Shown one piece after another: positions 1 through 64,000 of a stretch of 64,000 nucleotides of DNA. The stretch is from assembly GCA_003166865.1 (NCBI GenBank), contig PMUP01000041.1:181334-245333 (forward strand). Direction: 5' to 3'. Numbering within the stretch: position 1 is the stretch's first letter; every line of letters starts with the position of its first letter. A model generated the notes under the pieces. The model made no database searches, was not told the DNA's origin, and saw nothing but the letters and a program-made list of their open reading frames with translations. A program made the translations under genes and the position numbers. Source of the stretch: Bryobacterales bacterium (GTDB taxonomy: Bacteria > Acidobacteriota > Terriglobia > Bryobacterales > Bryobacteraceae).

Positions 1-713
1 TCGCCGGACGCCGACGCGGTGCCCATCATCGCGTAGCCCATGCCGAGCATGATGGCGCGGATATCGGAGAAGTCGCGGTTGATCAATCCCGGAGTGGTGA
101 TGATGTCGCTGATGCCCTGGACGGCCTGCCGCAAAATGTCGTCGGCGATGCGGAACGCCTCGAAGAAACTGGTGCCGCGCGGGACTAGCTCAAGCAGGCG
201 GTCATTGGGCACGGTGATCACGGTATCCACGGTGCCGCCGAGCTCCGACAATCCGCGGTCGGCCTGCTTCATGCGGCGCGGTCCTTCGAAGGCGAACGGT
301 TTCGTAACTACGGCGACCGTGAGCGCGTTCAGCTCCTTGGCGAGCGATGCAACTACCGGCGCCGCGCCGGTGCCCGTGCCACCACCCAGTCCCGCGGTGA
401 CGAACACCATGTCGGCGCCTTCCAACACTTCGATGATGCGTTCGGTGTCCTCGAGCGCCGCCTGGCGTCCCAAGGCAGGATCGGAACCCGCGCCCAATCC
501 GTTGGTCACCTTGGATCCGATGGCTAGCTTGTTAGGCACCGGCGAGGCGTTGAGCGCCTGGACATCGGTGTTGAGAATGTGAAATTCGACGCCGCTGAGG
601 CCCTCGTTCATCATGCGGGCCACCGCGTTCGAACCCCCGCCTCCGACGCCCACTACTTTGATCTTGGTGCCTTCCAGGGCCTCTTCTTGTATGGCGAACT
701 TCAATGCGTCCAT
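1..713 (-). CDS. ftsZ: Cell division GTPase FtsZ (3' part outside window)
   Basis: Tubulin-like GTPase that polymerises at midcell into the Z ring, the scaffold of the divisome. About 237 N-terminal codons are visible and the gene runs off the left edge. The translated part has the nucleotide-binding stretch [14 protein letters not shown] near residue 20, NTDVQAL after it, the tubulin signature [12 protein letters not shown] near residue 105, and the later PNDRLLE segment. The ATG at 711-713 is chosen because AGGAGG lies five bases upstream. It is the last gene of the dcw run, 27 bases downstream of ftsA, which is the usual order. Confidence 0.97.
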
Positions 714-740
714 TCAAACCTCCTGTGATCGTGTTAGAAA

Positions 741-1940
741 TTATCTAAACAACATCCCCATCAAACCGGGCGCTCTGCGTTTGGTCTCCCGATTCGTCTT
801 CAAGCGCGCCGAGTACCGCGCCAGTCCGGACGCGGTGGACCACGCCGGGCTGCAAAGCTCGTCCGGAAAATCCTGGATGCCGTCTGGGATGGCATTGCGC
901 GCGGGACAATTCAGGACGCGCTCGGCCATGTCGCACATGCCGTTGAGCATGGCCCCGCCGCCGGCCAAAAGGACGCCTTCCAACAGTTTTTGGTCCATGC
1001 CGATGGTCACCAGCTCCGAGCCGACGTGGATGAACAGCTCTTCGGCGCGCGCCTCCAAAATCTCGTTGAGCTGCTTGCGGGTGGCTTCGCGCGGCAGGCG
1101 TCCTTCGTTGGACGGCACCTCGATATAACTGTTATCGGAGGTGAGGCCCAGCATGGCGCATCCGTATTCGATCTTGAGGCGCTCGGCATCGTTGTATTGC
1201 ACGGTGAGCCCCACGGCCACGTCACGCGTGAAGTGATCCGCCGAAATCGCGAGACTGCGCGCCAGCAACACAGCCTCGCCGTCGTAAACCACCAGGTCGG
1301 TCGAGTGCTTGCCAATGTCCACCACCGCCACGCCGCGGTTGCGATCGTCGCGGTTCACGGCGGCGTAGGCCGTCGCCACCGGCTCAAACATGGACTCCTC
1401 GACCGCGTACGAGGCTTGATGCACAGCGTTCAGCACCGCGTGGTGCTCCTGCTCCGAACAGATGACGATGTGAACGTTGGCTTCCAGGCGGGAGCAGATG
1501 GAACCGCGCGGGTAGCGCTTGCCGGAGCGGCCGTCCAGGGTAAAATCCTGCGGGAACAAATGCAGGATCATGCGGTCTTCTTCCAAGCGCACTTGCTCGC
1601 TGCGCTCGACGGCGTAGGCCATGTCATCGAGCGTGACGGGGCGCGGCCGTCCGAATTCGTAGATGCCTCGGCTGTTGCAACCGTCGACGCTTGCGCCGCC
1701 GATGCCCACCACCAGCGCATCCACGGAAACGCGCGCCCGTGCCTCGGCTGCGCGCACTGCGTCGCGCACACAGGCGGTCACGGCTTGCTGGTCGGCGAGT
1801 TTGCCTTTGCTCCATCCAGCGGAGGGGACTTCGCCGTGTCCGGCGTAGCGCAAACGCCCGTCCTCCAGCAACAAAATCAAGCAGCGCGTGGAAGAGCTTC
1901 CCAGATCGAGACCGGCGGCGATCCGCGGTTTATCGGGCAT
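741..1940 (-). CDS. ftsA: Cell division protein FtsA
   Basis: Actin-like ATPase that tethers FtsZ filaments to the inner membrane and recruits later divisome proteins. The 399-residue product opens with the actin-family phosphate loop GLDLGSSSTRCL, has the second phosphate segment VVDIGKHSTDLVV near residue 213, and the adenosine motif LLAGGGAMLNGM near residue 325. The short basic C-terminal tail after KTNRE would fit the usual membrane-binding helix, although it is not strongly amphipathic by eye. Its start overlaps the end of ftsQ by 11 bases and its stop lies just upstream of ftsZ, so the three are probably translated together. Confidence 0.96.
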   Translation of the reverse strand: MPDKPRIAAGLDLGSSSTRCLILLLEDGRLRYAGHGEVPSAGWSKGKLADQQAVTACVRDAVRAAEARARVSVDALVVGIGGASVDGCNSRGIYEFGRPRPVTLDDMAYAVERSEQVRLEEDRMILHLFPQDFTLDGRSGKRYPRGSICSRLEANVHIVICSEQEHHAVLNAVHQASYAVEESMFEPVATAYAAVNRDDRNRGVAVVDIGKHSTDLVVYDGEAVLLARSLAISADHFTRDVAVGLTVQYNDAERLKIEYGCAMLGLTSDNSYIEVPSNEGRLPREATRKQLNEILEARAEELFIHVGSELVTIGMDQKLLEGVLLAGGGAMLNGMCDMAERVLNCPARNAIPDGIQDFPDELCSPAWSTASGLARYSARLKTNRETKRRAPGLMGMLFR

Positions 1941-2778
1941 CGCGAGGCGCCTTCAGCCCGGTAATGCGATCGTCGAGCCGCAGGTCGAACGAAGTTGCCT
2001 GTGGCATGTTTCGATGAATATCCGGGTAGTGTTCCAGGAAATTCCTGAGCCGGGTGGAAAAGTTGCGATCGCCCAGCATCAAAGTCACGGCGCCGCCGCC
2101 CGCCTGTTCGGTGATCTTCAAGTCATCCAGATCGCTGGCGTCCACTTCGGACACGTTGTCGGACAGGGGCCCGAGCTCTTTCATCAGCCGCTGCATGCGG
2201 CGCACGCGAATGCCGCGCTTCTCCTGGCTCTCGCCACTCAGCACCCCGGCGAGCACCGGGAGCGTAAATGCGGCCTTGGGCGGAGGATCGAGTATGACGC
2301 CCTCATCGTCAATCAGCGCCCAACGCAGCATGGCCTCGGCGGGCAGTTTGATGAACGCGGCGGGCCTTCGTTCCGTGATCTGCACGATGACGCGATTCGG
2401 CCAGATCCGAGCGATGGAGGCGTCGTGCACCCAGCGGACGCCAAGCAATTCTTTCCGGCGCGCAGCCAGCGGAAACAGGTAGAGACTACGGCCATAATCG
2501 GGCTCGAAGAGCCGCAGCACCTGCTGGCGCGACGCATATCGAATCCCGTGCAATTCGAGACTCGGGCTTTCCAGCCCGTAATCGGGGGGGCCGGGCAGAA
2601 AAAAGCGGGTATCGCGAACGAGGAACTGCGCAAAACGGTCCGAAGCGTAAATGCCGCCGCTGAGGACCACGCCCGCCGCGATCGCAATGCCGCCGAAGCG
2701 CCAGAGGAGGCGCGCGACCGGCGTACTGGGAGCTTTCTTGGATGTCGAGCCGGATTTCGCGCTGGATTCGGATGCCAC
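1930..2778 (-). CDS. ftsQ: Cell division protein FtsQ/DivIB
   Basis: Bitopic inner-membrane protein that links early cytoplasmic and late periplasmic divisome components. The 282-residue product has a short basic cytoplasmic N-terminus, one hydrophobic segment at about residues 26-46 (LLWRFGGIAIAAGVVLSGG), then a POTRA-like region (ELHGIRYASRQQVLRLF) and a beta domain ending in RLDDRITG. The identity rests on this topology, the ITERRPAAFIKL strand typical of the family, and its place between murC and ftsA. The start directly abuts the murC stop. FtsQ sequences diverge quickly, so the position in the cluster carries part of the weight. Confidence 0.92.
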   Translation of the reverse strand: MASESSAKSGSTSKKAPSTPVARLLWRFGGIAIAAGVVLSGGIYASDRFAQFLVRDTRFFLPGPPDYGLESPSLELHGIRYASRQQVLRLFEPDYGRSLYLFPLAARRKELLGVRWVHDASIARIWPNRVIVQITERRPAAFIKLPAEAMLRWALIDDEGVILDPPPKAAFTLPVLAGVLSGESQEKRGIRVRRMQRLMKELGPLSDNVSEVDASDLDDLKITEQAGGGAVTLMLGDRNFSTRLRNFLEHYPDIHRNMPQATSFDLRLDDRITGLKAPRDAR

Positions 2779-4158
2779 TTACGCGGCCTCCTTGAGCTTC
2801 GCGAGAACACGCTCGCCAACCTGCCACACGTTGCCGGCGCCGAGTGTCAGAACGACATCCTGATCGCGCACCTTTTCGAGCACTACGTCGACAGTTTGGT
2901 CGATGGTTCCGGTGTACTGGACGCAGCGATGCCCGAAATCACGAATCCGATCGGCGAGCGAGCGGCCAGTGACGCCCTCGATCGGCGCTTCCGACGCGGC
3001 ATAGATGTCCAGCACGTACACCATGTCGGCTTGATGAAAGCTCTTGGCAAATTCATCCATCAAGTGCTGGGTGCGCGTGTAACGATGCGGCTGGAAAACC
3101 GCGTGGATGCGTTGAAATTTGCAAAGCTGCGCGGCGGCGAGCGTGGCGCGGATCTCGGTGGGATGATGGCCGTAGTCGTCGATCACGGTTACACCGCGGG
3201 CTTGGCCGCGCACTTGAAACCGGCGATCGACGCCCGCATAGCTGGCGATGGCCTCCCGGATCGACTCCAGCCTGACGTCCAGTTCCAGGCCAACCGCGAT
3301 AGCCGCAGTGGCGTTGAGCACGTTGTGAACGCCGGGCACGCGCAAGTGAAATGTTCCTAAATCGCGCCCGCGCGCTCGTACCGAGAAGCGGCTCTCAAAT
3401 GCCGCGCAATCCAAGTCGTAAATTTGCAGGCTGGCTTGCTGGCTGGTCCCGTACGTGATGACGCGGCGATTCACGGCGGGAAGAAGCTGCTGGATGTTTT
3501 CGTCGTCCAGGCACAGGATGGCTGCGCCGTAGAATGGCACCTTTTGGATGAACTCCAGAAATGCGGCGCGAATCTCGGCGATGGACGGATAGTGATCCAG
3601 ATGTTCGCGGTCGATATTGGTGACGACGGCCAGAATGGGGCTGAGCTTCAGAAACGAGCCGTCGCTCTCGTCCGATTCAACCACCAGGAAATCGCTCTGG
3701 CCCACACGCGCGTTCGAGCCGCCCATGGAAGCGGCCTTCCCGCCGACCACCACGGTTGGATCCAGCCCGCCGGCGTGCAGAACGGTGGCGGTCATGGACG
3801 TGGTGGTGGTTTTCCCATGGCTGCCGGCGATCGCGATGCCGTATTTCAACCGCATCAACTCCGCCAGCAGCTCACCGCGCGGGATGACGGGAATCATGGA
3901 GCGGCGCGCTTCCTGGACTTCCGGGTTGGCGGCATCGACAGCCGAACTGACCACCAGCGCCTTCGCTCCGGTGACGTTGGCGGCCGAGTGCCCTTCGTAA
4001 ATCCGGGCGCCGAGCGACGCCAAACGATCGGTGGTGGGGCTCAGCTTGAGGTCCGAGCCGCTGATCTGGTAACCCAAATTCAACAACACCTCGGCAATGC
4101 CGCTCATGCCAATGCCGCCGATTCCAACGAAGTGCAGGTGTTGCGGCTTAAAAAACAT
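2779..4158 (-). CDS. murC: UDP-N-acetylmuramate--L-alanine ligase MurC
   Basis: Cytoplasmic ATP-dependent ligase that adds L-alanine to UDP-MurNAc, the first step of the peptidoglycan stem peptide. The 459 residues are normal for the family. The Rossmann start [17 protein letters not shown], the ATP loop [12 protein letters not shown] near residue 113, the conserved ESDESDGSF and [11 protein letters not shown] in the central domain, and [10 protein letters not shown] in the C-terminal domain identify MurC rather than the other Mur ligases. It sits between murG and ftsQ. The murB and ddl genes that often follow murC are not here. Confidence 0.97.
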
Positions 4159-4194
4159 TTTAATCTAGTATTGTTTCGGCTTTCAAGACGAATG

Positions 4195-5265
4195 TCAATG
4201 GGCGATCACTGTCTCCAGCACTTCGGCTGCGCGCCGGGCCGCATCGGGATGCGCAAACGTCCGCGCGCGCTCGCCCATGCGCTGTAACATTTCTGGACGC
4301 GAGCGTAACTTTTGCACTTCTTCAAAGAGCCGGCCGCCGTCCATCTGATGATCGAGCAGCAGCACCGCCGCGCCGGCCTTCTGAAACGCTTCGGCATTCC
4401 GAAGCTGATGCTGATCCGTGGAGTGCGGAAAAGGAACCAGGATGGAGGGTTTTCCGGCCGCCGCCAGTTCGGCCACAGCGCCCGCTCCAGCGCGGCAGAT
4501 CACCAGGTCCGCGCGCGCGAACGCCGCCGGCATGTCCTCGATGAACGGGGCCACCTCGCCCTCGACGCCGCTCTCCGCCAATTTCTGGGCCAGCACGGCG
4601 TACGCGGCAGTTCCGGTCTGATGAATGAAACGCACCGGAAAACGCGCCTCGCGAAAATAGCTCCAGCTTACGCGCGCCGCCTCGTTCAAAGTGCGCGATC
4701 CCTGGCTTCCACCGGTGATCAGGATGGTAAGCTTCGCTTCGCGCTGTTTGGGGACGATGCGGAAGAATTCGGACCGGACCGGCAGGCCAGTGATCTCGGA
4801 TCTCCCCGGCGGAAAGAAACGCGCGGCATCCGGAAAACTCAACAAGGCTCGATTGACAAAGCGCCCGATTTGACGATTGGTGAGCCCCGGCATCGCGTTC
4901 GGCTCCATCACCACCAGCGGCAGATGTTTCGACAACGCGGCGATTACTACGGGCCCCGCGGCATATCCGCCCAGGCTGAAAACGGCGGAAGCTTGATGCT
5001 TTGCGAGCAACTGCGCGGAGCGGCGCACGCTGAAGGGAAGTTGCGCCAGCGTTCGGATGGTCCGCATGACGCCGACGCTTTTCAATCCACCGATCTCGAT
5101 GAATTCGAGCGGAAAGCCCGCCGGCGGCACCAGCTTCGCCTCGAAGCCCGTGCGCGTTCCGATGAAGACAGATTGATGGCCGCAGGCCGCAAGTTCGCGC
5201 GCCACCGCGAGCAGCGGCATCACGTGCCCTCCCGTTCCTCCACCGGCCATCACGATCGTCGCCAT
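4195..5265 (-). CDS. murG: UDP-GlcNAc:undecaprenyl-PP-MurNAc-pentapeptide transferase MurG
   Basis: Peripheral inner-membrane glycosyltransferase that adds GlcNAc to lipid I, giving lipid II. The 356-residue product is a two-domain GT-B enzyme. The glycine-rich loop AGGGTGGHVMPLLAVA lies at the N-terminus, ITGGSQGSRTLN in the interdomain region, and the nucleotide-sugar site CRAGAGAVAELAAAGKPSILVPFP, followed by DQHQLRNA, in the C-terminal domain. The gene is 19 bases downstream of ftsW and 36 bases upstream of murC, in the standard dcw order. Confidence 0.97.
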   Translation of the reverse strand: MATIVMAGGGTGGHVMPLLAVARELAACGHQSVFIGTRTGFEAKLVPPAGFPLEFIEIGGLKSVGVMRTIRTLAQLPFSVRRSAQLLAKHQASAVFSLGGYAAGPVVIAALSKHLPLVVMEPNAMPGLTNRQIGRFVNRALLSFPDAARFFPPGRSEITGLPVRSEFFRIVPKQREAKLTILITGGSQGSRTLNEAARVSWSYFREARFPVRFIHQTGTAAYAVLAQKLAESGVEGEVAPFIEDMPAAFARADLVICRAGAGAVAELAAAGKPSILVPFPHSTDQHQLRNAEAFQKAGAAVLLLDHQMDGGRLFEEVQKLRSRPEMLQRMGERARTFAHPDAARRAAEVLETVIAH

Positions 5266-5284
5266 CCGTTTTCCATCGAGTGCT

Positions 5285-6433
5285 TCAATATCCCGAGTGC
5301 TCGCTCACGCTCAGGAGCATTCCAAGACAAATGAGAGTGCTCATCAATGAACTTCCGCCGGCACTGATCATCGGCAGCGGAATGCCTTTGGTAGGTCCCA
5401 TCCCTAATACGACGCTCATATTGATCAGGGCTTGGATGACGATGGATGAAACCACGCCCAGAGCCAGGTATCGTCCGAAGTCGTCATGCGCCACCCAATA
5501 CAGTTGCAGCCCGCGGCCGAGGATCACCAGGAATCCGGCGAGGACCGCGCCACAGCCCCATAAACCCAGCTCTTCGCCAACCACCGCATAGATGAAGTCC
5601 GTATGCGCTTCCGGCAGATAGAGGATCTTCTGTTTGCCTTGCATGAGGCCGAGACCGAGCAATCCGCCGCTGCCCACCGCGATTTTGGACTGGCGAACCT
5701 GATAGCCCGCGTCTCGCGTGACTGATTGGCTGACGTATTTTTTGATCTTGCCCTCGTGATCCAGCATGCCAATCAACTTGTAGTCGGGGTCGAAGAAGCC
5801 CACGATGCGCGCCATGCGGTACGGTTTTGCAGCAATAAATCCGATGGCAATTACTGCCCCGACCGCGAGCGCCGCCACGACAAACTTGCGCTCGAGGCCT
5901 GCCACGTAGAACACTACAGCCGCGGGAACGATGAGCACGATGGCCGTGCCGAGGTCGCCCAATCCGACTGTCGCCGCCAGCACCGCCAGCGCGAGCGATG
6001 CAGCGACGATGGTACGGCGGGTGTTGATGGCCTCGCGCTTTTGCGTGACAAAGTAGGCGAAGAAGATGATGAGCGCCGGCTTGGCGAATTCCGACGGCTG
6101 CAGCGTCCCGACGCCCTGCAGGCGGAACCAGCGATGCGTCTTGCTGTCGAGGAAGAACACCAGGATCTGCAGAAACAGCACCATTCCGAGCGAGCCGAAG
6201 GCCCAGGTAGCGCTTTGCAGCATGCGGTAGTCGCGCCGCTTGAAGTACATGAGCGCGATGAAGGAAACGGCGGCCCAAAGCAACTGGTGCCCGACGTAGT
6301 AGAAGCTGGAGTTGATGCGGGGGTTGAGTTCGGCCACCACCGATGACGCGCTGTAGATCATCACCAGGCCGAAGCCCACCATGGCCACGATGGTTCCAAA
6401 CAACAACCAATCGGATTTCATTCGTTGCGCCAT
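5285..6433 (-). CDS. ftsW: Lipid II polymerase FtsW (SEDS family)
   Basis: SEDS-family septal peptidoglycan glycosyltransferase that works with the transpeptidase FtsI. The 382-residue product is very hydrophobic with about ten membrane segments. SEDS marks include LQPSEFAKPALI near residue 110, the extracytoplasmic AVGSGGLLGLGLMQGKQKILYLPEAHTDFI region (written here in family terms, residues about 250-280), EELGLWG, and GMGPTKGIPLPMISAGGSS near the end. FtsW rather than RodA is inferred from its location between murD and murG. It starts on the final base of the murD stop codon (TAATG arrangement), implying translational coupling. Confidence 0.95.
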   Translation of the reverse strand: MAQRMKSDWLLFGTIVAMVGFGLVMIYSASSVVAELNPRINSSFYYVGHQLLWAAVSFIALMYFKRRDYRMLQSATWAFGSLGMVLFLQILVFFLDSKTHRWFRLQGVGTLQPSEFAKPALIIFFAYFVTQKREAINTRRTIVAASLALAVLAATVGLGDLGTAIVLIVPAAVVFYVAGLERKFVVAALAVGAVIAIGFIAAKPYRMARIVGFFDPDYKLIGMLDHEGKIKKYVSQSVTRDAGYQVRQSKIAVGSGGLLGLGLMQGKQKILYLPEAHTDFIYAVVGEELGLWGCGAVLAGFLVILGRGLQLYWVAHDDFGRYLALGVVSSIVIQALINMSVVLGMGPTKGIPLPMISAGGSSLMSTLICLGMLLSVSEHSGY

Positions 6434-7752
6434 TACCGGTCGCCCTCCGCAAGAGCGTTCACCAGATCTTTGAAGACCCGGCCACGCTGCTCGTAGTTAT
6501 CGAACTGATCGAAGCTCGAGCACGCGGGAGCAAGCAGCACCGTATCGCCCGGGGCGGCCGAGCGTGAGGCTCGATCGACGGCGGCAGCTAGAGTGCCGCA
6601 TGGAATGATCGGCACGGAGTCACCGAGATGCTTGGCGATTTTCGGAGCGGCAGCGCCGATCAACAACGCGGCGCGGGCTTTCGCGCGAAGAGGTTCACGC
6701 AGCACGGTGTAATCGCTGTCCTTGTCCCTGCCACCGAGGATGATCCAGAGTCCGCCGTCGAATGCGCCGATGGCCTTGAGGGTGGCGTCCACGCTGGTGG
6801 CTTTGGAATCGTTGTAATAGCCGACACCCGCGAGCGTGCGGACGAACTCCAGGCGATGCTCCACCGGGGCGAATGTTGCCGCGGCCTCTGCGATCTGGCT
6901 CCGGTCTGATCCGGCATTGATCGCGATCAGAGCAGCCGCCATGACATTTTCGTAGTTATGCCGCCCTCGCAATCGCAGATCATGGACGTTCAGCAGCGCT
7001 GAGCCCTCGATGTGAATCACGTCTCCTTCGAGCCACGCCCCGGAAATTGAGTGAGTGCTGCTGAACCAGGCGGTCTTAGCGGGTGTGCGTTTGGAAAAAC
7101 CTACGGTCACTGAATCGTCGGCGTTTAGAATCGCAAGATCGTCTCGGCCTTGCGTCTCGAACAGACGGGCCTTCGCGTCGATGTAGTTCTCGAAAGTATG
7201 ATGCCGGTCGAGATGATTCTGGGTCACGTTGAGGCAGGCCGCAATGGGCGCGCGAAACGTCTCGATGGTTTCCAGTTGAAAGCTCGAAAGTTCGAGTACG
7301 TTCCATTGATCCGGCCGCGACGTTTCCACCATTCCGGCGGGCGCTGCGCCGATGTTGCCGCCGACCTGGCAGGCAATGCCGCTCTCACGCAGGATGTGAC
7401 CGGTGAGCGCGGTGGTAGTCGTTTTTCCATTGGTGCCGGTGATGCCGATGTTCCGCCCTTCAAGATATGGCGCGGCGAGTTCCAGCTCACCGATCACGGG
7501 AACGCCGCGAGCGCGCACCGGCGCGAGCAGATCGAGATCGGCCGGGACACCCGGTGAAAGCACCACCAGCTCCGCGTCGTGAAACGCTGCTTCGAGCTGT
7601 GGTTCCACCATTACACTCTCTATTTCTTCACCCATTAACTTTTCATCCACGGCGCGAACAATGGCACCCTTCTGGCGCAGAAGCCGTATCGCCGCCACGC
7701 CAGAACGTGCCATTCCCACCACGAGAACCCGTGTACCCTCCAGCTTCCGCAT
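6433..7752 (-). CDS. murD: UDP-N-acetylmuramoylalanine--D-glutamate ligase MurD
   Basis: Cytoplasmic ligase that adds D-glutamate to UDP-MurNAc-L-Ala. The 439-residue length is typical. The product shows the N-terminal Rossmann segment VLVVGMARSGVAAIRLL, the ATP loop GITGTNGKTTTTALTGH near residue 108, NVTQNHLDRH in the central domain, and NDSKATSVDATLKAI near residue 315, a MurD hallmark. GGRDKDSDY and LLAPACSSFDQFDNYEQRG close the C-terminal domain. It lies between mraY and ftsW, 26 bases downstream of mraY. Confidence 0.97.
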   Translation of the reverse strand: MRKLEGTRVLVVGMARSGVAAIRLLRQKGAIVRAVDEKLMGEEIESVMVEPQLEAAFHDAELVVLSPGVPADLDLLAPVRARGVPVIGELELAAPYLEGRNIGITGTNGKTTTTALTGHILRESGIACQVGGNIGAAPAGMVETSRPDQWNVLELSSFQLETIETFRAPIAACLNVTQNHLDRHHTFENYIDAKARLFETQGRDDLAILNADDSVTVGFSKRTPAKTAWFSSTHSISGAWLEGDVIHIEGSALLNVHDLRLRGRHNYENVMAAALIAINAGSDRSQIAEAAATFAPVEHRLEFVRTLAGVGYYNDSKATSVDATLKAIGAFDGGLWIILGGRDKDSDYTVLREPLRAKARAALLIGAAAPKIAKHLGDSVPIIPCGTLAAAVDRASRSAAPGDTVLLAPACSSFDQFDNYEQRGRVFKDLVNALAEGDR

Positions 7753-7778
7753 GCGACTTCCCTACCGCAGCGTCATTC

Positions 7779-8912
7779 TCATCGCAGTTTCAATGTCGTC
7801 AGCGCGAACAGCGCCATCACCAATCCCAAGATCCAAAACCGCGTGATGATTTTCGACTCTTCCCATCCCAGTTGTTCGAAATGATGATGAATCGGCGCCA
7901 TCTTGAAAATCCGTTTCTTGCGGAGCTTGTAACTGCCGACTTGCAGAATCACCGACAGCGCCTCGAGGACATAGACACCGCCGATGAAGATCAACAGAAT
8001 CTCCTGCTTGATCAGCACCGCCACCACGCCGAGCGCTCCACCCAGCGCCAGCGATCCAACGTCGCCCATGAAGATTTCGGCCGGATGCGCGTTGTACCAG
8101 AGAAATCCAAGGGATGCGCCCACCATGGAGCTGCAAAAGATGGTCAACTCGGATGCGCCCGGCAGCCGCGCCAGATCGAGATACTCGGCAAACTGCGCGT
8201 GACCGGTGACATAGGTCAACGCCGTCATGGCGAATGAAGCGATCAGCATCAGGCCAATTGCAAGGCCGTCGAGCCCGTCGGTGAGATTAACCGCATCCGA
8301 CGACCCGACAATCACGAGCAGCATGAACGCGAAAAAGAAAACGAACGCGAGCGGGTAGGTGTACCAGTTGCGCAGCATCGAATCGATCAGCAAATCCGGC
8401 TTGAACGATTTGAAAAACGGCACGTTCATGCTGGTGGAGTAGGCCCTCTCCGCATGCAGCGCCAGCAGCATGAAACCCACCATCAGAGCCGCCAGTACTT
8501 GCAGGCCGAGCTTTTGTTTCACTGTCAGGCCGAGGTTCTGCTTGTGCTTGATCTTGGCGTAGTCGTCCCAAAAACCGATCAACCCGAAGCTCACCAATCC
8601 GAACATCGCGATCCACACGTAGGGATTCGCGAGATTCGCCCACAATAATGTCGGCACGACAATGGAGATGATGATGAGTATCCCGCCCATGGTCGGCGTG
8701 CCGGCCTTCTTCATGTGCGACTTGGGTCCCTCTTCGCGAATGTACTGCCCGATTTGAAACTCGCGCAGCTTGGCGATCAGCCAGGGTCCCAGCGCCAGAC
8801 ACAGAAATAGCGCCGTTATGGCTGCAAATGCGGTGCGAAACGTGGCATACCCGAACACGCGAAACGGCGTGAAGCGGTGAAACAGTTTTTCGTAGAACAG
8901 CCAATAGAGCAT
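7779..8912 (-). CDS. mraY: Phospho-N-acetylmuramoyl-pentapeptide transferase MraY
   Basis: Integral membrane enzyme that transfers phospho-MurNAc-pentapeptide from UDP to undecaprenyl phosphate, making lipid I. The 377-residue protein has about ten membrane segments. The cytoplasmic motifs are clear: KKAGTPTMGG near residue 70, FWDDYAKIKHKQNLGL (the Asp pair that binds metal), NLTDGLDGLAIG near residue 210, and IHHHFEQLGWEESKI near the C-terminus. The ATG abuts the murF stop. Size and motifs match the bacterial MraY family without anything missing. Confidence 0.97.
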   Translation of the reverse strand: MLYWLFYEKLFHRFTPFRVFGYATFRTAFAAITALFLCLALGPWLIAKLREFQIGQYIREEGPKSHMKKAGTPTMGGILIIISIVVPTLLWANLANPYVWIAMFGLVSFGLIGFWDDYAKIKHKQNLGLTVKQKLGLQVLAALMVGFMLLALHAERAYSTSMNVPFFKSFKPDLLIDSMLRNWYTYPLAFVFFFAFMLLVIVGSSDAVNLTDGLDGLAIGLMLIASFAMTALTYVTGHAQFAEYLDLARLPGASELTIFCSSMVGASLGFLWYNAHPAEIFMGDVGSLALGGALGVVAVLIKQEILLIFIGGVYVLEALSVILQVGSYKLRKKRIFKMAPIHHHFEQLGWEESKIITRFWILGLVMALFALTTLKLR

Positions 8913-10334
8913 TTAGTTGGGCCGCGCGACAAACCTCTCCAGGGCGTGCTCGACGTGCGTGCCTCGCGAACCCTTGAACAAAATCACATCGCCTGGACGC
9001 GCGATCCGCCGCAGGTGTTTTCCTGCCGCGGGGGCGTCGCGGAAAAAAAAAGCGGCGTCCTCCGCCAAGCCTGACTGCCTAGCTGCGTCAACAAGGTGAC
9101 AGGCCTCGCCGCGTATTCCTACAAGCACATCAATTCCGCTCGCCGCAACGTAGTTACCCACGTCACGATGTAGCGGCTCGGACCAACGGCCGAGTTCGAG
9201 CATCTCCCCCAGCACGGCGATGCGCCGCTTGGCTGGCGTATCCCGGAGCACGTCGAGCATGGCGCGCGCCGCATCGGGATTGGAGTTGTAGCAATCGTCC
9301 AAAATCATCACGTCGTTGTGGACCAGACGCCGACCTCGCATGGGGGGCGCCGCGAGATCCTTCACCACCGCGGTGAGTTGCGCGGGGCGGATGCCATACA
9401 GCGCGGCCACGGCCAAGCCAGCGAGAATGTTCGATACGCTGTGGCGGCCCACCAGGACGCTTTCAAACAGCACACCTTCCACCGTGAAACTCACGCCGCG
9501 ATCGGTGAGCTGCACATGCCTGGCGCGGATGTCCGCGTCACAATCGATTCCAAACGTGATGGTGCGGCCCGGGTGAACGTCGCGAAACCGGCTGACCAGC
9601 GGGTCGTCGGCATTCAGCGCTGCAACGCCGTCCGGTGGCAGCGATTCGATGAGCTCGCGCTTGGCCGCCGCAACACCCTGGATGGAATCAAAGGCCTGCA
9701 TGTGCGCGTAGCCCACATTCGTGACGACACCGATGCGCGGGCGTGCGATCGCACACAGCGCCCGAATCTCACCCGCATGGTTCATGCCCATCTCCAGTAC
9801 CGCGACGCGTGCATCGCCCGGCAGCCGAAGAATCGAAAGCGGCAAGCCAACATGGTTATTCAGGTTCCCGATGGTCTTACCCACCGGCAGGCTGGCCCCG
9901 AGCATCGCCGCAATCACGTCTTTCGTGGATGTCTTTCCCCCGCTGCCCGTCACTCCCACCACTTCACCGCCCCATTGCTTCAAGGCCCAACTCGCAGTGG
10001 CCTGCAAGGCTTCGAGCGTGTCGGGCACAACCAAGACCGGCCCTGACCTTGCTTTGTTCGCGGCTGTTTCGTTCACAATCGCCGCAATCGCGCCCTTGCG
10101 AAGCGCTTCGTCCACGTACACGTTGCGCCAGTGCTTCCACTGAGTTGCCCACCACCCCATGGACCAAATGTTGCGATTTTGACTGCGCAGCGCGAAAAAC
10201 AAATCGCCGGGCTCGGTAGTGCGTGAGTCAGTGCTCCAGCCCGTGACGCGGGCGTCACTTCCAACAATGACGCGGGCGTCACTCGCGACAGTTAGCCCCA
10301 AAGCGTGCGCTACGTCGCTCACTTCAAACTCCAC
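8913..10334 (-). CDS. murF: UDP-MurNAc-tripeptide--D-Ala-D-Ala ligase MurF
   Basis: Cytoplasmic ligase that adds the D-alanyl-D-alanine dipeptide to complete the pentapeptide precursor. The 473-residue product contains VVGVTGSGGKTSTKDVIAAML (ATP loop, near residue 127), GNLNNHVGLPLSILRL, LEMGMNHAGEI, TNVGYAHMQAF and LDDCYNSNPDAARAML near residue 345, all MurF signatures. Residues about 48-75 (SQNRNIWSMGWWATQWKHW region) form a tryptophan-rich insert in the N-terminal UDP-binding domain that looks longer than in familiar MurF proteins. Its start overlaps the murE end by 16 bases. Confidence 0.95.
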   Translation of the reverse strand: MEFEVSDVAHALGLTVASDARVIVGSDARVTGWSTDSRTTEPGDLFFALRSQNRNIWSMGWWATQWKHWRNVYVDEALRKGAIAAIVNETAANKARSGPVLVVPDTLEALQATASWALKQWGGEVVGVTGSGGKTSTKDVIAAMLGASLPVGKTIGNLNNHVGLPLSILRLPGDARVAVLEMGMNHAGEIRALCAIARPRIGVVTNVGYAHMQAFDSIQGVAAAKRELIESLPPDGVAALNADDPLVSRFRDVHPGRTITFGIDCDADIRARHVQLTDRGVSFTVEGVLFESVLVGRHSVSNILAGLAVAALYGIRPAQLTAVVKDLAAPPMRGRRLVHNDVMILDDCYNSNPDAARAMLDVLRDTPAKRRIAVLGEMLELGRWSEPLHRDVGNYVAASGIDVLVGIRGEACHLVDAARQSGLAEDAAFFFRDAPAAGKHLRRIARPGDVILFKGSRGTHVEHALERFVARPN

Positions 10335-11800
10335 CCAAGCTCCTCCAGCACGCCGCGCGCCACTTCGCGATCGTCAAAATGTATGACGCGATCCTTCAGC
10401 ACCTGGTACGTTTCGTGCCCTTTCCCGGCCAAAATCAAGATGTCGCCGGTCCCCGCCTCCCGGATTGCGGCGCGGATCGCCTTGGCGCGGTCCGGCTCAA
10501 CAATGTGCGGTGTGTCAAAACGGCGAAGCCCCACCAACGCGTCGTTCATGATCGCGATGGGATCTTCCGAGCGCGGATTGTCGGATGTCAGCACCACAAA
10601 ATCACTAGCCTGCGACGCCGCCTGGGCCATTAACGGGCGCTTGGATCGATCCCGGTCGCCTCCGCAGCCGAACAGCGTGATCACACGCTTGGGATGCAGT
10701 TCGCGCGCCACCGAGATTACGTTGCGCAACGCGTCGTCGGTGTGCGCGTAGTCCACGACGACCAGAAAGGGCTGGCCCTGCTGAACACTCTCGAAACGTC
10801 CGGGCACGCCCGGGCAATTCGCAATGGCGGTGGAGATGGTCTTCCAATCCAGCCCGTAGCTCAACGCCGCGCCGCAGGCCGCCAGAATATTGTAGGCGTT
10901 GAACTTGCCAACCAGGGGCGAAATCAATTGCACTCGCTCGGCGCCATGCTGCACCGTGAACCTGAGACCCTCAAAATTCATGTTGAGCGACAAACCGCGC
11001 AGGTCCGCCCCTTCCTCAAAGCCATAGCGCAAAGTATGCGGCGCGGGATGAATCTGACGGCCATACGGATCGTCGTGATTGATCACCGTCCAAAGGGGCG
11101 CGACCGAACCTAAACCTTGGGGAGCGAACAGCAACTGCTTGGCCGCGAAATACTCTTCCATGCTGTGGTGGAAATCCAGGTGATCGCGGGTGAGGTTCGT
11201 AAATACGGCGGTGTGAAACGCCATCCCGTACACACGCCCCAAAGCCAGCGCGTGGGATGAAACTTCCATTGTGATATGCGTGCCACCGGCTTGTTCCAGT
11301 TCCTGAAATAGGCGGTACAGGTCCAACGATTCCGGCGTGGTATTTACGGCCGGCCGCACTTCGCCCGCCAGGTGATACTCGATGGTCCCCACCAGCGCCG
11401 TCGTGATCCCGGCCAAGCGCAGCACCGCGTCAATCAGAAACGTGGTGGTCGTTTTGCCGTTGGTTCCAGTGACGCCCGTCAGTTTCAGCCTCTCGGCAGG
11501 ATTGCCATAAAAATTACGCGCGGCTAATGCCAGCGCTTGCCGGCCGTGCTCCACTTCAATCCACGCTCCGCCGAATCCCTCCGGCGCCGGAAGCTCGCTC
11601 ACGGCGGCAATAGCGCCTTTGTCGACGGCCTGCTGCGCGAACTGGCGGCCATCGGCGCGCGCCCCCGGAAATGCGAAGAACAGAAACCCGGGCTGGACCC
11701 GCCGCGAATCGTACTCCAACCCCGCTACAGACAGCTTCGCTAAACCCGCCGCCAGCTCCTGCCGGAGCCTGACTCCCAGCAAGATCTGCTCGATCGTCAT
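10319..11800 (-). CDS. murE: UDP-MurNAc-dipeptide ligase MurE
   Basis: Cytoplasmic ligase that adds the third stem-peptide residue. The 493-residue protein has the ATP loop GVTGTNGKTTTTFLID near residue 108, NTTPESLDLYRLFQEL, MEVSSHALALGRV, TNLTRDHLDFHHSMEEYFAAK, VVDYAHTDDALRNVI and FGCGGDRDRSKRPLM. Near residue 410 it reads TSDNPRSEDP. The DNPR form is the determinant associated with meso-diaminopimelate specificity in characterised MurE enzymes, so a meso-DAP peptidoglycan is inferred. The gene lies 9 bases downstream of ftsI. Confidence 0.97.
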   Translation of the reverse strand: MTIEQILLGVRLRQELAAGLAKLSVAGLEYDSRRVQPGFLFFAFPGARADGRQFAQQAVDKGAIAAVSELPAPEGFGGAWIEVEHGRQALALAARNFYGNPAERLKLTGVTGTNGKTTTTFLIDAVLRLAGITTALVGTIEYHLAGEVRPAVNTTPESLDLYRLFQELEQAGGTHITMEVSSHALALGRVYGMAFHTAVFTNLTRDHLDFHHSMEEYFAAKQLLFAPQGLGSVAPLWTVINHDDPYGRQIHPAPHTLRYGFEEGADLRGLSLNMNFEGLRFTVQHGAERVQLISPLVGKFNAYNILAACGAALSYGLDWKTISTAIANCPGVPGRFESVQQGQPFLVVVDYAHTDDALRNVISVARELHPKRVITLFGCGGDRDRSKRPLMAQAASQASDFVVLTSDNPRSEDPIAIMNDALVGLRRFDTPHIVEPDRAKAIRAAIREAGTGDILILAGKGHETYQVLKDRVIHFDDREVARGVLEELGWSLK

Positions 11801-11809
11801 GCGGCCTCG

Positions 11810-13852
11810 CTAACGGCCAAATTGCACGCGAACCCAACTCCCCGAGGGCAGAATCACGCCTGGCCCTGGAGCCTGAGCGCGTGCGACTCCGCTGCCCGTG
11901 AACTCCACCGGGATGCCGAGCGCGGCGGCCTGCTGAATCACGCCGCGCACGGACTTGCCTTGAAAGTCTGGCACGAGCGGTCCAGCCAAATCCTGCTGAA
12001 AATCTCCATTTCGGGCTAAAAGACCCCGCTGGTCCAAAGCATTGTTTGCGGAAACCACCGGTCGGTCGTCGGTGGCAACGGCATCGCTCGCTTGGACCAG
12101 CGGGGGAGGGATGGAAGAACCAACACCTGCGATGGCGACATCGTTCTCGTCGGCCTCATCGCCACCCTCGGAAGGAAGCATTTCAGGCAAATCTTTCGGC
12201 ACATCCATAACGCGCAATCCGGCCGCGGCCACTTCGCGGAACACCGGGGCGGATGTCGGTCCGCCGTAACCGGCCGTGCCTTCGGTCCCGTTGATGGTGA
12301 CTACGATCACGATCCTGGGATTGGTCACCGGTGCGAAACCCATAAACGATGCGTTGTACATGTGCGTGTACTGACGCAATTTGTAGTCATATATCTGTGC
12401 CGTTCCCGTCTTGCCAGCCGACGTATAACCCAACAACCGTGCATATTTATGCCCGGTTCCGTAAGGTTTGAGCACGACCCCTTCCATCATGCCGCGCATC
12501 GTAATGGCTGTTTCGGGCCGGAGCACGCGCACTGGCTGGGCCATGGGAGCATCCGTACGCAGCCGGGGTTTCACCAGGAACCCTCCGCTCGCGATTACCG
12601 CGCAGGCCTGCGCCAACTGCAAAGCGGTAACGCCGATTTCGTGTCCCATAGCTACGGAGCCAAGGGAAGTCTTCTCCCACCTGCGTAGCGGCCGGACCAT
12701 CCCGGAAGATTCTCCCGGAAGCGGCAGACCGGTCTTTTTGCCGAACCCAAACTTGCGGACGTAATCGTACAGATTCTTCGCGCCCACTTGCAGGCCGATG
12801 TTGATGGCGCCGATATTGCTGGATCGCGCCAGTACATCGGCCATGGATAACGCGGCGTAACTTTTGTGATCGTGAATGATGCGACCAAACAGGTTGATGC
12901 TTCCGTTGCCGCAATTGATCATGGATTCCGGGCGCAGCGACGTCGTCTCCAGCGCCGAGGAAAGCGTGATTACTTTGTATACCGACCCTGGCTCAAAGGG
13001 CGCCGAGACGGCCAGGTTCTCGCGCGCGGCCATGTCGCCTGGTTTGGGCGGATCGTTGGGATCGAAAGTCGGGAAGTTGGCCATCGCAAGGATATCCCCG
13101 CTGCGCGGGTCCATCGCCACCAGGCTGCCGGATTTGGCATGGTGCTGCGCCACCATTTTGGCCAGCTCCTGCTCGGCGACAGATTGAATCCGCGAATCGA
13201 TTGTCAGCCGAACGTCCTGGCCGGGCTGGGGCTGGCGCTGGATGCTGGACGCGAATCCCCGCTTTTGGACATCCTCGGTCACCAGCAACTCGCCCACGTG
13301 TCCTTGCAATTCCTGGTTGAGGCTCTGCTCCACTCCGCCGTTGCCGTCTTCTTCAAAATCGACGCTGCCGATGACGTGCGCCGCCAGAGACCGATTCGGA
13401 TAATAACGCTGGGTCTCGGTGCGGAACTCGATCCACTCCAGATTCAGATCGCGCAACCGTTTGGCTTCCTCCCGCGTGATCTTGCGCTTCACCCACAAGA
13501 AGCCGCGGCGGCTTTGGGCGGCGGCTTTCAACTTAGCCAGCAGGTCGCCCGATTCCAGATTGAGGACATTCGCGAGAATGTCGGCCGCGACGACGGCGTC
13601 GGGCACGCGCAAAGGATCCACGCAGACCGACTCCACCGGCAGGCTCATCGCCAGACGCTGGCCGTAGCGATCCAGAATCGCGCCGCGCGGCGCCTTGATC
13701 TCTTCCAATTTCTGCTGCTGATCGCGCGCCAACTGCGCGTACTGGCTATGCTGGACTACCTGCAGTTGGATCAAGCGGGCGGCGATCAGCGCGGCCCAGA
13801 CAAAGGCCATGCGGACCAACATGTGCACACGACGTGTCGCCAGCGGATCCAT
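11810..13852 (-). CDS. ftsI: Septal peptidoglycan transpeptidase FtsI (PBP3) with PASTA domain
   Basis: Class B penicillin-binding protein that cross-links septal peptidoglycan. One membrane anchor lies at about residues 11-32. The dimerisation region RGAILDRYGQRLA follows. The catalytic tetrad EPGSVYK has Ser290 and Lys293, the second motif is Ser344-Ser345-Asn346, and the third motif is KTGT at 481-484. The last 60 residues (FQGKSVRGVIQQAAALGIPV onward) form a single PASTA domain, as in many Gram-positive and acidobacterial FtsI proteins. At 680 residues it is longer than the E. coli form because of this domain and a linker. GAGG-like bases precede the ATG. Confidence 0.95.
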   Translation of the reverse strand: MDPLATRRVHMLVRMAFVWAALIAARLIQLQVVQHSQYAQLARDQQQKLEEIKAPRGAILDRYGQRLAMSLPVESVCVDPLRVPDAVVAADILANVLNLESGDLLAKLKAAAQSRRGFLWVKRKITREEAKRLRDLNLEWIEFRTETQRYYPNRSLAAHVIGSVDFEEDGNGGVEQSLNQELQGHVGELLVTEDVQKRGFASSIQRQPQPGQDVRLTIDSRIQSVAEQELAKMVAQHHAKSGSLVAMDPRSGDILAMANFPTFDPNDPPKPGDMAARENLAVSAPFEPGSVYKVITLSSALETTSLRPESMINCGNGSINLFGRIIHDHKSYAALSMADVLARSSNIGAINIGLQVGAKNLYDYVRKFGFGKKTGLPLPGESSGMVRPLRRWEKTSLGSVAMGHEIGVTALQLAQACAVIASGGFLVKPRLRTDAPMAQPVRVLRPETAITMRGMMEGVVLKPYGTGHKYARLLGYTSAGKTGTAQIYDYKLRQYTHMYNASFMGFAPVTNPRIVIVVTINGTEGTAGYGGPTSAPVFREVAAAGLRVMDVPKDLPEMLPSEGGDEADENDVAIAGVGSSIPPPLVQASDAVATDDRPVVSANNALDQRGLLARNGDFQQDLAGPLVPDFQGKSVRGVIQQAAALGIPVEFTGSGVARAQAPGPGVILPSGSWVRVQFGR

Positions 13853-13880
13853 ACTTTAACCTCAGAAAAATCGCGATTCT

Positions 13881-14363
13881 CTACTTCTTTGCCAGAATTG
13901 TGTCCGACTTGTTGCCATCCAGATAGACCACGGCTTCGGGCGCCGGGTCGACAAAACGCTGCATGCGCGCCAGCTCTTCCAGACGCGCGGGGCTCACCAA
14001 CTTGGTCTCCGCCAGTTCCAGAGAGGCCCGATCCAGCTCCAAGTGCTGCCGCTCCTGACGCAAGGCTTCCAGGCGATAGCCGGCCATCAGCCGATTCAGC
14101 GACGGAAGCAACAACCCGATCACCAGCACCGCGAACGCGAATGAGGAGCCGATCAGCCGCCAGCAGGCCTTCCGCGCCGCTGGGTCCGCTTCGCGCAGCA
14201 CGCGCGAGTTATCGATGTGCTTTACATAGAAGTACACATCTTCGTTCGGGAATCGGGGGACCGCGAAGGGGTCCTCGTTGTCCAGCACCCGTGCGCGCGA
14301 ACAATCGCCGGAGGCGCTGTTCGCCGTGGTGAATCGATCCATTATGGTTGCGAGAGTTGCCAT
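13881..14363 (-). CDS. ftsL: FtsL-like divisome protein
   Basis: Small bitopic protein expected to pair with FtsQ and FtsB at the division site. The 160 residues consist of a cytoplasmic tail of about 70 residues, one hydrophobic segment (IGSSFAFAVLVIGLLLPSL, about residues 72-90), and a periplasmic coiled-coil-like stretch rich in Leu, Glu and Arg (LEALRQERQHLELDRASLELAE), then a short tail. No sequence signature defines FtsL. The call rests on this topology and on position between rsmH and ftsI. The N-terminal tail is longer than in E. coli FtsL. A second ATG at codon 8 (14342) is an alternative start. Confidence 0.8.
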   Translation of the reverse strand: MATLATIMDRFTTANSASGDCSRARVLDNEDPFAVPRFPNEDVYFYVKHIDNSRVLREADPAARKACWRLIGSSFAFAVLVIGLLLPSLNRLMAGYRLEALRQERQHLELDRASLELAETKLVSPARLEELARMQRFVDPAPEAVVYLDGNKSDTILAKK

Positions 14364-14374
14364 TTTAGTCTCGG

Positions 14375-15235
14375 TTACTTCATTTCTACCGCCCGGAGCT
14401 TGGCGCTTCGCGACGGAGGGTTATTTATCATTTCCTCAGATGACGGTCTGACTACGTGCTTGGTGAGTATCGCCGCTTGCCCCGCACGCGCCAGCATTTG
14501 AAAGCACTGCTTCACTTTTCGATCTTCGAGCGACATGAACGAAAGAACCACCATGCGTCCGCCGCTTTTCACCAACCCCGGCGCGGCTGCGAGCAATTGA
14601 TCCAATTCCCCTTGTTCGTCGTTCACCGCCATACGCAACGCCTGGAACGTTTGCGTGGCCGGATGTAACCTGCTCGAACGGGGCACGGCCTCCTCGATCA
14701 CACGCGACAGTCGCTGTGTCGAATGGATTGGCCGCGCCCGAACGATTGCTCTGCTGATTCTCCGCGACCTCCTTTCCTCGCCGAATCGATAGATCAAATC
14801 GGCCAGTTCCTTTTCTGCAGTAAAATTCACAAGCTCGTCCGCGGTGAGCTCCTGGCTGCGATCCTGCCGCATATCCAGAGGGCCGTCGGCCATCAACGAG
14901 AACCCGCGCTCGGGCTCGGTGAGTTGATAGCGGCTCACACCCAGGTCGGCCAGCAAGCCGTCCACCCGCTCGATGCCCTGGGCCGACAGCGCCGAGCGCA
15001 GCTGGGAAAATGTCCCGTGGTGATAACGAATCCGATCCGTCCACTCTGCCGTGTTCTGCTTCGCAAGCTCCAGCGATTCCGCGTCGCGATCGTTTGCGAT
15101 CACATACCCGCTGATCAAGCGACTTGCAATCGCGCCCGTGTGCCCGCCCAATCCGGCCGTCGCGTCCAGGTAAATGCCGTCCGGCCGTATGGCCAGATAC
15201 TCCAGGCATTCGCCGAGCATAACCGGCACGTGCAT
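14375..15235 (-). CDS. rsmH: 16S rRNA (cytosine1402-N4)-methyltransferase RsmH
   Basis: S-adenosylmethionine-dependent enzyme that methylates N4 of C1402 in 16S rRNA. The 286-residue product begins HVPVMLGECLEYL, has the AdoMet site YLDATAGLGGHTGAI at about residue 21, LLADLGVSRYQL, and MADGPLDMRQD near residue 118 followed by the helical insertion. It ends in FMSLEDRKVKQCF. Length is slightly below the usual 300-315. It follows mraZ by 30 bases and precedes ftsL by 11, the canonical head of a dcw cluster. Confidence 0.96.
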   Translation of the reverse strand: MHVPVMLGECLEYLAIRPDGIYLDATAGLGGHTGAIASRLISGYVIANDRDAESLELAKQNTAEWTDRIRYHHGTFSQLRSALSAQGIERVDGLLADLGVSRYQLTEPERGFSLMADGPLDMRQDRSQELTADELVNFTAEKELADLIYRFGEERRSRRISRAIVRARPIHSTQRLSRVIEEAVPRSSRLHPATQTFQALRMAVNDEQGELDQLLAAAPGLVKSGGRMVVLSFMSLEDRKVKQCFQMLARAGQAAILTKHVVRPSSEEMINNPPSRSAKLRAVEMK

Positions 15236-15265
15236 ACATGGCCGCTATTTGAATCCTTTCAGCAC

Positions 15266-15724
15266 TTACTTAAACCCCTTCAATTTGGCCGCCTTCAGTT
15301 TCTCCGCCAGGCTGTCCTTGGCTTGCCGCTTGCGCGCTTCGTATTCGGCCTTCGAATACACATTGATCGCGCCTTGCGACCAATCCAGCCGGACTTCCTG
15401 ATTCTCCAGAGCTAGCGCCCGCCGCAAGTCGGTCGGCAAAGTCACACGCCCCTGCGGATCCACCTTGGCCTCGGCGCCGTAATCGTTGGTCACGAACAAG
15501 AGCGCTTCGGCGGCGTCGGGATCTTCGGTAGCCAGCGCTTCCAAAACTTTTTCGTTTCCCTTCCAGACCGAAATCGGGTAGATTCGAGCTATGCGGTCGT
15601 CCACACTGGTCACAAAGAACTTCGCATCCCCAATCGCCGACAGATATTGCTGTAAATCCACCGGAAGTTTGAGCCTGCCTTTGTCGTCCACGTGGGCCGA
15701 AAAGAAGCCGCGCGGGGGCTCCAC
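15266..15724 (-). CDS. mraZ: Transcriptional regulator MraZ
   Basis: DNA-binding regulator of the dcw operon built from two SpoVT-AbrB-like half domains. The family repeats are visible as RGFFSAHVDDKGRLKLPVDL near the N-terminus and GAEAKVDPQGRVTLPTDLRR in the second half, both with the D-x-x-GR core. The GTG at 15722-15724 is preferred because family members begin three or four residues before the RG. A longer GTG start at 15751 would lie inside the GTGG repeats that look like the protein's own operator. No clear ribosome-binding site precedes either start. It is the first gene of the cluster. The lysine-rich tail beyond residue 130 is longer than usual. Confidence 0.92.
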   Translation of the reverse strand: MEPPRGFFSAHVDDKGRLKLPVDLQQYLSAIGDAKFFVTSVDDRIARIYPISVWKGNEKVLEALATEDPDAAEALLFVTNDYGAEAKVDPQGRVTLPTDLRRALALENQEVRLDWSQGAINVYSKAEYEARKRQAKDSLAEKLKAAKLKGFK

Positions 15725-15745
15725 GGGCGTGGTCTGAGGCTTTTC

Positions 15746-15773
15746 TTCCACTTTTGTCCACTTTTGGCCACTT
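15746..15773 (-). promoter_or_regulatory. Probable MraZ operator: three AAGTGG-type repeats at 10-bp spacing
   Basis: On the minus strand, GTGG occurs three times at exactly ten-base intervals (starting at 15771, 15761 and 15751), each preceded by AA or AAA. MraZ proteins are known to bind tandem GTGG-containing boxes at this period upstream of their own gene. The repeats lie 24-50 bases before the preferred mraZ start. A weak -35/-10 pair (TTGCGT and CACAAT) can be drawn further upstream but is not convincing. Autorepression of the dcw operon is inferred. Confidence 0.75.
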
Positions 15774-15970
15774 CGGCCTTAATGGATTGTGCCACGAACG
15801 AAAATCAGAACGCAAGGACTTTTTCTGCTTACCCTCGATCCACTAACACTTTGGCGATGCCACCACTAAGGCTTGGGGGACCGTTTCGGTGGAGCCCTCC
15901 CTGTACGATCTCGCTCGCGGGTTGCCTTGCTGGAGTAGCTCGGCTGTGATGGAAATCCCAAAAATTTGGG

Positions 15971-16129
15971 CTAATTGTCTTGGCGAAGAGCGGTGAGCGG
16001 ATCCACGCGCGTGGCGCGCCGTGCCGGAAGGCAGCAGGCCAGTAAGGCAAATGCCACCAATGTGATAGCGGCAGCGGCGAAGGATTGGGGCTGCGCGGTC
16101 CGCCGTGCGATCAGAGAGAGCCGGAGAAG
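15971..16129 (-). pseudogene. C-terminal remnant of an ABC-type (MacB/ADOP-like) permease
   Basis: A 52-codon open stretch, with no start codon of its own, reads a transmembrane helix (FAAAAITLVAFALLACCLPA) followed by ARRATRVDPLTALRQDN and a stop. This is the characteristic last helix and tail of MacB-like permeases, including the duplicated orphan permeases common in Acidobacteriota. Upstream in the same frame there is a stop, and the next gene (the HEAT protein) begins immediately, so the rest of the roughly 800-residue gene has been lost. From here to the mraZ operator (15,774-15,970) no further gene is seen. Confidence 0.75.
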
Positions 16130-16133
16130 TTAT

Positions 16134-16982
16134 TTAGCGCGTCTGGGACGCGGAAACCGCCGCATCCGGCTTCCGGCTGAGCCGAATGATGGCGGCAGCG
16201 GACATGAACCTGACCGCCGCATTGGAGTCCGACAGGTTCACCTCTAGTTTCGGAATCGCATCCGGGTTGCCGCATCTGCCCAAAGCCTTGGCTGCCGCGG
16301 CCTTCTCCGCCCAGTTGTCATCGCCGGTGGCGGCCGCTTCCAGCACCTTAAACGTCTGCGGATCGCATTCCTCCGCCAGCAGGTTCAGCGCTTGCATTCG
16401 AGCAGCGACCCGAGTGTTCTTGAAGAGCTGTTCAGCGGCGATCACGCCGATGTTAAACGGTCCCAACAGCGCGCCCGATGCTTCCTTCGCACCCAGCACC
16501 GCCATCGCCTTGGGATCGTGACGCAGCCGGTCGGCACGGTGCAGCGCACCCTTTACTCCGGCGTCCGTGGCCTCCTGCTGGCCGGCGACTACATCCTCGA
16601 GGAAACCGCGGCCGGTTTTGTCGCCCATGTCCCACAGGGCTTTGGCGGCGGCAAACCCGACTTCGCCCGACGGATCGTCGAGCGCGGCCTTCAGCGCTGG
16701 AAACGATTGCCGCGATTTCATCTCGCCCAGCTCCGCCGCGGCGGTGGCGCGAATCAGCGAATCGTTATCCTTCAGCGCCGCCTCCACAAGCTGCACCGCC
16801 TGCGGATCGAGACCTACGGCTCCGGTGGCTGTCACAGCTTGCCGCCGGTTCAGAGGGTTGGTGTCGACGAGCCCGGGCTTCAGCACATCCCACGCCGTCT
16901 TTTCCGGTTGCGCCAGCAGGCACGTCCCAGCGAGGAGGAATGCGACAGCGATGACTTTACTTGGCACTTTACTTAACGACAA
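16134..16982 (-). CDS. Secreted HEAT-repeat protein
   Basis: Predicted exported protein of 282 residues with a signal peptide (VIAVAFLLAGTCLLAQ, cleavage likely near residue 25). The mature part is alpha-helical repeats of about 30 residues: ALKDNDSLIRATAAAELGEM, ALDDPSGEVGFAAAKALWDM, NWAEKAAAAKALGRCGNPDA and LSDSNAAVRFMSAAAIIRL all fit the HEAT/PBS-lyase-like pattern. Such proteins usually serve as protein-binding scaffolds and no enzymatic motif is seen. It overlaps the 3' end of leuS by 14 bases, so it may be co-transcribed, but no partner can be named. Confidence 0.85.
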   Translation of the reverse strand: MSLSKVPSKVIAVAFLLAGTCLLAQPEKTAWDVLKPGLVDTNPLNRRQAVTATGAVGLDPQAVQLVEAALKDNDSLIRATAAAELGEMKSRQSFPALKAALDDPSGEVGFAAAKALWDMGDKTGRGFLEDVVAGQQEATDAGVKGALHRADRLRHDPKAMAVLGAKEASGALLGPFNIGVIAAEQLFKNTRVAARMQALNLLAEECDPQTFKVLEAAATGDDNWAEKAAAAKALGRCGNPDAIPKLEVNLSDSNAAVRFMSAAAIIRLSRKPDAAVSASQTR

Positions 16983-19410
16983 TATTGACTAGTTTATCCT
17001 GAACCACGATCACTTTCACCACTTGTTTACCATCCAACAACGGCCGGACCTTGGTGTCGCCGAGGACGAGCTTCTCCAGCGTCTCGCGCGGAGTGCCAAA
17101 CGCGACATTGATGCGACCGCGCAGCTTGCCATTGACCTGGATCACCACCTCGGCTTCTTCTTCGCGCGCGAGTTCCGGATCATATTCGGGCCAGGCGTGA
17201 CCGAACACCGGACCTTCGCGGCCCTGCTCCTCCCAAAGCTCTTCGGCCAAGTAAGGCGCGAAAGGCTCCAGCATCAGCGTGAGTTTCTCCAAAATTTCGG
17301 CGATCGCCGGCGCCGATAGATCCTTCTCGAGATCCGTAAGCACGTTCATGAGACCCATCAACGCGGCGATGGAAGTATTGAAGTGCCAGCGGCCTTCGAA
17401 ATCGTCCGTGATTTGCCGCAGCGTCTGATGCAGTTTGCGCAGCGCTTTCTTATCGGCCGCAGTCGGTTCGGAGCCACCCTGTCCAAAGTTCCTCGTGACA
17501 AACCGATAAACACGGCTGATGAAACCGTACGCTCCGTTCGCGCCGGCATCGGTCCAGTCCATTTCCCTTTCGGGCGAAGTGGCGAAGAGTTCGAACACGC
17601 GGCCCGTATCGGCGCCAAACCGTTCGATCATCTCATCGGCGCTCACCACATTGCCCTTCGATTTCGACATCTTCGCGCCGTCTTTGATCACCATGCCTTG
17701 CGTAAACAGGCGCTTCGCCGGCTCGCTGTTCGAGATAAGTCCAAGATCGCGCATCATTTTTGTCCAAAACCTGGAGTAGATCAAGTGCAAGATCGCATGT
17801 TCGACGCCGCCGATGTACTGATCGATCGGGAACCAGTACGCGATCTTCTTGGAATCGAACGGCGCGCTCGAATTGTGCGGATCGCAATAGCGATAGAAAT
17901 ACCAGGACGAATCGACGAACGTGTCCATGGTGTCGGTTTCGCGGCGCGCAGGCTCGCCGCACTTGGGACAGGCGATGTTCACAAACTCCGGCACATTTTC
18001 GAGCGGCGAACGGCCCTTGCCGCCGATCGGAACCTTGAGCGGGAGCACCACGGGCAAATCACTCTCGGGCACCGGAACCATGCCGCACTTCGGGCAATAG
18101 ATGACGGGGATCGGCGTGCCCCAATAGCGCTGGCGCGAGATACCCCAGTCCTTGATGCGGAACGTGACTGCGGCTTTGCCAAAATTTTCCGCTTCGGCTT
18201 TTGCGGTCATAACACGGCGAGCCTCGGCGCTTGAAAGGCCCGAATAGGAACCGGAATGTTCGACAACGCCGTCGTCGCCGAAGGCTTCCTTCATGGTGAC
18301 GAGTTCAGCGAGAGCGCCGTCCACCGGCCGGACCACGGGCCGGATCGCGATGTTGTATTGTTTGCAAAATTCGAAGTCGCGCTGATCGTGAGCGGGCACG
18401 GCCATGATGGCTCCGGTGCCATAGCCCATCAGCACGAAGTTGCCGATCCAGACTGGAAGCTTCTCGCCGCTGAATGGATTGACGGCGTAGCTGCCGGTAA
18501 ACAAGCCTTCCTTCTCGATGTCGCCCGGACCTTTGGCGGCGCGCGAATCGATCATCTGCTTCACTTGCACTTTCGCCTCGCCGCTCACCAACTCGGCAAC
18601 TAGCGGATGCTCGGGCGCGAGAATCACGCACGTCGCGCCGTAGATGGTGTCCACGCGCGTAGTGAACACGCGGATCGGCTTTCCGCTGCCTTCCAGATGA
18701 AAATCGATCTCAGCGCCTTCCGAACGCCCGATCCAATTGCGCTGCATCAGGAGCACACGTTCCGGCCAACCGTCCTCCAAGTCCTTTATCCCAGCGAGCA
18801 ATTCGTCGGCGTAATCCGTGATGCGCAAGAACCACTGTTCGATCGCGCGCTGCTCCACGGGCGTCGACTCGTGACGCCAGCAGCATCCATCCACCACTTG
18901 CTCGTTCGCGAGCACGGTTCCGCACTCGGTACACCAGTTGACCAAAGCATTCTTGCGATAAGCCAGTCCGCGTTCCAGCATCTTGAGGAAGAACCACTGG
19001 TTCCAGCGGTAATATTCGGGATCGCAGGTGGTGACTTCACGGGACCAGTCATAACTAAAGCCCATGCGCCGATGCTGCCGCTTCATGTTCTCGATGTTGT
19101 ATCTGGTCCATTCGTACGGATCGCGGTTGTTCGCGATGGCCGCGTTCTCCGCCGGAAGACCGAACGCGTCCCAGCCCATGGGATGCAGCACGTTGAAGCC
19201 GCGCATGCGCTTGTAGCGCGCCAGCGCATCGCCGATGGTGTAATTGCGGATGTGTCCGATGTGCAGCGTGCCGCTCGGATAAGGCAGCATCTCAAGCACG
19301 TAAAATTTGGGCTTGCTCGAATTCTCTTCGGCCTGGAAGAGCGGCGCGTTGGCCCATCGCTCACTCCACTTCAATTCGATCTGGTTGTGGTCGTACTGCT
19401 TTTCCGGCAT
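16969..19410 (-). CDS. leuS: Leucyl-tRNA synthetase
   Basis: Class I aminoacyl-tRNA synthetase that charges tRNA-Leu. The 813-residue protein has the HIGH motif within PYPSGTLHIGHIRNY (His50-His53), GWDAFGLPAENAA, zinc-type cysteine pairs (CTECGTV and CPKCGMV, CPKCGEP), the editing domain with FTTRVDTIYGAT and MAVPAHDQRDFEF, and KMSKSKGNVVSADE before the anticodon-binding domain. The C-terminal region ends in VVQVNGKLRGRI-like sequence and KLVNIVVK. The ATG at 19,408-19,410 lies inside an 18-bp block that also occurs in the 3' end of nfo. No frameshift is seen. Confidence 0.97.
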   Translation of the reverse strand: MPEKQYDHNQIELKWSERWANAPLFQAEENSSKPKFYVLEMLPYPSGTLHIGHIRNYTIGDALARYKRMRGFNVLHPMGWDAFGLPAENAAIANNRDPYEWTRYNIENMKRQHRRMGFSYDWSREVTTCDPEYYRWNQWFFLKMLERGLAYRKNALVNWCTECGTVLANEQVVDGCCWRHESTPVEQRAIEQWFLRITDYADELLAGIKDLEDGWPERVLLMQRNWIGRSEGAEIDFHLEGSGKPIRVFTTRVDTIYGATCVILAPEHPLVAELVSGEAKVQVKQMIDSRAAKGPGDIEKEGLFTGSYAVNPFSGEKLPVWIGNFVLMGYGTGAIMAVPAHDQRDFEFCKQYNIAIRPVVRPVDGALAELVTMKEAFGDDGVVEHSGSYSGLSSAEARRVMTAKAEAENFGKAAVTFRIKDWGISRQRYWGTPIPVIYCPKCGMVPVPESDLPVVLPLKVPIGGKGRSPLENVPEFVNIACPKCGEPARRETDTMDTFVDSSWYFYRYCDPHNSSAPFDSKKIAYWFPIDQYIGGVEHAILHLIYSRFWTKMMRDLGLISNSEPAKRLFTQGMVIKDGAKMSKSKGNVVSADEMIERFGADTGRVFELFATSPEREMDWTDAGANGAYGFISRVYRFVTRNFGQGGSEPTAADKKALRKLHQTLRQITDDFEGRWHFNTSIAALMGLMNVLTDLEKDLSAPAIAEILEKLTLMLEPFAPYLAEELWEEQGREGPVFGHAWPEYDPELAREEEAEVVIQVNGKLRGRINVAFGTPRETLEKLVLGDTKVRPLLDGKQVVKVIVVQDKLVNIVVK

Positions 19411-19481
19411 AGCTTCAAAAAACTGTTGCGGAGCTTCGGGTGGTTGAGGATGCGGCGAAACCCGTCCTCTTCAATATAGCC
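19396..19481. repeat. Degenerate second copy of the nfo 3' end
   Basis: Two blocks here match the 3' end of nfo in the same orientation. The 18 bases 19,396-19,413 equal 20,255-20,272. The 53 bases 19,429-19,481 match 20,348-20,400, with the first 35 bases identical and about four mismatches after that. In nfo the blocks are 75 bases apart and here only 15, so about 60 bases have been lost. The copy lies directly upstream of leuS and, together with nfo, brackets the small toxin-antitoxin-like cassette. Confidence 0.85.
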
Positions 19482-19496
19482 TGACTATAATAATGG

Positions 19497-19781
19497 TTGG
19501 CGCTGGAGTTTGAGCGGAATCCGCGAAAGAACGCGGCTAACTTCGCAAAGCATGGCGTGTCGTTCGAAGAAGCGGCGACTGTGTTTGGCGATCCACTAGG
19601 ACGCATCGTGAACGACCCGCGACACTCGGAAGAGGAAGAGCGGTCCGTCCTCCTGGGGCTCTCTAGTAACCAGCGCTAGTTGGCTGTCATGTTCACGGAC
19701 CGCCAGGCAACGATTCGGATCATTAGTGCGCGACGGGTAACGGGTTCCGAACGGAGAAACTATGAAGAAAGCTCAAACTAA
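19497..19781 (+). pseudogene. brnT: BrnT-family toxin gene with in-frame TAG
   Basis: BrnT toxins are small RelE-fold ribonucleases. The frame from TTG 19,497 reads FERNPRKNAANFAKHGVSFEEA, then VFGDPLG, HSEEEERSVLLGLS, all typical of BrnT. TAG at 19,677-19,679 then interrupts it. The same frame continues after the stop with LAVMFTDRQATIRIISARRV and ERRNYEE, which is exactly the expected BrnT C-terminus. The full frame would give about 94 residues and overlap the antitoxin start by 20 bases, as intact toxin-antitoxin pairs do. The stop sits where a leucine is expected, and one base change from TTG would make it. No ATG/GTG start is available and TATAAT lies just upstream. Confidence 0.8.
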
Positions 19782-20022
19782 GCGACCAGCAGCCAATCGG
19801 AGCGATATCGACGAAATACTTCCGGAGTACGACTTCAGCCATGCCCGGCGAAATAAATATGCCACTCGATATCTCCCAGGCAGTGTGGTGGTGGTGCTCG
19901 ACCCTGACGTCGCCGCCACTTTCGGAAGTTCCAGCGAAGCCAACGAGGCACTGCGCGCCTTAGCTGTGATCATACAGAAGCGTCGGCCCCGTAAGGCCAC
20001 ATCGCGCCGCCGCAGTGCTTGA
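19762..20022 (+). CDS. Probable antitoxin partner of BrnT-like toxin
   Basis: An 86-residue basic protein with the pattern PEYDFSHARRNKYATRY, VVVVLDPDVAATF and NEALRALAVII. This is the arrangement of a family of short ribbon-helix-helix-like proteins encoded next to BrnT-type or other RelE-fold toxins. The antitoxin role is inferred from that pattern and from the 20-base overlap with the broken toxin frame. The ATG at 19,762 is the natural start. The C-terminus is very rich in Arg and Lys and may contact nucleic acid. The gene itself looks intact although its toxin is not. Confidence 0.7.
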   Translation: MKKAQTKRPAANRSDIDEILPEYDFSHARRNKYATRYLPGSVVVVLDPDVAATFGSSSEANEALRALAVIIQKRRPRKATSRRRSA

Positions 20023-20027
20023 CCACA

Positions 20028-20222
20028 ATGAACCAGAACAAATTTCCCGAGGGCTGGAACGAGGACAGAGTGAAAAAGCTGCTCGCATTCTACAGCGAGC
20101 AGACTGGCGATCAGGCCGTGGCGGAAGACGAAGCGGGCGTCGAATCAGGCGACACAGTCATGAACGTTCCTCGCGACCTTGTGCCAGTCGTCAGGGAGCT
20201 GATCGCCAAGCGACAGCGATAG
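20028..20222 (+). CDS. Conserved small protein downstream of the antitoxin
   Basis: A 64-residue acidic protein starting NQNKFPEGWNEDRVKKLLAFY and ending NVPRDLVPVVRELIAKR. The FPxGWxExRVxxLLxxY and VPxxLVPxVRxLIAKR segments resemble small uncharacterised proteins of cyanobacteria and soil bacteria that are often next to toxin-antitoxin genes. No function is known to me. The ATG at 20,028 is preferred to an in-frame TTG three codons earlier, which would overlap the antitoxin stop. It is only 5 bases after the antitoxin gene and is presumably co-transcribed. Confidence 0.65.
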   Translation: MNQNKFPEGWNEDRVKKLLAFYSEQTGDQAVAEDEAGVESGDTVMNVPRDLVPVVRELIAKRQR

Positions 20223-20241
20223 CACAAGCTACATTAGCAAC

Positions 20242-21108
20242 TTACTTGCGCAGGCTGCTTTTCCGGCATAGCGTCTTCAACGTCTCCATGTTCCTCAACT
20301 CGTCGCCTTCTTCGTCGACGGGAGTCTCCAGAATAAAGGCTTTCGTACGGAGCTTCGGGTGGTTGAGGATGCGGCGAAACCCCTCCTCTCCAATGCAGCC
20401 GCGTCCGATATGTGCGTGCCGGTCCAGGTGCGATCCGAGCGCGCCTTTGGAATCGTTGGCGTGGATCACGCGTACGTTTTCGATACCCAACACGCGATCC
20501 ATTTCGGCCACCGTCTGCTTCAGCCCTAACGCGCTGCTGACATCGTAGCCGGACGCCAGGCAGTGGCAGGTGTCGATGCAGAATCCGATCTTGAGATCGG
20601 TCAGCTCGGCCGCGAACTGACGCATCACGCCCAGTTCTTCGAATCGGCTCCCCAATGCCGCGCCCGAGCCCGCCGTATTCTCGAGCAGCACCGTGAGCTT
20701 CTTCGTATCGAGACCTTGCGCCGCTTCGGCCAGCGATCGGATCACTGCATATATGCCTTGCTCCACCGAATGCCCCTTGCAGTTGCCGGGGTGCGCGACC
20801 AGGTATTCCGCGCCAATCGCGAGCGCACGCTCGATCTCGCCGCGAAAGGCCGCGGTGGATTGCAAACGCAGCGGCTCACTGCAGGACGCCAGATTGATCA
20901 AGTAGTTGTCATGGATCACCAGCGGAAAAAGATCGTGCCGATCGCGCGCCCGTTCGAGCAGCTTCACCGCGCTTGGCGCGGGCGGCGATGCGCGCCACAT
21001 GCGTGGACTGGCCGAGAAGATTTGGAACGTGTTGGCTCCCACCTCCGCGGCTTTGATTGCGGCGTTTTCAAGCGACTTGGCGATGGAGGTGTGAAGCCCG
21101 AGGCGCAA
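20242..21108 (-). CDS. nfo: Deoxyribonuclease IV (AP endonuclease Nfo)
   Basis: Zinc-dependent endonuclease that cuts 5' of abasic sites in base-excision repair. The 288-residue product starts RLGLHTSIAKSLENAA and shows TFQIFSASPRMW, VIHDNYLINLAS, HPGNCKG, LLENTAGSGAALG, GFCIDTCHCLASGYD, VIHANDSKGALGSHLDRHAHIG and ILETPVDEEGDE, which supply the three-zinc site. The open frame continues upstream to 21,324, but that would overlap the divergent lipoprotein. The family begins with M-[RK]-x-G-x-H, so TTG at 21,106-21,108 is taken as start. Its 3' end exists in a second, degenerate copy upstream of leuS. Confidence 0.93.
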   Translation of the reverse strand: MRLGLHTSIAKSLENAAIKAAEVGANTFQIFSASPRMWRASPPAPSAVKLLERARDRHDLFPLVIHDNYLINLASCSEPLRLQSTAAFRGEIERALAIGAEYLVAHPGNCKGHSVEQGIYAVIRSLAEAAQGLDTKKLTVLLENTAGSGAALGSRFEELGVMRQFAAELTDLKIGFCIDTCHCLASGYDVSSALGLKQTVAEMDRVLGIENVRVIHANDSKGALGSHLDRHAHIGRGCIGEEGFRRILNHPKLRTKAFILETPVDEEGDELRNMETLKTLCRKSSLRK

Positions 21109-21174
21109 GGAAATCCGATGGTAACAGGCCGCCGGGCGAGTGTATAAACCAAGCCCATATGCCGATATAAGGCT

Positions 21175-22143
21175 ATGCGAGACCTTGCGACTGCGATCCT
21201 TTTGGCCGGAGCACTCCTTCTGAGCGCCTGCGCCCGTGCCCGAGTGACCACGCAGATTCAATCCGATGGTTCCTGGACACGGACGGTCGAGCTGACGGGG
21301 CAGCAGAAAAAGGACGGCCTCCAAGCCATGCCGACGCTCGACGACACTTTCGTAATTCCTACCGGCGCTGGATGGAAATCAACGGAACAAGCGAAAGACA
21401 ACAGTCGCATGTTGACGCTGGAACGGTCCTTGCCCGCGGGCGGCACGCTCGAGGGCGACGTGTCCATCAAGAATTCCGAACCTGGCAAGAGTTCCGAACC
21501 TGGCAAAAGCTCCGAACCCGGAAAGCTGCGGCTGGTGAACCATGTCTCCGTGAGGGCAGCAGGGCCCCATCAATTGGAATACCGCGAGACGCTGCACTGG
21601 ACGGGCCCTCCAAGCAAGCTCCTGGGCGACATCCGGCCGGAGGACCTGGCTCGATTGAAATCGCATCTTCCGCAGCCGCTCGCGACCGATGCCAATGCCC
21701 GCGCGCTTGCGGACAAAGCGACGGAGCTCTCAATCCCCGTGATGTTTGGACCAGGCGACCCTTTGCTCGTGGTTGGGCTCATGCATCCGGACCTGGCGGT
21801 ATATCGCGCGAATCAACGCCTCGGCTCCATGCTGGTGAAGGCGCTGGAACAGCAATTCGGCGACCGGATGCAGCCCGCTGAGCGTCGTGAAGTGGCCCGG
21901 CAGCTCATTCAGGAAGCGTTCAACTCCGGAAAGATGCCGCAACCCGATCCCGCGGCCGCCGCGGCGACTCCAGCGAACAGCTCTGGATTGACCCCTCTCA
22001 TGTTCATCGTGAAGCCGCCGGGCAAAGTGGTATCCACCAACGGCGAGATCGACGAGCTCAGCGGCGAAATTTTCTGGGCGCTCTTCGAAGAGGCCGCGTC
22101 GTACAAAGACGTGGTCCTGACGGCGGTGCTGGAATCGAACTAA
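21175..22143 (+). CDS. Predicted lipoprotein of unknown function
   Basis: A 322-residue protein with a lipoprotein signal (LLAGALLLSAC, lipidated Cys at about residue 19), so it is anchored in an envelope membrane. Residues about 27-80 form a beta-rich segment (TTQIQSDGSWTRTVELTG). A short linker follows with three EPGKSS-type repeats, then mixed alpha/beta sequence without a catalytic motif I recognise. It is divergent from nfo, 66 bases away, and upstream of the acyl-CoA ligase, but nothing ties it to either. I do not recognise the family. Confidence 0.8.
   Translation: MRDLATAILLAGALLLSACARARVTTQIQSDGSWTRTVELTGQQKKDGLQAMPTLDDTFVIPTGAGWKSTEQAKDNSRMLTLERSLPAGGTLEGDVSIKNSEPGKSSEPGKSSEPGKLRLVNHVSVRAAGPHQLEYRETLHWTGPPSKLLGDIRPEDLARLKSHLPQPLATDANARALADKATELSIPVMFGPGDPLLVVGLMHPDLAVYRANQRLGSMLVKALEQQFGDRMQPAERREVARQLIQEAFNSGKMPQPDPAAAAATPANSSGLTPLMFIVKPPGKVVSTNGEIDELSGEIFWALFEEAASYKDVVLTAVLESN
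21475..21525 (+). repeat. 18-bp tandem repeat encoding SEPGKS
   Basis: Nearly three copies of an 18-base unit (TCCGAACCTGGCAAGAGT, then two diverged copies) lie in frame inside the lipoprotein gene. Each unit encodes Ser-Glu-Pro-Gly-Lys-Ser. The period divides by three, so copy-number change would lengthen or shorten a linker without breaking the frame. Confidence 0.85.
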
Positions 22144-22194
22144 CGAAGGCTGTCTCGCACTGCGCCTGTACGCGGTTAGGGGTACAATGCCCCC

Positions 22195-23796
22195 ATGTTT
22201 GTTCCTCTGACACCCATCCGGTGTCTCCACCGCGCCGTGGATTTGTTCCCGAACAAAATCGGGATCGTCTCGGGTACACGCCAGTTTACCTATCGCCAGT
22301 TCGGAGAGCGTTGCGAGCGCTTGGCCAGCGCCCTTTGTAAACACGGCGTCCAGCCCGGCGACCGCGTCGCCTATCTCAGCTTCAACACCCATCAGTTGCT
22401 GGAAGGCTATTACGGAGTGGTGCTGGCGCACGCCATCGTGATGCCGCTGAACGTCCGGCTATCTCCGGTGGAACTGGAAAACATTCTGAATCATTCCGGC
22501 GCGCGCATGCTGCTATTTGAAAATGACTTCGCTCCCCTGGTGGAGCAACTGAAGCCCGTTTGCCCCGGCATCCAGCGTTTTGTCACGCTCGATGAGCAGG
22601 TTCCAGCGGCCGATCTCGCCGCCGATCTCAGCTATGAAGAGCTGCTCGATCAAGGCCACGCCGAACGCGCCGACATTTCCAGCTTCGACGAAAACGCGAT
22701 CGCCGAGCTGTTTTACACCAGCGGCAGCACTGGCGAACCTAAAGGAGTGATGCTGGCGAATCGCACGCTCTATTTGCACGCGCTCGCGGTAGGGAGCATA
22801 TATCGAGAGCCCGAAACCACCGTCGACCTGCATACTATTCCCTTGTTTCATGCCAATGGATGGGGCCGGCCGCAGGCGTCCACCATGCTCGGGACCAAGC
22901 AAATCATGGTGCGCCGCTTCGATCCGCCCGCGGTCCTCCGGCTCATCCAAGAGCACGGCGCAACCGACATGGCGCTGGTTCCCACCATGGCCAACGCCTT
23001 GCTCAATTGTCCCGATCTGGCCGCACATGCTGTCTCCAGCCTGCGCAACATCGTGCTGGGCGGCGCGGCCTCCTCCCCCGAATTGATCGAGCGCATGGAG
23101 AACGCGTTCCACTGTGACGTGTACGCGGGCTATGGCCTGACCGAAACCGCTCCGCTGCTCAGTTGCGCTGCCCCAAAACCGGGACTTACGTACGCCTCCG
23201 ACGCCGATCGTTATCGCCGCCGCGCCATGGCTGGATGGCCGATGTGGGGCATGGAAGTCCGCGTGGTGGACACGGAGATGAACGATGTCCCACGCGATAT
23301 GCAGACCTCCGGCGAGATCGTAACCCGCGGCGACCACGTGATGGAGGGCTATTTCCGCGAGCCCGCCATGACCGCCTCGGTCATGACCGGCCTCTGGTTC
23401 CACACCGGCGACATGGCCGTTTGGGACGAGGAATCGTTTATCCAAATCATCGACCGTAAGAAGGAGATCATCATCAGCGGCGGCGAAAACATCTCGTCGC
23501 TGGAGGTGGAGAAGACGATTTTCGCCCATCCGGAAGTGTTCGAGTGCGCCGTGGTCGCGGCGCCGGATGAGACTTGGGGAGAAGTTCCGGCCGCCATCGT
23601 GGTGCGCAAACCGGGGTCGGCGCTGACTTCCGAGGATTTGCTGGCCTTCCTCAAAATGCGCCTCGGCAAGTTCAAACTGCCGCGAATTATAATATTCAGC
23701 AGCGAGCCACTGCCGAAAACCGGGACAGGCAAGATCCGCAAGCTGGTGCTGCGGGAGCAATTTTGGCAGGGCAAAGAGAAAAGGGTCCAGGGATGA
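22195..23796 (+). CDS. Acyl-CoA synthetase (AMP-forming, fatty-acid CoA ligase family)
   Basis: ATP-dependent ligase that activates a carboxylic acid through an acyl-adenylate to its CoA thioester. The 533-residue protein contains the P-loop-like YTSGSTGEPKGVML near residue 178, PLFHANGWG, the adenylate motif GYGLTETAP near residue 309, WFHTGDMAVWDEE, and DRKKEIIISGGENISSLEVEK. The catalytic lysine is in KTGTGKIRK near the C-terminus. The W/FHANGWG and overall length resemble medium/long-chain fatty acyl-CoA ligases. The exact substrate cannot be read from sequence. It is followed by a secreted protein gene 31 bases downstream. Confidence 0.93.
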   Translation: MFVPLTPIRCLHRAVDLFPNKIGIVSGTRQFTYRQFGERCERLASALCKHGVQPGDRVAYLSFNTHQLLEGYYGVVLAHAIVMPLNVRLSPVELENILNHSGARMLLFENDFAPLVEQLKPVCPGIQRFVTLDEQVPAADLAADLSYEELLDQGHAERADISSFDENAIAELFYTSGSTGEPKGVMLANRTLYLHALAVGSIYREPETTVDLHTIPLFHANGWGRPQASTMLGTKQIMVRRFDPPAVLRLIQEHGATDMALVPTMANALLNCPDLAAHAVSSLRNIVLGGAASSPELIERMENAFHCDVYAGYGLTETAPLLSCAAPKPGLTYASDADRYRRRAMAGWPMWGMEVRVVDTEMNDVPRDMQTSGEIVTRGDHVMEGYFREPAMTASVMTGLWFHTGDMAVWDEESFIQIIDRKKEIIISGGENISSLEVEKTIFAHPEVFECAVVAAPDETWGEVPAAIVVRKPGSALTSEDLLAFLKMRLGKFKLPRIIIFSSEPLPKTGTGKIRKLVLREQFWQGKEKRVQG

Positions 23797-23827
23797 TCCG
23801 AGAGCGGTCCGGGAATAAGGAGGGCGC

Positions 23828-25135
23828 ATGAAGCCTGTGTTTCTGCTTGCCATCGCCACGTTCGTCTTGGCCGGCCAGATCGGCCAGTATCCACCTGGAA
23901 CCTATCCGCCGGGCCAAAACCCGCAAGGCCGTTTCCCGGGCGGAGGCAATTCGCGAGGATCCGGCAAGAACACGGATACCAGGTCCGCCAGCGTGTCGTC
24001 GGAGACCTATCGGGGCGTGGTGCGAAAGCTGGAATCTTCATCCATGGAACTGGAAATCGAGGACACCCGGTTTCTGATCGTCGATTTCTCGAACGCCAAT
24101 CCCAAGCCGTCCGACCTGAGAGTTGGGGATGGCTTGGACGTCGTCGCCACAGCGGACAAAGAGGGTAATTTTCACGCCACCAGCATTCAATCGAACCGGG
24201 ACATTGCGCAGACCATCAACGACCGGGACGGCATAGAAATCCAGAGGGAAGGGAGAACCGGGCCGCCGCCTACGATTTTGGTCAGGCCGGACTCCGCCTC
24301 CGCTGGTGATAATGATTCGGGCCCGCCCGTATTGAAGCACGGAAAACCGGCCCCGCACGCCTCCGATCCGATTCCCGACGATGCCCCGAGCACGCCGTCA
24401 CGGGCGAATTCGGCGCCGGAGCCAGCGCGGTCCTCCGCCAATCCTCATTTAGCTCTTATTGAAAAAGCCCGGGAGGTCGCGTCGAAATTTTTGGAAGGAT
24501 TGCCAAACTACGTTGTCCAGGAATCCGCCACACGCTATGTCAGCGAAACGCGGCAGCCGAGTTGGAATGTCGTCGATATCGTTTCCGCCGAAGTGGTCTT
24601 TGAGGAACACAAGGAGACCTATCGAAATCTCCAGATCAACGGGAAGCCCTCCAAAAAGCCGCCGGAGGAATCGGGTGCCTGGTCCACCGGTGAATTTGGA
24701 ACCATTCTTGGGAACCTGTTCTCGCCTTACACGGATGCCGACTTCAAGTTCGCCCAAGACGATACGATCTTGCATCGATCCGCTTCCGTGTTCGACTTCA
24801 AAGTGCTGCGCGTCCGGGCCGCTTGGCGCATCTGGACCACCGGACAATACATTATGCCTGCCTATAGAGGCTCGGTCTGGATCGACAAACAGACCGGGGA
24901 CGTGCTGCGCATAGAGATGCAGGCCAAAGAAATTCCCGAGGCGTTTCCCGAGATCTCGGTAGAAACCGCCGTGGACTACGATTCCATACGCTTAGGAACA
25001 CCCGAGCAATTCCTGCTGCCGGTGCATTCCGAGGCGTTGAGTTGCTGGCGAGGATCCAACGATTGCCAGCGGAACGTCATCGAGTTCCGCAACTATCACA
25101 AATTCACCGGCGAATCGAACATCGAGTTTAAGTAG
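23828..25135 (+). CDS. Secreted protein of unknown function
   Basis: A 435-residue protein with an N-terminal signal peptide (VFLLAIATFVLAGQ) followed by a Gly/Pro-rich segment (YPPGTYPPGQNPQGRFPGGG). A small beta domain covers about residues 58-125 (ETYRGVVRKLESSSMELEIEDTRFL, resembling a DUF5666-like fold), then a low-complexity linker, then a C-terminal domain from about residue 210 (LPNYVVQESATRYVS) that recurs in acidobacterial secreted proteins. No enzyme motif is seen. Its last 8 bases overlap the 3' end of the convergent thioesterase remnant. Confidence 0.8.
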   Translation: MKPVFLLAIATFVLAGQIGQYPPGTYPPGQNPQGRFPGGGNSRGSGKNTDTRSASVSSETYRGVVRKLESSSMELEIEDTRFLIVDFSNANPKPSDLRVGDGLDVVATADKEGNFHATSIQSNRDIAQTINDRDGIEIQREGRTGPPPTILVRPDSASAGDNDSGPPVLKHGKPAPHASDPIPDDAPSTPSRANSAPEPARSSANPHLALIEKAREVASKFLEGLPNYVVQESATRYVSETRQPSWNVVDIVSAEVVFEEHKETYRNLQINGKPSKKPPEESGAWSTGEFGTILGNLFSPYTDADFKFAQDDTILHRSASVFDFKVLRVRAAWRIWTTGQYIMPAYRGSVWIDKQTGDVLRIEMQAKEIPEAFPEISVETAVDYDSIRLGTPEQFLLPVHSEALSCWRGSNDCQRNVIEFRNYHKFTGESNIEFK

Positions 25136-25328
25136 TCCGGGGAGTTTCAGTCAGGGGCTGGATTCCAAACAGCGGCCAGTATTTCTCGGGAAGCTTCGCC
25201 GGCTTCCTATCAGCTCCTAGAAACACGTGCTTGGTTTCGCCGGATGCGAGTTGGCGGCCGCTCTGCGCGTCGCTGATTTCATACTGAAACTGAACGGCGC
25301 GCCGGCTCGCATTGGCTACCCAAGTTTT
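25128..25328 (-). pseudogene. 3' fragment of a YbgC-type thioesterase split by a transposon
   Basis: This stretch encodes KTWVANASRRAVQFQYEI, then SGRQLASGETKHVFLGA, KPAKLPEKYWPLFGIQP and a stop at 25,128. It is the second half of a hotdog-fold acyl-CoA thioesterase of the YbgC/FadM type. It has no start. Its 5' end stops at the target-site duplication (25,321-25,328) of the IS1595 element. The other half lies at 28,962-29,233. Removing the element and one CAAGTTTT copy restores one uninterrupted frame of about 150 residues, so the gene was intact before insertion. Confidence 0.93.
25321..25328 (+). repeat. Left 8-bp target-site duplication CAAGTTTT
   Basis: CAAGTTTT directly precedes the left inverted repeat and is repeated exactly at 28,962-28,969 after the right one. 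Eight bases is the duplication length known for IS1595-family elements. Confidence 0.95.
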
Positions 25329-25352
25329 GGCAATAATATACGTGACTGACAG
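25329..25352 (+). repeat. Left terminal inverted repeat of IS1595 element
   Basis: Begins GGCAATAATATAC and ends CTGACAG. Read on the opposite strand, 28,961-28,938 is the same over 24 bases except for two mismatches (positions 14 and 17). Confidence 0.95.
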
Positions 25353-25371
25353 AAGTTGTTAGACTCTGGGA

Positions 25372-26127
25372 ATGGATCATCCGCTAGATGCGGTCCATGA
25401 AAAACTAGAACGGGCCCACGAGAACATCCTCAATCTCGAAAGAGAAATCCGGGTCTTTCTTGAAGGTGGTTCGCACCCAACTGTCCCCAATGATGATCCT
25501 GACGCCATCCAGGAAGCGGTTAAACTTGACACGGACAGAATCATCCCAAGGCGCTTCAGCATTCTTAGCGGGGAGATCATTCATCACCTGCGTTCCTGCT
25601 TGGACCATATCGCGTGGCAGTTGTCCAGCCCGCAAAAACGGGAGTCCGACCCTGCTGGCATAGAATTCCCGATCTTTTCGAGCAAGCCCGTGGAGAAAGG
25701 TGCAGTTCGCCGATACGAACGAAAAGTAGAGGGAATTTCGGACGCAGGACGCAAGATCATTGAGGAGCTGCAACCGTACCACCGCGATCCCGCATTCTTG
25801 CTTAGCGGTCCCCTCTGCCATCCGTTGTGGATCATTCACGATATGGACAGAATCGACAAACATCGTGAACTCGTTATCACGATGGCCACGTTTGACATTC
25901 CCGTGCGAGGTATCGAGAGTATGTACCTCAGGCTCTATCGTGAGTCCAATTTTCCCGAGGGCGATATTGTCGATCTTGGCAGAGCCTTCGATCCGAATAG
26001 CAAGATCACCACGCAAATATCGTTTCGGGAGTTCGGTGGGGGGAAAGTTGAGGCGGTTATCCCAGGACTCCATTACCTTGCGCGCAATGTCCACGAGGTC
26101 GCCGGAATGTTCTCGGGATGCTTCTGA
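25372..26127 (+). CDS. Transposon cargo protein of unknown function (251 aa)
   Basis: First cargo gene, starting 20 bases inside the left inverted repeat. The 251-residue product is soluble with a helical N-terminus. Its most distinctive segment is near residues 63-85, GEIIHHLRSCLDHIAWQLSS, and the GExxHxLRSxLDHxxWxL pattern recurs in uncharacterised soil-bacterial proteins. LQPYHRDPAFLLSGPLCHPLWIIHDMDRIDKHRELV follows near residue 130 (family terms, residues about 130-165). The two His-rich helices are conserved-looking but I cannot assign an activity. Codon choice is less GC-biased than in the chromosomal neighbours, consistent with arrival on the element. Confidence 0.75.
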   Translation: MDHPLDAVHEKLERAHENILNLEREIRVFLEGGSHPTVPNDDPDAIQEAVKLDTDRIIPRRFSILSGEIIHHLRSCLDHIAWQLSSPQKRESDPAGIEFPIFSSKPVEKGAVRRYERKVEGISDAGRKIIEELQPYHRDPAFLLSGPLCHPLWIIHDMDRIDKHRELVITMATFDIPVRGIESMYLRLYRESNFPEGDIVDLGRAFDPNSKITTQISFREFGGGKVEAVIPGLHYLARNVHEVAGMFSGCF

Positions 26128-26163
26128 CAGAATGTGCATTGTTAAGCTCGTAAAAAGGATTTC

Positions 26164-26457
26164 ATGAGGATCTCAGTAACCGGCATCGCTTGGTACAAGA
26201 GAGAAGATTACGAGAGGCTCAGGGCGTTGTTCATGGACGGAGATAAACTGCCATCAACCTACGACCAGTGGCTCAATAAGGCGGAGGACATCGTGAACCA
26301 ATTCAGGAGTAACGGTCAAGCCTTCCAAAAAGTCTATATCGATCCCAACACGTTTGCCGATTGGTGTTCCGCTCGGGGCTTGGATATCGACGCCAAGGCT
26401 CGCATGCGGTTCAGTAATGAGGGCGCTGCCGGGAAACACGGTGACCGAGATGGATAG
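26164..26457 (+). CDS. Small transposon cargo protein of unknown function (97 aa)
   Basis: Second cargo gene with AAGGA five bases before its ATG. The product begins ISVTGIAWYKREDYERL and contains YDQWLNKAEDIV, VYIDPNTFADWCSARGLDIDAKARMRF. This pattern (GIAWYKREDWPRL, then a Trp-Cys-x-x-Arg-Gly-Leu segment) recurs in small uncharacterised proteins of many proteobacteria and soil bacteria. No catalytic role is apparent. It may form an operon with the preceding gene, 36 bases upstream. Confidence 0.75.
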   Translation: MRISVTGIAWYKREDYERLRALFMDGDKLPSTYDQWLNKAEDIVNQFRSNGQAFQKVYIDPNTFADWCSARGLDIDAKARMRFSNEGAAGKHGDRDG

Positions 26458-26690
26458 ATTCATTTTAGTATGATGAAGCCCATGAAACAACCCTGCGAAG
26501 GGACCTGCGATCAGGGCAATCTGATCTAATCGCGCGTTGAATGAGCGAGTGACAATCACCTCGCGTGAACGGACGCGTTCTCTTCCGAATCCTTGCCGGG
26601 ACGAAGAGGCTTGCCCGTTCGCGTTGGTGCGTCGGGATGGCGCTCTGCCATTGCTAGCCGTAGTTTAGCAAATCGGCGGAAGGGCTATCC

Positions 26691-27674
26691 GTGTACTCGC
26701 GTTTGGAACATCTGGCCAAATCGATTTGGCTCGGGAAATTCAATCGGAGCAATAGAGTCGTGGCGTACACGGCATACTTTGACGAAAGCGGACATCCAGA
26801 CAGCGGGCAATTTGTTGTCGTCGCGGGCGCTGTGGCGGATATCGATCAGTGGATAGAGTTTCAACGCGAATGGCTAGACGCCCTTGGACACCTGGGAACC
26901 GTTTTTCATACCACGGATTTTAACAGTGGCACTCCACCATTCGATAAATTGACGGAAGACGACAAGGATATGTTGTTTGAACGACTGGTAGGAATCATCT
27001 GCCGCCACGTCGAAAAGACTTGTGCTGTAACCGTTGCCCTTGAAGAGTTCAAGCGGGCGAACAAGAAATACCTCTTGGCTGAGCAGCACGGATTCCCATA
27101 CCCCTTGGCAGCGCGCTCATGTATGGCCGGTGTGGGGCAATGGGCGCACTACTATTCTTTCGACGTTAATAACATTCTGTTTGTTTTCGAAGATGGAGCC
27201 AAGCACAAAGGGCAAATCAAGTTGATCTCCGAAAGGGACGGGTTGCCGATTCCCAGATTTGAGAAGAAGAGCGAAATTACGGCACTCCAGGCAGGTGATC
27301 TAATCGCATGGTGTATCCATGCCATCCTTACCAAAGCCGCAAAAGCTGAACGATACGAGAAAGGTTTGCGGAGAATCGCCGAAATGCCTAAAACTTGGCG
27401 CGATGTAGACCTGAGGGACCCGGACCGTTTGCCGACGATCCTCGGTATCGCTTTGCGCGATCCTGCTATGAAGTACGAATGTCGGATTGTCAGACAGCGA
27501 GGTAAGCGGCGTGCTGTTATTACTCAACGACCGAAGAACGCGCCGGGCCAATTCAAGATTGATCGAAAGAACGATGTGATTCCCGAGGCAAGGCATATCT
27601 CGCTGGAGGAATACCGCGAAGCCGCGCGGCGCTACGATGAAGCGAAAGCCGCGCTCCCTAACGCTTTACCTTGA
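26691..27674 (+). CDS. DUF3800 domain protein (transposon cargo)
   Basis: Third cargo gene. The N-terminal AYTAYFDESGHPDSGQFVVVAGAVAD and the later FEDGAKHKGQIKLI, then EITALQAGDLIAWCIHAIL, are the acidic landmarks (DESG, E, LQxxDxxA) of DUF3800, a family predicted to have an RNase H-like fold with metal-binding acids. It is frequent on mobile elements and near defence genes, but its activity is not established. The start is uncertain: GTG 26,691 gives 327 residues, and GTG 26,760, directly before AYTAYFDESG, gives about 304 and matches the family's usual beginning better. Confidence 0.85.
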   Translation: MYSRLEHLAKSIWLGKFNRSNRVVAYTAYFDESGHPDSGQFVVVAGAVADIDQWIEFQREWLDALGHLGTVFHTTDFNSGTPPFDKLTEDDKDMLFERLVGIICRHVEKTCAVTVALEEFKRANKKYLLAEQHGFPYPLAARSCMAGVGQWAHYYSFDVNNILFVFEDGAKHKGQIKLISERDGLPIPRFEKKSEITALQAGDLIAWCIHAILTKAAKAERYEKGLRRIAEMPKTWRDVDLRDPDRLPTILGIALRDPAMKYECRIVRQRGKRRAVITQRPKNAPGQFKIDRKNDVIPEARHISLEEYREAARRYDEAKAALPNALP

Positions 27675-27725
27675 CAGCACCTTGTGAGACCCACTGCCCG
27701 GTTTTCCTTATGGCATGATTAAACC

Positions 27726-27899
27726 ATGAAGGCTAAGCCTGAATACGTGGAAGGCACAGAAGCATGGACGCGGTTCCAAAGGGCGATGAAAACAGTAATC
27801 GCTGTGCCACATGCCGAGATTCAACGACGGATTGAAGCGGAGCGTATCGAGTCAGCCAAGAATCCGAACAGACGCGGCCCGAAACCCAAAAGCAAGTGA
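27726..27899 (+). CDS. Small basic transposon cargo protein (57 aa)
   Basis: A short gene between the DUF3800 gene and the transposase. It reads MKAKPEYVEGTEAWTRFQRA, then VPHAEIQRRIEAERIES and NPNRRGPKPKSK. The YVEGxEAxxRF start, VPHAEI helix and RRGPKPK tail resemble small uncharacterised proteins found on many mobile elements. It is strongly basic, so nucleic-acid binding is possible but unproven. An ATG follows an A-rich leader and the frame is free of stops for 57 codons. The coding call rests mainly on recognising that pattern. Confidence 0.6.
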   Translation: MKAKPEYVEGTEAWTRFQRAMKTVIAVPHAEIQRRIEAERIESAKNPNRRGPKPKSK

Positions 27900-27945
27900 A
27901 CGGCCCTACGCGGACTTTCGCCCGCGCTTGAGCCTCCCGTACTTG

Positions 27946-28929
27946 TTACGCGATTGCTGACGGCGTTTCCGCCTCCAGTTTGCCGGTTAGCTCCGCATAG
28001 GTGAGGCGCTTGCCTACAGCCTGCTTCATGACTTCGATGAAGCGATCCGAATCATTCATCCCCCGTCTGTTGTTAAAGCGGAACGCCTGTTCGTCGATGT
28101 AGCGGAACAGATGGAACGGTTCGACGCTCACGTAGGTTCCGTGCAGCCCGCGCTTCAATAGCGACCAAAAGTTTTCCAATCCGTTCGTGTGAACCTGCCC
28201 ATCGACGTAGCGCTCAGCGTGGTTGACGACTTGGTGCTTGTACCGATCGTCCATCTTCCACTGGCTTGCGTATTCATCCGAGAAGATCACCGAGCCAACA
28301 TCGACGTTGTTTTGCACATGCTCACGAATGACCGGAACGGATCGATCCGGCACGACGGCGGCGCGTACTTCGCCCTTGCGCTCCAGCATACCGATGACCA
28401 CAACCTTACCAGCGCGACGGCCTACCTTCTGGAGTTCGTTTTTGCGCTTCTTGTGCATGTTCCGCATCTTGCCGCCGATGAAAGTTTCGTCCACCTCAAC
28501 TTCGCCGCCGAGGTTTCCGCCGGTCAGGGGGTCCTGCATCGCAAGCCGTCCACGTTGGAGCATGAACCAAGCGGTCTTCTGAGTCACACCAACGGCGCGG
28601 TGAATCTCCCAAGATGAAATGCCGTTCTTGCAGTTCACCAGCATCCACATAACCGGAAGCCACTTCTCAAGGCCAATCAGGCTTTCCTCGAAGATCGTTC
28701 CGACCTTGAGCGAGAACTTCGCCTTGTCGTGCGCGGGCTTTGCGTAGCACTTGTAAACCTTGGCATTCGGCAGGTAGGACACATCCTCCGAACCGCAGTG
28801 CGGGCACTTTGGCTTACCATCGGGCCAGCGCAGGTTCGCCATGAACTCTCGGCAGTTCTCGGGATCGGCGTAATGGATAATTGCCTGCTGTAAAGTCTTG
28901 ATTGCTTTGGCCATGATTAACTCTATCAT
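27946..28929 (-). CDS. IS1595-family transposase
   Basis: DDE-type transposase of 327 residues that moves the surrounding 3.6-kb element. The N-terminal zinc ribbon has Cys42-x-x-Cys45 (CPHCGSEDV) with YKCY beyond. KFSLKVGTIFEESLIGLEKWL and NCKNGISSWEIHRAVGVTQKTAWFML (residues about 100-125) form the helix-turn-helix region. The catalytic acids are in VDETFIGGK, FSDEY and GLENFWSLLKRG. An alternative start at MAKAIK (28,914) would drop five residues. The gene reads toward the cargo genes, opposite to them, and starts 9 bases inside the right inverted repeat. No inactivating change is seen. Confidence 0.95.
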   Translation of the reverse strand: MIELIMAKAIKTLQQAIIHYADPENCREFMANLRWPDGKPKCPHCGSEDVSYLPNAKVYKCYAKPAHDKAKFSLKVGTIFEESLIGLEKWLPVMWMLVNCKNGISSWEIHRAVGVTQKTAWFMLQRGRLAMQDPLTGGNLGGEVEVDETFIGGKMRNMHKKRKNELQKVGRRAGKVVVIGMLERKGEVRAAVVPDRSVPVIREHVQNNVDVGSVIFSDEYASQWKMDDRYKHQVVNHAERYVDGQVHTNGLENFWSLLKRGLHGTYVSVEPFHLFRYIDEQAFRFNNRRGMNDSDRFIEVMKQAVGKRLTYAELTGKLEAETPSAIA

Positions 28930-28937
28930 ACAAAGCG

Positions 28938-28961
28938 CTGTCAGGCAAGTATATTATTGCC
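28938..28961 (-). repeat. Right terminal inverted repeat of IS1595 element
   Basis: Read on the minus strand it begins GGCAATAATATAC and ends CTGACAG, matching 22 of 24 bases of the left end (25,329-25,352). Confidence 0.95.
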
Positions 28962-28969
28962 CAAGTTTT
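28962..28969 (+). repeat. Right 8-bp target-site duplication CAAGTTTT
   Basis: Exact copy of 25,321-25,328, directly outside the right inverted repeat. It lies within codons for Val-Lys-Thr-Trp of the interrupted thioesterase. Confidence 0.95.
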
Positions 28970-29233
28970 CACTGCAATCTCCTGGTCGTAGCGCGCGGGA
29001 CGAAGATACCGGCAATGCGCCTCAACCACGGCCAGCAAAATCCCGTCGTCCACTTCCATATCGCGGTAGCGGCCGCCCGAAGCGCGGCAGTACTCGGCGC
29101 GCCCCACTTCCATCCAGACCAGGTAGTTGGCGTAGTAAACCACGCCCATCTGATCGGTCTCGGCGTACCGCACGCGGAAGCGCGTCTCATGAGAGCGGAC
29201 CCGGCTTTCATTAGACATGGCTTCGTCAGGCAT
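28962..29233 (-). pseudogene. 5' fragment of a YbgC-type thioesterase split by a transposon
   Basis: Encodes the N-terminal half of a hotdog acyl-CoA thioesterase: RYAETDQMGVVYYANYLVWM holds the catalytic Asp region of the YbgC/FadM family, followed by GRAEYCRASGG and RPARYDQEIAVKTW. The frame then runs through the right inverted repeat into the transposon and stops at 28,814 with unrelated residues. Two ATG starts are possible, 29,231-29,233 (overlapping the CYTH gene stop by 8 bases) and 29,216-29,218. The 3' half is at 25,128-25,328. The reconstructed gene would have 149-154 codons, normal for the family. Confidence 0.93.
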
Positions 29234-29822
29234 TCTTGTTGTTCTTGCGGAGCCGCCTCAGATCCTTCGCCGTGAATAACATGTCTTTCGGGCGAGTTCT
29301 TCGTTCACGGCAGTGGGCGAGATAAAGATATCCGTAACTGCGGGTGATGTAGTCGGCCGTCGAAAAACCGAGCAGCCGCGCCGTGCGGTCGATCCATCGC
29401 GGACTGCCCTCGATCTCCAGAAAATTGCCCACCGGCGTTTCGTCCAGCAGGACTTTGCCCGTGCTGGGCGCCTTGGCGTACTCGGTGCGGAACTTCTCGT
29501 AACGAAAGATGGGGTGATACCCGATCTCGTTGAGGATTTGATCGAGCGCGTAGGCATCGGGAAAGCTCATTTCAATTTCGCGCCGCTTCTTATACCGGCC
29601 TGGCTCCGACGGCCCTTTGTAAGTGAGCAGCGTGCGTGCGCCCACCCGCCGCACTCGGATCAGCTTTCCATGGCTCCGCAGCAGCCGCTTGGGCGTGTCG
29701 AAAAGTACGTTGGATTCATGCGCGCGGCTCTTGGAAACGCGGAAACCCTGGTCGCGCAGGGCAAGCCGGATTTTTTCCAGCTTGTCGGGAAGACGGAGCT
29801 TGATTTCGATTTCGAACTTCAA
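29226..29822 (-). CDS. CYTH-domain protein (class IV adenylate cyclase / triphosphatase superfamily)
   Basis: A 198-residue CYTH protein. These bind triphosphorylated substrates inside a beta tunnel lined by charged residues. The defining E-x-E-x-K is FEIEIKLRL at residues 3-11. SNVLFDTPKRLLRSHGKLIRVRR, LTYKGP, REIEMSF, FRYEKFRTEY, VLLDETPVGNFLEIEG and YGYLY follow in family order. Whether it is a CyaB-type cyclase or a thiamine- or inorganic triphosphatase cannot be read from sequence. Its stop overlaps the start of the broken thioesterase, with which it probably formed an operon. Confidence 0.9.
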   Translation of the reverse strand: MKFEIEIKLRLPDKLEKIRLALRDQGFRVSKSRAHESNVLFDTPKRLLRSHGKLIRVRRVGARTLLTYKGPSEPGRYKKRREIEMSFPDAYALDQILNEIGYHPIFRYEKFRTEYAKAPSTGKVLLDETPVGNFLEIEGSPRWIDRTARLLGFSTADYITRSYGYLYLAHCRERRTRPKDMLFTAKDLRRLRKNNKNA

Positions 29823-29929
29823 TTGATGAGGCCCAGCTTTCTTATGAAAGCAGAACCGGGGCAGCTCTCACAAGCCGCAAGAAATGTTTGAGAACCGTGG
29901 AACACGCGCACCGCCGTTATACTGGAGTT

Positions 29930-30784
29930 ATGGCGGGTCTAGTCAAACTGTCGGCCGCTCCCAAGCTCAACTTGAGAATCCTGAAGGCCAAGCAAGAGCG
30001 GCTGTTCTCGATTCTGAAGCCGATGCGGAGCGTCATCGTGGCGTACTCGGGCGGCGCCGACTCTGCCTACCTGGCCTGGGCCGCGCATCGCGTGCTGGGT
30101 GACGAGGCTCTGGCAATCACGGCCGATTCAGCCTCCATTCCCGAATCGCATAAACACGCTGCCGACGCGTTCGCGCGCGAGTGCGGATTCCGGCATGAGT
30201 ACGTCGAGACCCGCGAGTTCGATAATCCGGACTACATCAAGAACGATCCCAATCGCTGTTTCCATTGCAAGGACGAACTCTTCACGCGCCTGGAAATTGT
30301 GGCGCACGAACGCGGCATCGAGCACATCGCCTACGGCGTAAATGTGGATGACCTAGGCGACTACCGGCCCGGGCAGCAGGCCGCCCAACTGCACCAAGCC
30401 AAAGCGCCGCTGGTCGACGCGGGCTTGACCAAGGCAGAAATCCGCGAGTTGTCGCGCCTCACCGGCTTGTCCACGTGGGATCGTCCCGCGTCCGCTTGCC
30501 TCAGTTCGCGCATCCCCTACGGAACACCCGTGACCCTGGAAAACATCAAGACTGTCGAACGCGGCGAAGAAGCCATCCGCCAACTGGGCTTCCGCCAATT
30601 CCGCGTGCGGTTCCACGGCCAACTGGTCCGCATCGAAATCGCGAAGGATGAACTCCCAGCCGCTCTCACACCGGAAATGGCCCAGAGATTTGTCGAGATC
30701 TTCAAGCCGTTGGGCTTCCACTACGTGACCATTGATCTGGAAGGTTACCGGCAGGGTTCGCTCAACGCCGTTCTCGCGGGCTAA
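29930..30784 (+). CDS. larE: ATP-dependent sacrificial sulfur transferase LarE
   Basis: PP-loop ATPase that converts carboxylated nicotinic-acid derivatives to thiocarboxylates for the nickel-pincer cofactor of lactate racemase and related enzymes. The loop is YSGGADSAYLAW (Ser40-Ser45). CFHCKDELF lies near residue 97. The sulfur donor cysteine is expected in ACLSSRIPYGT near residue 178, which is present. LGFRQFRVRFHG and GFHYVTIDLEGYRQGSLN close the protein. ATG 29,930 is chosen because GGAG precedes it closely and the family starts there. An upstream ATG at 29,888 is possible. larB and larC are not in the window. Confidence 0.92.
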   Translation: MAGLVKLSAAPKLNLRILKAKQERLFSILKPMRSVIVAYSGGADSAYLAWAAHRVLGDEALAITADSASIPESHKHAADAFARECGFRHEYVETREFDNPDYIKNDPNRCFHCKDELFTRLEIVAHERGIEHIAYGVNVDDLGDYRPGQQAAQLHQAKAPLVDAGLTKAEIRELSRLTGLSTWDRPASACLSSRIPYGTPVTLENIKTVERGEEAIRQLGFRQFRVRFHGQLVRIEIAKDELPAALTPEMAQRFVEIFKPLGFHYVTIDLEGYRQGSLNAVLAG

Positions 30785-31284
30785 TTCCGCGTCCCGATGC
30801 TTTCAGTGCGCCCCGCCAGAGGTTTCACGATCGATCCGCCGCACACTCCCACGCCCGTGGTCAGCAGCGCGTTGAGCAAATTGTAGAGCACCGCGTACAC
30901 CATCTGTTCGGTCACCGCCTGCTTGCCCGGCAGACGGAACGACGCGGGAAGCTCCTTGGTGATCTGCAGCCGAACGGAACCCGGCAGCGTCCGCCCCGAC
31001 CGATCCTTTTGGTTGGCGAGCGACATCGGGGTTTGCAACACCGCTCCGGTCTTTCCGTCCACGTAGAATTGGCAGCGCGAAAACCAGCCCAGATTGCCGG
31101 GATCGGCTGCGTCAAACAACAACAGCGGGGCCTGGCGGTCGACGGCCGAAAGGTACAGGCACATGGATCGCTGGCTCTCCTCGATCCGGTACTCGAAACC
31201 TGCTTGCTTGGCGATGTTCGCCACGAAGTCCGGGTCTAGCTCGAGCAGCAGGAACTTGTGAGTCCCCGCCAACAGCACCTGCAT
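30781..31284 (-). CDS. Hypothetical protein
   Basis: A 167-residue protein of unknown family. It starts QVLLAGTHKFLLLELDPDFV and includes LYLSAVDRQAPLLLFDAADPG, FYVDGKTGAVLQTPMS and a glycine-rich end (TTGVGVCGGSIVKPLAG). No signal peptide or membrane segment is clear. ATG 31,282-31,284 is preferred to the upstream 31,371 start, because the extra 29 residues (RTRRGLFCERTGHFRGRG) look like translated spacer. It converges on larE, and the two stop codons overlap by four bases. Confidence 0.65.
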   Translation of the reverse strand: MQVLLAGTHKFLLLELDPDFVANIAKQAGFEYRIEESQRSMCLYLSAVDRQAPLLLFDAADPGNLGWFSRCQFYVDGKTGAVLQTPMSLANQKDRSGRTLPGSVRLQITKELPASFRLPGKQAVTEQMVYAVLYNLLNALLTTGVGVCGGSIVKPLAGRTESIGTRN

Positions 31285-31397
31285 CACACTATTGTAGCCC
31301 CTCCCGCGAAAATGCCCAGTCCTCTCACAAAAGAGCCCGCGGCGCGTTCGCGATATCCCGGGGCCGTTCACGATATAATGACAAAGGAGTTTCCCAC

Positions 31398-32375
31398 TTG
31401 TCCATTCGAAGGTTCTTGCGCTTGAGCGCTCACATCCAAATGCTGCCTGTGCTCGAAAGCGGCGAAGAAACGCTAGTAGGCGGGCAGGCCGTCATGGAAG
31501 GCGTCATGATGCGCGCCCCGCACAGCTATTGTGTCGCCGTGCGCAAGCCCAATGGCGAGATCGTTACCGAACAAAGCCCGCTGCCACGTGTTTCCGAGAA
31601 GTATCCAATCTTCAAGCTGCCCATTTTGCGGGGCCTCGGAACCCTTGGACACGCCATGTACTTGGGCGTGAAAGCGCTTCAGTTTTCCGCCAACGTGGCA
31701 CTGGGCGAGGCCACAGACGGTGAAAAGCCACCGGAGCTTAGCGGTTGGATGATGGCCCTGCCGCTTGCGTTCTCGCTGCTCTTTTTCCTTTTCATGTACA
31801 AATTCGTGCCGCTATTCCTGGCCACCCAACTCGGCAACGCGGTCCCATCGCTGCACGGCCGGTTCGCGGTGAACATGATGGACGGCTTGATCCGCCTGAC
31901 CCTGTTCCTCGGGTTCCTCTTCGTTCTTTCGCGCATGAAAGACATTCGCCGCATGTTCCAATACCACGGCGCAGAGCACAAGGTAGTCTTCAATTTTGAA
32001 TCCGGCCAGCCGGTAACGGTGGAAAACGCGCAAAAGTTCGTCACCTTCCATCCGCGCTGCGGGACCAGTTTCCTGCTGCTCGTAATGGTGATCGCGATTC
32101 TGGTCTATCCGCTGCTGCCCTTCGACGGATTCGCCGCGAAGCTAATTGCCCGCATTGCGCTGCTCCCGCTGATCGTGGGCGTCGCCTATGAATTGATTCG
32201 ATACGCAGCCCGGCATCAGCAAGGATTAATGGCCACGCTCACCGCGCCCGGTCTGTGGTTGCAGCGCATCACCACGCAACCGCCATCCGACGAGCAAGCC
32301 AATGTCGCGATCCAGGCGCTCGACGGCGCGATGCAGCTCGAAGAAGCGCAAGGCGGCGAGTTGGTGATCGCTTAA
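31398..32375 (+). CDS. DUF1385 (YqhQ-like) integral membrane protein
   Basis: Membrane protein of 325 residues belonging to DUF1385. Family marks are VGGQAVMEGVMMRAP near residue 30, YPIFKLPILRGLG, MFQYHGAEHKVVFNFE near residue 190 and FHPRCGTSFLLLVMV. There are about four hydrophobic segments (LPLAFSLLFFLFMYKFVPLF, LTLFLGFLFVL, FLLLVMVIAILVYPLL, LIARIALLPLIVGVAY). The function is not established. TTG 31,398 is supported by AAGGAG eight bases upstream. It precedes prfA by 27 bases, a common neighbour in other phyla. Confidence 0.9.
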   Translation: MSIRRFLRLSAHIQMLPVLESGEETLVGGQAVMEGVMMRAPHSYCVAVRKPNGEIVTEQSPLPRVSEKYPIFKLPILRGLGTLGHAMYLGVKALQFSANVALGEATDGEKPPELSGWMMALPLAFSLLFFLFMYKFVPLFLATQLGNAVPSLHGRFAVNMMDGLIRLTLFLGFLFVLSRMKDIRRMFQYHGAEHKVVFNFESGQPVTVENAQKFVTFHPRCGTSFLLLVMVIAILVYPLLPFDGFAAKLIARIALLPLIVGVAYELIRYAARHQQGLMATLTAPGLWLQRITTQPPSDEQANVAIQALDGAMQLEEAQGGELVIA

Positions 32376-32402
32376 CGCGCCCGGCCTTCGCTGGAGCCCG
32401 CC

Positions 32403-33461
32403 ATGCAATATTCGCAAAAGCTCAACGATATGGAAGCCCGGTTTGACGACCTGACGCGCCAGATGGCGGATCCGGCCGTCATTTCCGACGGCGAAACGTA
32501 TCGCAAAGTCGCCAGGGAGCGCTCCGAGCTCGAAGACGTCGTCACCAAGTATCGCGACTATAAGCAGGCCAAGGGCAACTACGACGAAGCGCGTTCCATG
32601 GTCGACGATCCCGATGCGGAGCTGCGGCAGATGGCCAATGATGAAATCCAGCGGCTAGAGCCGGAACTGGTTCGCATCGAGCAAGAGCTGAAGGTGCTGC
32701 TGCTTCCCAAAGACCCGCTCGACGAGAAAAACGTCGTGCTCGAAATCCGCGCCGGCACGGGCGGCGACGAAGCCACTCTGTTCGCAGCCGAAGTGTTCCG
32801 CATGTATACGCGCTACGCCGAATCGCAGCGCTGGCGAGTGGAGGTAACGTCGGCCAGCGAGTCGGCCGTCGGCGGCCTCAAGGAAGTAATCGCGCTGATC
32901 AGCGGCAACAAGGTCTACAGCCATCTGAAGTACGAAAGCGGCGTGCATCGCGTGCAGCGCGTGCCGGCTACCGAACAGCAAGGCCGCGTGCATACCTCAG
33001 CCATCACTGTCGCTGTAATGCCCGAAGCCGACGAGGTCGAGATCAAGCTGGAAGCCAAGGACGTCCGCATCGACACGTTCTGTTCCTCGGGACCCGGTGG
33101 CCAGTCCGTTAATACGACTTACTCGGCCGTGCGCCTCACGCACCTGCCCACGGGATTGATCGTATCCTGCCAGGACGAAAAATCGCAGATCAAGAATCGC
33201 GCCAAGGCCGAGCGCGTGCTGCGCTCGCGGCTGTATGAAATGGAGCTGGACAAGCAGCGCGAGCAGATCGGGGCAGAGAGACGCAGCATGGTGGGCTCGG
33301 GTGATCGCAGCGAAAAGATCCGCACTTACAATTTCCCGCAGAATCGCGTCACCGACCATCGCATCGGCCTGACCCTGCACCAGCTCGACCTGATCATGGA
33401 GGGCCGCTTGGATCCGTTGATCTCCGCGCTCACTAACTACCAGCAGGGCGAAGCCGCCTAG
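32403..33461 (+). CDS. prfA: Peptide chain release factor 1
   Basis: Class I release factor that reads UAA and UAG and triggers peptide release at the ribosome. The 352-residue protein has the GGQ catalytic loop in [20 protein letters not shown] near residue 232. The tripeptide anticodon is Pro-Ala-Thr in [15 protein letters not shown] near residue 187, which marks RF1 rather than RF2. [15 protein letters not shown] and [17 protein letters not shown] are also present. It is followed 8 bases later by prmC, which methylates the GGQ glutamine, so the pair is functionally linked. Confidence 0.97.
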
Positions 33462-33469
33462 CTCGGTTC

Positions 33470-34312
33470 ATGACCATCCAGACCGCTCTCGTCCAGGGCA
33501 CCAAGCTCCTGGAGGACGACGCCGTCATCGCGCCGCGCCTCACCGCCGAGGTTCTTCTCACCCACGCTTTGCATCGCGAGCGCAGCTATCTTTACGCGCA
33601 TCCGGAAGAAGAGCTGACCGAGGTCGCCTGGATCCACTATGGCCGCTACCTGCACGAGCGGATGCGGGGCAAGCCGACGCAATACATCACCGGCCGCCAG
33701 GAGTTCTACGGCCGTGATTTTCGCGTGAGTCCCGATGTTCTGATCCCGCGGCCGGAGACCGAGCATTTGGTGGAGGCTGCCATCGCCCGCATCCAATCGA
33801 ACGATGTTGTCGTGGACGTCGGCACCGGCTCGGGTGCGATCGCGATCACCCTGGCACTTGAGACTCGCGCACGCGTTTTCGCCTCCGATATTTCCGCCGC
33901 CGCGGTGCGCATCGCGCAAGAGAATTCCCGTGTGCTTTCAGCTCACGTCGATTTCCTGGTCGGCGACCTGGCGGATTTTTTCCGCGAGCATAGCATCGAC
34001 CTCGTCGTCTCGAACCCTCCCTACGTTCCGAGAGCCGACGAAGCCGGCCTCCAGCGCGAGGTCCGCGATTATGAGCCACACATCGCCCTCTTTGCCGGGC
34101 CCACTGGCCTTGAGATTTACGAACGACTCATCGCCGAGGCCACTCGCGTCCTGCGCCCGCACGGCTGGCTGCTGCTCGAACTCGGCTACAATTCGTTAGA
34201 ATCGGTGCGCGCGATGCTGGAACGCGAGTGGAGCGAGATCACCGTGATGCACGATCTAGCCGGCTTCCCGCGCGTGATCGTTGCCCGGCTGCTCTCCCGC
34301 GTGTCCCCATGA
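33470..34312 (+). CDS. prmC: Release factor glutamine methyltransferase PrmC
   Basis: AdoMet-dependent enzyme that methylates the GGQ glutamine of release factors. The 280 residues include the N-terminal helical domain (GRYLHERMRGKPTQYITGRQEFYG), IPRPETEHLVE, the AdoMet loop VVDVGTGSGAIAITLAL near residue 106 and the active-site LVVSNPPYVPRADE near residue 180. DYEPHIALFAGPTGLE lies beyond. It directly follows its substrate gene prfA and ends in an ATGA overlap with dinB. Confidence 0.96.
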   Translation: MTIQTALVQGTKLLEDDAVIAPRLTAEVLLTHALHRERSYLYAHPEEELTEVAWIHYGRYLHERMRGKPTQYITGRQEFYGRDFRVSPDVLIPRPETEHLVEAAIARIQSNDVVVDVGTGSGAIAITLALETRARVFASDISAAAVRIAQENSRVLSAHVDFLVGDLADFFREHSIDLVVSNPPYVPRADEAGLQREVRDYEPHIALFAGPTGLEIYERLIAEATRVLRPHGWLLLELGYNSLESVRAMLEREWSEITVMHDLAGFPRVIVARLLSRVSP

Positions 34313-35565
34313 AGACCTATTTCCACGTCGACATGGACGCCTTCTTCGTCTCCGTCGAAGAACTCTTCGATCCCTCGCTCATCGGCAAGCCCGTGGTTGT
34401 CGGCGGACAAGCCAACCAGCGCGGCGTCGTCTCGGCCGCTTCTTACGCCGCCCGCAAATTCGGCGTCCACTCCGCGATGCCGCTGAGAACCGCCCACCGG
34501 CTCTGCCCGCAAGCCATCTTCGTCGATGGCCACCCCACGCGCTATCGCGAATACTCGGGCAAGGTTTATCAGGTGCTCAAGAGCTTCTCGCCGCAAGTGG
34601 ACATGGCGTCGGTCGACGAAGCCTACATGGATCTCACCGGCACCGAGCGCCTCCACGGGCCGCCTCTTTCGGCCGCCCACCGGCTGCACGACGCCATGAA
34701 GCGCTCGACCGCGCTCAACTGCTCCATTGGAATCGCGGCTTCGCGCATGGTCGCCAAAGTCGCGTCCGATCAAGCCAAGCCGAACGGCGTGCTCTGGGTG
34801 CTGCCGGGCGAAGAGGCTCGTTTCCTGGCGCCTCTCGACGTCCGAAAAATTCCCGGCGTCGGCAAGGTCACCGAAAAGAATCTGCAAGCCTGGGGCGTCC
34901 GCAAGGTCGGCGATCTGGCCGCGCTCGATGAAGATTTCCTGCGCCAGCATCTTGGCCAATGGGGTTTGGCGCTCGCGGGAAAATCGCGTGGCATGGACGC
35001 CGGCGGCTGGTTCGATGGCGAAGTGGGCGACGACAACACGCCAAAGTCCATCAGCCACGAGTTCACGTTCAACGAAGACACCGCCGATTCAGACACGCTT
35101 GAATCCACGCTCGCGCGGCTCTCTGAAATGGTCGCCCGCCGCCTGCGCGAACATGACTTGCACGCTCGCACCATCCAGCTGAAGCTGCGCTATTCCGATT
35201 TCTCCACCATCACCCGCGCGCATTCTTTCGATCACGGCACGCAGCTCGACACGGAAATCTTCCAGCAAATCCGCGCCCTGTTCCGCGCGAATCGCAAAGC
35301 TAACTCTACCATCCGGCTCCTCGGCGTCCACGCATCCGGCCTCAAACCCGCCGAAGGCCAGCTTAATATGCTCGATGAGACAAATACCAACCGCTGGCGC
35401 AAGGCCATGTCCGCCGTGGATCGCCTGCGCGACAAGTTCGGCGAGGACAGCGTTTCGCTCGCCATGGGCCTCCGCGGCCGCTTCCGCGAGCGCGTGCACG
35501 AGAATCCAGCGGGGCTCCCTGGAAAAACCGCCGGCAAGACCCCGCGCGAAGGCGGCGAGCGGTAA
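34309..35565 (+). CDS. dinB: DNA polymerase IV (Y family)
   Basis: Translesion DNA polymerase of 418 residues. The ATG at 34,309 overlaps the prmC stop as ATGA. Upstream in-frame codons belong to prmC. Motif I is YFHVDMDAFFVSVEEL with Asp8. SAASYAARKFGVHSAMPL follows, then the catalytic SVDEAYMDLTG near residue 104 and GIAASRMVAKVASDQAKPNG. Helix-hairpin-helix IPGVGKVTEKNLQAWGV and a little-finger domain (TLARLSEMVARRL, IQLKLRYSDFSTITR) complete it. The last 40 residues are basic and lack an obvious beta-clamp-binding motif. Confidence 0.95.
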   Translation: MKTYFHVDMDAFFVSVEELFDPSLIGKPVVVGGQANQRGVVSAASYAARKFGVHSAMPLRTAHRLCPQAIFVDGHPTRYREYSGKVYQVLKSFSPQVDMASVDEAYMDLTGTERLHGPPLSAAHRLHDAMKRSTALNCSIGIAASRMVAKVASDQAKPNGVLWVLPGEEARFLAPLDVRKIPGVGKVTEKNLQAWGVRKVGDLAALDEDFLRQHLGQWGLALAGKSRGMDAGGWFDGEVGDDNTPKSISHEFTFNEDTADSDTLESTLARLSEMVARRLREHDLHARTIQLKLRYSDFSTITRAHSFDHGTQLDTEIFQQIRALFRANRKANSTIRLLGVHASGLKPAEGQLNMLDETNTNRWRKAMSAVDRLRDKFGEDSVSLAMGLRGRFRERVHENPAGLPGKTAGKTPREGGER

Positions 35566-35588
35566 ACTAACTAGCAGGCAGACCTGGC

Positions 35589-35819
35589 ATGAAACAACTC
35601 ATCGAAGACATCGCGAAGGCTCTCGTGGATTTGCCCGACGAGGTCACCGTCAGCGAGGTGCGGGGCGAGCAGGTCACGGTATTGGAGTTAAGAGTCGCGC
35701 CCAGCGACTTGGGGAAAGTCATCGGCAAGCAGGGTCGAACAGCCCGATCCATCCGCACCCTGTTGGGCGCTGCCGGAATGAAGCTGAACCGGCGGTTCAC
35801 GCTGGAAATTCTGGAATAA
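35589..35819 (+). CDS. khpA: KH-domain RNA-binding protein KhpA
   Basis: A 76-residue single KH domain. The RNA-binding GxxG loop is [16 protein letters not shown] near residue 45, preceded by [15 protein letters not shown]. KhpA proteins bind diverse RNAs and are usually encoded between rpsP and rimM. Here rpsP is absent from the window, but the downstream order rimM, trmD, rplS is kept. Its stop lies two bases before the presumed rimM start, so translation of rimM is likely coupled to it. Confidence 0.92.
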
Positions 35820-35821
35820 AT

Positions 35822-36313
35822 CTGAAGCTCGTCACCATCGCGCGTCTGCTTCGCGCACGCGGAAACAAAGGAGAGCTGGCCGCTCTCCCGCTCACCAGCC
35901 AGCCTGCCCGCGTCGGAAGTGTGTTCGTGAACGATGTCCCCATGGAAGTGGAAAATGCTTGGATGCATGGAGATCATCTCATCCTCAAGTTCAAGGGCGT
36001 CGACACCATTTCGGACGCCGAAAAGCTGGCCGGCGCCGACGTTGCGATCCCCTTCGAGCAGCGCGCCGCGCTAGCCGTGGACGAAGTCTATCAGTCGGAC
36101 CTGATCGGCTGCGAAGTAGTCGACGCCGCTGGACGCTCGCTCGGAGTCGTCGACGATTTCCAGGAGACCGGCGGTGCGCCGCTGCTTACCGTGAAAACCC
36201 CCGCCGGCCGCGAGCTCCTCATCCCCTTCGCCAACTCGATCTGCACGAAGATCGATCTGGAACACAAACAGATCACGGTGAATCCGCCCGAAGGTCTCCT
36301 GGACTTGAACTAG
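35822..36313 (+). CDS. rimM: Ribosome maturation factor RimM (apparent CTG start)
   Basis: 16S rRNA processing factor that binds ribosomal protein S19 during 30S assembly. The 163 residues start KLVTIARLLRARGNKGELAA, the conserved beginning of RimM, and contain the PRC-barrel half YQSDLIGCEVVDAAGRSLG, VVDDFQETGGAPLLTV and LLIPFANSICTKIDLEHKQI. No ATG, GTG or TTG exists in frame between the upstream gene and this conserved start. The nearest candidate is CTG at 35,822, two bases after the khpA stop, with GGAA six bases upstream. The frame does continue upstream inside khpA and dinB without a stop. trmD begins immediately after the TAG. Confidence 0.92.
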   Translation: MKLVTIARLLRARGNKGELAALPLTSQPARVGSVFVNDVPMEVENAWMHGDHLILKFKGVDTISDAEKLAGADVAIPFEQRAALAVDEVYQSDLIGCEVVDAAGRSLGVVDDFQETGGAPLLTVKTPAGRELLIPFANSICTKIDLEHKQITVNPPEGLLDLN

Positions 36314-36994
36314 ATGATCTTTCGTATCCTCACCATCTTTCCTGACTTCTTCCAAGGCCCTCTCCAATACGGCGTTGTCGCCAAGGCAGCCGAAGCCGGC
36401 CTGATCCAAATCCACATTCATGACCTGCGCAAATGGACTCACGACCGCCATCGCACCGTCGACGATCGTCCGTTCGGCGGCGGCGAAGGCATGCTGCTGA
36501 AACCCGCGCCCATCTTCGAAGCCGTCGAAAGTATCTGGCCCGAGCGCGTGCCCAACCAGCGCCTGATCCTGCTCTCCGCCCAAGGCCAGCGCTTCGATCA
36601 GGAAGCGGCGCGCCGTCTCACCCAATATCAGGAGATCTTTCTCATTTGCGGACGGTACGAAGGCGTCGACGAACGCGTGGCCGAGCACCTGGCCGACGAA
36701 GAGCTCTCCATCGGCGACTTCGTGCTGAGCGGCGGCGAACTGGGCGCAGCCCTGGTGATCGATTGCGTCGCCCGGCTCCTCCCCGGCGTGCTCGGGAACG
36801 AAGACTCGGCCCTCCAGGAATCCTTCACCGCCCCTGAACTCCTCGATTGCCCGCAGTACACTCGCCCAGCCGATTTCCGTGGCTGGAAAGTTCCAGAGGT
36901 ACTATTGAGCGGGAATCATGAGGAGATCCGAAACTGGCGCCGCGAGGCCGCCCGTGACAAGACTGCGCGCGTCCGTCCGGACTTACAACCATGA
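36314..36994 (+). CDS. trmD: tRNA (guanine37-N1)-methyltransferase
   Basis: SPOUT-class enzyme that methylates G37 of tRNAs. The 226-residue product has ILTIFPDFFQGPLQYGVV at the start, DLRKWTHDRHRTVDDRPFGGGEGMLLKP (residues about 38-64), LLSAQGQRF, the AdoMet knot ICGRYEGVDERVAEHLADEELSIGDFVLSGGE (residues about 111-142) and LDCPQYTRPADFRGWKVPEVLLSGNH. The ATG directly abuts the rimM stop codon. The order rimM-trmD-rplS is conserved across bacteria. Confidence 0.97.
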   Translation: MIFRILTIFPDFFQGPLQYGVVAKAAEAGLIQIHIHDLRKWTHDRHRTVDDRPFGGGEGMLLKPAPIFEAVESIWPERVPNQRLILLSAQGQRFDQEAARRLTQYQEIFLICGRYEGVDERVAEHLADEELSIGDFVLSGGELGAALVIDCVARLLPGVLGNEDSALQESFTAPELLDCPQYTRPADFRGWKVPEVLLSGNHEEIRNWRREAARDKTARVRPDLQP

Positions 36995-37033
36995 GGCCGG
37001 ATCTACTACAATGAAGATTCAAGGATTTGTCAC

Positions 37034-37378
37034 ATGCCGAACCTTTTACTGAACAAAATCGTCGCCAAACACCTCCGCCAGGTGCCGGAATTCCGCCCAG
37101 GCGACACCATTCGCGTCCACGTCAAGATCAAGGAAGGCGAGAAAGAACGTCTGCAGATCTTTGAAGGAGTCTTGATCGCCCGCAATAACTCGGGGGTCAG
37201 CGAGACCATCACCGTGAGAAAGGTCAGCTTCGGCCAGGGTGTCGAGCGCATTTTCCCGATCCACGCCCCCGTGGTTGACCACATCGACGTGGTGCGTACC
37301 GGCCGCGTGCGCCGCGCAAAGCTTTACTACTTGCGCGAGTTGAAGGGCAAAGCAGCGCGTCTCCGCGAGCGCGAATAA
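37034..37378 (+). CDS. rplS: 50S ribosomal protein L19
   Basis: Ribosomal protein of 114 residues located at the 30S-50S interface. The family core is plain: [54 protein letters not shown] and the C-terminal [18 protein letters not shown]. The gene lies 39 bases after trmD and 27 before rnhB. Length is normal. Confidence 0.98.
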
Positions 37379-37405
37379 GTAGCGCTCTGGCGGGCGCCCG
37401 AGTAA

Positions 37406-38113
37406 ATGAAGTGCCAGGGAAAATACGAGCGCGACGCCCGCGCGCAGGGCTTCCAGCACATCGCCGGTGTCGATGAAGTCGGACGGGGCGCTTTGTTCGG
37501 CCCGGTGTTTGCCGCCGCCGTCATTTTGTCGCCCGATCGCCCCATTCGCGGCCTCAGGGACAGCAAGCTACTGGATGCCGAACGCCGCGAGACGTTGGCC
37601 CCGCGGATTCGGGAGCGCGCCATCGCCTGGTCCGTCGCCGCCGTGGACGCTTTTGAAATCGACCGCATCAACATCCTCCAGGCTGCGCGTTTGGCCATGC
37701 GCCGCGCCATCCAGCGGCTCACCCCGGCCCCCGATTACTTGCTCGTCGATGCTGTCACTGTGGACCTTCCCACCGCTCAGCGCGCCCTGATCCACGGCGA
37801 CGCCCTATCGCAATGCATCGCGGCAGCGTCTATTATTGCGAAGGTGGAACGCGACGCCTGCATGCGCGAATGGGACCGGGTCTTCCCCCAATACGGTCTC
37901 AAGAACCACAAGGGCTATTCGACGGACGAGCACTGGAAGGCGCTCGAAACCCATGGCCCCACGTCGCTGCATCGCTTCAGCTTCTGGCCCGTGCGCGAAC
38001 ACGCTCGGCACGCGCTCTGGACCGGCTACCCGCGCCAGGGCGATTTGTTGGGATCAGAACCGAGCCGCGACCGTGAGGAAGCGGTTGCAGAGGATGTCGC
38101 ATGCATCCAGTAG
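37406..38113 (+). CDS. rnhB: Ribonuclease HII
   Basis: Endonuclease that removes ribonucleotides and RNA from RNA-DNA hybrids. The active-site GVDEVGRGALFGPVFAAAV lies near residue 21 (Asp-Glu pair). LRDSKLLDAERRE, DYLLVDAVTVDLP and GDALSQCIAAASIIAKVERD follow, then YGLKNHKGYSTDEHWKAL. The C-terminal 25 residues after RQGDLLG are extra and overlap the next gene by 13 bases. Placement after rplS is common. Confidence 0.95.
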   Translation: MKCQGKYERDARAQGFQHIAGVDEVGRGALFGPVFAAAVILSPDRPIRGLRDSKLLDAERRETLAPRIRERAIAWSVAAVDAFEIDRINILQAARLAMRRAIQRLTPAPDYLLVDAVTVDLPTAQRALIHGDALSQCIAAASIIAKVERDACMREWDRVFPQYGLKNHKGYSTDEHWKALETHGPTSLHRFSFWPVREHARHALWTGYPRQGDLLGSEPSRDREEAVAEDVACIQ

Positions 38114-38400
38114 AGGCGCCAACCCACGTCAAGCATAGCTGGGCGCACAAGCTGGGCGTCATCTTGTTTGTCATCGTCTGCTTTGAAGTGGGAGTCTTCC
38201 TCCTTATTTTTCCCTGGACGCAGCAATGGGATGCCAACTCGCTCGCCAACCTGCTCCCCTGGCTGCGCGACTACTGGACCAGTTCCTACTTCCGCGGCGC
38301 ATGGAGCGGCCTGGGAGTGCTCAACATCTATATTTCGATTGGCGAGTTGCTGCGCCTTCGCCGTCCGATCCGCCCGCCTGCCGTTCGACTGCCCGCCTGA
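38101..38400 (+). CDS. Small membrane protein
   Basis: A 99-residue protein with two hydrophobic segments, LGVILFVIVCFEVGVFLLIFPW (about residues 18-39) and SGLGVLNIYISIGELL (about 68-84), separated by a Trp-rich loop with WLRDYWTSSYFRGAWSG. It starts within the end of rnhB and ends 20 bases before lepB. Similar two-helix proteins occur beside rnhB in acidobacterial genomes to my recollection. No function is known. Confidence 0.7.
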   Translation: MHPVEAPTHVKHSWAHKLGVILFVIVCFEVGVFLLIFPWTQQWDANSLANLLPWLRDYWTSSYFRGAWSGLGVLNIYISIGELLRLRRPIRPPAVRLPA

Positions 38401-38420
38401 TAGACTAAGGTATCGACGTT

Positions 38421-39230
38421 ATGAAACCCACTCTGGATCGTGGAAAAGCGGCAGTGGCAGCCGAACCGGGCACCTCCGCGGTGGTTGCCAGGCCTGAGCC
38501 TCCCCGCGGAACCATCGCTGAATGGACCATCACCATTCTGCTCTTGCTGTTCGGCACCACCACCCTGGTGCAGGCTTTCGTGATCCCCACGGGGTCCATG
38601 GAAGACACGCTGCTCATCGGCGATCACCTTTTAGTAGACAAACTCGCCTACGCACCCGGGGGCAGTTTCAGCAAGTACATCCTGCCTTATGAGAACCCTC
38701 GTGACGGCGACATCATCGTGTTTCGCTATCCCGTGGATATCTCCCAGACCTTCGTCAAGCGCGTGGTTGGCATTGCCGGAGATCACATCAAGATCATCGA
38801 CCAGCAGGTCTATCGCAACGGGAAGAAACTCATCGAGCCTTACACCGTTCACAAGAATCCTTATCCGGATTCGTTCCGCGATAACTTCCCCAATAGCGAG
38901 CCCAATCTCATGTTGCTCGACCGCGCCCGCGACATGCTGGCCAATAACGTAGTGAACGGCGAAGTCGTCGTGCCGCCGGATTCCTTCTTCGCCATGGGCG
39001 ACAATCGCGACAATTCGCTCGACAGCCGCTATTGGGGCTTCGTCCCGCGCGGCAACATCATTGGCAAGCCGCTCATCATCTACTGGTCCTACAACGCCAG
39101 CACCGAGAGCCTGGCCAGTTCGTCCGTCAACAATCTCGCGAGCCATTTCCTGGATCTGGCCGAGCACTTCTTCACCAAGACTCGCTGGGATCGAACATTC
39201 CGGCTGATCCATGGCTACTACAACTACTAA
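38421..39230 (+). CDS. lepB: Signal peptidase I (first of two tandem copies)
   Basis: Membrane serine protease that removes signal peptides from exported proteins. One N-terminal membrane segment (WTITILLLLFGTTTLVQAFV) precedes the catalytic serine in IPTGSMEDTLLIGDHLLVDK near residue 63. The catalytic lysine is in VKRVVGIAGDHIKI near residue 113, and the GDNRDNSLDSRYWGFVPR box lies near residue 193. The 269 residues include an insert between these boxes (HKNPYPDSFRDNF onward). A second copy overlaps its end by 20 bases. Confidence 0.94.
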   Translation: MKPTLDRGKAAVAAEPGTSAVVARPEPPRGTIAEWTITILLLLFGTTTLVQAFVIPTGSMEDTLLIGDHLLVDKLAYAPGGSFSKYILPYENPRDGDIIVFRYPVDISQTFVKRVVGIAGDHIKIIDQQVYRNGKKLIEPYTVHKNPYPDSFRDNFPNSEPNLMLLDRARDMLANNVVNGEVVVPPDSFFAMGDNRDNSLDSRYWGFVPRGNIIGKPLIIYWSYNASTESLASSSVNNLASHFLDLAEHFFTKTRWDRTFRLIHGYYNY

Positions 39231-40002
39231 ACCCGCCCAGCCCGCGACTCCGCCCGCCGAACCCGCGCAGCGCAATTCGATCGCCGAGTGGACCATCACA
39301 ATCCTGATTCTTCTGTTTGGAACCTCGACCATCGCGCAGCCGTTCGTGATTCCCACGTCTTCGATGCACAACACCCTGCTCACCGGCGACCACTTGATCG
39401 TCGACAAGCTGGCCTACGCGCCGCCGGATGCGTTCAGCAAACACGTGCTGCCCTATGAAGAGGTCCAGCGCGGCGACATCATCGTTTTCCGCCATCCCAC
39501 GCTTCTCAACGAGAACTACGTGAAGCGCTGCATCGGCATGCCGGGCGATCATATCAAGCTGGCCGCGAAACAGGTCTTCATCAACGGCCAGCCGCTGAAC
39601 GAGCCATACGTCATCCATCAAAACGATTTTTCGATGTATCGCGACAACTTCCCGCAAGGCGAGCCGGAGTACACGCAAGATCCGAAGATGGCCGAACGTG
39701 CCTACCAAATGCTGCACGACGATGTCGTGAATGGCGAGCTGGTAGTGCCCGAGGGCAATTATTTCGCCATGGGCGACAATCGCGATGATTCGCTCGATAG
39801 CCGCTATTGGGGATTGGTGCCGCGCGACAATATCGAAGGCAAGCCGCTGATCATCTGGTGGTCCTACGACGCCCCCACCGAGGATCTCAAGGATTACAAC
39901 TTGCACCACTTCCTCGATCTCGCCACGCACTTCTTCACCAAGACCCGCTGGAACCGCACTTTGCGATTGATTCACGGCTATCACGACTATTCGCTGAACT
40001 GA
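39211..40002 (+). CDS. lepB: Signal peptidase I (second tandem copy)
   Basis: Paralogue of the preceding gene, 263 residues, with the same layout. The membrane segment is EWTITILILLFGTSTIAQPFV, the catalytic serine is in IPTSSMHNTLLTGDHLIVDK, the lysine in VKRCIGMPGDHIKL, and the box is GDNRDDSLDSRYWGLVPR. The C-terminal end FFTKTRWNRTLRLIHGYHDY closely matches the end of copy one. The first motif reads TSSM rather than TGSM. It starts inside copy one and its stop overlaps the next gene's ATG by one base, so all three are likely translated in series. Confidence 0.94.
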   Translation: MATTTTKPAQPATPPAEPAQRNSIAEWTITILILLFGTSTIAQPFVIPTSSMHNTLLTGDHLIVDKLAYAPPDAFSKHVLPYEEVQRGDIIVFRHPTLLNENYVKRCIGMPGDHIKLAAKQVFINGQPLNEPYVIHQNDFSMYRDNFPQGEPEYTQDPKMAERAYQMLHDDVVNGELVVPEGNYFAMGDNRDDSLDSRYWGLVPRDNIEGKPLIIWWSYDAPTEDLKDYNLHHFLDLATHFFTKTRWNRTLRLIHGYHDYSLN

Positions 40003-41081
40003 TGCCGCGCTCAGCCAACGATTACGGCCTGATTCTGGCCGGTGGCCGAGGTACGCGCTTCTGGCCTCGCAGCCGCCGCGCCCACTCCAAGCAAGTCCTG
40101 CGCTTCATCGGCGATCGATCTTTGATCCAGCAGACCGTGGATCGCCTGAGCCCCGTGATCCCGCCCGATCGCCTTTGGATTCTGACCAACGACCATCTGC
40201 GCGCCGAGATCGTGCGGCAGTTGCCCGAAGTCCCGAGGCGCCAGATCCTGGCCGAGCCCGCGCAGCGCAACACCGCCCCTGCCATCGGACTCGCCGCCCA
40301 CATCCTCGAATCCATCGATCCCAACGCCGTCATGGGCGTCTTCCCTTCCGACCATGTCATCGCGAAACCCGCGCGCTATCTGCGATTCGTACGTGGCGCG
40401 TTGCGCGCGGCCGCCGGCGGAAAGATTGTCGTGCTGGGCATTCAAGCGCGCTGGCCCGAGACCGGCTACGGCTATATTGAGTTTCCGAAGGACGTGCAGG
40501 CCGGATCGCGCGAGCCCGCCACAGTTCGACGGTTCCGGGAAAAACCGGATCTCAAAACCGCGCGCCGCTACGTGAAGGCCGGCAACTTCTATTGGAACGC
40601 GGGCATGTTCTTTTGGAAAACGTCCGTGCTGCTCGACGCGCTCCGCGAATATCTGCCCAAGACCGCCACCCTGCTCGCAAGCTTGCCCGAGTTCTCGAAG
40701 CGCGGCTTCAATTCGAGGTTGAAGGAAGCCTTCCCTCACTGCGAGAACATTTCGATCGACTACGCCGTGCTCGAGAAATCACCCCACGTCGTGGGTTTTG
40801 CCACGGACGATTTCGGCTGGAACGACGTCGGAAGCTGGAACGCGGTCTACGAGCTGCTCGCGCGCGACGGAAACGGCAATGTCTTCCGCGGCGAAGCTCT
40901 GGCTCGATCCAGCTCGGGCAACTACGTGGATGCCGAAGGCAAGCTGATCGCACTGCTCGGCGTCAGGGATTTAATCGTGGTTGACACGCCGGACGCGCTG
41001 CTGATTGCCGACCGCGCGCGCGCGCAGGAAGTCGGCGACATCGTCAAGGAATTAGAGAAACGGCACCACCACCTGCTCTAA
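40002..41081 (+). CDS. manC: Mannose-1-phosphate guanylyltransferase
   Basis: Nucleotidyltransferase that makes GDP-mannose from mannose-1-phosphate and GTP, for surface glycans. The N-terminal signature is LILAGGRGTRFWPRSRRAHSKQ. The usual PKQ is SKQ here. AEPAQRNTAPAIGLAA, VFPSDHVI, TGYGYIEFP, FREKPD and NAGMFFWK follow, with SIDYAVLE and FGWNDVGSWNAVYE near residue 275. The 359 residues correspond to the nucleotidyltransferase domain without the isomerase half of bifunctional enzymes. ATG 40,002 shares a base with the lepB stop. Longer in-frame starts would lie inside lepB. Confidence 0.92.
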   Translation: MPRSANDYGLILAGGRGTRFWPRSRRAHSKQVLRFIGDRSLIQQTVDRLSPVIPPDRLWILTNDHLRAEIVRQLPEVPRRQILAEPAQRNTAPAIGLAAHILESIDPNAVMGVFPSDHVIAKPARYLRFVRGALRAAAGGKIVVLGIQARWPETGYGYIEFPKDVQAGSREPATVRRFREKPDLKTARRYVKAGNFYWNAGMFFWKTSVLLDALREYLPKTATLLASLPEFSKRGFNSRLKEAFPHCENISIDYAVLEKSPHVVGFATDDFGWNDVGSWNAVYELLARDGNGNVFRGEALARSSSGNYVDAEGKLIALLGVRDLIVVDTPDALLIADRARAQEVGDIVKELEKRHHHLL

Positions 41082-41087
41082 CCGGCG

Positions 41088-41630
41088 TCAGTTCTGTTTC
41101 AACGGCCGCAGCAGCATCGGATCGTCCAGGGCTCGCTCATCCAAGCCGAACTTGAGGAGGAACGCCTCAATCTGCGGCGCCGGAGCGGTGAGCACGGGAT
41201 GATTGTCCTGCACAAAACTTGCGAACGAGCTCGGCACTTGCTGGCGAATCCATTTGGAATCCACGAACTGAAGCTTCAGCCCCTCCTTCACCGGACGGAC
41301 GCGAACAAAGACGTGGCAGGGAATAGCGAAAGCGCCCGGGTCGGACGTGGTCAGATCCAGTATCCTCTGGTCACCGATCTTGGCAAGGCGTCCCTCCATC
41401 CCCACGATCCGCGGAGTTTCCGTACCCTCCGCTCCCAACCAGTGAATGCGGTAACTCTGTTCGTCGCCCGCTTGAACAATGACGACCGCATCGCCGGCGT
41501 TCCAGGCGCCAACCAGAGCCGGATCGAAGACCGTATTCCCCTTGTTGGCCAAAGCTTCCACGGAAGGCAAATCGCCGCACCCCGTCAGCAGGGCGGCCGC
41601 GAAAACGAGTGTCATCCATAACGCGCGCAT
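41088..41630 (-). CDS. Predicted lipoprotein of unknown function
   Basis: A 180-residue protein with a lipobox (LVFAAALLTGC, lipidated Cys near residue 18). The mature part is beta-rich (AVVIVQAGDEQSYRIHWLG, RLAKIGDQRILDLTT, HVFVRVRPVKEGLKLQFVDSK) and has no motif I can name. ATG 41,628-41,630 is chosen because the longer frame would overlap the S9 peptidase and lack a signal. It lies 7 bases downstream of that peptidase gene and converges on manC with 6 bases between stops. Confidence 0.8.
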   Translation of the reverse strand: MRALWMTLVFAAALLTGCGDLPSVEALANKGNTVFDPALVGAWNAGDAVVIVQAGDEQSYRIHWLGAEGTETPRIVGMEGRLAKIGDQRILDLTTSDPGAFAIPCHVFVRVRPVKEGLKLQFVDSKWIRQQVPSSFASFVQDNHPVLTAPAPQIEAFLLKFGLDERALDDPMLLRPLKQN

Positions 41631-41637
41631 CGTGAAC

Positions 41638-43596
41638 CTATTGCGCCGCTGCCGGCATGTTCTCGTTGAACCACTGCACAATCCGCTCGAACCGGTCGCG
41701 CATGTGCTGCGGATCGTGGAACCCGTGCCCCTCGCCCGGATAAAGCACAAACTCGGTCTTCACTCCGAACGTCTTCAACGCGTGCCAAAACTCGTACGAC
41801 TGCGCCGGCGGGCACTCGGCATCGCGATCGCCCACCATCACTAGCGTCGGCGTCTTGACGTTCTTGATGAAATTGATCGGCGAACTCTTCGCGTACACTG
41901 CCGGATCGTCATAAACGGACGCGCCGAAATACGGAATCATCCACTGATCGATTCCATTCTCCCCGTAATAGCTTTGCCAATTCGCAATACCCGCGCCCGC
42001 GAACGCCGCGCGAAAACGGTTGGTCTGCGTCACCGCCCACATGGTCATGTAGCCGCCATAGCTCCAGCCCGCGATGCCCACGCGCTGGTCATCCACTGGA
42101 TAATTTTTCACCACCGCGTCTACGCCCGCGAGAATATCGTCCAGATCGCCATGGCCGAAATCGTGCGCATTGGCGCGCGTGAAAGCTTCGCCCTCTCCAT
42201 AACTCCCGCGTGGGTTCGGCATGAACACGAAGTAACCTTGCCCGGAAAGAAGCTGCAGCGGCAATCCCGGATGCGGCCAACCCGGCCGAACCCCCGCCGC
42301 CGGGCCGCCGTGAACCGACACGATCATCGGATAGCGCTTGGCCGGATCGTAGGGTTGCGGGAACAGCAGCCAGCCCTGGACGTCGAAGCCGCCGCTCTTC
42401 CACTCGATGCTCTTGCCCTCGCCCCATCCGCGCTGCTGCGCGTTGTTGGAATGCGTGAGCTGCTGCCACTTCCCGGTTACGCCCGCCCAAACCTCCGGCG
42501 GGTGGTCGAACGAGCTCCGGACCACCGCGCTGGTGGCCGCATCGCCCGAAAATAACACGCTCTCCGCGCCCTTCCACAACGTTTCCACGCTTCCTGACGC
42601 CAGGTCCAGCGTGGAGATCGCCGAGTTTCCGGAAATGTTCTCCGTCATGATGATTTGCTTCGACGACGGCGACCATCGGAACCAGTTCGGCGACGCCTTT
42701 CGATCCGGCGTCAGATCGCTCAGCGTGCCGCCCTCGGCTGGAATCGCGTAAATGTCGCCTCCCGTGACGCCTTCGTCGCTCATCAATCCGCCGATGAACG
42801 CGATCGTTTTTCCGTCCGGCGACCACCGCACGTTCGCCGCTTGCAGGGAGGGTTTGAAAATGTGCCGCACCGCGCCCGAATCCGCGTCGATCGCGTACAG
42901 CTCCGCGAGGTACCAGTTGTTGTCGCCATCGCCCGGCGCAGCCAGGTACGCTAGATTCTTGCTGTCGGGTGACCAGTCGAACTCATACACGTACATGTCC
43001 GCCGGTGAAATCGAGCGCGCGGCACCGGTGGCCAGGTTGACGATCGCCAGGCGTTTCTCCATGACCGTGGAGGCGATCACGCCCGTTGCCGGCGCCGTCG
43101 CTTCCGTGGGGCCCGGCACGCGGCCGCTGCCTTCGATCTCGAGCACCGCGATACTCTTGCCGTCGGGCGACCACTGCGGCTGTTCGATGTAGCCCTTGAA
43201 CTCGCCGATCTTGCGAGGTTTTCCGCGCCCCGGCTTCTCCGCCATGTACAACTGCATCTGCCCGTGCGAATCCGCGTCGGAGAGAAACGCCAGCTTGCCA
43301 TCCTGCGACCACGCCAAACCCTGCGCCATGGATGACGGATCGCCGATGCGCTTGGCCCCAGCACCCGCGTCGCGCAAATCTTTGATGTAAACAGAAAGGC
43401 TCGGAAGGTCGCTCTCGATTTTGCCGGGAGCTGACTCGATCCAAGCCACCTTGCCGCCGTCCGGAGAAATCGCAACCTCGCGAAAATCGTGCAGAGCGAA
43501 GAGCGAATTCTGCGCGGCATCCGGCGCCGGTGATAATGGTCCGGCCACCAGCGGCAGGCCACCGAATAGGACTACAGAGAGAAATGTGAAGCGCAA
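41638..43596 (-). CDS. S9 family (prolyl-oligopeptidase-like) secreted peptidase
   Basis: Exported serine peptidase of 652 residues with a signal peptide (FLSVVLFGGLPLVAG). The N-terminal half is a TolB-like beta propeller with repeated WSPDGK motifs (VAISPDGGKVAW, QWSPDGKSIAV, RWSPDGKTIAF). The C-terminal alpha/beta-hydrolase domain has VSVHGGPAAG, the nucleophile in GIAGWSYGGYMTMWA, the Asp in VMVGDRDAECPP and the His in GEGHGFHDP. This order fits acylaminoacyl-peptidase or dipeptidyl-peptidase V types. It lies 28 bases after the preceding secreted protein gene. Confidence 0.92.
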   Translation of the reverse strand: MRFTFLSVVLFGGLPLVAGPLSPAPDAAQNSLFALHDFREVAISPDGGKVAWIESAPGKIESDLPSLSVYIKDLRDAGAGAKRIGDPSSMAQGLAWSQDGKLAFLSDADSHGQMQLYMAEKPGRGKPRKIGEFKGYIEQPQWSPDGKSIAVLEIEGSGRVPGPTEATAPATGVIASTVMEKRLAIVNLATGAARSISPADMYVYEFDWSPDSKNLAYLAAPGDGDNNWYLAELYAIDADSGAVRHIFKPSLQAANVRWSPDGKTIAFIGGLMSDEGVTGGDIYAIPAEGGTLSDLTPDRKASPNWFRWSPSSKQIIMTENISGNSAISTLDLASGSVETLWKGAESVLFSGDAATSAVVRSSFDHPPEVWAGVTGKWQQLTHSNNAQQRGWGEGKSIEWKSGGFDVQGWLLFPQPYDPAKRYPMIVSVHGGPAAGVRPGWPHPGLPLQLLSGQGYFVFMPNPRGSYGEGEAFTRANAHDFGHGDLDDILAGVDAVVKNYPVDDQRVGIAGWSYGGYMTMWAVTQTNRFRAAFAGAGIANWQSYYGENGIDQWMIPYFGASVYDDPAVYAKSSPINFIKNVKTPTLVMVGDRDAECPPAQSYEFWHALKTFGVKTEFVLYPGEGHGFHDPQHMRDRFERIVQWFNENMPAAAQ

Positions 43597-43624
43597 ACTA
43601 ACAGTAGTATAACTTGCGCCCGCA

Positions 43625-44416
43625 CTACTGAGCTGCCGGCGGCCGATGCATCGTCCGGCTCTCGGTAATCGAGTAGCCGGCGGGAACGGTGAACAGCGCC
43701 GGATCCGGCTCCACCCGGTTGAGACCGCTCACCTGATACACCGTGTCGCCAAAACGCGGATCGCTGGTCTTGCTCTGGACCACCATTTGCAAATCCGGTG
43801 AATACCAGGTCTCGGTGACGATATCGATTTCCTTCTCGTTGCCTTCCTCGCCCGCCGGAATCGCTCGCGTCACGCGCTTGCCCTGCGCACTCATCCCTTG
43901 AATCACCTGCGTGCCCAGATCCTCGGTCTTCGCCCCCGCCCGATCCGCAGATGCCCCGTGCCGGTTGTGAGCTTCCTCCGAACCCGCCCGGCGGCTCTGT
44001 GGTATCAGCATCGAGCGTCCAGTGTGCCTCGCCGGATCGAGCGCATAGCTTAGGCCAGCCACGGGATCGTGGATCACGATCGCACGAGTCGACCGGCCCG
44101 CCGCCGCCGAGAGAGCGCCCACCGTCGCAATCGACCGGTCCATGCGCGTCCGCCCCTGGCTGTCACGCGCAATGGAGGCTGTCGTCGTCCGCTGAATATG
44201 ATCGCCGTTCGCCAGAGTCTGCGTAAACTCAGTCACGGCCTGCGCCGAATACGGCGCGCCTTGCACAACTTTATTGGAAATGCCGAATTCCGCTCGCACC
44301 AGCGCAAAGTCGCCATCCCCTTGCGGACCCCCGCTTAAATGCCTTCCCGGGCCCTGCGCAAACAGGCTGGCTGCCAGCAGCCCCGCAGCAGAAATAATCG
44401 ATAGTCTACTCAGCAT
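43625..44416 (-). CDS. Secreted protein of unknown function
   Basis: A 263-residue exported protein (signal SIISAAGLLAASLFAQ). ATG 44,414-44,416 has GGAGGT seven bases upstream. A TTG five codons earlier overlaps that site and is less likely. The mature protein has the pattern GDHIQRTTTASIARDSQGRTRM, VIHDPVAGLSYALDP, VTETWYSPDLQMVV and FGDTVYQVSGLNRVEPDPALF, which recurs in acidobacterial exported proteins of no known function. It follows the anti-sigma-like gene by 24 bases and is probably expressed with it. Confidence 0.82.
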   Translation of the reverse strand: MLSRLSIISAAGLLAASLFAQGPGRHLSGGPQGDGDFALVRAEFGISNKVVQGAPYSAQAVTEFTQTLANGDHIQRTTTASIARDSQGRTRMDRSIATVGALSAAAGRSTRAIVIHDPVAGLSYALDPARHTGRSMLIPQSRRAGSEEAHNRHGASADRAGAKTEDLGTQVIQGMSAQGKRVTRAIPAGEEGNEKEIDIVTETWYSPDLQMVVQSKTSDPRFGDTVYQVSGLNRVEPDPALFTVPAGYSITESRTMHRPPAAQ

Positions 44417-44440
44417 GATGTGTACCTCCAAATCAAAAAA

Positions 44441-44920
44441 CTATTGCACCAGCCGCACGCCGCGCGCCAAGCCATCCTGGCCCAGCAATAACTCGGCTTG
44501 CACCGCGGCATCGGCGCGCTCTTCATCCACCGGAAATCCCATCAGCCGCAGCGATGAGACCGGCAATTGAACCCGAACCACCATCGCGTTTTCCACAGCC
44601 GGTAGCGCTTCGGCCTGAGGCAAGGGATAAAAACTCGCGTCCGCCTCTTCTTCCTCAACAGCGACTGATCCACCAGTATCATGCTGAGCGGCCAGCACGC
44701 CCGCGGCCGGTTTTGGCGCCTCGCGAACCCAGACCAGCAGCGCGATTCCGGCGGCCATCGCCGCTACGCCGGAGAAAGACGCCCACACCCCCACGCGACG
44801 CCGCCTGCTCCGCTTCCGGAACTCGGCCCGAAGTTGCCGCTCCACGCTATCCGGCGCACCTTGCGGCCCATCCGCGGCCAGCGCCCGCAAATTTTCTAAA
44901 AGCTCCCGGTTGTCTTCCAT
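44441..44920 (-). CDS. Membrane protein, possible anti-sigma factor
   Basis: A 159-residue protein with a cytoplasmic helical N-terminus (NRELLENLRALAADG), a very basic stretch (FRKRSRRRRVG), one membrane segment (VWASFSGVAAMAAGIALLVWV) and an extracytoplasmic tail ending VQAELLLGQDGLARGVRLVQ. No zinc-binding anti-sigma motif is present. The anti-sigma role is inferred from topology and from its start lying inside the end of the sigma-factor gene. ATG 44,920 is preferred to 45,007, since the extra part would overlap the sigma gene further. Confidence 0.65.
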   Translation of the reverse strand: MEDNRELLENLRALAADGPQGAPDSVERQLRAEFRKRSRRRRVGVWASFSGVAAMAAGIALLVWVREAPKPAAGVLAAQHDTGGSVAVEEEEADASFYPLPQAEALPAVENAMVVRVQLPVSSLRLMGFPVDEERADAAVQAELLLGQDGLARGVRLVQ

Positions 44921-45498
44921 ACCGCAACCCTTTCGCCCGCGCGCAGCTTTTCCATCAGCAGCGCCCGAGCCCGATGCAAACGCGACCGCACGGTTCCAAT
45001 CGCACATCCCAGGGCGCTCGCCGCCTCGGCATAATCCCGCTCATGCAAATCGCACAGCACCACCACTTCGCGATACGCGGGCGGCAGCGCCAGCACCGCC
45101 TTCCGCAGCGTGTCAATTCTTTCGCTCCGCGCCAGGTCGCCCAGCAGATCCTGGTGCTCGGCGGTCAACTGGCTTGCATAGTCGCTATTCACGTCGTCCA
45201 GCATCGTGATGTAAGGTCTCTCGCGCTCCAAGGCTCGCAGCACCACATTCCGCGCGATTCCATAGAGAAACGCCGCCACTGACCCGCGTTCGCTGTCATA
45301 GCGTGCGGCCGACCCCATCACAACCATGAAAACGTCCTGCGTCACTTCCTCGGCGATCTCTGGTTTCCCGCTCATCTGCAGCGCAAACCGGTACACCAAG
45401 CCTTGATGCCTGCGATAGAACTCGAGAAATGCCGCTTCGTTGCCCGCTGACAAGAGCCGAAGCAGATCGCCATCACTATGGGACGGGGATTCCAGCAT
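44896..45498 (-). CDS. RNA polymerase sigma-70 factor, ECF type
   Basis: Extracytoplasmic-function sigma factor of about 200 residues. Region 2 is EFYRRHQGLVYRFALQMSGKPEIAEEVTQDVFM, with FLYGIARNVVLR after it. Region 4 is LALPPAYREVVVLCDLHERDYAEAASALGCAIGTVRSRLHRARALL (residues about 135-180), a normal helix-turn-helix. ATG at 45,498 (MLESPSH) is a likely start. The frame is open to 45,576. The overlap with the membrane protein gene downstream suggests a sigma/anti-sigma unit, likely controlling this operon, but no target promoter could be verified. Confidence 0.88.
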   Translation of the reverse strand: MLESPSHSDGDLLRLLSAGNEAAFLEFYRRHQGLVYRFALQMSGKPEIAEEVTQDVFMVVMGSAARYDSERGSVAAFLYGIARNVVLRALERERPYITMLDDVNSDYASQLTAEHQDLLGDLARSERIDTLRKAVLALPPAYREVVVLCDLHERDYAEAASALGCAIGTVRSRLHRARALLMEKLRAGERVAVWKTTGSF

Positions 45499-45583
45499 TA
45501 GGTGATTGCGGCGATCCGCCTCGGCCTTTGATAGTAATTCCGGGCGCCGACCGGAAAAGTTCCATTTTCTTGTCATCGCAGCG

Positions 45584-45856
45584 TCACCCCCGCAGCGTAA
45601 TTATGGTCGCGCCCCAGCCGCCAGCCTCCGCCGGCGCATCCGAAAAGCTTGCAACAAAAGGCGTTTTCGCCAAAATGGACCGCACCATCTCGCGCTGCAC
45701 GCCGATGCCCCGCCCGTGAATGATTCGCAACGCGCGGAAACCCATCCGATGCGCCTCCTCCAGATAATTTTCAACCACCGGCTTCACTTCGCGCGCGGGA
45801 ACCGTGTGCAAATCAAAGACATCGGTGACTGGAATGCGGATGGGTTCGTCGTCCAT
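45584..45856 (-). CDS. Stand-alone Smr-domain protein
   Basis: A 90-residue protein made almost entirely of an Smr domain, a fold with DNA- or RNA-nicking activity in several characterised members. The family core is visible: FDLHTVPAREVKPVVENYLEEA, ALRIIHGRGIGVQREMVRSIL and FSDAPAEAGGWGATIITL. The DLHT and HGRG motifs carry the expected catalytic or binding residues. It is divergent from the MutS-like gene, with 53 bases between their starts. In MutS2 an Smr domain is fused to a MutS ATPase, so the pairing may be meaningful. Confidence 0.9.
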   Translation of the reverse strand: MDDEPIRIPVTDVFDLHTVPAREVKPVVENYLEEAHRMGFRALRIIHGRGIGVQREMVRSILAKTPFVASFSDAPAEAGGWGATIITLRG

Positions 45857-45909
45857 ATTTACGCGGCGTTCCGCCGCTTCCGGGGCTGCACTGCTGTTAG
45901 CCTAGCATT

Positions 45910-47697
45910 GTGAATCCTTTGGCAGAGTACCAGGCGCGATTGGAGGACCGCCGCCGGGCGTCGCAGCGCCTGGAACAGCAGTTTCGAAGCATCGGCAACG
46001 CCCGTCTGGCGGCCGGTTTTGCAGCAGTGGTGGTCGCCTTCTTCGTCTTCGGAGAAGTTTGGATCTCGGTGTGGTGGCTGCTGCTTCCGCTGGCCGTTTT
46101 CGGCGCCTTGGTTATCGTTCACGCGCGAGTAGTGGAACGAATGGAACGCTCGAAACGCGCCATCCAATTCTACGAACGGGGTTTGGCCCGATTGGAAGAC
46201 CGCTGGATGGGCACCGGCGAATCCGGCGAGCGCTTCCGCGACGCCGCGCACGTCTATGCCGAAGATCTCGATCTATTCGGCAAAGGCTCGCTGTTCGAGT
46301 TGCTCTCCACCGCCCGCACGCGCTCCGGCGAGGATACGCTGGCGCGCTGGCTGCTCGCGCCTGCATCCCCGGACGAAGTCGCCGCGCGTCACGTTGCCGT
46401 GCAAGAACTTCGCTCGCTGCTCGATTTGCGCGAGGATCTCGCCGTGCTCGGCGCCACAGTCCGGTCAAACCTCAATCCGGATGCCACGGCGGCTTGGGGC
46501 GAAGCGCCAGAGGTTCGATTCCCAGCCGGAGCGCGCTACGTTGCACCTCTGTTCGGCGCCGCGATGGTGATTTCGTTCGGGCTCTACATGGCTGACGTCT
46601 TCACCCGGACGCCGGTCCTCGCCGCGCTCCTCCTCGATCTGGCCTACGCGTTCTTTCTTGGTCCCAAAACCCTGCGGGTGGCCACTGCGGTCGACTCGCC
46701 TTCCCACGACCTGGCATTGTTGGCGAAACTCCTTGAGCGCCTGGAGAGCGAAACCTTTAGCGCCCCGCTGCTTCGACAACTGCGTGCGCGATTAAAGACT
46801 GGGAGCGAACAGATAGCATCCGCCCAAATCGCGCATCTGGGACGTCTCGTCGCCCGTCTCGATTGGCAGCGCAACGCTATCTTCGCCCCCATCGCTTTCG
46901 TGCTGCTATGGGGTGCGCAAGTGGCCACGGCAATCGAGCGCTGGCGCAGAATTTCCGGCCGCCACATTCGCGAATGGATCGATACCGCCGGAGAATTCGA
47001 AGCGCTGTGCTCGCTCGCAGGCTATAGCTACGAACACCCAGCGGATGTTTTTCCGGAGGTGATCGGCGTTGCCGGCGGTTGCTTTGAAGCCGAAGGCATC
47101 GCGCATCCCCTGATGCCAGACGCCGATTCCATCCGTAACAACGTGAAGCTCGGCAGCGAAACCCGGCTCTGGATCGTTAGCGGCTCCAACATGTCCGGCA
47201 AGAGCACTCTGCTGCGGACCATCGGGATCAACACCGTGCTGGCATGGGCCGGTGCGCCGGTACGCGCCACGCGCCTCAAGATTTCGCCGTTGACCCTGGG
47301 TGCGTCGATTCGAATCCTGGATTCGCTCCAGGATGGCCGCTCGCGCTTCTACGCCGAAATTACGCGCCTGCGCGAAATCGTGGCCCTCACCAGCGGCCCC
47401 CACCCGGTGCTGTTCTTGCTCGACGAGCTACTCAGTGGCACCAACTCGCACGACCGGCAAATTGGCGCGAGCGCCATCGTGCGAGCTCTGATCGATCGTG
47501 GCGCTCTGGGACTGCTCACCACCCACGATCTCGCGCTCGCCCACATCGCCGATGAGCTTCCCGGCCGCGCCGCCAATGTCCATTTCGCCGACACGCTCGA
47601 AAACGGTCTACTGCATTTCGACTACCGGCTGCAGCCCGGCGTGGTGGAGCGAAGCAACGCTTTGGATCTCATGCGCTCGGTCGGGCTGGAGGTTTAG
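45910..47697 (+). CDS. Membrane-associated MutS-family ATPase
   Basis: A 595-residue MutS-like protein. Two hydrophobic segments lie at about residues 34-71 and two more at about 209-253, an arrangement absent from MutS1 and MutS2. The core domain has ELLSTARTRSGEDTLARWLL and ELRSLLDLREDLA. The ATPase has Walker A SGSNMSGKSTLLRT (residues 424-437), the signature ILDSLQDGRSRFYAEITRL, Walker B VLFLLDELLSGTN (residues 500-512) and LLTTHDLALA. The mismatch-recognition domain and an Smr domain are missing. GTG 45,910 is the start. The role is unknown and mismatch repair is not implied. Its promoter region is shared with the divergent Smr gene. Confidence 0.88.
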   Translation: MNPLAEYQARLEDRRRASQRLEQQFRSIGNARLAAGFAAVVVAFFVFGEVWISVWWLLLPLAVFGALVIVHARVVERMERSKRAIQFYERGLARLEDRWMGTGESGERFRDAAHVYAEDLDLFGKGSLFELLSTARTRSGEDTLARWLLAPASPDEVAARHVAVQELRSLLDLREDLAVLGATVRSNLNPDATAAWGEAPEVRFPAGARYVAPLFGAAMVISFGLYMADVFTRTPVLAALLLDLAYAFFLGPKTLRVATAVDSPSHDLALLAKLLERLESETFSAPLLRQLRARLKTGSEQIASAQIAHLGRLVARLDWQRNAIFAPIAFVLLWGAQVATAIERWRRISGRHIREWIDTAGEFEALCSLAGYSYEHPADVFPEVIGVAGGCFEAEGIAHPLMPDADSIRNNVKLGSETRLWIVSGSNMSGKSTLLRTIGINTVLAWAGAPVRATRLKISPLTLGASIRILDSLQDGRSRFYAEITRLREIVALTSGPHPVLFLLDELLSGTNSHDRQIGASAIVRALIDRGALGLLTTHDLALAHIADELPGRAANVHFADTLENGLLHFDYRLQPGVVERSNALDLMRSVGLEV

Positions 47698-47701
47698 TTG
47701 G

Positions 47702-50581
47702 TCAGAAATTCTCAAGGAGCCAGAAGTTCGACTCCGAAGTCCGCTGCATGAACGTAAGGCGACGGCCATCCGGTGACGGTAAAGCAAAATTAAGCACGTG
47801 GTTTCTTCCTTGATCGAGCAGCACGCGGGTCTTTCCGTCCAACTCAATGCGAGCGATCAGGCCCTCCGTTGATTGCACGGCTGCGAACAAAGCGGCACCA
47901 TCTGCCACCCACTGTAGGGAGTAGATGTACCACCCTTGCGGAAGTTGAAAAACTCGGTCTGTGCCATTCTGTGAATTGAGAATGTGGATCTGGCCCTTAC
48001 TGGGAACGGCAACGTGGGTACCATCCGGCGAAACGCCGAAAGCGGGCCCAGCCGGCCCTTCAATTCTTCCCACTTCCTTACCCAGGCCCTTCAACGGATC
48101 CAGTTCATAGAAACTCATATGGCCTTGGTCCGCGCGGCTGAAGACACAAAAGCCTCCGGGCCCAGACGGACACTGGAAATTTGGTGAGGCTTGATCGGGA
48201 GCCTCTAAAACCTGCTCGGGAGATCCCCCCGAACTAGATATTCGCATTAACTTGAGAAGCGACTGTTGGGCGCTGCCCCTCGGCGATGTCCAGTAAAAAA
48301 ACCAAGCACCATCTGGGCTCAATTCGGCTTCCCCGTCGTTACCCGGTCCCTGAATCAACGGTTCGGCAGTCTCTTGATCCAGCTGTTGCTTGAACACTTT
48401 GGTGTTACCCGTACGATCTGACGTAAAAACAACGCTCTTGCTATCGGGCGTCCACGCGGTAGGATAGTCTTCGCTATCGCTAAAAGTCAGACGCTTGGGA
48501 GAATCCAGACGTGTCCCGTTCTCGGTAAGCTCGGCAACGTACACATCGTTCCGGATATGAGTCTTGAAAACGGCCAGACGGCTGCCATCCCCACTCACGC
48601 TAGCTGCCAGGGGGCTGACGCCAAACCAATTAGTTATTTTCGCCGGCTTCCCTGTGGTCTTTCCGGTGCGCGGATCAGTCGGGATTTCCCAGAGATTTAT
48701 GTTGCTGCCTTCGGCGCTGTCCTCCAATGCAAAGATCAGGCGGCCATCGCGAGCCCACCGAAGAATCGTGTAGCTGCCTGCGTCTAGGTGCGGATCCGAA
48801 AGCACCGGACTGGGCGAACCTCCGTCCATTGCCACGGTCTCAATGGAACCTCCGAAGTTGTACAACACAGCCTTCGGCTTTGTGTACGCGAGCCGCTGGC
48901 CGGATGGAGACCATGCCAGAGCTCCTACCCGCTCGTTCTCGCTGGTCAAGATCTTTTTCGGATTCTCGCCGTTGGCCCCCATGACCCATACTTGGCTGCC
49001 TCCCGGGTTGGTGAAAGCAATCAACGTTCCGTCCGGCGAAACCACGGCTGCCCGGGCGCTCGTTCGCAATTTACGCGGAGCGCCACCGAAGATAGATTTC
49101 ACCCAAATCTCCGAGTCATCGGTCTTACTCTGAAACGTGAGCAGTAATTTCTCCCCATCCGGGAACCAGTTCACCTTCCACAGCTCTGTTTGTATTTCCT
49201 GCGGAAGGGGGATGTCATTGATCTCACCGGTATCGATTACGTTCAAATGGAGGCCGTTCGTATCGGCGTAAGCAAGGTGCTTGCCATCCGGCGAGATCGC
49301 ACCGCCGCGGGCGGGTTTTTCAGACGTGGTGTGCGTTAACTGGCGCTCAGTTACTAGCCCGTGATCAGCGGATCGCCCACTCTTAAACCAAAACCATCCG
49401 AAGCCAAGGGCAAGAGGAACCATCGCCAGCATGAACCCGTAGAGCAATTTATGGCTGTGGCTGCCGCCCTTTTGTGCTTGGGCAACCGAAGACGGATTGG
49501 CTTGCCGGCCTGATTCCGTGTCGCGCTTCAGCCGCTTCAGATCGGCGCCCATATCCGCCGCATGCTGATAGCGCAGGTCTCGGTCTTTCTCCAGCGCCTT
49601 GCCGATGATGCGATCTAGCTCGCGCGGAATGCCCGCATTCATGGTGCTGGCGGGCGGCGGCGTCAAGCTGAGAACAGCCTGGTGAATCAGCGCCGTCGTC
49701 GCGCCCGCAAATGCCGCCCGGCCCGTAGCCATTTCGTAAAGCACCGCGCCAAAACTGAACAAATCTGTGCGAGCGTCGAGCGCTTCCCCGCGCGCCTGCT
49801 CCGGCGACATATAAGGCACCGTCCCGATCACCATGCCGGGGGTTGTCAGATATTCTTCAGTTGGCGAAGCACTGAGCTCCGCGGCCTCGCCGCTCACCGG
49901 CGCGGTGACTTTGGCCAGTCCAAAGTCGAGAATCTTGACCTGCCCGAACCTGGTAATAAAAACGTTCGCCGGCTTGATGTCGCGATGTACGATCCCGTTC
50001 CGGTGTGCCGCATCGAGTCCATTTGCGATCTGCACCGCCCAGTCCAGCAGCGCTTCCGTCTTTAAGGGCTTGGCCCCGATGCTTTGCTTCAGCGTTTGCC
50101 CTTCCAGGAGCTCCATGGCGATAAAGGGCTGGCCCTGGTGCTGGCCGGTTTCATAGACCACGCAGATATTTGGATGATTCAAAGCTGCGGCGGCGCGCGC
50201 TTCCCGCTTCAGCCGTTCTAGCGCTTGCGTTGTTCCACCCAAGTCACCGGGAAGAAACTTCAACGCCACCGGACGCGACAATACCAGGTCCTCGGCGCGA
50301 TAAACCACACCCATGCCGCCCCGCCCCAGCAAGCTGACGATGCGAAAGTGTCCGCTCACCAAATCGCTGGCCGACAGGAGTGTCGCAATCGAGGAGTCCG
50401 CGGAGCCGGCGTCGGCAAGGAAACTCCCGGCCCCCGCATCGCGGGAAATCAGCTCTCGTACTTCAGCCACCACGCTGGGACTTTCGTCTGATTCCTCGAG
50501 GAGATCGTCGCGGGCGGAAGGAGGGCTGTCAAGCGCCCGTTCGAACAGAACCTTGACGCGTTGCCAGCGCTCGGCGCTCAT
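47702..50581 (-). CDS. Transmembrane Ser/Thr protein kinase with TolB-like propeller
   Basis: PknB-type kinase of 959 residues. The cytoplasmic kinase domain covers about residues 80-345: glycine loop LGRGGMGVVY (85-94), Lys108, catalytic HRDIKPAN (199-206), DFG at 219-221 and YMSPEQARGE. A basic linker leads to one membrane helix at about 379-398. The extracytoplasmic part is a TolB/WD40-like propeller with repeated SPDG motifs (AISPDGKHLAYA, VVSPDGTLIAF, WSPSGQRLAYT, GVSPDGTHVAV, LPSPDGRRLTF). The ATG overlaps the sigma-factor stop as ATGA, so both are co-translated. The propeller probably senses an external ligand or is a scaffold, which is inference. Confidence 0.93.
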   Translation of the reverse strand: MSAERWQRVKVLFERALDSPPSARDDLLEESDESPSVVAEVRELISRDAGAGSFLADAGSADSSIATLLSASDLVSGHFRIVSLLGRGGMGVVYRAEDLVLSRPVALKFLPGDLGGTTQALERLKREARAAAALNHPNICVVYETGQHQGQPFIAMELLEGQTLKQSIGAKPLKTEALLDWAVQIANGLDAAHRNGIVHRDIKPANVFITRFGQVKILDFGLAKVTAPVSGEAAELSASPTEEYLTTPGMVIGTVPYMSPEQARGEALDARTDLFSFGAVLYEMATGRAAFAGATTALIHQAVLSLTPPPASTMNAGIPRELDRIIGKALEKDRDLRYQHAADMGADLKRLKRDTESGRQANPSSVAQAQKGGSHSHKLLYGFMLAMVPLALGFGWFWFKSGRSADHGLVTERQLTHTTSEKPARGGAISPDGKHLAYADTNGLHLNVIDTGEINDIPLPQEIQTELWKVNWFPDGEKLLLTFQSKTDDSEIWVKSIFGGAPRKLRTSARAAVVSPDGTLIAFTNPGGSQVWVMGANGENPKKILTSENERVGALAWSPSGQRLAYTKPKAVLYNFGGSIETVAMDGGSPSPVLSDPHLDAGSYTILRWARDGRLIFALEDSAEGSNINLWEIPTDPRTGKTTGKPAKITNWFGVSPLAASVSGDGSRLAVFKTHIRNDVYVAELTENGTRLDSPKRLTFSDSEDYPTAWTPDSKSVVFTSDRTGNTKVFKQQLDQETAEPLIQGPGNDGEAELSPDGAWFFYWTSPRGSAQQSLLKLMRISSSGGSPEQVLEAPDQASPNFQCPSGPGGFCVFSRADQGHMSFYELDPLKGLGKEVGRIEGPAGPAFGVSPDGTHVAVPSKGQIHILNSQNGTDRVFQLPQGWYIYSLQWVADGAALFAAVQSTEGLIARIELDGKTRVLLDQGRNHVLNFALPSPDGRRLTFMQRTSESNFWLLENF

Positions 50582-51144
50582 CCGTATAACTCTTTGTAGA
50601 GCCAGGCGCGCGCCATTCGCCATTCGCGATTGATGGTGCGGGCTGAAACGCCCAGCACTTCCGCGATCTCATCCTCGGACATGCCGGCGAAGAATCGCAT
50701 CTCTACTATCTGGCATTGGCGGGCATCCACGATCTCCAATCGAGCCAGCGCCTCTTCCAGCATCAGCAGATCGCCGGAGCGCGCTTCGGCAATATCCAGC
50801 GCCTTATCCAAGCTGATGTCCGGAGCGCCGCCGCCCCGTTTGCCGGCGTTGCGCTTACGGGCGCGATCGATCAGGATCTGCCGCATCACATGCGCGGCGA
50901 CTTGGAAGAAATGGGTGCGATCGCGCCAGGGCGTGCCAGCCTGATCTACCAACCGAAGATAAGCTTCGTGAACCAGGTCGGTAGTCTGGAGGCTGCGAGC
51001 GGATCGCTCCCGGCGCATATGACCGGCGGCGATCTTCCGCAACTCGCGATAGGTCAGTTCCATCAGGCGCGCTTCGGCATCCGGCTCGCCATTCCTGAAG
51101 GCCCCGAGAAGACGGGTTATCTCGCCATCACGCGTGCCCTGCAT
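50578..51144 (-). CDS. ECF-like sigma factor coupled to Ser/Thr kinase
   Basis: Sigma factor of 188 residues. It starts GEITRLLGAFRNGEPDAEARLMEL and has RELRKIAAGHMRRERSARSLQTTDLVHEAYLRLVDQ, RTHFFQVAAHVMRQILIDRARKRNAGKRG and a region 4 with EMRFFAGMSEDEIAEVLGVSARTINREWRMARAWL (all given in family order). This is the ECF-like group, abundant in Acidobacteriota and Planctomycetes, that is typically encoded beside a Ser/Thr kinase, as here. No anti-sigma factor is adjacent, so control by phosphorylation from the overlapping kinase gene is a reasonable inference. Confidence 0.93.
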   Translation of the reverse strand: MQGTRDGEITRLLGAFRNGEPDAEARLMELTYRELRKIAAGHMRRERSARSLQTTDLVHEAYLRLVDQAGTPWRDRTHFFQVAAHVMRQILIDRARKRNAGKRGGGAPDISLDKALDIAEARSGDLLMLEEALARLEIVDARQCQIVEMRFFAGMSEDEIAEVLGVSARTINREWRMARAWLYKELYG

Positions 51145-51252
51145 TACGGTTCCCTACATCATACCTGCCTTTTAAAGGCCCGCTGCGAATGCGGCTGGGA
51201 CCAATTGTCGGCAATTCCGCCCTTTTCGCGCCATTACTAGTGAGGGAAAAAC

Positions 51253-52374
51253 ATGACGAACAGAAAGCAAGCGAGATTTCTTAGTTTGACGTTACTGGTG
51301 GCGAGCGTAGCTCTGCCCGCCCTGGCTCAACCGAATAAGCCCACCATCACGGTGATCGATGCTCCAGGCGCAGGCACGGTGTCTTCGCCAGCGTGCGCAC
51401 CCTTTTGCGGCACTACCGCTTACGCCATCAATGTATTCGGAGACATCGTGGGTTCCTACACGGATGCAAACATCGTGCCGCACGGCTTCCTGCGCCATGC
51501 CGACGGTCGCTTCGTCTCCTTTGACGCCCCCGGAGCCGGCTTGGGGGCTGGCCTCGACCAGGGTACCGCTGCGTACAGCATCAATGAACTAAACGCGATC
51601 GCGGGGCAGTTCCAAGACCCCAGCAACGTGTTTCACGCCTTTGTGCGCGACTTTTACGGCTTTATCACTACCTTTGACGCTCCAGGCGCCGGCACGGGCG
51701 CTTACCAAGGCACTTTGGCTTTCAGCATCAATCTGGAGGGAGCAACTACGGGGATCTACATTGATGGAAAAAATGTGTACCACGGCTTTGCGCGTTCGTA
51801 CCAAGGCGACACGGTGTCCTTCGATCCGCCTGGCTCGGTTTATACTTACCCCTGCCAGGAAACGTGCATCAACTATGACGGGTCAATCGTTGGGTTTTAC
51901 GCGGATGCCAAAAGCACTGTACACGGCTTTGTGCGCGATCCGGACGAGAAGATCACGACCTTCGACGCGCCTGCAGCGGGAACGGGCAACTTCAAGGGCA
52001 CCTACGCTGCGAGCATTAACCGGGAGGGTCTAATCGCGGGGTACACTGTAGACTCGAAAAACGTGGCCCACGGCTTCGTGCGTTATCCCGACGGCTCCTT
52101 CACTACGTTCAATGATCCCGTAGCGGCCGCCGGCTCCGGCCAGGGCACGGCGCCTTTCAGCATCAACCTCGAAGCGGCAACAACAGGAGAGTACCTGGAC
52201 GCAAGTAACATCAGTCACGGATTCGAGCGCGCTCCCGGCGGGCAATTCACCACCGTCAATGCTCCGAACGCTGTAGGGGGAACGCGTCCCACGATGAACA
52301 ACTGGCTCGGTGTCGTCACGGGATACTTCTTCGATGCAAACAGCGTAGTTCACGGCTTCCTCTGGAACCCCTAG
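51253..52374 (+). CDS. Secreted repeat protein (HAF-like propeller repeats)
   Basis: Exported protein of 373 residues with signal LTLLVASVALPALAQ. The mature part is seven or so repeats of about 45 residues, each with the pattern TFDAPGAGTG..QGT.A.SINxxGxxxGxYxDxxNVxHGFxR. Examples are SFDAPGAGLGAGLDQGTAAY, TFDAPGAGTGAYQGTLAF and TFNDPVAAAGSGQGTAPF. Such HGF-rich repeats belong to the group called extracellular HAF repeats and probably form a beta propeller. No catalytic residues are apparent. The gene is divergent from the sigma-factor gene, 108 bases away. Confidence 0.85.
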   Translation: MTNRKQARFLSLTLLVASVALPALAQPNKPTITVIDAPGAGTVSSPACAPFCGTTAYAINVFGDIVGSYTDANIVPHGFLRHADGRFVSFDAPGAGLGAGLDQGTAAYSINELNAIAGQFQDPSNVFHAFVRDFYGFITTFDAPGAGTGAYQGTLAFSINLEGATTGIYIDGKNVYHGFARSYQGDTVSFDPPGSVYTYPCQETCINYDGSIVGFYADAKSTVHGFVRDPDEKITTFDAPAAGTGNFKGTYAASINREGLIAGYTVDSKNVAHGFVRYPDGSFTTFNDPVAAAGSGQGTAPFSINLEAATTGEYLDASNISHGFERAPGGQFTTVNAPNAVGGTRPTMNNWLGVVTGYFFDANSVVHGFLWNP

Positions 52375-52398
52375 GGCGCCGGCAGAGCCCTAGCCGAA

Positions 52399-54582
<2,184 letters not shown>

Positions 54583-54640
54583 CAGCTACCTATCGGAGGA
54601 AGGGATTAAATCCTTTAGATCTAGGATCTTCGCCCGATTC

Positions 54641-55375
54641 TTACTCCGCAATAAGACGAATCGACCCGATGCCGCCCTGGATGTCCAAGCGCACCGTGGT
54701 TTTAGCGCGTCCAAGCGCGTCATTGACATACCGGCCGTCCCTCTTCTCCAAGCCGGTCGCCTGAACGCCCCCGATACCGCCCTTCGCCTCTGCCTCAATG
54801 CCAACGCCCGTAGGAAGATAGACTGTCGCCTCGCCGACTCCGCCACGAATGGAAACCGCGTAGTCTTTCTTGGGCGTGCCTCGCAGGTCCATGCGCAGTT
54901 CGCCCACCCCCATCTCCACATTCACCCGCCGCAGCGATAGATCTCCAAGATCCAGATGGCTTTCGCCGGCGCCGCATTTCACTTCCAGATCCAGGGGTTT
55001 GTCGTTGTTGAAAGCCAGGTCCCACTCGTACCGGTTGGACCCGCCGTGGACGCCGCTAGGCTCTTCCACCAACAGGTGTCCGCGGAAACCTCCGGCTGCA
55101 TTGTGATACGTGACTTCCGGCCGCAAGCGCAGGCGGTTATAAACAAACCTGGCTTCCATCAATTTGGCGGCGCCTCCCCGAACTCGCAGCTCTCCCGCCC
55201 CCATCCTCAGCTCCGCCCGCACTTCTTCGGAATTATCCAGTTCCACGCTCCGGGTCTCGGTCCGCTCGGGCCCAGGAGGGCTCCAGTCCGGGCCACAACC
55301 GCTCAGCAGCACCCAGCTAGGCAATAGCACGCTCGCGCCAATCAGCGCGGGAAGACTTCGCGATAAATGCAGCAT
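54641..55375 (-). CDS. Predicted lipoprotein with toast-rack (DUF2154/LiaF-like) domain
   Basis: A 244-residue lipoprotein (VLLPSWVLLSGC lipobox). The mature protein is a run of short beta strands with glycine turns, VRAELRMGAGELRVRGGAAKL, LDLEVKCGAGESHLDLGDL, NVEMGVGELRMDLRG, SIRGGVGEATVYLPTGVGIEAEAKGGIGGV, which is the toast-rack type repeat. LiaF-like proteins act in envelope-stress sensing in Firmicutes. Here the role is unknown. It lies just upstream of the hybrid histidine kinase on the same strand (58 bases), so a functional link is possible. Confidence 0.85.
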   Translation of the reverse strand: MLHLSRSLPALIGASVLLPSWVLLSGCGPDWSPPGPERTETRSVELDNSEEVRAELRMGAGELRVRGGAAKLMEARFVYNRLRLRPEVTYHNAAGGFRGHLLVEEPSGVHGGSNRYEWDLAFNNDKPLDLEVKCGAGESHLDLGDLSLRRVNVEMGVGELRMDLRGTPKKDYAVSIRGGVGEATVYLPTGVGIEAEAKGGIGGVQATGLEKRDGRYVNDALGRAKTTVRLDIQGGIGSIRLIAE

Positions 55376-55538
55376 CCGTTGATTACCTTAAACCAGCATA
55401 CGAGAAGCTGCTGGCCCCAAGTTCCGTCAAGATTGATGGAAAGCCACGCTGCTAAGGCCCTTTACTTAGTCCGTGCCCTACCGTACTCCCATATCACTCG
55501 TATTCTTTGCCTTAGTACATATCGTCGTCACCGGCTGA

Positions 55539-56531
55539 TTGCTACACTGGATCATCTTGAGCGACAGTCCTATTGGCTGCCTATATTGCCGTAAGAATAT
55601 CAGTCCTTTGCGCAAGCTGAAGGACCCGCACTTTTGTTGCGACGAGCATCGCAAGAAAGGCGCCTCGAAGTCCGCTCGAGCGCTGCGGGAAGCTGAAGAT
55701 TTGTATGGCTTTGGTAGCACTATCAGCACTTCCAAACCCGAGGATAAATCCGAGCGGCGGGCCGGATTTGGCGGCATCATTTTCGTGGGTGTCATCATCG
55801 TGGTCCTGCTGCTTGGGCTCTCGCGCGTTTCCACGAATTCACCAGCTCCTAGGGCGGTCTCGCCTCTGCCGGATAATCCACACAACAACAGCGCAGGTTT
55901 TGGACAAACCATCGCCAATCTGATTCAAGACCGGACTTCTGGAACCTTGCGCGAGGATTTCCGTTCCGGCTTCTCGAATTGGGACGGTCTCAAATCGGTT
56001 GGCTCGGACTGGACCCTTCAGGCCGGCCAGGTCCGCCCCGCATCGCTGCGCCTCTGGAAGCCTTCCTCCTCGCTTTCCAACTATGAGCTCGAGTTCCTGG
56101 GGCAGATCGATCACAAAAGCATGGATTGGGCGTTTCGCGCGGCCGACCTTCACAATTACTACGCCACCAAGCTGGTCATCACCCGTCCCGGCGCATTGCC
56201 CAATGCCGGACTGGTTCGTTTCGTTGTCCTGGATGGCCGCGAGCGCGAGCGCGTGGAGCTGCCGCTGCCCCTCACACTCGAAAGCGGCGTCGATTACCGC
56301 GTGCGCGTCAGCGTGCGTGGCAACCGTTTCCTCACTTCCGTCAACGGCCAGTTGATCAGCTCCTGGATGGATAGCCGGATCAGCCGCGGCGGCGTCGGCT
56401 TTTTTTCCGAGGACGGCGAGTCCTCCATGCTCAAATGGGTCAGCGTGTCGGAACGCGACAGCTTCCTGGCGCGCATCGCGTCGCATTTCTCCCTGATTAC
56501 GTTCCCCACGGCGGCCGTCCCGGCCCGATAA
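55539..56531 (+). CDS. Membrane-anchored protein with N-terminal Cys cluster and laminin-G-like domain
   Basis: A 330-residue protein of unknown function. A small Cys/His cluster, CLYCRKNISPLRKL and DPHFCCDEHRKK, near the N-terminus looks like a zinc-binding knuckle. A membrane helix (GIIFVGVIIVVLLLGLS, about residues 77-93) follows. The outer domain (LREDFRSGFSNWDG, DWTLQAGQVRPASLRLW, DWAFRAADLHNYYATKLVI, VRVSVRGNRFLTSVNGQLI) has the strand pattern of concanavalin-like DUF1080 or laminin-G-type domains. The start is uncertain: TTG 55,539 opens the frame, and TTG 55,557 is closer to the Cys cluster. No ATG precedes it. Confidence 0.75.
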   Translation: MLHWIILSDSPIGCLYCRKNISPLRKLKDPHFCCDEHRKKGASKSARALREAEDLYGFGSTISTSKPEDKSERRAGFGGIIFVGVIIVVLLLGLSRVSTNSPAPRAVSPLPDNPHNNSAGFGQTIANLIQDRTSGTLREDFRSGFSNWDGLKSVGSDWTLQAGQVRPASLRLWKPSSSLSNYELEFLGQIDHKSMDWAFRAADLHNYYATKLVITRPGALPNAGLVRFVVLDGRERERVELPLPLTLESGVDYRVRVSVRGNRFLTSVNGQLISSWMDSRISRGGVGFFSEDGESSMLKWVSVSERDSFLARIASHFSLITFPTAAVPAR

Positions 56532-56535
56532 CAGC

Positions 56536-57030
56536 CTAAAACGTCTCGCCCACCAATTTCGTAATTCGTTTGGCGAGATCGTTAGTGACGCCCAGGTTTT
56601 CGCCGAAGAAACGCACCCGCCCGGTGATCTTCTGGTCCATCAGCACACGCCCGTCGCGAGCCGTCACCGATGCGGCAACATCCACCTTCGTGGCGCCGAA
56701 TACGGTGGTGAGCTCGCGCTTGGTTTGGCTGCCTTCCTTGAAGCCCTCCACCTTGGTGTGCAGCGTGACCAGGTCCGTGACGGCATCGGCGGCGTGATCG
56801 CCGGTGCGATAGACCTTTTGGAACGTGCCGGACGCGCGCACGCGCTCCACTAGCCGTTCGTAAACAGCGAAACGGAACTCCGCCGGAATCTGAATGTCAC
56901 CGGCTTCCACCATTGCGATTTGAATGGCTGACGCAGAAAGTTTCGGCTTCGCGGCGGTTTGAGCCGAGACCATGGCTGGGATCGCGAGCATCGAAAGCGA
57001 GGCAATCAGGACGAACTTCCGGCTCTTCAC
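56536..57030 (-). CDS. Secreted protein, DUF4410-like
   Basis: A 164-residue exported protein (signal VLIASLSMLAIPAMVSAQ). The mature protein has EFRFAVYERLVERVRASGTF, HTKVEGFKEGSQTKRELTTVFGATKVDVAASVTARDG (residues about 95-130) and KITGRVRFFGENLGVTNDLAKRITKLV. The layout resembles the DUF4410 type of small exported proteins, though this is a resemblance by eye only. Its start overlaps the stop of the next upstream gene by 4 bases, so the two secreted proteins are probably made together. Confidence 0.75.
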   Translation of the reverse strand: MKSRKFVLIASLSMLAIPAMVSAQTAAKPKLSASAIQIAMVEAGDIQIPAEFRFAVYERLVERVRASGTFQKVYRTGDHAADAVTDLVTLHTKVEGFKEGSQTKRELTTVFGATKVDVAASVTARDGRVLMDQKITGRVRFFGENLGVTNDLAKRITKLVGETF

Positions 57031-57548
57031 GGCTTGCTCCCGTCGCTGGCCTTTTCCTCGGACAGACTGGCGTGCGCGCCCGCCTGCATCAGTTGCGAGC
57101 GCATCTGTTCAGCCTGGCCGATTGGAAGCGCGAAAATAGCGCCGTGAACAGCACCATCGGGATCGTGAAACGCCACTGTGAGTATGTCCACCTTGGTGCG
57201 CATCATGATTGTCAGCGCTTTTCCACTCCCGTAGGGCGCGGCGATAGCTGCTGTCTTCACGGCGGTTCCCGTCTTGCCGCCGCTCTGCGTGGTTTCCGTG
57301 CCGATGAAGATGTCATCGATGGCAGAGATCGCAATCTTGTTCTCGGCCTTGCCGGTCGTGAACTGCAGTGCGCCGTCCTGAACCATCAGCTTGCCTGTGG
57401 CGTTCCGCTGGATGGTGTCGAGGCCGATAACATGGCGGACATTTGGGTTCGCAGCCGTAGTTGTGCCGGGGCTGCTCGATGTGGCCGTCTGCGCCGGCGC
57501 AAGGCTTGCCGCGCCCAAGGCAACGATCAGGGTAGTGGTTAGTTTCAC
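57027..57548 (-). CDS. Secreted protein of unknown function
   Basis: A 173-residue exported protein (signal TTLIVALGAASLAPAQ). It has GLDTIQRNATGKLMVQDGALQF, KIAISAIDDIFIGTETTQSGGKTG, KALTIMMRTKVDILTVAFHDPDGAVHGAIFALP. The GxLxVxxGxLxFxxxxxxxxIxxxxIxdvxtG order resembles small acidobacterial exported proteins. Nothing indicates an enzyme. It is upstream of and overlaps the DUF4410-like gene by four bases. A spacer of 132 bases separates it from the divergent TPR gene and may hold both promoters. Confidence 0.75.
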   Translation of the reverse strand: MKLTTTLIVALGAASLAPAQTATSSSPGTTTAANPNVRHVIGLDTIQRNATGKLMVQDGALQFTTGKAENKIAISAIDDIFIGTETTQSGGKTGTAVKTAAIAAPYGSGKALTIMMRTKVDILTVAFHDPDGAVHGAIFALPIGQAEQMRSQLMQAGAHASLSEEKASDGSKP

Positions 57549-57680
57549 AAGATCCTTTCCGCCAATCCCTCGCGTGGTGAGAAAACAAGCCTATCATAAA
57601 GCGACAGCTCCCTTGCGCGCGCCGCCGCCGTGTCAGCTAGTGTAGATATAGAAGTCGCGTGATGGGGAAGCGTTTCTCGA

Positions 57681-59216
57681 ATGCGCACTTGTGGTTTGTT
57701 GTTCCTTGTCTTCGCCGCTGCCGGCGTCGTCCTGGCATCCGATCCCAAACAAGCTGAAAAGCCCTTCAAGGACGGTCTTCGGTACGAACAGAATAGCCAA
57801 TGGAAGGAAGCCGAGGCGGCCTACTCGGAAGCCATTCAGCTCAACCCCGCGAGCGGGCTCTATTTCCTGCACCGCGCACGCGTCCGGTTGGCCCGTGGCG
57901 ATGCTCCGCGCGCGCGTGAGGACGCCACCGCCGCCAGCCGGTTGGAACCCCATAACGGCGAGGCGTTCCAACTGCTGGGCAGCCTCGATGTGCAACTCCA
58001 AAACCCGCGCCAGGCAGTCGCCGATTACAGCCGCGCCATCGAACTCGGGGCGAACGACGCCGCGGTTTACAACGGACGCGCGGCCGCCCATACCAACTTG
58101 GGCGAGTACGCTCCGGCTGTGGCCGACTACACCGCCGGAATCAAGTTGCGCCTGGATGACCCCGAGCCCATCCGATCGCGCGGCGATGTCTACGTCGCCA
58201 TGGGCCGCTTTAGCGACGCCATCGACGATTACGACCAAAGCATCAGTCTGAAGCCGGATAACCCCGACGCGTTTATGGGTCGTGGCTTCTGCCGGGGGCA
58301 ATTCGGCGACTACCGCCGCGCCATCGAGGATTTCGATAGGGTGCTTTCCGCGCGTCCCCAGGATGCCAAAGCTCTCACGCTGCGCGGCGCGGCCCGCTTC
58401 CGGCTCAACGAGAACGTACTAGCCGTCGCCGACTTCACCGAAGCCCTGAAGACCGCGCCCAAGGACGTATATCTCTACCTGGCTCGCTCCTCCGCGCTGG
58501 TGAGGCTCGAACGCCACGCCGAGGCGCTTCAGGATCGCGAGGAAGCGGTGCGATTGGCGCCCGATTCGGCCGAAGTTTATCTCGCCCGCGGAGGCTCCTA
58601 TCATCAGCTCGGCTTGCATGAAAAAGGACTCGCGGATCGCAGCAAGGCGATCGATCTGAATCCGAAGCTACCCGAAGCCTGGCTCGCGCGTGGCAGCGCT
58701 TACTATCTGCTCGGCGATTATGGCAAGGCGCACTCCGACCTCCAGCAGGCCCTGCTCTTGCGTCCGGATTATCAGGAAGCCGCTGACGTTTTGGCCAAAG
58801 CGCGAGAGCGTTTAGAGGAAGCCAAGAACACCGCACCGCCGCCGGCCGTACTGCAGCCAGCCCCACCACCCGCGCCTTCCCCACAACCCCCGCCACCCGC
58901 CCCGCCCGCAAAACCCGACATACGCCCAGTTGCTCCCGCACCGGCAGTAACCGCCTCAGAGCACGAGACCCGCGGCCGCGCCTTCACTCAATTGGGGAAA
59001 TATCCGGAAGCGCTCGCCGAGCTGACCCAGGCTATTCAGCTCAAGCCCGATATCGCCACCGCTTACAATGCGCGCGGCTACGTCCATCTGCTCACGCGCG
59101 ACTATCAACGGGCGCTCGCCGATTTCAATGACGCCATCCGTCTGAAGCCCGCCTATCCCAACGCGCTGCAGAACCGTTCCATCGCCCTGAAAGCTCTCGG
59201 TAAGGCATCGCCCTAA
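57681..59216 (+). CDS. Secreted or periplasmic TPR-repeat protein
   Basis: A 511-residue protein with a short signal peptide (GLLFLVFAAAGVVLAS) and about ten tetratricopeptide repeats, seen as WKEAEAAYSEAIQLNP, PRQAVADYSRAIELG, YAPAVADYTAGIKLR, FSDAIDDYDQSISLKP, YRRAIEDFDRVLSARP, VLAVADFTEALKTAP and others. A proline-rich linker at about 392-428 (PPPAPSPQPPPPAPPA) separates the last two repeats (YPEALAELTQAIQLKP, YQRALADFNDAIRLKP). TPR arrays mediate protein-protein contacts. The partner is unknown. It converges on hemQ, and the genes overlap by 4 bases. Confidence 0.88.
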   Translation: MRTCGLLFLVFAAAGVVLASDPKQAEKPFKDGLRYEQNSQWKEAEAAYSEAIQLNPASGLYFLHRARVRLARGDAPRAREDATAASRLEPHNGEAFQLLGSLDVQLQNPRQAVADYSRAIELGANDAAVYNGRAAAHTNLGEYAPAVADYTAGIKLRLDDPEPIRSRGDVYVAMGRFSDAIDDYDQSISLKPDNPDAFMGRGFCRGQFGDYRRAIEDFDRVLSARPQDAKALTLRGAARFRLNENVLAVADFTEALKTAPKDVYLYLARSSALVRLERHAEALQDREEAVRLAPDSAEVYLARGGSYHQLGLHEKGLADRSKAIDLNPKLPEAWLARGSAYYLLGDYGKAHSDLQQALLLRPDYQEAADVLAKARERLEEAKNTAPPPAVLQPAPPPAPSPQPPPPAPPAKPDIRPVAPAPAVTASEHETRGRAFTQLGKYPEALAELTQAIQLKPDIATAYNARGYVHLLTRDYQRALADFNDAIRLKPAYPNALQNRSIALKALGKASP

Positions 59217-60061
59217 CCGCCCAGCCACTTGCCCAGATCGGCCGCCGGACAGCGAATCCCGACATAAAACGTTCCGAACAGCGCATAATCCGCGCTCACT
59301 TCGTCGAACCGCATCTCGTAGATCAGCTTCTTGAACACCAGCGGATCGTCGGCAAACAGATCCACGCCCCACTCCCAGTCATCGAATCCAATCGATCCGG
59401 AAATGATCTGCTTCACCTCGCCGGCGTATCTGCGTCCCACCATGCCGTGCGCGTGCATCTGCCGCTGCCGCTCGGCCATCGGCAGCCGGTACCAGTTCTT
59501 CAGCTCGCCGCGTTTGCGATCCATCGGATAAAAACACAGGTACTTGTGCGGAGGCATATCGGGGTAGAGCCGCGGCGCCATGGCCTCGCGCTGCCGCGCC
59601 AGCACTTCTTCGATCTCAGCTGACCACTCAGGCGAAAACGGAGCAATGCCGCGCGCCGCCAAAGCACCGTAGGTCTTTAGGCTGGAATCGTACAGCCCTA
59701 ATTCCACCACGGACAGATACGACGACGAAGGTTCCAAATAATCCCACAGCCTGAGCCCCGCCAGCTTCCGCTCGGCTTGGTTCAGCTCATCGAACGAGCG
59801 CCGGAAATGCACCAGAATCAAATCGCCCTTGTGCCCCAGCAGCGAGAAGATCGCGCTCTGGCCGCTCGCCTCTCGCTCCATTTCCACGAGCATATTGGAT
59901 GCTTCCAAGGCAATGTCGGCGCGCTCGGAGTCCGCAAGCTGCTTCCACGCCGTCCAGCGCACGCGCAGCATCTGGTGCAGCATACTCGCGCCTTCCAGCG
60001 TCAGAGGAACGGCCGGCAGATGCTCAGCGGCGATTTCCGGAGGGTGCGTAACGGTAGACAT
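59213..60061 (-). CDS. hemQ: Coproheme decarboxylase HemQ (chlorite dismutase family)
   Basis: Enzyme that oxidatively decarboxylates coproheme to heme b in the coproporphyrin-dependent pathway. The 282-residue product has the family core: AIFSLLGHKGDLILVHFRRSFDEL near residue 68, EPSSSYLSVVELGLY, YLCFYPMDRKRGELKNWYRLPMAERQRQMHAHGMVGRRYAGEV (residues about 175-217) and GSIGFDDWEWGVDLFADDPL. The Tyr in CFYPMDRKRG is the reactive tyrosine and the His in MHAHG the proximal heme ligand of characterised HemQ. Chlorite dismutase itself has an Arg in place of that pattern. Other heme genes are not nearby. Confidence 0.93.
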   Translation of the reverse strand: MSTVTHPPEIAAEHLPAVPLTLEGASMLHQMLRVRWTAWKQLADSERADIALEASNMLVEMEREASGQSAIFSLLGHKGDLILVHFRRSFDELNQAERKLAGLRLWDYLEPSSSYLSVVELGLYDSSLKTYGALAARGIAPFSPEWSAEIEEVLARQREAMAPRLYPDMPPHKYLCFYPMDRKRGELKNWYRLPMAERQRQMHAHGMVGRRYAGEVKQIISGSIGFDDWEWGVDLFADDPLVFKKLIYEMRFDEVSADYALFGTFYVGIRCPAADLGKWLGG

Positions 60062-60146
60062 AAGGAGAGTCTGAGCCTCCTGTCTGAGTCTAGCTAATAT
60101 CGCAACTAGCTTGCGATTTTTCCCTCCCGCCGCCCACTGCTAAAGC

Positions 60147-60371
60147 ATGAAAGCATCTCTCTCTCTTTTCCTAACCAGCGCCCTCCTACTGGGCGCAACT
60201 TCGCTGGCCTTTGGCAGTCCCCGCGCAGACGAAAACAGCGACCAAAAAGCCAAGCATGCCAGCTCCGGCCACCGCTCTCGCAGCTCCACGCATCACCGCA
60301 GCACCGGCTCGCAGCACCACAACAACACTAACTCCGGTTCGAAGACCCACAGCAACGTTCCATCGAACTAG
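60147..60371 (+). CDS. Small secreted Ser/His/Asn-rich protein
   Basis: A 74-residue product with a signal peptide (LFLTSALLLGATSLAFGS). The mature 50 residues are low complexity with Ser, His, Asn and Thr (GHRSRSSTHHRSTGSQHHNN). It is conserved only in composition, as far as can be judged. The frame and signal support translation. A structural or metal-binding role is possible but not shown. It lies between hemQ (divergent) and the aminotransferase gene. Confidence 0.6.
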   Translation: MKASLSLFLTSALLLGATSLAFGSPRADENSDQKAKHASSGHRSRSSTHHRSTGSQHHNNTNSGSKTHSNVPSN

Positions 60372-60417
60372 GCGCGCTGCCGAGCTGGGCGCGTGAGCAG
60401 GCGGACCGTGTTAACTT

Positions 60418-61602
60418 GTGTCCTTGCCCGCGTCACTCTACTCCTCGCGGCTCCGCTGGGACCTCGCACCCAATCGCCTCACGCGGCTGTTGGATGAACG
60501 AAGATCCGCCGGAGCCGCCCTTCTCGACCTCACCGAATCGAATCCCACCGCCGCCGGATTCGCGTATCCGTCCCATCAGATTCTCGCGGCGCTGGCCGAT
60601 CCACGCGCGCTCAGCTATCAGCCCGCTGCAGCCGGAATGCCTTCCGCCCGCGCCGCGGTTTCCAAGGATTACTACTCCGGCCGCGTCGACCCCGGGCGCA
60701 TTCTGCTCACCGCCAGCACCAGCGAAGCCTACGCGTTCGTCTTCAAACTGCTGGCCGACCCCGGCGACGAAGTCCTGGTCCCGCGCCCTTCGTATCCTTT
60801 GTTCGACTTTCTCGCCGCTCTCGAAGCGGTGCGCGTGGTCCAGTACCCGCTCGTGTACCATAGCGCGTGGTCCATCGATTTCGACGCGCTCGCCGGCTCC
60901 ATCACTCCACGTTCCCGCGCGATCGTGCTCGTGAATCCGAACAATCCGACTGGCTCATTCCTCAAGCAGTCCGAACTCGGCCCACTCATCGCGCTCGCCC
61001 GCGAACACAACCTCGCCCTCATTTCCGACGAAGTCTTTTCGGACTATGGGCTCCATCCGGACCAACCGCTCGTGCACTCGCTCACCGCAGTCACCGATGT
61101 CCTGACGTTTTGCTTATCCGGCCTCTCCAAAGTCGCCGCCCTTCCACAGTTGAAGCTGGGCTGGATCGTCACCGGCGGCCCAGCCCGTGAATGCGAGCAA
61201 GCCTTCCAGCGCTTGGAGCTGATCGCCGATACCTATCTTTCCGTTGGCGCTCCGGTGCAACTAGCCGCGCCGGTGCTGCTCGGCCTCCGCACTCGGTTGC
61301 AGGATCAGATTCTCGCGCGCGTCCGCGCCAATCGGGCATTCCTCGCGAGCCAGCTCGGCCCTCGCTCGCCCTGGAGACTGCTCGAAACCGAGGGCGGCTG
61401 GTATGCGATCCTCGAAGCGCCGCGCATTCAATCCGAGGAAGAGTGGGTGCTGAGCTTGCTCGCTAACGACGGCGTGCTGGTCCAACCCGGCTTCTTTTTC
61501 GATTTTGAAAGGGAGGCGTTCCTGGTGCTGAGCCTGCTGACGCCCGAGGACGTTTTCCACGAAGGCGTTCGCCGGATTCTCGCGCGAGCCCCGCTTACCT
61601 GA
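60418..61602 (+). CDS. Pyridoxal-phosphate-dependent aminotransferase (class I/II)
   Basis: Fold-type I aminotransferase of 394 residues. The family landmarks are LDLTESNPTAAGF, ILLTASTSEAYAFVFKLLADPGDEVLVPRPSYPLF, IVLVNPNNPTGSF near residue 168, LISDEVFSDYG (the Asp that contacts the pyridoxal ring) and the Schiff-base lysine in FCLSGLSKVAALPQLKLGW near residue 235. It resembles the alanine/aspartate-type group, but the substrate is not readable. GTG 60,418 is the start. No biosynthetic neighbours were found. Confidence 0.93.
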   Translation: MSLPASLYSSRLRWDLAPNRLTRLLDERRSAGAALLDLTESNPTAAGFAYPSHQILAALADPRALSYQPAAAGMPSARAAVSKDYYSGRVDPGRILLTASTSEAYAFVFKLLADPGDEVLVPRPSYPLFDFLAALEAVRVVQYPLVYHSAWSIDFDALAGSITPRSRAIVLVNPNNPTGSFLKQSELGPLIALAREHNLALISDEVFSDYGLHPDQPLVHSLTAVTDVLTFCLSGLSKVAALPQLKLGWIVTGGPARECEQAFQRLELIADTYLSVGAPVQLAAPVLLGLRTRLQDQILARVRANRAFLASQLGPRSPWRLLETEGGWYAILEAPRIQSEEEWVLSLLANDGVLVQPGFFFDFEREAFLVLSLLTPEDVFHEGVRRILARAPLT

Positions 61603-61603
61603 G

Positions 61604-61837
61604 CTACGCCGGCTTCCGCAAATCCTCTCGCACGGGCTCCGCCAGAGCGATCTGGGCGTTGGCCAGCTCCATCAGCCGCGCGCAGCAACCGCTCAACGAA
61701 ATCGTGATCTCATCGAGAGAGACGCCGTGGAAATGCAGGCGCGGCGCCTGGTGATGCTCCGGACAACGAACCCCGCGCAAAAGGTCACAGGCTCCCTGGG
61801 CGAAAGTTTCGTCAGACTGATGCCGCGAGCGTTGCAT
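61604..61837 (-). CDS. Small Cys/His-containing protein
   Basis: A 77-residue frame with TFAQGACDLLRGVRCPEHHQAP, LHFHGVSLDEITISLSGCCARLM and ELANAQIALAEPV. The spacing C..CPxHHQ..HFxG..SGCC looks constrained and suggests a metal-binding or redox site, and I have a weak recollection of similar short proteins in Acidobacteriota. No close relative can be confirmed. It follows the SIR2-like gene with a 26-base overlap and converges on the aminotransferase. It may be non-functional. Confidence 0.5.
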   Translation of the reverse strand: MQRSRHQSDETFAQGACDLLRGVRCPEHHQAPRLHFHGVSLDEITISLSGCCARLMELANAQIALAEPVREDLRKPA

Positions 61838-64000
61838 TGCGAACTAGATTAAGGAGCCTCTTGGCATCTCGATTCCACGGCGTGCGTCGAACTTCTTCCT
61901 GCAACCAACGGACCGCGATCTGAAGGTACTCCGCCGCAGCTGCACCGCCATAGATCTCGCGATACCTAAGCGCATGGTCAGCGAACTTCAGGGCGTGATA
62001 GGTCTTCCGCTTGTCATATTCGTAACATTCCTTCAGAATCGTCATGCTTCGCTGTAGCGTTTGGACCACGACGGGGTCGTTCGCTGGGCCATTGATATTA
62101 GCCTGAAAAAGAATGATGGCGTGAGAATGACGAATGGTTGGGTTACGATTTCTGGTCATCTGCACTGCCTCATCGATTACAGCGAAGGCCTCCTTGAAAC
62201 GCTTCTTGTGCGAAAGGTATAGCGCCTCCTGCTGCAGAAGATACGGCGATTGATCACGGAACATTATTCTTTCATAAAATTCTTTGCCATTCTTCCATTC
62301 AGGGAACGCTCTGAGCGCAAAGCTACAGTCGAAGCCTCGACGCCGGAACACGTCGAACGCGCAGGTTCTTATTGGGGAGACGTTCTCGTGAAAGGTCTCG
62401 TAGACCCGCCTAAAATCGACCGCTGGGACACGCTGAAGAACCGCCTCGGACATGATCATAGATCTTGGTATGAAATAGTCTTGACCATCACCAGCAAGAT
62501 CGCCGCCATAATCCACGACCATACTGCCCAACCGGCTCATGAGGTCCAGCACTTGCTCGGGGGTCAGGTTTTCATTGCGAAGAAAGGCAGAAGCAGTATC
62601 GTAAGACACCGGAACGCGGCAAGAGTGGAGATAGCACGACATGACCAGAAGATCATGGAGCCGCGGATCGGACGTCTTCAGTTGGGCCAGCACCGAACCG
62701 AAACGCTCCCCTAGCGTTGGCTGAATTGTATTGAGTGCAACCACTTCATAGAGCGAGGGTGCCGCGTTGTGCTCGAACTCGGGCTGGATGAACCGCGGCT
62801 TTCGAACGTCCGTCGGAATACGTTCATAGATCTGCTGGATGTCGGCGAGCGTAAGGTCGCTCACATCAATAACCGAACACCTGCTCCGGTCTATGCGATG
62901 AGATACTATTTCAAAATAGTAATCTCGCTCAAAACCAACTAGCTGAATGTTTCGCGCGCCGAGGAACATCTCCACGGCTTCGATGTTGTCGGTGGCGTCA
63001 TCAAGAAAAACAAGAGCCCGATCTCCACGCAGACGATTGAGAACAAGCTGTGCCTTTTGTGACGTGACCGACGTGAGAACCAGTTTGTGGGCTGACGTCG
63101 TGACGTGGGCCGCAACTTGCATCATCACCGTTGTCTTTCCGCAGGCGGGGATGCCGATCACCATGAGACTCTTTCCGGAGCTCACAGCATCCAACACGCT
63201 GTAGAACTGCGTCGTGCGATGTAGACGGCCTGAAAAGACATCGTACCAAGTAGGCGCGGAGCCGCTGTAAAAATCCTGTATAGGCCGGACGGGAACATTT
63301 CCGATATCGGGAATCGCTTCCGCGCGAAATAACTGCCTGCTGTCTTGGGCGGAGCGCGGGGGCTCAGGCTTTCGCTTAGCGGTAGCTATCGACAGCCAAT
63401 CCAGTATCGCCTCGGTCCTGGCAAAAATGGCCTGGAAACCCAGCGCTTCGAAGTAGGACACTGCAGCGGCGTCGCGGTTGGCTAGGACAATCCATCTAGG
63501 CTGGTATGATCGACCTCGAACCGTTGTTGGATTCAACGCCTGAAGGACACCTGCATCGGCCAAGCTATAGCCCCAAAATAGCGTCGGATACTGCTGCAAT
63601 CGATTAGTCAGAAAATGCCACCGGTCGGGATCTGACGAGAATGCACCCGCAAGATCTAGAGGGCTGAAAGAAAGCGGCTCGCCCTCGTGAGCTACGCTTC
63701 CGTGAAGTGCGACGTAGTCCACTGCCGAGCGATCACGAAACGCTGGCCCCTGCATCATTACGTCTCTGACGTAAAAGCCCCTGCTATTGGCGTAAATCTT
63801 GAAGACCAGATCGTCCACGTTCGTCGTAAAGATGGTCTTTAGATTGGCGTTTTCTAGGACATGGTACCGCGGGTCGAATGTCTTGATACTGAATCGTGAA
63901 GTACCTGTGCAGGCGCTCCCTTTGCGTGGATTCTATGACCGCGCATACCTGAGCCAAGGTGAGGCCGGATGCATTTTCGAGGGCGAACTCAGCCACCAAC
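61812..64000 (-). CDS. SIR2-like / STAND-like NTPase, frameshifted near N-terminus and truncated by window
   Basis: Large protein with a SIR2-like domain (TTNVDDLVFKIYANSRG, DYVALHGSVAHEG, LFWGYSLADAG) followed by a P-loop NTPase (VIGIPACGKTTVMMQVA with Walker A, RALVFLDDATDNIE with Walker B) and a C-terminal helical, TPR-like region. The main open frame is 668 codons from 63,818. The N-terminal SIR2 sequence (AEFALENASGLTLAQVCAVIES, RERLHRYF) is in another frame at 63,880-64,000, so a one- or two-base shift near 63,880 breaks the gene unless it is a sequencing error. SIR2-STAND proteins are known anti-phage NAD+-depleting effectors. The role here is inferred. The start is beyond 64,000. Confidence 0.8.

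Follow-up and report, generated by a model that had tools for sequence, protein, structure and literature searches.

The DUF3800 gene at 26,691–27,674 (forward strand) of the window, by which we mean the whole 64,000-nucleotide stretch of DNA analysed, is cargo of a transposon, and members of its family ride on many IS1595 elements, with transposases that are not one another's nearest relatives. Our preferred though tentative explanation, in which both activity and phenotype are what we infer, is that the product of the gene is a metal-dependent RNase H2-like nuclease that stands alone, the gene itself being one interchangeable, probably protective cargo gene of an IS1595-family transposon.

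The element in the window spans 25,329–28,961 (3,633 bp). It is bounded by 24-nt terminal inverted repeats (TIRs) that match at 22 of 24 positions, the left (GGCAATAATATACGTGACTGACAG) at 25,329–25,352 on the forward strand and the right, which pairs with it, at 28,938–28,961 on the reverse strand, and is flanked by an exact 8-bp target site duplication (CAAGTTTT) at 25,321–25,328 and 28,962–28,969. Inside the left TIR come a 251-aa gene, a 97-aa gene, a gap of 233 nt, the DUF3800 gene and a 57-aa gene, followed by an oppositely oriented transposase gene and the right TIR; the three further small genes claimed in the initial annotation are thus present. The transposase is full-length (327 aa; 27,946–28,929, reverse strand) and of the IS1595 family (PF12762, 137 bits; NF033547, 169 bits against a cut-off of 75). 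The insertion splits a 4HBT thioesterase gene, identified by Pfam and by joining the flanks, with its 3′ part at 25,128–25,328 and its 5′ part at 28,970–29,233 (both reverse strand). Because joining the flanks minus one copy of the duplication restores an intact 154-aa thioesterase ORF, and because unbroken ORFs of 130–134 residues with 69–74% identity span the insertion point in three genomes of the same genus (G297, G298 and G300), we take the insertion to be real and its edges to be exact. The TIRs, exact duplication, full-length transposase and split host gene confirm the earlier proposal that DUF3800 is transposon cargo: the element is an intact insertion sequence with passenger genes. 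No internal TIR remnant, a sign of a composite element, was found upstream of DUF3800 in the window. In the host genome the full element occurs once; three other DNA matches are partial, at 67–78% identity. A second IS1595 element of the same genome (L015:6685–10744) carries a SocA/Panacea-type gene, a small neighbouring gene and a DUF7689 gene.

The DUF3800 ORF is unbroken, running from a GTG to a TGA codon and encoding 327 aa, and is the only Pfam-detectable DUF3800 of the host genome (PF12686, residues 28–210, 31.7 bits against a cut-off of 21, E = 3e-7). A YSRLEH..S stretch N-terminal to the domain recurs in relatives at L119, L109, L120 and L201, as a protein-level match with synonymous codon changes, which makes the upstream GTG start credible. 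Two motifs had been noted for this protein, an N-terminal YFDESG and a C-terminal LQxxDxxA. The former is present at residues 29–34, whereas the latter, LQAGDLIA at residues 199–206, ends the domain and not the protein, which continues in a tail of about 120 residues. No close comparison was possible, as the nearest relatives share only about a third to 42% identity. Plasmid and phage records contained no DUF3800 match at E 1e-5, and scans of the genome and of viral contigs with the single window protein returned no relative, whereas an alignment-based search did retrieve relatives.

The AlphaFold2 model of the protein adopts an RNase HII-like fold (pLDDT 78.8, pTM 0.75). Foldseek matched it to RNases HII and HIII (best E 6e-4), and the top 25 VIA-align rows are all, by title, RNase HII, H2 or HIII or complexes thereof (Z 11.1 to 7.8), the best covering 166 residues with an rmsd of 3.7. 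Checking for an RNase H-like metal site by structure prediction, as the initial annotation had suggested, thus yielded this fold together with three conserved acids that are candidate metal ligands: among 29 aligned proteins, D31 (codon 26,781–26,783) is Asp in 28, E167 (27,189–27,191) is Glu or Asp in 27 and D203 (27,297–27,299) is Asp in all 29, the three codons lying on the forward strand. These residues fit a predicted metal-dependent RNase H-fold nuclease. In the element-borne relative at L119, Asn replaces D31, and two of the 29 proteins have no acid at position 167, so some family members may be inactive.

RNase HII itself has a DEDD set of four acids and a DEAGRG-type motif that includes GRG. 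RNases HII and HIII are the nearest solved folds (Z up to 11.1) and share with the window protein a D-E-x-G at the first strand, but E32 is not conserved in the DUF3800 family and the window protein lacks the GRG: residues 31–36 of the window protein read DESGHP, and position 32, the second RNase HII acid, is Glu in only 16 of the 29 proteins, which we counted against the nuclease reading. Because the second acid varies and GRG is missing, the protein is not RNase HII proper. When its profile was compared with that of the window's own RNase HII, no significant match emerged; the gene for that protein, at 37,406–38,113 and named from its sequence, reads as the cell's own. Sequence search of the PDB gave 17 matches up to E 10, the best of which, ribosomal protein uL3 (E 0.0035), we regard as a chance match. 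PADLOC matched the DUF3800 protein to none of its families up to E 1, and we counted this against a defence reading.

DUF3800 recurs on elements of the same kind. Including the window's, 15 IS1595 elements combine TIRs, an exact 8-bp duplication and a DUF3800 gene (the others are L011, L013, L048, L049, L086, L098, L112, L119, L121, L135, L200, L201, L208 and L210). The L119 and L135 proteins resemble the window DUF3800 and have no Pfam match up to E 0.01, and that of L098 shows weak similarity only (phmmer E 0.006) with no Pfam match. In the end-calling control, the best of 87 shuffles, which preserve base composition only, scored 19, against 22–28 for the elements called; a threshold of 20 was used later, and the ends of L048 were called by a different routine, without the shuffled control. 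Across a phylum survey of 297 genomes, 52 have DUF3800 and 76 have the IS1595 transposase domain, and at least 4 of 58 Pfam DUF3800 matches (the window's included) lie within 5 kb of an IS1595 transposase, against 0.16 expected, the pairs having been picked out by eye from the two match lists. Working from the transposase side, we examined 58 of the 60 best-scoring places, and at seven a DUF3800-like gene lies within the element or next to it. A similarity search of 151 related genomes with the window protein gave 15 loci in 14 genomes: seven, including the window, have an IS1595 transposase or pieces of one alongside (five of these also showing TIRs and a duplication), seven have no transposase (four of them less than 2 kb from a contig end) and one further locus (in G023) is at a contig end. 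At L047, DUF3800 and transposase genes are adjacent with no recognized duplication. In L201 and L208, elements of about 2 kb, DUF3800 is the sole sizeable cargo, accompanied by the transposase and a short ORF or two, so that, with the family also present on many elements, they offer small natural units for testing DUF3800 function without partners.

The distribution of the gene over the transposases bears on how it was acquired. In a 67-transposase tree, 12 rows carry DUF3800, and their distribution requires 11 gains or losses, ten of them forced by well-supported branches. Shuffled labels require 11.2 changes on average; DUF3800 is scattered as if at random, which is unlike a gene that a given lineage needs for transposition. 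For a minority trait, the simpler reading of the 11 changes is repeated capture, although losses as well as gains may contribute. The nearest neighbours of the window transposase, L099 and L103, carry a cargo gene with no Pfam family and an AlbA/ATPase gene, respectively. On a tree of the DUF3800 proteins, which is weakly supported (long branches; 11 of 49 inner branches starred), the element-borne rows need nine changes, against a shuffled mean of 13.9 and as low in only 2 of 500 shuffles. Because the element-borne rows cluster in this way, some genes may have passed from element to element and not been captured afresh, and some exchange of DUF3800 between elements is likely.

Other elements of the family carry varied cargo. 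Among 73 transposase ORFs, TIRs with a duplication of no more than one mismatch were recognized for 51, which represent 50 distinct elements (among them the doubtful L065 and the IS1-like L126); the other 22 had none. All 51 are at least 1.9 kb long, leaving room beyond the 1-kb transposase, and 44 are under 4.1 kb. We ran Pfam on 30 cargo proteins from 22 loci, and 10 proteins at nine loci matched families of restriction, abortive-infection or toxin–antitoxin type above cut-off, namely Panacea, ImmA/IrrE-type peptidase, PIN, GmrSD, cytosine and N6/N4 methyltransferases, AIPR and AlbA; two of the methyltransferases carry Mrr or HNH parts. The remaining 20 matched none of those families or did so below cut-off only (HNH in L062). 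In PADLOC, 46 proteins had matches to 116 families up to E 1e-3, and the matches listed (25 of the 116) are to methyltransferases of types II and III, orphan methyltransferases and the mad2 model. The defence-related company ascribed to DUF3800 in the initial annotation was found on some elements with the same kind of chassis (9 of 22 loci), a proportion that is a lead and not an unbiased rate because the cargo proteins were picked by eye. In one genome, the elements L087:3595–6114 and L094:3536–6072 have nearly identical transposases and dissimilar HEPN-like cargo proteins, a case of cargo swapping on one chassis.

We then considered the other cargo genes of the window element, which had been proposed to form a defence, toxin or addiction set with DUF3800. 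The 251-aa gene (25,372–26,127, forward strand) has a HEPN-like predicted fold (model pLDDT 78.7), with a best VIA-align score of Z 8.8 to a HEPN protein, values below about 13 being weak for helical bundles. The top six matches (Z 8.8 to 7.3) comprise three named HEPN, two that are a toxin–antitoxin complex (MntA-HepT in one title) and HI0074; Foldseek gave nothing below E 0.001, and no Pfam family matched up to E 1. The HEPN motif is R-x4-6-H, and the window protein contains R74-S-x-L-D-H79 as well as D162-K-H; in the family alignment R74 is kept in 12 of 12 proteins and H79 in nine of 12, the window protein having both. Relatives of this protein are cargo of other IS1595 elements (L101, L087, L094 and L162), of L085, an IS1595 element with no recognized duplication, and also occur at places where no element was found. 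The 97-aa gene (26,164–26,457, forward strand) shows weak NYN-like similarity (PF01936, 21.7 bits, below the cut-off of 24.2). Plasmid records hold two relatives of the 251-aa protein and three of the 97-aa protein. The 57-aa gene (27,726–27,899, forward strand) is a small basic accessory gene of IS1595 elements: an iterated search placed its relatives (E < 1e-3) at 24 distinct loci, 23 with an IS1595 transposase and with varied cargo, the loci searched having mostly been chosen for a transposase or DUF3800. Because it accompanies IS1595 transposases with diverse cargo, we regard it as part of the chassis.

Among 294 genomes of the phylum, DUF3800 was present at none of the eight other loci with a 251-aa relative and at neither of the two with a 97-aa relative, within the stretches fetched; on viral contigs, a further 15 loci with a 251-aa relative likewise lacked it. 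A conserved neighbourhood of DUF3800 with these two families, whose absence the initial annotation had named as evidence against a module, was thus not found, and, with the 57-aa gene a common IS1595 accessory, the proposed four-gene set is not supported. A toxin–antitoxin module, judged by a conserved adjacent partner, was set aside on the same counts (251-aa, 0 of 8; 97-aa, 0 of 2). Since no co-occurrence was found at these loci, the window's set has come together from independent cargo genes and is not a conserved module.

Across these elements the chassis (transposase, ends and often a small accessory gene) is retained while cargo is exchanged; in the reading that we prefer, the predicted nuclease would use D31, E167 and D203. 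A less sure step is that the carrier cell would benefit because RNA or RNA/DNA belonging to phages or to competing mobile DNA would be cut, analogous to the presumed role of the restriction, AIPR, GmrSD and Panacea genes that sibling elements carry; such a benefit would favour keeping and spreading the element. A bolder version, which we hold to be somewhat unlikely, would make the IS1595 elements of Acidobacteriota a compact defence shuttle made up of the transposase, a small basic gene and a slot of swapped single-gene immunity or conflict proteins, DUF3800 being a new RNase H2-like form of immunity that possibly works with an element-made RNA. DUF3800 is the commonest slot occupant recognized, and also the one sought hardest. 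If the shuttle reading were true, DUF3800 would protect its carrier and so drive the element's spread; and if the sibling cargo were a fair sample, the IS1595 family would be a source of unrecognized defence genes.

Retention could instead be selfish, with DUF3800 or its HEPN-like neighbour acting as a toxin-like protein that penalizes loss of the element and is restrained by another of its genes. Consistent with this are the adjoining 251-aa protein and, on sibling elements, genes of Panacea, PIN and ImmA/IrrE type, but relatives of the 251-aa and 97-aa proteins occur without DUF3800, no partner is conserved, and L201 and L208 hold little besides transposase and DUF3800, all of which makes a selfish role unlikely. 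The layout of the elements points in another direction, that DUF3800 aids or controls transposition, for instance through removal of RNA/DNA hybrids from the element ends or by holding the transposase in check: the two genes face each other in 14 of 15 elements (L048 being the exception), in 12 of 15 (not in the window, L112 or L048) DUF3800 is the outermost gene at the end away from the transposase, and in L013, L119 and L200 it overlaps the start of the following small gene by 1–4 bases. However, in L075 this slot is taken by a different cargo gene, which has the same kind of overlap with the small gene, and the presence of DUF3800 in only 7 of the 58 transposase places examined, together with its random-like scatter on the transposase tree, renders an element-serving function improbable. 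We also find it quite unlikely that the gene is a neutral or decaying passenger, captured by chance and under no selection in the window element; the single full copy in the genome and the very mixed cargo of IS1595 elements would suit such a passenger, but DUF3800 recurs on unrelated elements, with open frames and with acidic residues conserved across distant relatives.

Another possibility is an RNA-guided or RNA-partnered nuclease that, like TnpB and IscB of IS605-type elements, would work with a structured RNA made by the element. Passages of one report place DUF3800 genes near candidate structured RNAs (PMC10910872), and the intergenic stretch before the window gene (26,458–26,690, forward strand) is well folded as RNA (z = −2.37 for 26,458–26,700), folding better than 197 of 200 shuffles. 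Against this, the stretch has no known homologue, matching only its own genome among 151 and coming near threshold for no Rfam family. Rfam does hold DUF3800-I and DUF3800-IX RNAs, as passages of another source describe (PMC11701678), but 16 related loci gave no Rfam DUF3800 RNA at gathering score, and the element gave none at E 10. The leader is also short, the DUF3800 domain starting less than 180 nt from the element end in six of seven elements measured, and in several relatives the conserved leader is partly coding, which rules out a structured RNA there. We therefore consider an RNA partner very unlikely, and retain the stand-alone nuclease as interchangeable cargo as the tentative explanation.

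Several known systems resemble parts of this arrangement. Insertion sequences that carry passenger genes were reportedly treated by Siguier in 2009. Tn7-like elements are larger and have another transposase family, whereas 44 of the 51 IS1595 elements here are under 4.1 kb, with one to few cargo genes. The concept of passenger-carrying, or transporter, insertion sequences, as passages of PMC3129680 present it, fits the window element in its IS1595 transposase, TIRs, 8-bp duplication and genes between the ends that are not for transposition; what the window type adds is a small basic gene that recurs and a slot whose cargo changes and is partly of defence type, with DUF3800 as a repeated occupant. 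Tn7-like transposons carry anti-mobile-element and toxin–antitoxin genes, according to passages of PMC8649781, and Tn3 family transposons contain toxin–antitoxin pairs, according to passages of PMC7157771. The latter are likewise addiction-type genes in a transposon, but the window element has no conserved gene pair. Passages of two sources call DUF3800 an RNase H-fold nuclease and an accessory of some CRISPR loci (PMC10910872, PMC12669027); the DUF3800 proteins of V-A2 and VI-F loci described there share the family name and a predicted RNase H fold with ours. Those near Cas12a2 have, in the same passages, TPR parts and a place in CRISPR loci, whereas the window protein, with a helix at its N terminus and a long tail at its C terminus, resides in an insertion sequence. 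Cas profiles matched the element's five proteins only at chance level (Cas12b to the 251-aa protein, E 0.07). These literature passages report no tested activity of DUF3800 itself, despite the structured-RNA and CRISPR contexts. The open-access literature yielded no printed account of a repeated DUF3800–IS1595 association with the small basic gene and changing slot; by that literature, as far as its passages go, the RNase H fold of DUF3800 was already known, and its repeated association with IS1595 is the part that we did not find there.

Some of the related elements depart from the common layout. The IS1595 element at L011:4426–8127 contains two tandem DUF3800 genes and an extra TIR copy at 7247–7267, as though another unit of cargo plus end had joined it; an exact duplication flanks its outer ends. 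A 1.5-kb segment at L014:7029–8513 has IS1595-type ends, a DUF3800 gene and a small accessory gene but no transposase, and is probably a non-autonomous element; its target duplication, read by eye, has one mismatch. The element at L135:6825–9312, with a DUF3800 relative, lies on a contig in IMG/VR. At L126:6848–11237, DUF3800 resides in an element with near-perfect ends and an IS1-like transposase, so that capture of DUF3800 is not limited to IS1595.
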